Source: Acidimicrobiia bacterium (lineage in GTDB: Bacteria > Actinomycetota > Acidimicrobiia > Acidimicrobiales > SZUA-35). From it: a stretch of 10,752 nt of DNA. Where the stretch lies: assembly GCA_029857855.1 (NCBI GenBank), contig JAOUGG010000038.1, forward strand, positions 1-10,752, in the 5' to 3' direction. The translations under genes and the position numbers were made by a program. Shown in pieces: positions 1 to 10,752 of the stretch. Below the pieces are notes generated by a model that worked only from the letters and a program-made list of their open reading frames with translations, had not been told where the DNA came from and searched no databases. The first letter of the stretch is position 1. Every line of letters begins with the position of its first letter.

Positions 1-31
1 CCGGCCGTCCGGACCGGATCGCCCGTCCAGG

Positions 32-1816
32 CTACTGGAGCTGTTCGGCGCTCAAAGCGAACAGATCGTCTGCACCGGCCATCACGGCACCGGCCAGCCC
101 CTCCGCCGTCGGCAGCAGCTGCTCGCCGAAGAACTTGGCCGACACGAGACGAGCACGCAGGAACGCCGGGTCGTCGCCCTCGTTGGCCACGGCGGCCAGT
201 GCGGCCTTGGCCGCCAGGCCCCCGCAAACGACCGTCCCGAGCAGGCGCAGGTACGGCGACGACGCGGCGAGTGCGTCGTTGGGGTCGGCCATGCCGTTCT
301 CGATCAACCACCGGGTGGCCCGGCGGGCGGTGTCGGCCGCGGCGTCGAGATTGCGGCCGAAAACCGCCAGCTCCTCGATCTCGCCCAGCGATTTCGCCCG
401 CTCCGTGATGACGTCGAGCTGTTCGAGCACCACGTCACCACCTCGCATCGGCAGCTTCCGGCCGACGAGATCGGCCGCTTGGATGCCATTGGTGCCCTCG
501 TAGATGGCGGCGATCCGGATGTCGCGATAGTGCTGGGCAACGCCGGTCTCCTCGACGAACCCCATGCCGCCGTGGATCTGGAGGGCCAGTGAGGTCAGCT
601 CGTTGCCGAGGTCGGTGCAGAGGCTCTTCGACAGGGGGATCAGCAGGTCGGCCCACTCCTGGTGGCGCTGCCTGGTTTGAGGATCGGCAGCTGCCGTCAC
701 CCGGTCGAGCGCAGCCGCGTTCTCATAGAGCAGGCACCGCATGGCGTCGATCCACGACCGCTGGGTCATCAGCATCCGACGGACGTCGGCGTGGTCGATG
801 ATCGGGCTCTTGGTGCCGGGCTCGGCCCCGACCGCGGTGCCCTGAATCCGGTCTTGCGCGTACTGGAGTGCCTGCTGGTAGGCCCGCTCGGCGATGGCCA
901 GACCCTGCAGGCCGACCGACAGGCGGGCGTTGTTCATCATCGTGAACATGTTCCGCATTCCGGCGCCCTCGTCGCCGATCAACCAGCCGATTGCGCCGCC
1001 GTCGTCGCCGAAGCTGAGGACGCAGGTCGGGCTGCCGTGGATGCCGAGCTTGTGCTCGATCGATACGCACGAGATGTCGTTCCGCTCGCCCGGCGTGCCG
1101 TCGGCGTTCAACAGGTACTTGGGGACGAGGAACATCGAAATACCCTTGGTGCCGGGAGGGGCGCCCGGAGTTCGGGCCAGCACGAGATGAACGATGTTCT
1201 CGGCCAGATCGTGTTCGCCGTAGGTGATGTAGATCTTCTGACCGGTCAGACGGAACGATCCGTCGTCCACCGGCTCGGCCTTGGTGGTGAGGGCACCCAC
1301 GTCGGACCCGGCCTGCGGTTCGGTCAGGTTCATCGTGCCCGTCCACTCGCCGGTGAGCATCTTGGGAAGGTACGCCTGACGCTGCTCCTCCGATCCGTGA
1401 TGCATGAGGGCGTCGATGGCGCCCTGGGTGAGCAGGGGGCAAAGGGCGAACGACATGCAGGCGCTGGTCAACATCTCCTGGATGGCGATGGCGGTGATCC
1501 AGGGGAAGCCACCACCCCCGTACTCGGGGTCGAACGGTACGGCACCGAATCCGGACGCCACGAACTGGTCGTAGGCGGATTTGAAGCTGTCGGGCAGCGT
1601 CACCTCCCCGTTCTTGCAGGTGGCGCCGATCTGATCGCCGTCACGATTGATCGGGGCGACCACGTCGGCGATAAACCGTCCGACCTCGGCGATGACCATC
1701 GACATGGTCTCCGAATCGAGGGCTTCGAACGGGCCGCTTCCCAGGAAATCGTCGAGCTCGACCACGTGCCGCAGCACGAACTCGATGTTGGCGATCGGGG
1801 GTGTGTAGTCGGACAT
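32..1816 (-). CDS. Acyl-CoA dehydrogenase, DmdC-like subfamily (594 aa)
   Basis: FAD-dependent acyl-CoA dehydrogenase that would introduce a 2,3-double bond into an acyl-CoA and pass electrons to electron-transfer flavoprotein in the cytoplasm. Residues 4-25 ([15 protein letters not shown]) match the short N-terminal extension of the long subfamily that includes 3-methylmercaptopropionyl-CoA dehydrogenase DmdC. The substrate-binding stretch [13 protein letters not shown] is at 162-174. Further on are QIHGGMGF (413-420) and YEGTNGIQ (439-446), where Glu440 is the expected catalytic base. A C-terminal helical domain follows to 594, a length typical of this subfamily and about 200 residues longer than classical enzymes. 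The start is the ATG at 1816, because a strong GGAGGTG lies upstream and homologues begin here; the frame stays open to an ATG at 1879. It is divergent from the next gene. The exact substrate (long-chain, branched or methylthio acyl-CoA) cannot be told from sequence. Confidence 0.95.
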
Positions 1817-1861
1817 CGTTGGCGACACCTCCAGAGGGTCTGAGGCTCTCCAGCCTACGCC

Positions 1862-1880
1862 GGTGCCGCGGCGCGGCACC
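1862..1880. repeat. Perfect 8-bp inverted repeat in a divergent intergenic region
   Basis: GGTGCCGC (1862-1869) and GCGGCACC (1873-1880) are perfect inverted copies separated by three bases. A second, weaker hairpin, CCGGC-GGAT-GCCGG, follows at 1884-1897. Both sit in the 108-bp gap between the divergent acyl-CoA dehydrogenase and metallo-beta-lactamase-fold genes. The repeat could be an operator for a dimeric repressor or an RNA hairpin in a leader; nothing here decides which. Confidence 0.45.
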
Positions 1881-1911
1881 TAACCGGCGGATGCCGGCGT
1901 CCGAGCAGGGC

Positions 1912-1917
1912 TAGCAT
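1912..1917 (+). promoter_or_regulatory. Candidate -10 box of a leaderless transcript for the MBL-fold gene
   Basis: TAGCAT fits the actinobacterial TANNNT -10 pattern and ends seven bases before the ATG at 1925. That places the expected transcription start at or next to the start codon. No Shine-Dalgarno sequence is seen in front of this ATG, which fits leaderless translation. No clear -35 element is visible. Confidence 0.45.
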
Positions 1918-1924
1918 CGACGAA

Positions 1925-2758
1925 ATGGCCGTCGAGCCCAACCTCGTCCAACTGGGCCAAGGTGTCTACGCCTTCACCCACCCCGATCCCCGATTCGGTC
2001 ATTCGAACGTCGGGCTGGTCATCGACCACGACGGTCTGACATTGATCGACACGACGGCAACGCCGGCCCAAGCCGAGGTGACCGCTCGAGCCGTTGATCG
2101 GCTGGCCGGAGAGCTCGGGCTGCCCATCAAGCGGGTCGTGGTGACCTCGAGTCGGGTGGCCTTCACCGGAGGGAGCGGCGTCTTCTGGTCGGCGGCCTTC
2201 TACGGAACCGAGGTCACGAGTAGCCAGCTCGACGCACCGGCCAACCCGCCGGCCTTCCGGGCGCTTCTCCCCTACCTGGCGAGCGCCTATCCCGACGACT
2301 TCACCACCCGCCCGATCACCCACACGGTGACCGAGCGGGCTCAACTGACCGGTGCGATCGCGCTCGATCCGCTGACCGGCGAATCGGCCGGCAACCTGGT
2401 GGCTTTCGTCGAGTCGGCCAACGTCGTCTTCGCCGGAGCGTTCGCATCGTTCGGCGTGACGCCTCTTGGTCACGACGCCTATCACGCCGAATGGATTGCC
2501 GGGCTCCGGGGCCTGGCCTCGGCAGGCGTCACGGTCGTCCCGGGCCATGGGCCGATCGGCGGCACAGCCGATCTGGCCGACCTGATCGCCTATCTGGAGG
2601 CCTGTCGGTCGGCGACCGGCGACGGCCCCCTACCCGAAGGACCGTGGGACCGCTGGACCGATCGCCGCTTCGATCCGGTCAACATCGAACGTGCCCAGCT
2701 ACTCGCTGCCGGACGGGACGATCCGCCTTCCTCGATGTTCACCCTTCTCGGGCTCTGA
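1925..2758 (+). CDS. Metallo-beta-lactamase-fold protein with degenerate metal site (277 aa)
   Basis: The fold is recognisable. The N-terminal pattern GVYAFTH...SNVGLVIDHDGLTLIDTTATP (13-47) is the usual start of MBL hydrolases. VVVT (71-74) leads into the metal-binding loop, VVFAGAF (167-173) matches the third-motif strand and VVPGHGP (205-211) matches the late His motif. The canonical THxHxDH is replaced by T74-S-S-R-V-A-F80 followed by TGG, so all four loop ligands are gone. The usual Asp of the GD motif is Ala172. His209 of GHGP remains. The protein is therefore probably not a normal binuclear zinc hydrolase. Length is normal for the family and the frame is intact with good codon use, so this looks like a maintained divergent protein and not a fresh pseudogene. 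The start at 1925 is supported by a TAGCAT box seven bases upstream. The function is unknown. Confidence 0.85.
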   Translation: MAVEPNLVQLGQGVYAFTHPDPRFGHSNVGLVIDHDGLTLIDTTATPAQAEVTARAVDRLAGELGLPIKRVVVTSSRVAFTGGSGVFWSAAFYGTEVTSSQLDAPANPPAFRALLPYLASAYPDDFTTRPITHTVTERAQLTGAIALDPLTGESAGNLVAFVESANVVFAGAFASFGVTPLGHDAYHAEWIAGLRGLASAGVTVVPGHGPIGGTADLADLIAYLEACRSATGDGPLPEGPWDRWTDRRFDPVNIERAQLLAAGRDDPPSSMFTLLGL

Positions 2759-2762
2759 CCCC

Positions 2763-2776
2763 GGCGGTACTCCGCC
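2763..2776 (+). terminator. Short GC hairpin after the MBL-fold gene
   Basis: GGCGG-TACT-CCGCC forms a perfect 5-bp stem with a four-base loop, starting four bases after the TGA at 2756-2758. There is no T run, so it is at best a weak or factor-assisted terminator. The remnant on the opposite strand ends at 2779, so the hairpin also sits between convergent ends. Confidence 0.35.
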
Positions 2777-2778
2777 CG

Positions 2779-3043
2779 TCACCCGGCCAGGAACCGATCG
2801 AACACGTCACTTCGGAGCATCACAGTACCGATGGGGATAGAGGCGGCACCGAGCAGCATCCGGGTCCGGTCCAGCCGCTTCAGGGCGTGGTACAGGGCGA
2901 GGGCCCCGGGAGCAAGCAGGACCTCGCCGACGGCAGCCAACACGAACAGACCGGTCGGGGTGCCGGCAGGTGCGAGTTCGATGGCCGAGCAGTTCGTACT
3001 CCTCGAGGCCCTCGACCGTGGACGCCGAAGCCGCTATCGTCAC
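2779..3043 (-). pseudogene. Frame-disrupted membrane-protein remnant
   Basis: On the minus strand one open frame ending in TGA at 2779-2781 encodes a convincing hydrophobic segment. It includes GLFVLAAVGEVLLAPGALAL, then YHALKRLDRTRMLLGAASIP, and ends VFDRFLAG. Codons have GC-rich third positions. This frame has no ATG and is closed by a TAG about 250 bases upstream. In the neighbouring minus frame, a coding-like stretch starting at the GTG at 3041-3043 (VTIAASASTVEGLEEYELLG) runs up to the point where the hydrophobic frame begins (about 2985-3000). Removing one base near there would join the two into about 87 residues. I read this as a decayed or frameshifted small membrane protein, loosely like DUF4386-type proteins. 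An assembly error is the alternative, and the upstream limit is uncertain. Confidence 0.4.
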
Positions 3044-3207
3044 CCGCGCCGAGTCCGATGTCGCACGGGACGAGTTCGCCGATCCTGCGCACTGCACACC
3101 CACCAGCCGAACGAACCGCTGAATCTGGGGTGTACGCGAATCTTGCGGGCCGGAGGAACGCTCCACGATGAGTCCCGACCGCACCTGTCGAACCGGTGCG
3201 GAACGTG
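3044..3207. other. Gene-poor spacer, no recognised gene
   Basis: Together with the remnant before it, this belongs to a stretch of about 450 bases (2759-3207) with no intact recognisable gene. Several overlapping frames are open on both strands, but none gives a protein with a known motif, a ribosome site or consistent codon use. One short plus-strand stretch (about 2998-3122, containing VDAEAAIVTRAESDVARDEF and ending in TGA) looks mildly coding-like but has no start in frame. Confidence 0.4.
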
Positions 3208-3963
3208 TCAGCAACCGGGACCTGCCCCGGCGCCCATGCCTCCGATGCGTGAGGTGGACTCGAGCGGCAGGTCCTTGAAACCAAAGCGAATGGATGAGGC
3301 CCGACCGTGCACGTAGGCCGCCGTGGGAGGGCCACCAGGGTCGCACTCAGCCTCGATATTCACCCGGTCTGGATATGCCGTTTGAAGGTCGGCCAACGTG
3401 GAATCGATGCCGATCCCGGCGGCAGTCTTGAAAGGCGCTGAAGAGGGTCCGTGATCCCAACCGGCAAGGTCGCCGATGGAGGGGCTATGAGACCATCCGG
3501 CGAAATGTTCCTCACCGTCGTCGCGGTAGAACTGGTAGTCGCTGAAGACGACAGCCAGTCCAACACTCCCCCAATAGACATGCCGGAGGGGATGACCGCC
3601 ATAGGGATACTCCTCGCCGGGGTCCGGCTGACCCAAGAGACCCACGAGGATCTCCATTGCTGAGGCGGTCGGTTCGCCGAAGTCGAGAGAGCCTAGACCG
3701 TCAGGCCCGAGCACCAGCTGGAACGGAGCCGTGGTGGTGGTCACTGCGGCCGTTGATGTCGTGCTCGCAACAGTCGTCGAAGTCGTCGAAGTAGTCGAAG
3801 TCGTCGAAATCTGACTTGCGGATGTAAGGGTTGTCGAGGTGGCTGACTGTGAAAGTGTCGTCTCTTCGTCTTCCGCCTCAGCTCCGCACGCTGCAACCAG
3901 CATCAGGCAAACCAGAAGTCGAACCCAATGCGCGCCACGCCGTCCACGGAAATGAGTACTCAC
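3208..3963 (-). CDS. Predicted lipoprotein with Thr/Ser-rich linker (about 251 aa)
   Basis: This is a probable surface lipoprotein of unknown function. With the GTG at 3963 as start, residues 1-25 form a signal peptide: basic RGRR at 7-10, then hydrophobic LLVCLMLVAA. A lipobox V-A-A-C with Cys26 as the lipidation site follows. An acidic patch (EAEDEE) and a low-complexity Thr/Ser linker run to about residue 78. The globular part then begins with GLGSLDFGEPTASAMEILVG, followed by LGQPDPG and WGSVGLAVVF. This pattern recurs in acidimicrobial lipoproteins. Cysteines near the C-terminus (ECDPGG and the terminal GPGC) could form a disulphide. The longer frame from an ATG at 4035 would put 24 residues before the signal peptide, so the GTG is preferred, although no good ribosome site is visible. 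The base composition is somewhat less GC-rich than in neighbouring genes. Confidence 0.65.
   Translation of the reverse strand: MSTHFRGRRGAHWVRLLVCLMLVAACGAEAEDEETTLSQSATSTTLTSASQISTTSTTSTTSTTVASTTSTAAVTTTTAPFQLVLGPDGLGSLDFGEPTASAMEILVGLLGQPDPGEEYPYGGHPLRHVYWGSVGLAVVFSDYQFYRDDGEEHFAGWSHSPSIGDLAGWDHGPSSAPFKTAAGIGIDSTLADLQTAYPDRVNIEAECDPGGPPTAAYVHGRASSIRFGFKDLPLESTSRIGGMGAGAGPGC
3773..3808. repeat. Four tandem copies of a 9-bp unit inside the lipoprotein gene
   Basis: On the plus strand GTCGTCGAA occurs at 3773-3781, 3782-3790 and 3800-3808, with one variant copy (GTAGTCGAA) at 3791-3799. On the coding strand each unit encodes Ser-Thr-Thr-type triplets of the lipoprotein linker. As the unit is a multiple of three, gain or loss of copies changes linker length without breaking the frame. 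Confidence 0.8.
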
Positions 3964-4327
3964 AACTGCACAATTCGCTCCAAACAGGGCTCGAACAAGA
4001 GGACAAAGTCCCCTTCGGGACGGCACGACCGGCATGTCGACCCGAGTCAGGCGCTCCGGAACAAGGGATCACATGAGAAGACGCGGAGGTCAGCTTGTCG
4101 ACGTCGTCGTTGCCTTCGGCGGCCCCGAGGAGGAGTAGCCGTCGAACACGGCCGACAGCCCGCTCGGCATCGTAGCGCTCGACTGGCAGGCCATCACACT
4201 GCTCAGGGCCTTCCAGGGTGAACCCTGCCTCCGATCCCATCTCTCGACCGGATCAAGGCGCAGTAGTCGGTTGAGGAGAACCATGCAGCACAGGCACAAG
4301 GGCACTGACCGATTTTTGCCGCCACCG
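3964..4327. other. Intergenic region without a recognised gene
   Basis: These 364 bases separate the lipoprotein start from the end of carD. No tRNA arms, known RNA motif or recognisable protein were seen. A minus-strand frame from an ATG near 4240 begins with a coding-like stretch (PVERYDAERAVGRVRRLLLL, then GAAEGNDDVDKL) but then becomes compositionally poor and runs into the lipoprotein gene. A second minus frame (ATG near 4284, starting MVLLNRLLRLDPVERW) ends at about 4090. Either could be a gene remnant; I cannot assign one. Confidence 0.4.
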
Positions 4328-4810
4328 TCAGGCGAGCTGGGCCTCGACCTTGTCCATCGCGTCCTCCTCGGTGACATCGAGCGCGAACGACAACTCCGAG
4401 ACCAGAACCTTCCGGGCTCGGGTGTACATGCTCTTCTCACCGGCGGAGAGGCCCTTGGACTTGTCCCGAAGGGCCAGATTGCGAACGACCTCGGCCACCT
4501 GGTAGACGTCGCCCGACTTGAGCTTCTCCTGATGATTCTTGAACCGTCGACTCCAGTTGGCCGGCTCCCGGACATCCTTCTTGCTCAGCAGATCGAACAG
4601 ATCCTCGACGTCGGACTCGCTGATCGGCATTCTCATGCCGACCTCTTCGACCATGTCGACGGGTACACGAACGGTCAGGTTGTCGTGCACCGCCTGGAGC
4701 ACGAAGTACCTCTTCTTCTCGCCGTCGACCTCGCGAGTCTCGGTGTCTATGATCACCGCTGCTCCGTGGTGGGGATAGACGACTCGATCACCCGACTTGA
4801 AGGTTGGCAT
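4328..4810 (-). CDS. carD: CarD-family transcriptional regulator (160 aa)
   Basis: CarD binds the RNA polymerase beta subunit and promoter DNA and stabilises the open complex, especially at rRNA and housekeeping promoters; it is essential in mycobacteria. The N-terminal RNA-polymerase-interacting Tudor-like domain spans about residues 1-60 (FKSGDRVVYPHHGAAVI at 4-20). The C-terminal helical DNA-binding domain follows. Trp86 in PANWSRRFK matches the conserved tryptophan that wedges into the upstream edge of the transcription bubble. The length is close to that of the mycobacterial protein. The start is set by AGGAG (complement of 4815-4819), four bases before the ATG. In many actinobacteria carD is followed by ispD and ispF; here it is followed by non-coding sequence. 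It lies 46 bp after a small membrane-protein gene on the same strand and may be co-transcribed with it. Confidence 0.96.
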   Translation of the reverse strand: MPTFKSGDRVVYPHHGAAVIIDTETREVDGEKKRYFVLQAVHDNLTVRVPVDMVEEVGMRMPISESDVEDLFDLLSKKDVREPANWSRRFKNHQEKLKSGDVYQVAEVVRNLALRDKSKGLSAGEKSMYTRARKVLVSELSFALDVTEEDAMDKVEAQLA

Positions 4811-4811
4811 G

Positions 4812-4826
4812 AAACTCCTAGGGTTT
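4812..4826. promoter_or_regulatory. Near-palindrome over the carD ribosome-binding site
   Basis: AAACTCCTAGGGTTT is a near-perfect 15-bp palindrome with one mismatched pair, centred on CCTAGG. It overlaps the Shine-Dalgarno of carD on the minus strand, so a bound protein or a local RNA fold could affect carD translation. Such a short palindrome can arise by chance. Confidence 0.3.
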
Positions 4827-4856
4827 GGGCCTCTTCTACTAAGGATGGCATCGAAG

Positions 4857-5036
4857 TCAGAGAATCACACTCAAAAACCCGGCGACCGAGCTCAAAACCA
4901 TGGCGGCGACGGCCAGGACCACCATCCAGAACACGAATGGCCGACGTTCACGCATCGACGGCAGGTCGGGAGGACCGACCGGCTCCTGCTTCGGAGGGCC
5001 GCCGCCGACCCTGCTGCCGGATTTGGGACGAGTCAT
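4857..5036 (-). CDS. Small single-pass membrane protein (59 aa)
   Basis: This short protein has a soluble, Pro/Gly-rich and basic N-terminal half (MTRPKSGSRVGGGPPK, residues 1-16). A basic stop (RERRP, 29-33) precedes one strong hydrophobic helix at about 34-58 (FVFWMVVLAVAAMVLSSVAG). It resembles a tail-anchored protein with almost nothing beyond the helix. I do not recognise a family. The frame stays open upstream into the RDD gene, but the ATG at 5036 is the likely start. It lies 17 bp after the RDD stop and has a TAGACT box (complement of 5044-5049) exactly seven bases upstream, a leaderless-promoter layout. It sits between the RDD gene and carD, all on the minus strand, and may be translated from both a shared and its own transcript. 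Confidence 0.7.
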   Translation of the reverse strand: MTRPKSGSRVGGGPPKQEPVGPPDLPSMRERRPFVFWMVVLAVAAMVLSSVAGFLSVIL

Positions 5037-5043
5037 GTCCTGT

Positions 5044-5049
5044 AGTCTA
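5044..5049 (-). promoter_or_regulatory. Candidate -10 box of a leaderless transcript for the 59-aa gene
   Basis: Read on the minus strand this is TAGACT (TANNNT), followed by seven bases and the ATG at 5036. It lies in the 17-bp gap after the RDD stop codon and supports the short start chosen for the small membrane protein. The AGGA one base before the ATG is too close to be a normal ribosome site. Confidence 0.4.
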
Positions 5050-5053
5050 CCGG

Positions 5054-5668
5054 CTAACGCCGAGCGACCAGGGTGCCGGCCAGACGATCCCAGGGTGTTC
5101 GACGCGCCGAGTCGGTGAACAGCATGACGAAGCTGTACACGATCAACAGCCCAAAGCCGAGCAGACCGAGGATCGCCAGCCACCAGGCACGCCCGAACAG
5201 GAACGCCTCGATGAGGCCGGCGACGAGCAACGGCAGCACCCGAAACATCGCCGTCGAAAGATCGACGGCCGTCCCGTCGTCGTTCACGACCTTCAGACCC
5301 ATCGCCATCTTCCCCACCGTGGCACCGGATCGGGCCACCATCGAGATCTCGTAGATCGAGATGAGGATGACCCCGAGCACGGGAATCAGCGCCCGATCGA
5401 GCCAGGTGTCGGCCGACTCACTCCCTGCGACGTAGCCGATGAAGGCGGCCGCGCCGGCCCGGATGGCCAGCCAGAGAATCCAGTCGATCGCCCTGGCCGC
5501 GATCCGCGGAATCGGCAGGGCGATGTTGACCGCGGCCTCGTCCGACGAACCCGAACCGGGTTGGGGCGCGCCGACCCATCCCGTGCCGTCCCAGAACCGC
5601 TGGGTACCGGGAGGATCACCGTGTGCGTGATACCACCCGGGGGGTTGTTGGCCAGTGCTGTATGTCAT
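5054..5668 (-). CDS. RDD-family membrane protein with N-terminal DUF2510 domain (204 aa)
   Basis: Integral membrane protein. Residues 9-32 (PPGWYHAHGDPPGTQRFWDG and the following TGWV) form a DUF2510 motif, a short tryptophan-rich element common at the N-terminus of actinobacterial membrane proteins. A Gly/Ser-rich linker leads to the RDD domain. Its signature residues are the Arg and Asp of PRIAARAIDW (54-63), the GATVGKMAMGLKVV loop (116-129) and a C-terminal TPWDRLAGTLVARR (191-204). Hydrophobic helices lie at about 62-84, 93-112 and 143-187. RDD proteins have been linked to ion or solute transport, but their general role is unsettled. The ATG at 5668 is preferred to an upstream in-frame ATG at 5734, because the DUF2510 motif starts just after it. 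The gene is first in the minus-strand cluster with the 59-aa protein and carD, and divergent from galE. Confidence 0.9.
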   Translation of the reverse strand: MTYSTGQQPPGWYHAHGDPPGTQRFWDGTGWVGAPQPGSGSSDEAAVNIALPIPRIAARAIDWILWLAIRAGAAAFIGYVAGSESADTWLDRALIPVLGVILISIYEISMVARSGATVGKMAMGLKVVNDDGTAVDLSTAMFRVLPLLVAGLIEAFLFGRAWWLAILGLLGFGLLIVYSFVMLFTDSARRTPWDRLAGTLVARR

Positions 5669-5811
5669 ACCGTCGTCGTCATCTTTCGGACTCTCGGACC
5701 ACTCGGATCGCGCTCGGGGGTCGACCGACCACACTGGGCGGTTCCCCCCGATCGCACCGGCGAGGCGGTGTCAGGAGCCCTATCGTAATCAGTGGAAGGC
5801 CCGCCGGACAC

Positions 5812-5829
5812 CGGTCGAAACGCCGACCG
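5812..5829. repeat. Perfect 6-bp hairpin upstream of galE
   Basis: CGGTCG (5812-5817) and CGACCG (5824-5829) pair perfectly around a six-base loop. The hairpin is about 94 bases before the galE start, inside the 254-bp gap between the divergent RDD and galE genes. It could be part of a leader or an operator. No clear promoter boxes were identified in this gap. Confidence 0.3.
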
Positions 5830-5922
5830 CCACCAATGTCGGGCCATCAGCAGGAAACAGCATCATCTCGACGTTTCGGGTCGGCATCTGAAGATGACCG
5901 CGTGACGTCCGATTGGAGAGAC

Positions 5923-6981
5923 ATGGACAAAACGGTGCTTGTGACCGGCGGTGCCGGATATATCGGCAGCCACACCGCGGTGGCACTTCTCGAGCGGGGT
6001 CATCGCGTGGTGATCGCCGACAATCTGGCAAACAGCTCCGCCGAGGCGGTGGTCACGGTCCGTCGGCTGACCGGCCGTGAGGTGGCCTTCCACCAGATCG
6101 ATCTGACCGATGAGGACGCCCTCGACGAGGTGTTCGCCGAGCACCCCATCGAATCGGTCATCCACTTCGCCGGGCTCAAGGCCGTCGGGGAATCGGTCAC
6201 GGCTCCCCTCGCCTACTACCGGGCCAACCTCATCTCGACGCTGAACCTGCTCAATCGGATGCAGCACCGCGACGTGCGGAAACTGGTTTTCTCGTCGTCG
6301 GCCACCGTCTACGGCGACCCGGAGCAGCTGCCCATCACGGAGTCGGCCCGCACCGGAGCGACCAACCCCTACGGCCGGACGAAGCTCATGATCGAGGAGA
6401 TCTGTCGCGATCTGGCGGCCTCCGACCCCCGCTGGCGTATCAGCCTGCTGCGCTACTTCAACCCGGTCGGCGCCCACCCGAGCGGTGAGATGGGAGAGGA
6501 CCCGCTCGGCGTGCCGAACAACCTGGTTCCCTACGTCATGCAGGTGGCCGTCGGCCGCCGGGACCGGATGCGGGTGTTCGGTGCCGACTGGGACACTCCC
6601 GACGGCTCCGGGGTACGGGATTACATTCACGTGCTCGATCTGGCCGAGGGGCATCTGGCGGCCCTCGAACATCTCGAAAGCGGATGTGAGGTCTTCAACC
6701 TCGGCACCGGAAGGGGCGCGTCGGTGTTCGAGGTCATCAAGACCACGGAGAATGTCAGCGGACGCTCCATCCCGTTCGAGGTGGTGGGCCGACGAGATGG
6801 CGACATCGCAACCTCACTGGCCGATCCTTCGAAGGCCAACGAGGCGCTCGAGTGGCGAGCCGACCGTAATCTCGAAGTCATGTTGCGCGACGCCTGGAAC
6901 TGGCAGTCCCGCCACCCCAACGGCTACGCCGACAAGGTTGGCGACGATGTCGACGTACCGACGCCTACGCCGCCCGACTGA
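5923..6981 (+). CDS. galE: UDP-glucose 4-epimerase (352 aa)
   Basis: NAD-dependent short-chain dehydrogenase/reductase-type enzyme that interconverts UDP-glucose and UDP-galactose in the cytoplasm, feeding galactose metabolism and polysaccharide precursors. The nucleotide-binding loop GGAGYIGSH is at residues 9-17 and HFAGLKAVGES at 81-91. The catalytic Ser is expected at 126 within FSSSATVYG, and the YxxxK pair is Tyr150/Lys154 in NPYGRTK. RYFNPVGAHPSG and VRDYIHVLDLAEGHL are typical downstream blocks. The length is close to the 338-residue E. coli enzyme. The start at 5923 follows a GGAGAG; an in-frame GTG at 5902 is the alternative, and the frame stays open upstream to 5623. The gene end overlaps that of the convergent nucleoside hydrolase gene by 17 bp. 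Related UDP-sugar epimerase activities cannot be excluded by sequence alone. Confidence 0.95.
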   Translation: MDKTVLVTGGAGYIGSHTAVALLERGHRVVIADNLANSSAEAVVTVRRLTGREVAFHQIDLTDEDALDEVFAEHPIESVIHFAGLKAVGESVTAPLAYYRANLISTLNLLNRMQHRDVRKLVFSSSATVYGDPEQLPITESARTGATNPYGRTKLMIEEICRDLAASDPRWRISLLRYFNPVGAHPSGEMGEDPLGVPNNLVPYVMQVAVGRRDRMRVFGADWDTPDGSGVRDYIHVLDLAEGHLAALEHLESGCEVFNLGTGRGASVFEVIKTTENVSGRSIPFEVVGRRDGDIATSLADPSKANEALEWRADRNLEVMLRDAWNWQSRHPNGYADKVGDDVDVPTPTPPD

Positions 6982-7936
6982 GCGTCGCGACCGCGTCGAG
7001 GAACAGGCTCCGGCAGCGGCTGTGGTCGAGCGTGTGGCAATGCTCGACGTTGGCCTCCCCGCGGTCGGGCGAGGTCCGCTCGCCACCTCTCGACATCGGA
7101 CGGCGATCGACCACCGTCATACCTCGGGTCAACCGACCGCCCAGTTCGATGTCGACCGGGCGCAGCGTGCGCTCGATGGTGTCGGGATGGGTGACGGCGA
7201 GGACTGCACACGGGTCGTGGAGACCGCCCCGCCGGGGTAGCCCCCGTTCCTCGGCCTTGTCGAGGTAGGCCCGGATCAGATCGCTTAGGACCAGCGCCCC
7301 CGTGGTGCCGATGCCCGCCAAATCGTCGGCGAGACGATCGTCGACGGTGAACTGACGGGTCAGATCCAGGCCGGACATGAGGATCCGGGCTCCGCAGTCG
7401 AGGACGACCTTGACGGCCTCCGGGTCGACGAGCGCGTTGAACTCGCTGGTGGCGGTGCGGTTACCCCCTTCGGCCGACCCGCCCATGAAGCTGATTCCGG
7501 CCACCCTGGCCGCGACGTCGGGCGCCCGACGGATCACCGTGGCGATGTTGGTGAGGGGTCCGGTTGGCACGAGCCACAGCCCCTCCTCGGCCCGGACCGC
7601 CTCAATGATGTACTCGATCGCCCCGACGGTCGACGGTGCACGCTCGAGGTCGGGCAGCGACGGCCCGGCGAAGCCGGAGACGCCGTGAACCTCGGGCGCG
7701 TGAAGCGGTTCGGCCACGAGGGGCCGGTCGCACCCGGGGTGGACCTCGACGTCGATCCCGAAGATCTGGGCCGTCAGCAGGGCGTTGGTGGTGACGTCGG
7801 CCAGCGGAGCGTTCCCTCCAACTGTGGACACGCCAACCAGTTCGCCGTAGTGGGCGGCCACCACCATGGCGGCCGCGTCATCGTGGCCGGGATCACAGTC
7901 GAGCAGGATCCGGCGCCGCTCGGCGGGTGAACTCAC
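6965..7936 (-). CDS. Inosine/uridine-preferring nucleoside hydrolase (323 aa)
   Basis: Hydrolyses the N-glycosidic bond of ribonucleosides to a free base and ribose, in nucleoside salvage. The calcium-binding signature DCDPGHDD is at residues 13-20 and TVGGNAPL follows. PTGPLTNIA, then MGGSAEGGNRTATSEFN (the EFN substrate loop) and DPEAVKVVLD are all family blocks. HDPCAVLAV supplies the late conserved Asp. The length is normal for the family. The start is the GTG at 7936, preceded by GAGG at about five bases; the open frame reaches 8059, but that extension overlaps the DUF3039 gene and would put a long unusual tail before the signature. The DUF3039 gene ends 26 bp upstream on the same strand, so the two may be co-transcribed. 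The 3' end overlaps galE by 17 bp. Base preference cannot be read from sequence. Confidence 0.94.
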   Translation of the reverse strand: MSSPAERRRILLDCDPGHDDAAAMVVAAHYGELVGVSTVGGNAPLADVTTNALLTAQIFGIDVEVHPGCDRPLVAEPLHAPEVHGVSGFAGPSLPDLERAPSTVGAIEYIIEAVRAEEGLWLVPTGPLTNIATVIRRAPDVAARVAGISFMGGSAEGGNRTATSEFNALVDPEAVKVVLDCGARILMSGLDLTRQFTVDDRLADDLAGIGTTGALVLSDLIRAYLDKAEERGLPRRGGLHDPCAVLAVTHPDTIERTLRPVDIELGGRLTRGMTVVDRRPMSRGGERTSPDRGEANVEHCHTLDHSRCRSLFLDAVATLSRAA

Positions 7937-7962
7937 AACGACCTCGGCCGGATCGGCGGCGC

Positions 7963-8217
7963 TCAGCCGCCGCCCTTGAGTTTGGCGTAGATCTCCTTGC
8001 ACTCCGGACAGACGGGGAAGCGCTTGGGATCCCGGGTCGGCACCCACTTCTTGCCGCACAGCGCCATCACCGGCGTGCCCTCGACCGCGCTGGGCAGAAT
8101 GCGGTCCTTGCGCACGTAGTGCGAGAATCGCTCGTGGTCACCATCCTCCAGCATCGGATCGGCGAGCGACGGGTCGAGACCCTGGTCGGTTCCCTGGAGC
8201 GTTTCGAGGTCAGACAT
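7963..8217 (-). CDS. DUF3039 family protein (84 aa)
   Basis: Small conserved actinobacterial protein of unknown function. After an acidic N-terminus (residues 1-27) comes the family core: DHERFSHYVRKDRI (27-40), then the EGTPVMALCGKKWVP block (46-60) and RDPKRFPVCPECKEIY (62-77). Cys54, Cys70 and Cys73 with a nearby His (28 or 33) could bind zinc; this is inferred from spacing. The start at 8217 gives MSDLETLQG, typical for the family. An in-frame ATG at 8238 would add seven residues. A GGCAC-CATT-GTGCC hairpin (8218-8231) abuts the start, and CACAAT (complement of 8224-8229) lies six bases before the ATG, a possible imperfect leaderless -10. The stop codon lies in the loop of a GGCGGC/GCCGCC hairpin at 7955-7971. 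It is followed after 26 bp by the nucleoside hydrolase. Confidence 0.9.
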   Translation of the reverse strand: MSDLETLQGTDQGLDPSLADPMLEDGDHERFSHYVRKDRILPSAVEGTPVMALCGKKWVPTRDPKRFPVCPECKEIYAKLKGGG

Positions 8218-8311
8218 GGCACCATTGTGCCCCGACACCCCGGTTGGCCACCACCCCGCCGCTCACCGACCGATCTCATCAGCGACTGGACGTCCCACCC
8301 GAATACGCCAA

Positions 8312-8317
8312 TAGGCT
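8312..8317 (+). promoter_or_regulatory. Possible -10 box for the peroxiredoxin gene
   Basis: TAGGCT fits TANNNT and lies 40 bases before the peroxiredoxin ATG at 8358, in the 140-bp gap shared with the divergent DUF3039 gene. No convincing -35 is visible 17 bases upstream. The short leader would carry the GAAAGG ribosome site at 8345-8350. Confidence 0.25.
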
Positions 8318-8357
8318 GTCCCTCGATCCTGGACCGCACCGCTTGAAAGGTCAACGT

Positions 8358-8819
8358 ATGCTCGAGCCCAAAACCGAGGCACCGGACTTCACCCTCGACA
8401 ACCAGGACGGCGAGCCCGTCTCGCTGTCCGACCATCAGGGCCGATGGGTACTCGTGTGGTGGTATCCGAAAGCAGCCACCCCCGGTTGAACGCTGCAGGG
8501 ACAGGGTCTGCGTGATCAGGCCTCACGATTCGACGAAGCCGGCTGTGACATCCTGGGCGTCTCCTTCGACACCCCGGAGGACAACCTGGCGTTCAAGCAG
8601 GCGAACGAGTTTCCGTTCCCGCTGCTGTCCGACCCCGACAAGTCCGTCGGCGCGACCTACGAGGTTCTCCGGGATCCGGGCGACAAGTTCGCCGACTATC
8701 CCCAACGAATCAGCTATCTGATCGATCCCGACGGCATGATCGTGAAGAGCTACGAGGTGTCGGACCCCGGCGGACATGCGGCCGCCGTGCTGGCGGATCT
8801 CGCTGCCGCCCAGCGTTAG
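8358..8819 (+). CDS. Selenocysteine-containing peroxiredoxin, BCP/PrxQ-like (153 aa, Sec44 = TGA)
   Basis: Thiol peroxidase of the AhpC/TSA thioredoxin fold that would reduce hydroperoxides in the cytoplasm. GAAAGG at 8345-8350 precedes the ATG by seven bases. Residues 4-13 (PKTEAPDFTL) and 29-43 (RWVLVWWYPKAATPG) are classical. The next codon, 8487-8489, is TGA where the family has the peroxidatic Cys of TPGC-T. The same frame then continues as a complete peroxiredoxin: TLQGQGLRDQASRFDEAGCD (45-64), ILGVSFDTPEDNLAFK, FPFPLLSDPDK, then ISYLIDPDGMIVKSYEV, ending in TAG at 8817-8819. I read the TGA as selenocysteine. The resolving Cys of E. coli BCP (five residues after the active site) is Gln49; the only Cys is Cys63, so this would be a 1-Cys-type enzyme. 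A Cys-to-stop mutation is the alternative, but intact codon use and normal length downstream argue against decay. Standard callers would stop at residue 43. Confidence 0.85.
8487..8489 (+). other. In-frame TGA predicted to encode selenocysteine (Sec44)
   Basis: The TGA lies between codons for Thr-Pro-Gly and Thr, exactly where TPGC-T peroxiredoxins have the peroxidatic cysteine. It is one base away from the Cys codon TGC. Decoding would require SelA, SelB, SelC and SelD encoded elsewhere in the genome; none of them is in this window. Confidence 0.8.
8490..8534 (+). promoter_or_regulatory. Candidate SECIS-like hairpins directly after the Sec codon
   Basis: Two overlapping folds are possible. 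Hairpin A pairs CGC plus GCAG (8491-8493, 8495-8498) with CTGC plus GTG (8508-8514), leaving T8494 bulged and a loop GGACAGGGT (8499-8507) starting with GG. The bulged U and loop G resemble the E. coli fdhF element, but the loop begins only about nine bases after the TGA, closer than usual. Hairpin B pairs CGTGA (8511-8515) perfectly with TCACG (8523-8527) around TCAGGCC, with GTC/GAC (8506-8508, 8532-8534) possibly extending it. Its loop lies 26 bases after the TGA, within the usual range, but its G residues are not at the loop start. The two cannot form together, and I cannot decide between them. Confidence 0.45.
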
Positions 8820-9412
8820 AGGCTCAGCCGGATCACGACGACCCGGTCGCTGAACGCAAGGTGGGTCATCGCCACGTCGTGGGGCCCGACCGGTAGAGGT
8901 TCGGCGAGATGGTCGCCGGTGATACCGATGCGGAGACACGACGGCGAAAGACGGGCCAGGAACCGGTCGTAGTAGCCCTTGCCCCGGCCGAGCCGCGCCC
9001 CGGCTGCGTCGAAGGCCAGCGCCGGGACGAGAACCGCCCCGATCTCATCGTCGGGGATCCTCGGACTGCCGGCCGTCGGCTGGTCGTAACCGTACGGGTG
9101 TCGTTCCTGCGGACCACCCCAGGGGTGGACGGTGAGCGCAAGACCCTCGTCAGGGGTGCGGGTCACGGCGAATCGTTGCCCGGGATCGTCGTGGGCGGCC
9201 ACCAGGCCGCCGAGATCGACCTCGGATCCCATTGCCTGATAGAGCACGACCCGCTGCCCGGGTGGGACCGCCTCGGCCAGGAAACCTTCGAGCGATCGAC
9301 AGAAGCCCGCATGGTCCGGTGCCGTAGACGCCCACGCTGCCTTGGCCAGCGCCCTCCGGCGGCCTTTTTCGGCGACCAGCTCGGCACTGTCGGCTTCGGG
9401 GTGGGAGCCCAT
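8816..9412 (-). CDS. 5-formyltetrahydrofolate cyclo-ligase (198 aa)
   Basis: Converts 5-formyltetrahydrofolate to 5,10-methenyltetrahydrofolate with ATP in the cytoplasm, returning an otherwise inert folate to one-carbon metabolism. The N-terminus carries the basic substrate/ATP region (EKGRRRALAKAAWAS, 15-29). VVLYQAMGSEVDLGGLV (55-71) follows. IGAVLVPALAFDAAGARLGR (124-143) leads into the signature GRGKGYYDRFLA (142-153). The C-terminal block PLPVGPHDVAMTHLAFSDRV (172-191) matches the usual end of the family. The length is normal. The start at 9412 has no clear ribosome site but has TAGCGT (complement of 9419-9424) six bases upstream, a leaderless layout. The gene is divergent from the M20 hydrolase gene (68-bp gap) and convergent with the peroxiredoxin gene: the stop codons share bases, TAA on this strand and TAG on the other, within TTAG at 8816-8819. 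Confidence 0.93.
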   Translation of the reverse strand: MGSHPEADSAELVAEKGRRRALAKAAWASTAPDHAGFCRSLEGFLAEAVPPGQRVVLYQAMGSEVDLGGLVAAHDDPGQRFAVTRTPDEGLALTVHPWGGPQERHPYGYDQPTAGSPRIPDDEIGAVLVPALAFDAAGARLGRGKGYYDRFLARLSPSCLRIGITGDHLAEPLPVGPHDVAMTHLAFSDRVVVIRLSL

Positions 9413-9418
9413 GGGATC

Positions 9419-9424
9419 ACGCTA
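9419..9424 (-). promoter_or_regulatory. Candidate -10 box of a leaderless transcript for the cyclo-ligase gene
   Basis: Read on the minus strand this is TAGCGT (TANNNT), followed by GATCCC and the ATG at 9412. The six-base spacing places the transcription start at about the start codon, and no good Shine-Dalgarno is present. No clear -35 is visible. Confidence 0.4.
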
Positions 9425-9467
9425 CCGCCCGCTGTCGGGATCCTGGCTCGCCAACGGTCCGACGAAG

Positions 9468-9473
9468 TAGGGT
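9468..9473 (+). promoter_or_regulatory. Candidate -10 box (or weak ribosome site) for the M20 hydrolase gene
   Basis: TAGGGT lies seven bases before the ATG at 9481 and fits TANNNT for a leaderless transcript. The same bases contain AGGG, which could instead act as a weak ribosome site at about eight bases. The sequence alone does not separate the two readings. Confidence 0.35.
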
Positions 9474-9480
9474 TTGATCC

Positions 9481-10692
9481 ATGACCTCCGACTCCCGAAT
9501 CGAACCGGCGAACGCGCCCTCCCGCCTCCGCCGTGCCGAGCTGCTGTCCGAACTCGTTGGCATCAACAGCGTCAATCCCGACCATGGGGGCCCGAAGTCC
9601 GGTCCCGGCGGTGAAGGCGAACTCGCCCGCTGGATCGGCGAGCAGACCGATCGCCTGGGGGCTGAGGTGACACTCGACGAGGTCTTGGACGGCCGCCCGA
9701 ATGTGTACTGCCACTTCGCCGGAGCGAACTCGAAGCGGGGCAACGGACCGCCGCGAACGATCTGTGTCGACGTCCACCTCGACACCGTCGGTGTGGAACA
9801 CATGCCCGACGACCCCTTCGAGGGTCGCCTGGCCGACGAACGGGTCTACGGGCGGGGCAGCGTCGACACCAAGGCCACCTTCGCCGTGATCCTCGAAATG
9901 CTCGAGTCACTGCCGTCCGAGGGCCGGGAACTCGGACCCGACCTCCTGCTGGTGGGCAGTATCAGCGAGGAAATGGGAGGCTTTCCCGGAGCGTACGCGC
10001 TCCAGCAGCGATTCGCCGACCGTGACCTGCCCGTGGATCAGATTGTGGTCGCCGAGCCGACGATGTGCGCACCGGTCTATGGCCACAAGGGTGGTCTCGG
10101 TCTCGAAGTGACCGTCCGGGGGGCGGCGGCCCACTCGTCGAAACCGCATCTCGGGCAGAACGCCATCGTGGCCGCATCACGGGTGGTGGCGGCCCTGCAG
10201 GCCGAGCACGAGCGTCTTATTGCCGGGGAGGCGCCAACCGAGGTCGGCACCGGCACCCTCGCCGTCACTGCCATCGAAGGCGGGCTGGCTCGCAACATCA
10301 TCCCGGACAGCTGCCGGATCTTCGGCGATCGACGGGTGGCTCCCGGCGAGGACGTGAACTCCATGTTCGAGCGACTGCAGGGGCTGGTCGTCGATGCGGC
10401 CTCGCCGCTGGAGGTCGAGGTGTCCATGAGCTACGACCGGGTCATGCCGGGCTTCTTCCGTCCGGCCGACAGCGAGCTGGTCAGCGAACTGGCCCGGCTG
10501 AGCGGCAACGCGGCCGACATTGCCAGCTACGGCACCAACGCCCTGGCCTACAACGATCTCGACGCCGACATCGTGATCTTCGGCCCCGGGTCGATCGATC
10601 AGGCCCACAAGGCCGTCGAGTGGGTCGACGTCGACCAGCTGGACATCGCCGGTTCCATCTACCGAGAGTGGTTGACCGAACACGCCGGGTAG
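9481..10692 (+). CDS. M20 family metallohydrolase, ArgE/DapE-like deacylase (403 aa)
   Basis: Zinc-dependent amidohydrolase of the acetylornithine deacetylase/succinyl-diaminopimelate desuccinylase group, cytoplasmic, with no signal peptide. All expected metal-site positions are present: His99 and Asp101 in DVHLDTV, bridging Asp129 in GRGSVDTKA, the general-base/ligand pair Glu163-Glu164 in ISEEMGG, Glu192 in VVAEPT, and His376 in GSIDQAHKAVEW. The dimerisation domain carries VRGAAAHSSKPHLGQNAI (212-229) with the conserved His218. The late block ASYGTNALAYNDLDADIVIF fits ArgE-like members. The length is normal. The start at 9481 follows TAGGGT by seven bases. No arginine or lysine biosynthesis genes are adjacent, so the substrate (N-acetylornithine, another N-acyl amino acid or a dipeptide) is undetermined, and no gene symbol is given. 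Confidence 0.92.
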   Translation: MTSDSRIEPANAPSRLRRAELLSELVGINSVNPDHGGPKSGPGGEGELARWIGEQTDRLGAEVTLDEVLDGRPNVYCHFAGANSKRGNGPPRTICVDVHLDTVGVEHMPDDPFEGRLADERVYGRGSVDTKATFAVILEMLESLPSEGRELGPDLLLVGSISEEMGGFPGAYALQQRFADRDLPVDQIVVAEPTMCAPVYGHKGGLGLEVTVRGAAAHSSKPHLGQNAIVAASRVVAALQAEHERLIAGEAPTEVGTGTLAVTAIEGGLARNIIPDSCRIFGDRRVAPGEDVNSMFERLQGLVVDAASPLEVEVSMSYDRVMPGFFRPADSELVSELARLSGNAADIASYGTNALAYNDLDADIVIFGPGSIDQAHKAVEWVDVDQLDIAGSIYREWLTEHAG

Positions 10693-10695
10693 CAA

Positions 10696-10720
10696 TTCGA
10701 ACGAAACTCGGTTCGGATTT
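10696..10720 (+). terminator. Candidate terminator hairpin after the M20 gene
   Basis: TTCGAAC (10696-10702) pairs with GTTCGGA (10711-10717), including one T-G wobble, around an eight-base loop. A short TTT follows. It lies four bases after the stop codon. The stem is only moderately GC-rich and the T run is short, so it is a weak intrinsic terminator at best. Confidence 0.35.
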
Positions 10721-10752
10721 CGACAAGCCGCTCGGCGGTTCCCGTTCCGTCA

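Follow-up and report, generated by a model that had tools for sequence, protein, structure and literature searches.

Taken as a whole, the evidence is best explained by a selenocysteine (Sec)-containing peroxiredoxin of the PrxQ/Bcp-like TxxU type, very probably encoded by an actinobacterium of the Acidimicrobiia type on the 10,752-nucleotide stretch of DNA analysed here (referred to as the window). Judging from comparisons with related sequences, the apparent stop codon in this gene almost certainly encodes Sec. The nearest named records fit Acidimicrobiia, which agrees with the acidimicrobial host proposed in a preliminary description of the window.

The peroxiredoxin gene and its product

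The predicted gene (8358..8819, forward strand) extends from an ATG at 8358 to a TAG at 8817-8819 and comprises 153 codons followed by the stop. Its sole internal stop is the TGA at 8487-8489, codon 44, which is located at the peroxidatic position of a PxxxTxxU motif (YPKAATPG-U-T, with U as the predicted Sec). When the TGA is treated as a residue, the product matches the Pfam family AhpC-TSA with an E value of 3e-35 and 121.3 bits, compared with a gathering cut-off of 26. This match, from residue 6 to residue 130, spans the TGA and covers nearly the whole profile, and the peroxiredoxin frame of 153 codons interrupted only by TGA, as claimed in the preliminary description, was thereby recovered. 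A possible ribosome-binding site, GAAAGG (8345..8350, forward strand), was read by eye 7 nt 5' of the ATG. No sigma-70-type promoter was found between 8100 and 8950 by a scan that says little for this phylum. As to the context, domain matches identified genes on the reverse strand on both sides, one for a DUF3039 protein (7963..8238) and a convergent one of the 5-formyltetrahydrofolate cyclo-ligase family (8816..9412). The latter and the peroxiredoxin gene share four nucleotides at their stops (8816-8819).

Among the NCBIfam models, the best match of the AhpC/TSA-fold product is PRK09437 (Bcp/PrxQ) with 114.4 bits over residues 2-149, and bacterioferritin comigratory proteins (Bcp) are the closest solved chains in the PDB. 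The window protein differs from PrxQ/Bcp in that it stays below the PRK09437 cut-off of 140 bits, has Sec for Cys and lacks a resolving Cys at +5; it also reads WWYP at a place where YFYP or FFYP predominates in Cys-type PrxQ loci. PrxU of Eubacterium acidaminophilum, which the preliminary description had named as an example, is likewise a Sec-peroxiredoxin, but of a different subtype. Its profile (NF040737) is longer, with 233 positions, and the score of the window protein, 53.2 bits, is far below the cut-off of 270. The general kind of enzyme was therefore named correctly, while close kinship to PrxU was not supported, the protein being rather PrxQ/Bcp-like. A single peroxidatic residue is shared with mycobacterial AhpE (Rv2238c), but the PDB match to this Cys-containing protein is weak (E about 4e-9) and much weaker than that to Bcp.

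Conservation of the TGA codon in relatives

When 395 genomes of the class were searched, the matches listed reached E 1e-20 or better in 188 of them, and in at least 38 genomes they included a strong one (E at most 3.4e-32) that contains a single TGA. A part of all class matches, 61 loci (L018-L078), was fetched. Their codon at the peroxidatic position is TGA in 46 cases, TGC or TGT in 14 and TCA, specifying Ser, in one; TAA and TAG do not occur. With TGA shared at precisely the same codon by 46 of 61 loci and neither TAA nor TAG in any of them, a TGA arising by chance is excluded. Within 41 loci, a stop was seen at the peroxidatic place in 36, arranged as TPG-stop-T in 31 and as TAG-stop-T, TKG-stop-T or TRG-stop-T in five. 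The proposal that TGA stands for the catalytic Cys is in line with the PxxxTxxU site and with the Cys codons found at the same place in 14 loci, and conservation of TGA, as opposed to stops scattered over the gene, is what the relatives display.

The TGA-form loci come from many genera. They are not fully independent, since the 46 include the window itself, its paralogue L059 and L053, a paralogue in the genome of L048. L059 (G000:C54:3123-3578) is a second Sec-peroxiredoxin gene predicted in the genome of the window, 60% identical and with the same TGA and hairpin (see below). The nearest relative is L048 of genome G395, in which both peroxiredoxin copies are also present; its protein shows 92% identity, and its DNA is collinear with that of the window at about 82% identity. 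Three weaker matches with an internal TGA, in G034, G078 and G344, were rejected as Sec forms, the peroxidatic codon being TGC (L072, L073 and L074); even weaker TGA forms may lie beyond the matches listed. A plasmid search gave only matches of less than 60% identity.

One could suspect that a Cys codon was changed to TGA by a sequencing error or in a decaying pseudogene, as TGA is one base from TGC and TGT and the window derives from a fragmented assembly of 978 contigs. The same TGA, however, is present in many genera and in other assemblies, a covarying hairpin accompanies it, and tRNA-Sec was found in 37 of the 38 TGA-form genomes. Moreover, when the window was compared with L048, dN was equally low 5' (dN 0.041, dS 0.507) and 3' (dN 0.044, dS 0.359) of the TGA; selection is similar on either side. 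Conservation of the codon together with purifying selection downstream of it contradicts error or decay, which is hardly credible as an explanation.

A conserved hairpin 3' of the TGA codon

Sec insertion in bacteria involves an mRNA hairpin, the bacterial SECIS element, for which published criteria are given in the portions available of a 2026 review (PMC13188914): a stem of 4-16 bp, a loop of 3-9 nt, a G in the first two loop positions, a distance of 16-37 nt from the UGA and an energy of -7.5 or lower. A candidate is located at 8504..8523 on the forward strand, 21 nt past the UGA. It consists of a 7-bp stem (8504-8510 with 8517-8523) and the 6-nt loop CGUGAU (8511-8516, G second and U third), with a predicted energy of -8.2 kcal/mol, so that the published values apply to it throughout. 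At the hairpin position this is also true for 40 of the 46 TGA loci; six fail. Structures satisfying the criteria somewhere were detected in two of the 15 non-Sec loci, in none of them at the hairpin position.

The case for the element rests on comparison, because in the window alone 13.8% of synonymous resamples reach seven pairs and the minimum-energy fold of the 54 nt from the TGA is a different structure. This fold lacks the conserved hairpin and is no more stable than shuffled sequences (z 0.52), and folding of the window by itself was therefore dropped. With the T of TGA numbered 1, the stem is formed by nucleotides 18-24 and the 3' arm behind a loop of 5-7 nt, whose length was picked per sequence to maximise pairing. 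In this arrangement, 44 of 46 TGA loci have at least six of seven pairs, with a mean of 6.78, whereas resampling of synonymous codons, with pairs counted in the same manner, averaged 4.95 with a maximum of 5.37 in 2000 trials. The 15 non-Sec loci form 2-6 pairs at the hairpin place. A free search for the best hairpin arrived at the fixed place in all TGA loci but L028 and L040 (44 of 46); it did so in no non-TGA locus (0 of 15). Compensatory exchanges are evident at pair 1 (GC 25, CG 20), pair 4 (CG 21, GC 16, AU 4) and pair 5 (GC 39, CG 4). The apical loop of the TGA loci starts with CGUGA, CGUGC or CGGGA, and the Arg codon contained in it is CGT in 44 of 46 loci, a codon accounting for 10.6% of the other Arg codons in the same genes.

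Neither the window nor L048 has an Rfam match that exceeds a gathering score. A covariance model was built over 42 nt from 44 sequences, L041 and L046 being left out as identical to others. It matches the window, which was part of the training set, at 8487-8528 with 51.9 bits. Held-out loci were obtained by searching 396 genomes across the phylum; of these, 13, including the window's own, had a peroxiredoxin match at E 1e-28. Outside the class, all seven TGA loci match the model (E 2.4e-14 to 1.5e-4), while none of four Cys loci does; a fifth such locus (G734) stands outside this count. As the model separated TGA from Cys loci beyond the class on which it was trained, it could aid annotation. 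The seven genomes with TGA loci are related to the window at the level of the phylum only, and the Sec form is therefore not confined to the class Acidimicrobiia. A third match of the model in the genome of the window, on contig C844 (E 0.015), was rejected, its TGA being out of phase with the open coding frame that surrounds it.

Selenocysteine machinery

The assembly to which the window belongs (G000; 4.39 Mb in 978 contigs, 81% complete) contains a tRNA-Sec with 67.3 bits (gathering score 47), which is also called SeC(tca) by ARAGORN. On contig C905, selB scores over its cut-off with 259.7 bits and is adjoined by selA. The latter stays below its cut-off (254.5 bits versus 267.9) because the contig ends within the gene, and only profile positions 175-454 are matched. 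No selD over cut-off was found in this 81% complete assembly. Of the machinery that the preliminary description had named for a check, tRNA-Sec, selB and a selA cut by the contig end are thus present and selD was not found over cut-off; in combination with the TGA conserved in relatives, the Sec-peroxiredoxin reading was strengthened. The nearest relative, G395, has tRNA-Sec as well as selD, which itself contains one TGA.

At E 1e-9 or better, tRNA-Sec was detected in 37 of the 38 genomes with a strong TGA form compared with 247 of all 395 sampled genomes of the class (Fisher p 2e-7, with related genomes counted as independent). The Sec trait is accordingly common in a large actinobacterial class. 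Over its cut-off, selD is present in 36 of these 38 genomes; the two without it are G000 and G215. The single TGA-form genome in which no tRNA-Sec over cut-off was found, G252, has a selD carrying TGA, and the absence is for this reason read as an assembly gap. In G190 and G299, which harbor Cys orthologues (L062, L069, L071), neither selD over cut-off nor tRNA-Sec at E 1e-9 was found; a more sensitive search of G190 gave one tRNA-Sec match just over cut-off (47.5 bits).

Several minor observations were made in the course of these searches. SelD in Sec-peroxiredoxin genomes occurs in TGA-containing and TGA-free versions, the latter in several genomes of families f40, f44 and f2. Many genomes of genus g89 (family f34) that measure only 0.6-1.1 Mb contain a tRNA-Sec scoring over cut-off. 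Two tRNA-Sec matches were obtained in several genomes, for example G013, G058, G066, G078, G086, G195, G239 and G309; both matches in G058 and one in G239 lie near a contig start, and some may be assembly duplicates.

A recoded genome, in which UGA is read as Trp or generally read through, would produce an open frame without Sec, and two database relatives (P0013, P0120) indeed have W at the site, as a gene caller using UGA as Trp would yield. Against this, Trp is absent from the 15 non-TGA loci, which have Cys (14) or Ser (one), the genome encodes tRNA-Sec(tca), selA and selB, and the hairpin occupies its fixed place behind TGA in 44 of 46 loci, while all 15 others lack it there. In addition, four of the nine other plausible genes of the window end in TGA and none is interrupted by a stop, which indicates that UGA is an ordinary stop elsewhere in the window. 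Reading of the codon as anything but Sec by such recoding is very improbable.

Predicted mechanism and reductant

With the genes and the hairpin observed as described, SelB carrying Sec-tRNA would bind the hairpin at 8504-8523 and decode the UGA at 8487-8489 as Sec. By analogy to the family, Sec44 would then attack the peroxide and be converted to a selenenic acid. Its reduction, the weakest step of the scheme, would probably be accomplished by an external thiol or redoxin, either thioredoxin or mycothiol together with a mycoredoxin-like glutaredoxin. An external reductant is probable in view of the missing Cys at +5 from the peroxidatic residue, the position of the resolving Cys in PrxQ. The window has Gln49 at this place, and Cys occurs there in none of the 46 Sec loci; among 40 Cys-type database proteins that contain a PGCT motif, it does so in 12. 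A different Cys, at residue 63 of the window protein, is found in 17 of 46 Sec loci. On these counts, the intramolecular disulfide route of PrxQ appears unlikely as a general mechanism.

AhpE is a 1-Cys peroxiredoxin that is reduced through mycothiol and mycoredoxin. In 13 genomes, neither mycothiol synthesis nor mycoredoxin was found over cut-off; in the genome of the window, the best MshA match reached 379 bits (cut-off 462.5) and the mycoredoxin match 67 bits (cut-off 89.5). Matches of this kind below cut-off are suggestive only.

Two mycoredoxin-like glutaredoxin genes (GlrX_actino, under cut-off) have an in-frame TGA themselves, L093 (G397:C84:34048-34254) in the context RPG-TGA-MYC and L094 (G396:C1:238810-239025) in the context RPG-TGA-IYC. 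The TGA corresponds to the first active-site Cys, where the genome of the window and G395 have RPGCTFC and RPGCGFC, respectively. The peroxiredoxin covariance model gave no match at either TGA. From their sequences, L093 and L094 likely specify Sec-glutaredoxins (UxxC), and a role as partners of the Sec-peroxiredoxin is possible. A more comprehensive scheme can be drawn only tentatively and is rather unlikely to hold in full: a selenium route of peroxide detoxification, in which a 1-Sec PrxQ-like enzyme devoid of a resolving Cys would be recycled by mycothiol and a mycoredoxin-like glutaredoxin, itself a Sec protein in G396 and G397, with many exchanges between Sec and Cys in step with retention or loss of the Sec trait.

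The Sec protein could also serve in thiol/selenol signalling or catalyze another thioredoxin-fold reaction instead of reducing peroxides. Such functions would be consistent with the lack of Cys at +5 throughout the Sec loci, with a reductant that is predicted only and with one relative, L036, having Ser at the site. The PxxxTxxU motif, the AhpC-TSA match along almost the full profile and the Bcp proteins as closest solved chains argue for a peroxidase, and a function other than this is considered quite improbable.

Exchange of Sec and Cys

The tree obtained by a quick search contained 104 rows, the 61 loci and 43 database proteins, and was calculated with the column of residue 44 left out. It omits 77 of the 120 database proteins, 76 with at most 110 residues and P0042; P0013 and P0120, with W at the site, were labelled Sec by assumption. 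One branch of 73 rows (SH-aLRT 99) is made up of 47 of the 48 Sec-labelled rows, 25 Cys rows and the Ser row. The distribution of the Sec label on the tree as a whole requires 11 changes, four of which are forced by starred branches, and many of the Cys rows are protein records only. These data suggest that exchange between Sec and Cys has likely been repeated, the number of exchanges being tentative. As relatives possess one and the same enzyme with Sec, Cys or Ser, it represents a natural experiment on the cost and benefit of Sec at the peroxidatic site.

The Ser row is L036 (G265:C39:13936-14394), a member of the family of the window with 52% identity. Its codon at the site is TCA and the motif is degraded (HEPGSRDEG), while the rest is conserved; apparently, it is a dead or repurposed peroxidase. 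In G265, a selD with TGA is present and tRNA-Sec over cut-off was not found.

Known Sec-peroxiredoxins and database records

The Prx TxxU selenoprotein family, named as COG1225 (Bcp) or PF00578 TxxU in the sections available of reviews from 2022 and 2026 (PMC9312934, PMC13188914), likewise combines the AhpC-TSA domain with Sec at the peroxidatic position of PxxxTxxU, and a bacterial SECIS element is likewise placed directly 3' of the UGA (PMC13188914). According to the accessible parts of earlier surveys, 12 sequences were known in 2006 (PMC1794560), 253 were obtained from ocean metagenomes in 2008 (PMC2398784) and 91 from 78 organisms in 2016 (PMC5029168). The example classed under Actinobacteria in these parts is Symbiobacterium, and none is from Acidimicrobiia (PMC1794560 and others). 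A literature search linking Acidimicrobiia, Ilumatobacter or Actinomarina with Sec-peroxiredoxin found no such paper in the library covered; supplements of the family papers may hold such sequences. The window gene is thus placed in a widespread, under-annotated branch of the known TxxU family.

Pipelines often truncate or miss selenoproteins, as stated in the available part of the 2026 review (PMC13188914), and misannotation is on that account a known problem of which a new instance is seen here. Among the best 120 of 6688 matches in the protein database, 76 have at most 110 residues, and many database relatives are C-terminal pieces of 86-108 residues starting past the TGA site. The suspicion voiced in the preliminary description that relatives are misannotated is borne out as far as C-terminal pieces are common, these being seen as protein records only; an N-terminal fragment of 43 residues is too short for the database search to return. 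One antioxidant enzyme of a little-studied class is consequently often recorded as fragments. In two protein records of the best 120 of 6688, P0013 and P0120, the site reads TPGWT, as would result from gene calling with UGA translated as Trp.
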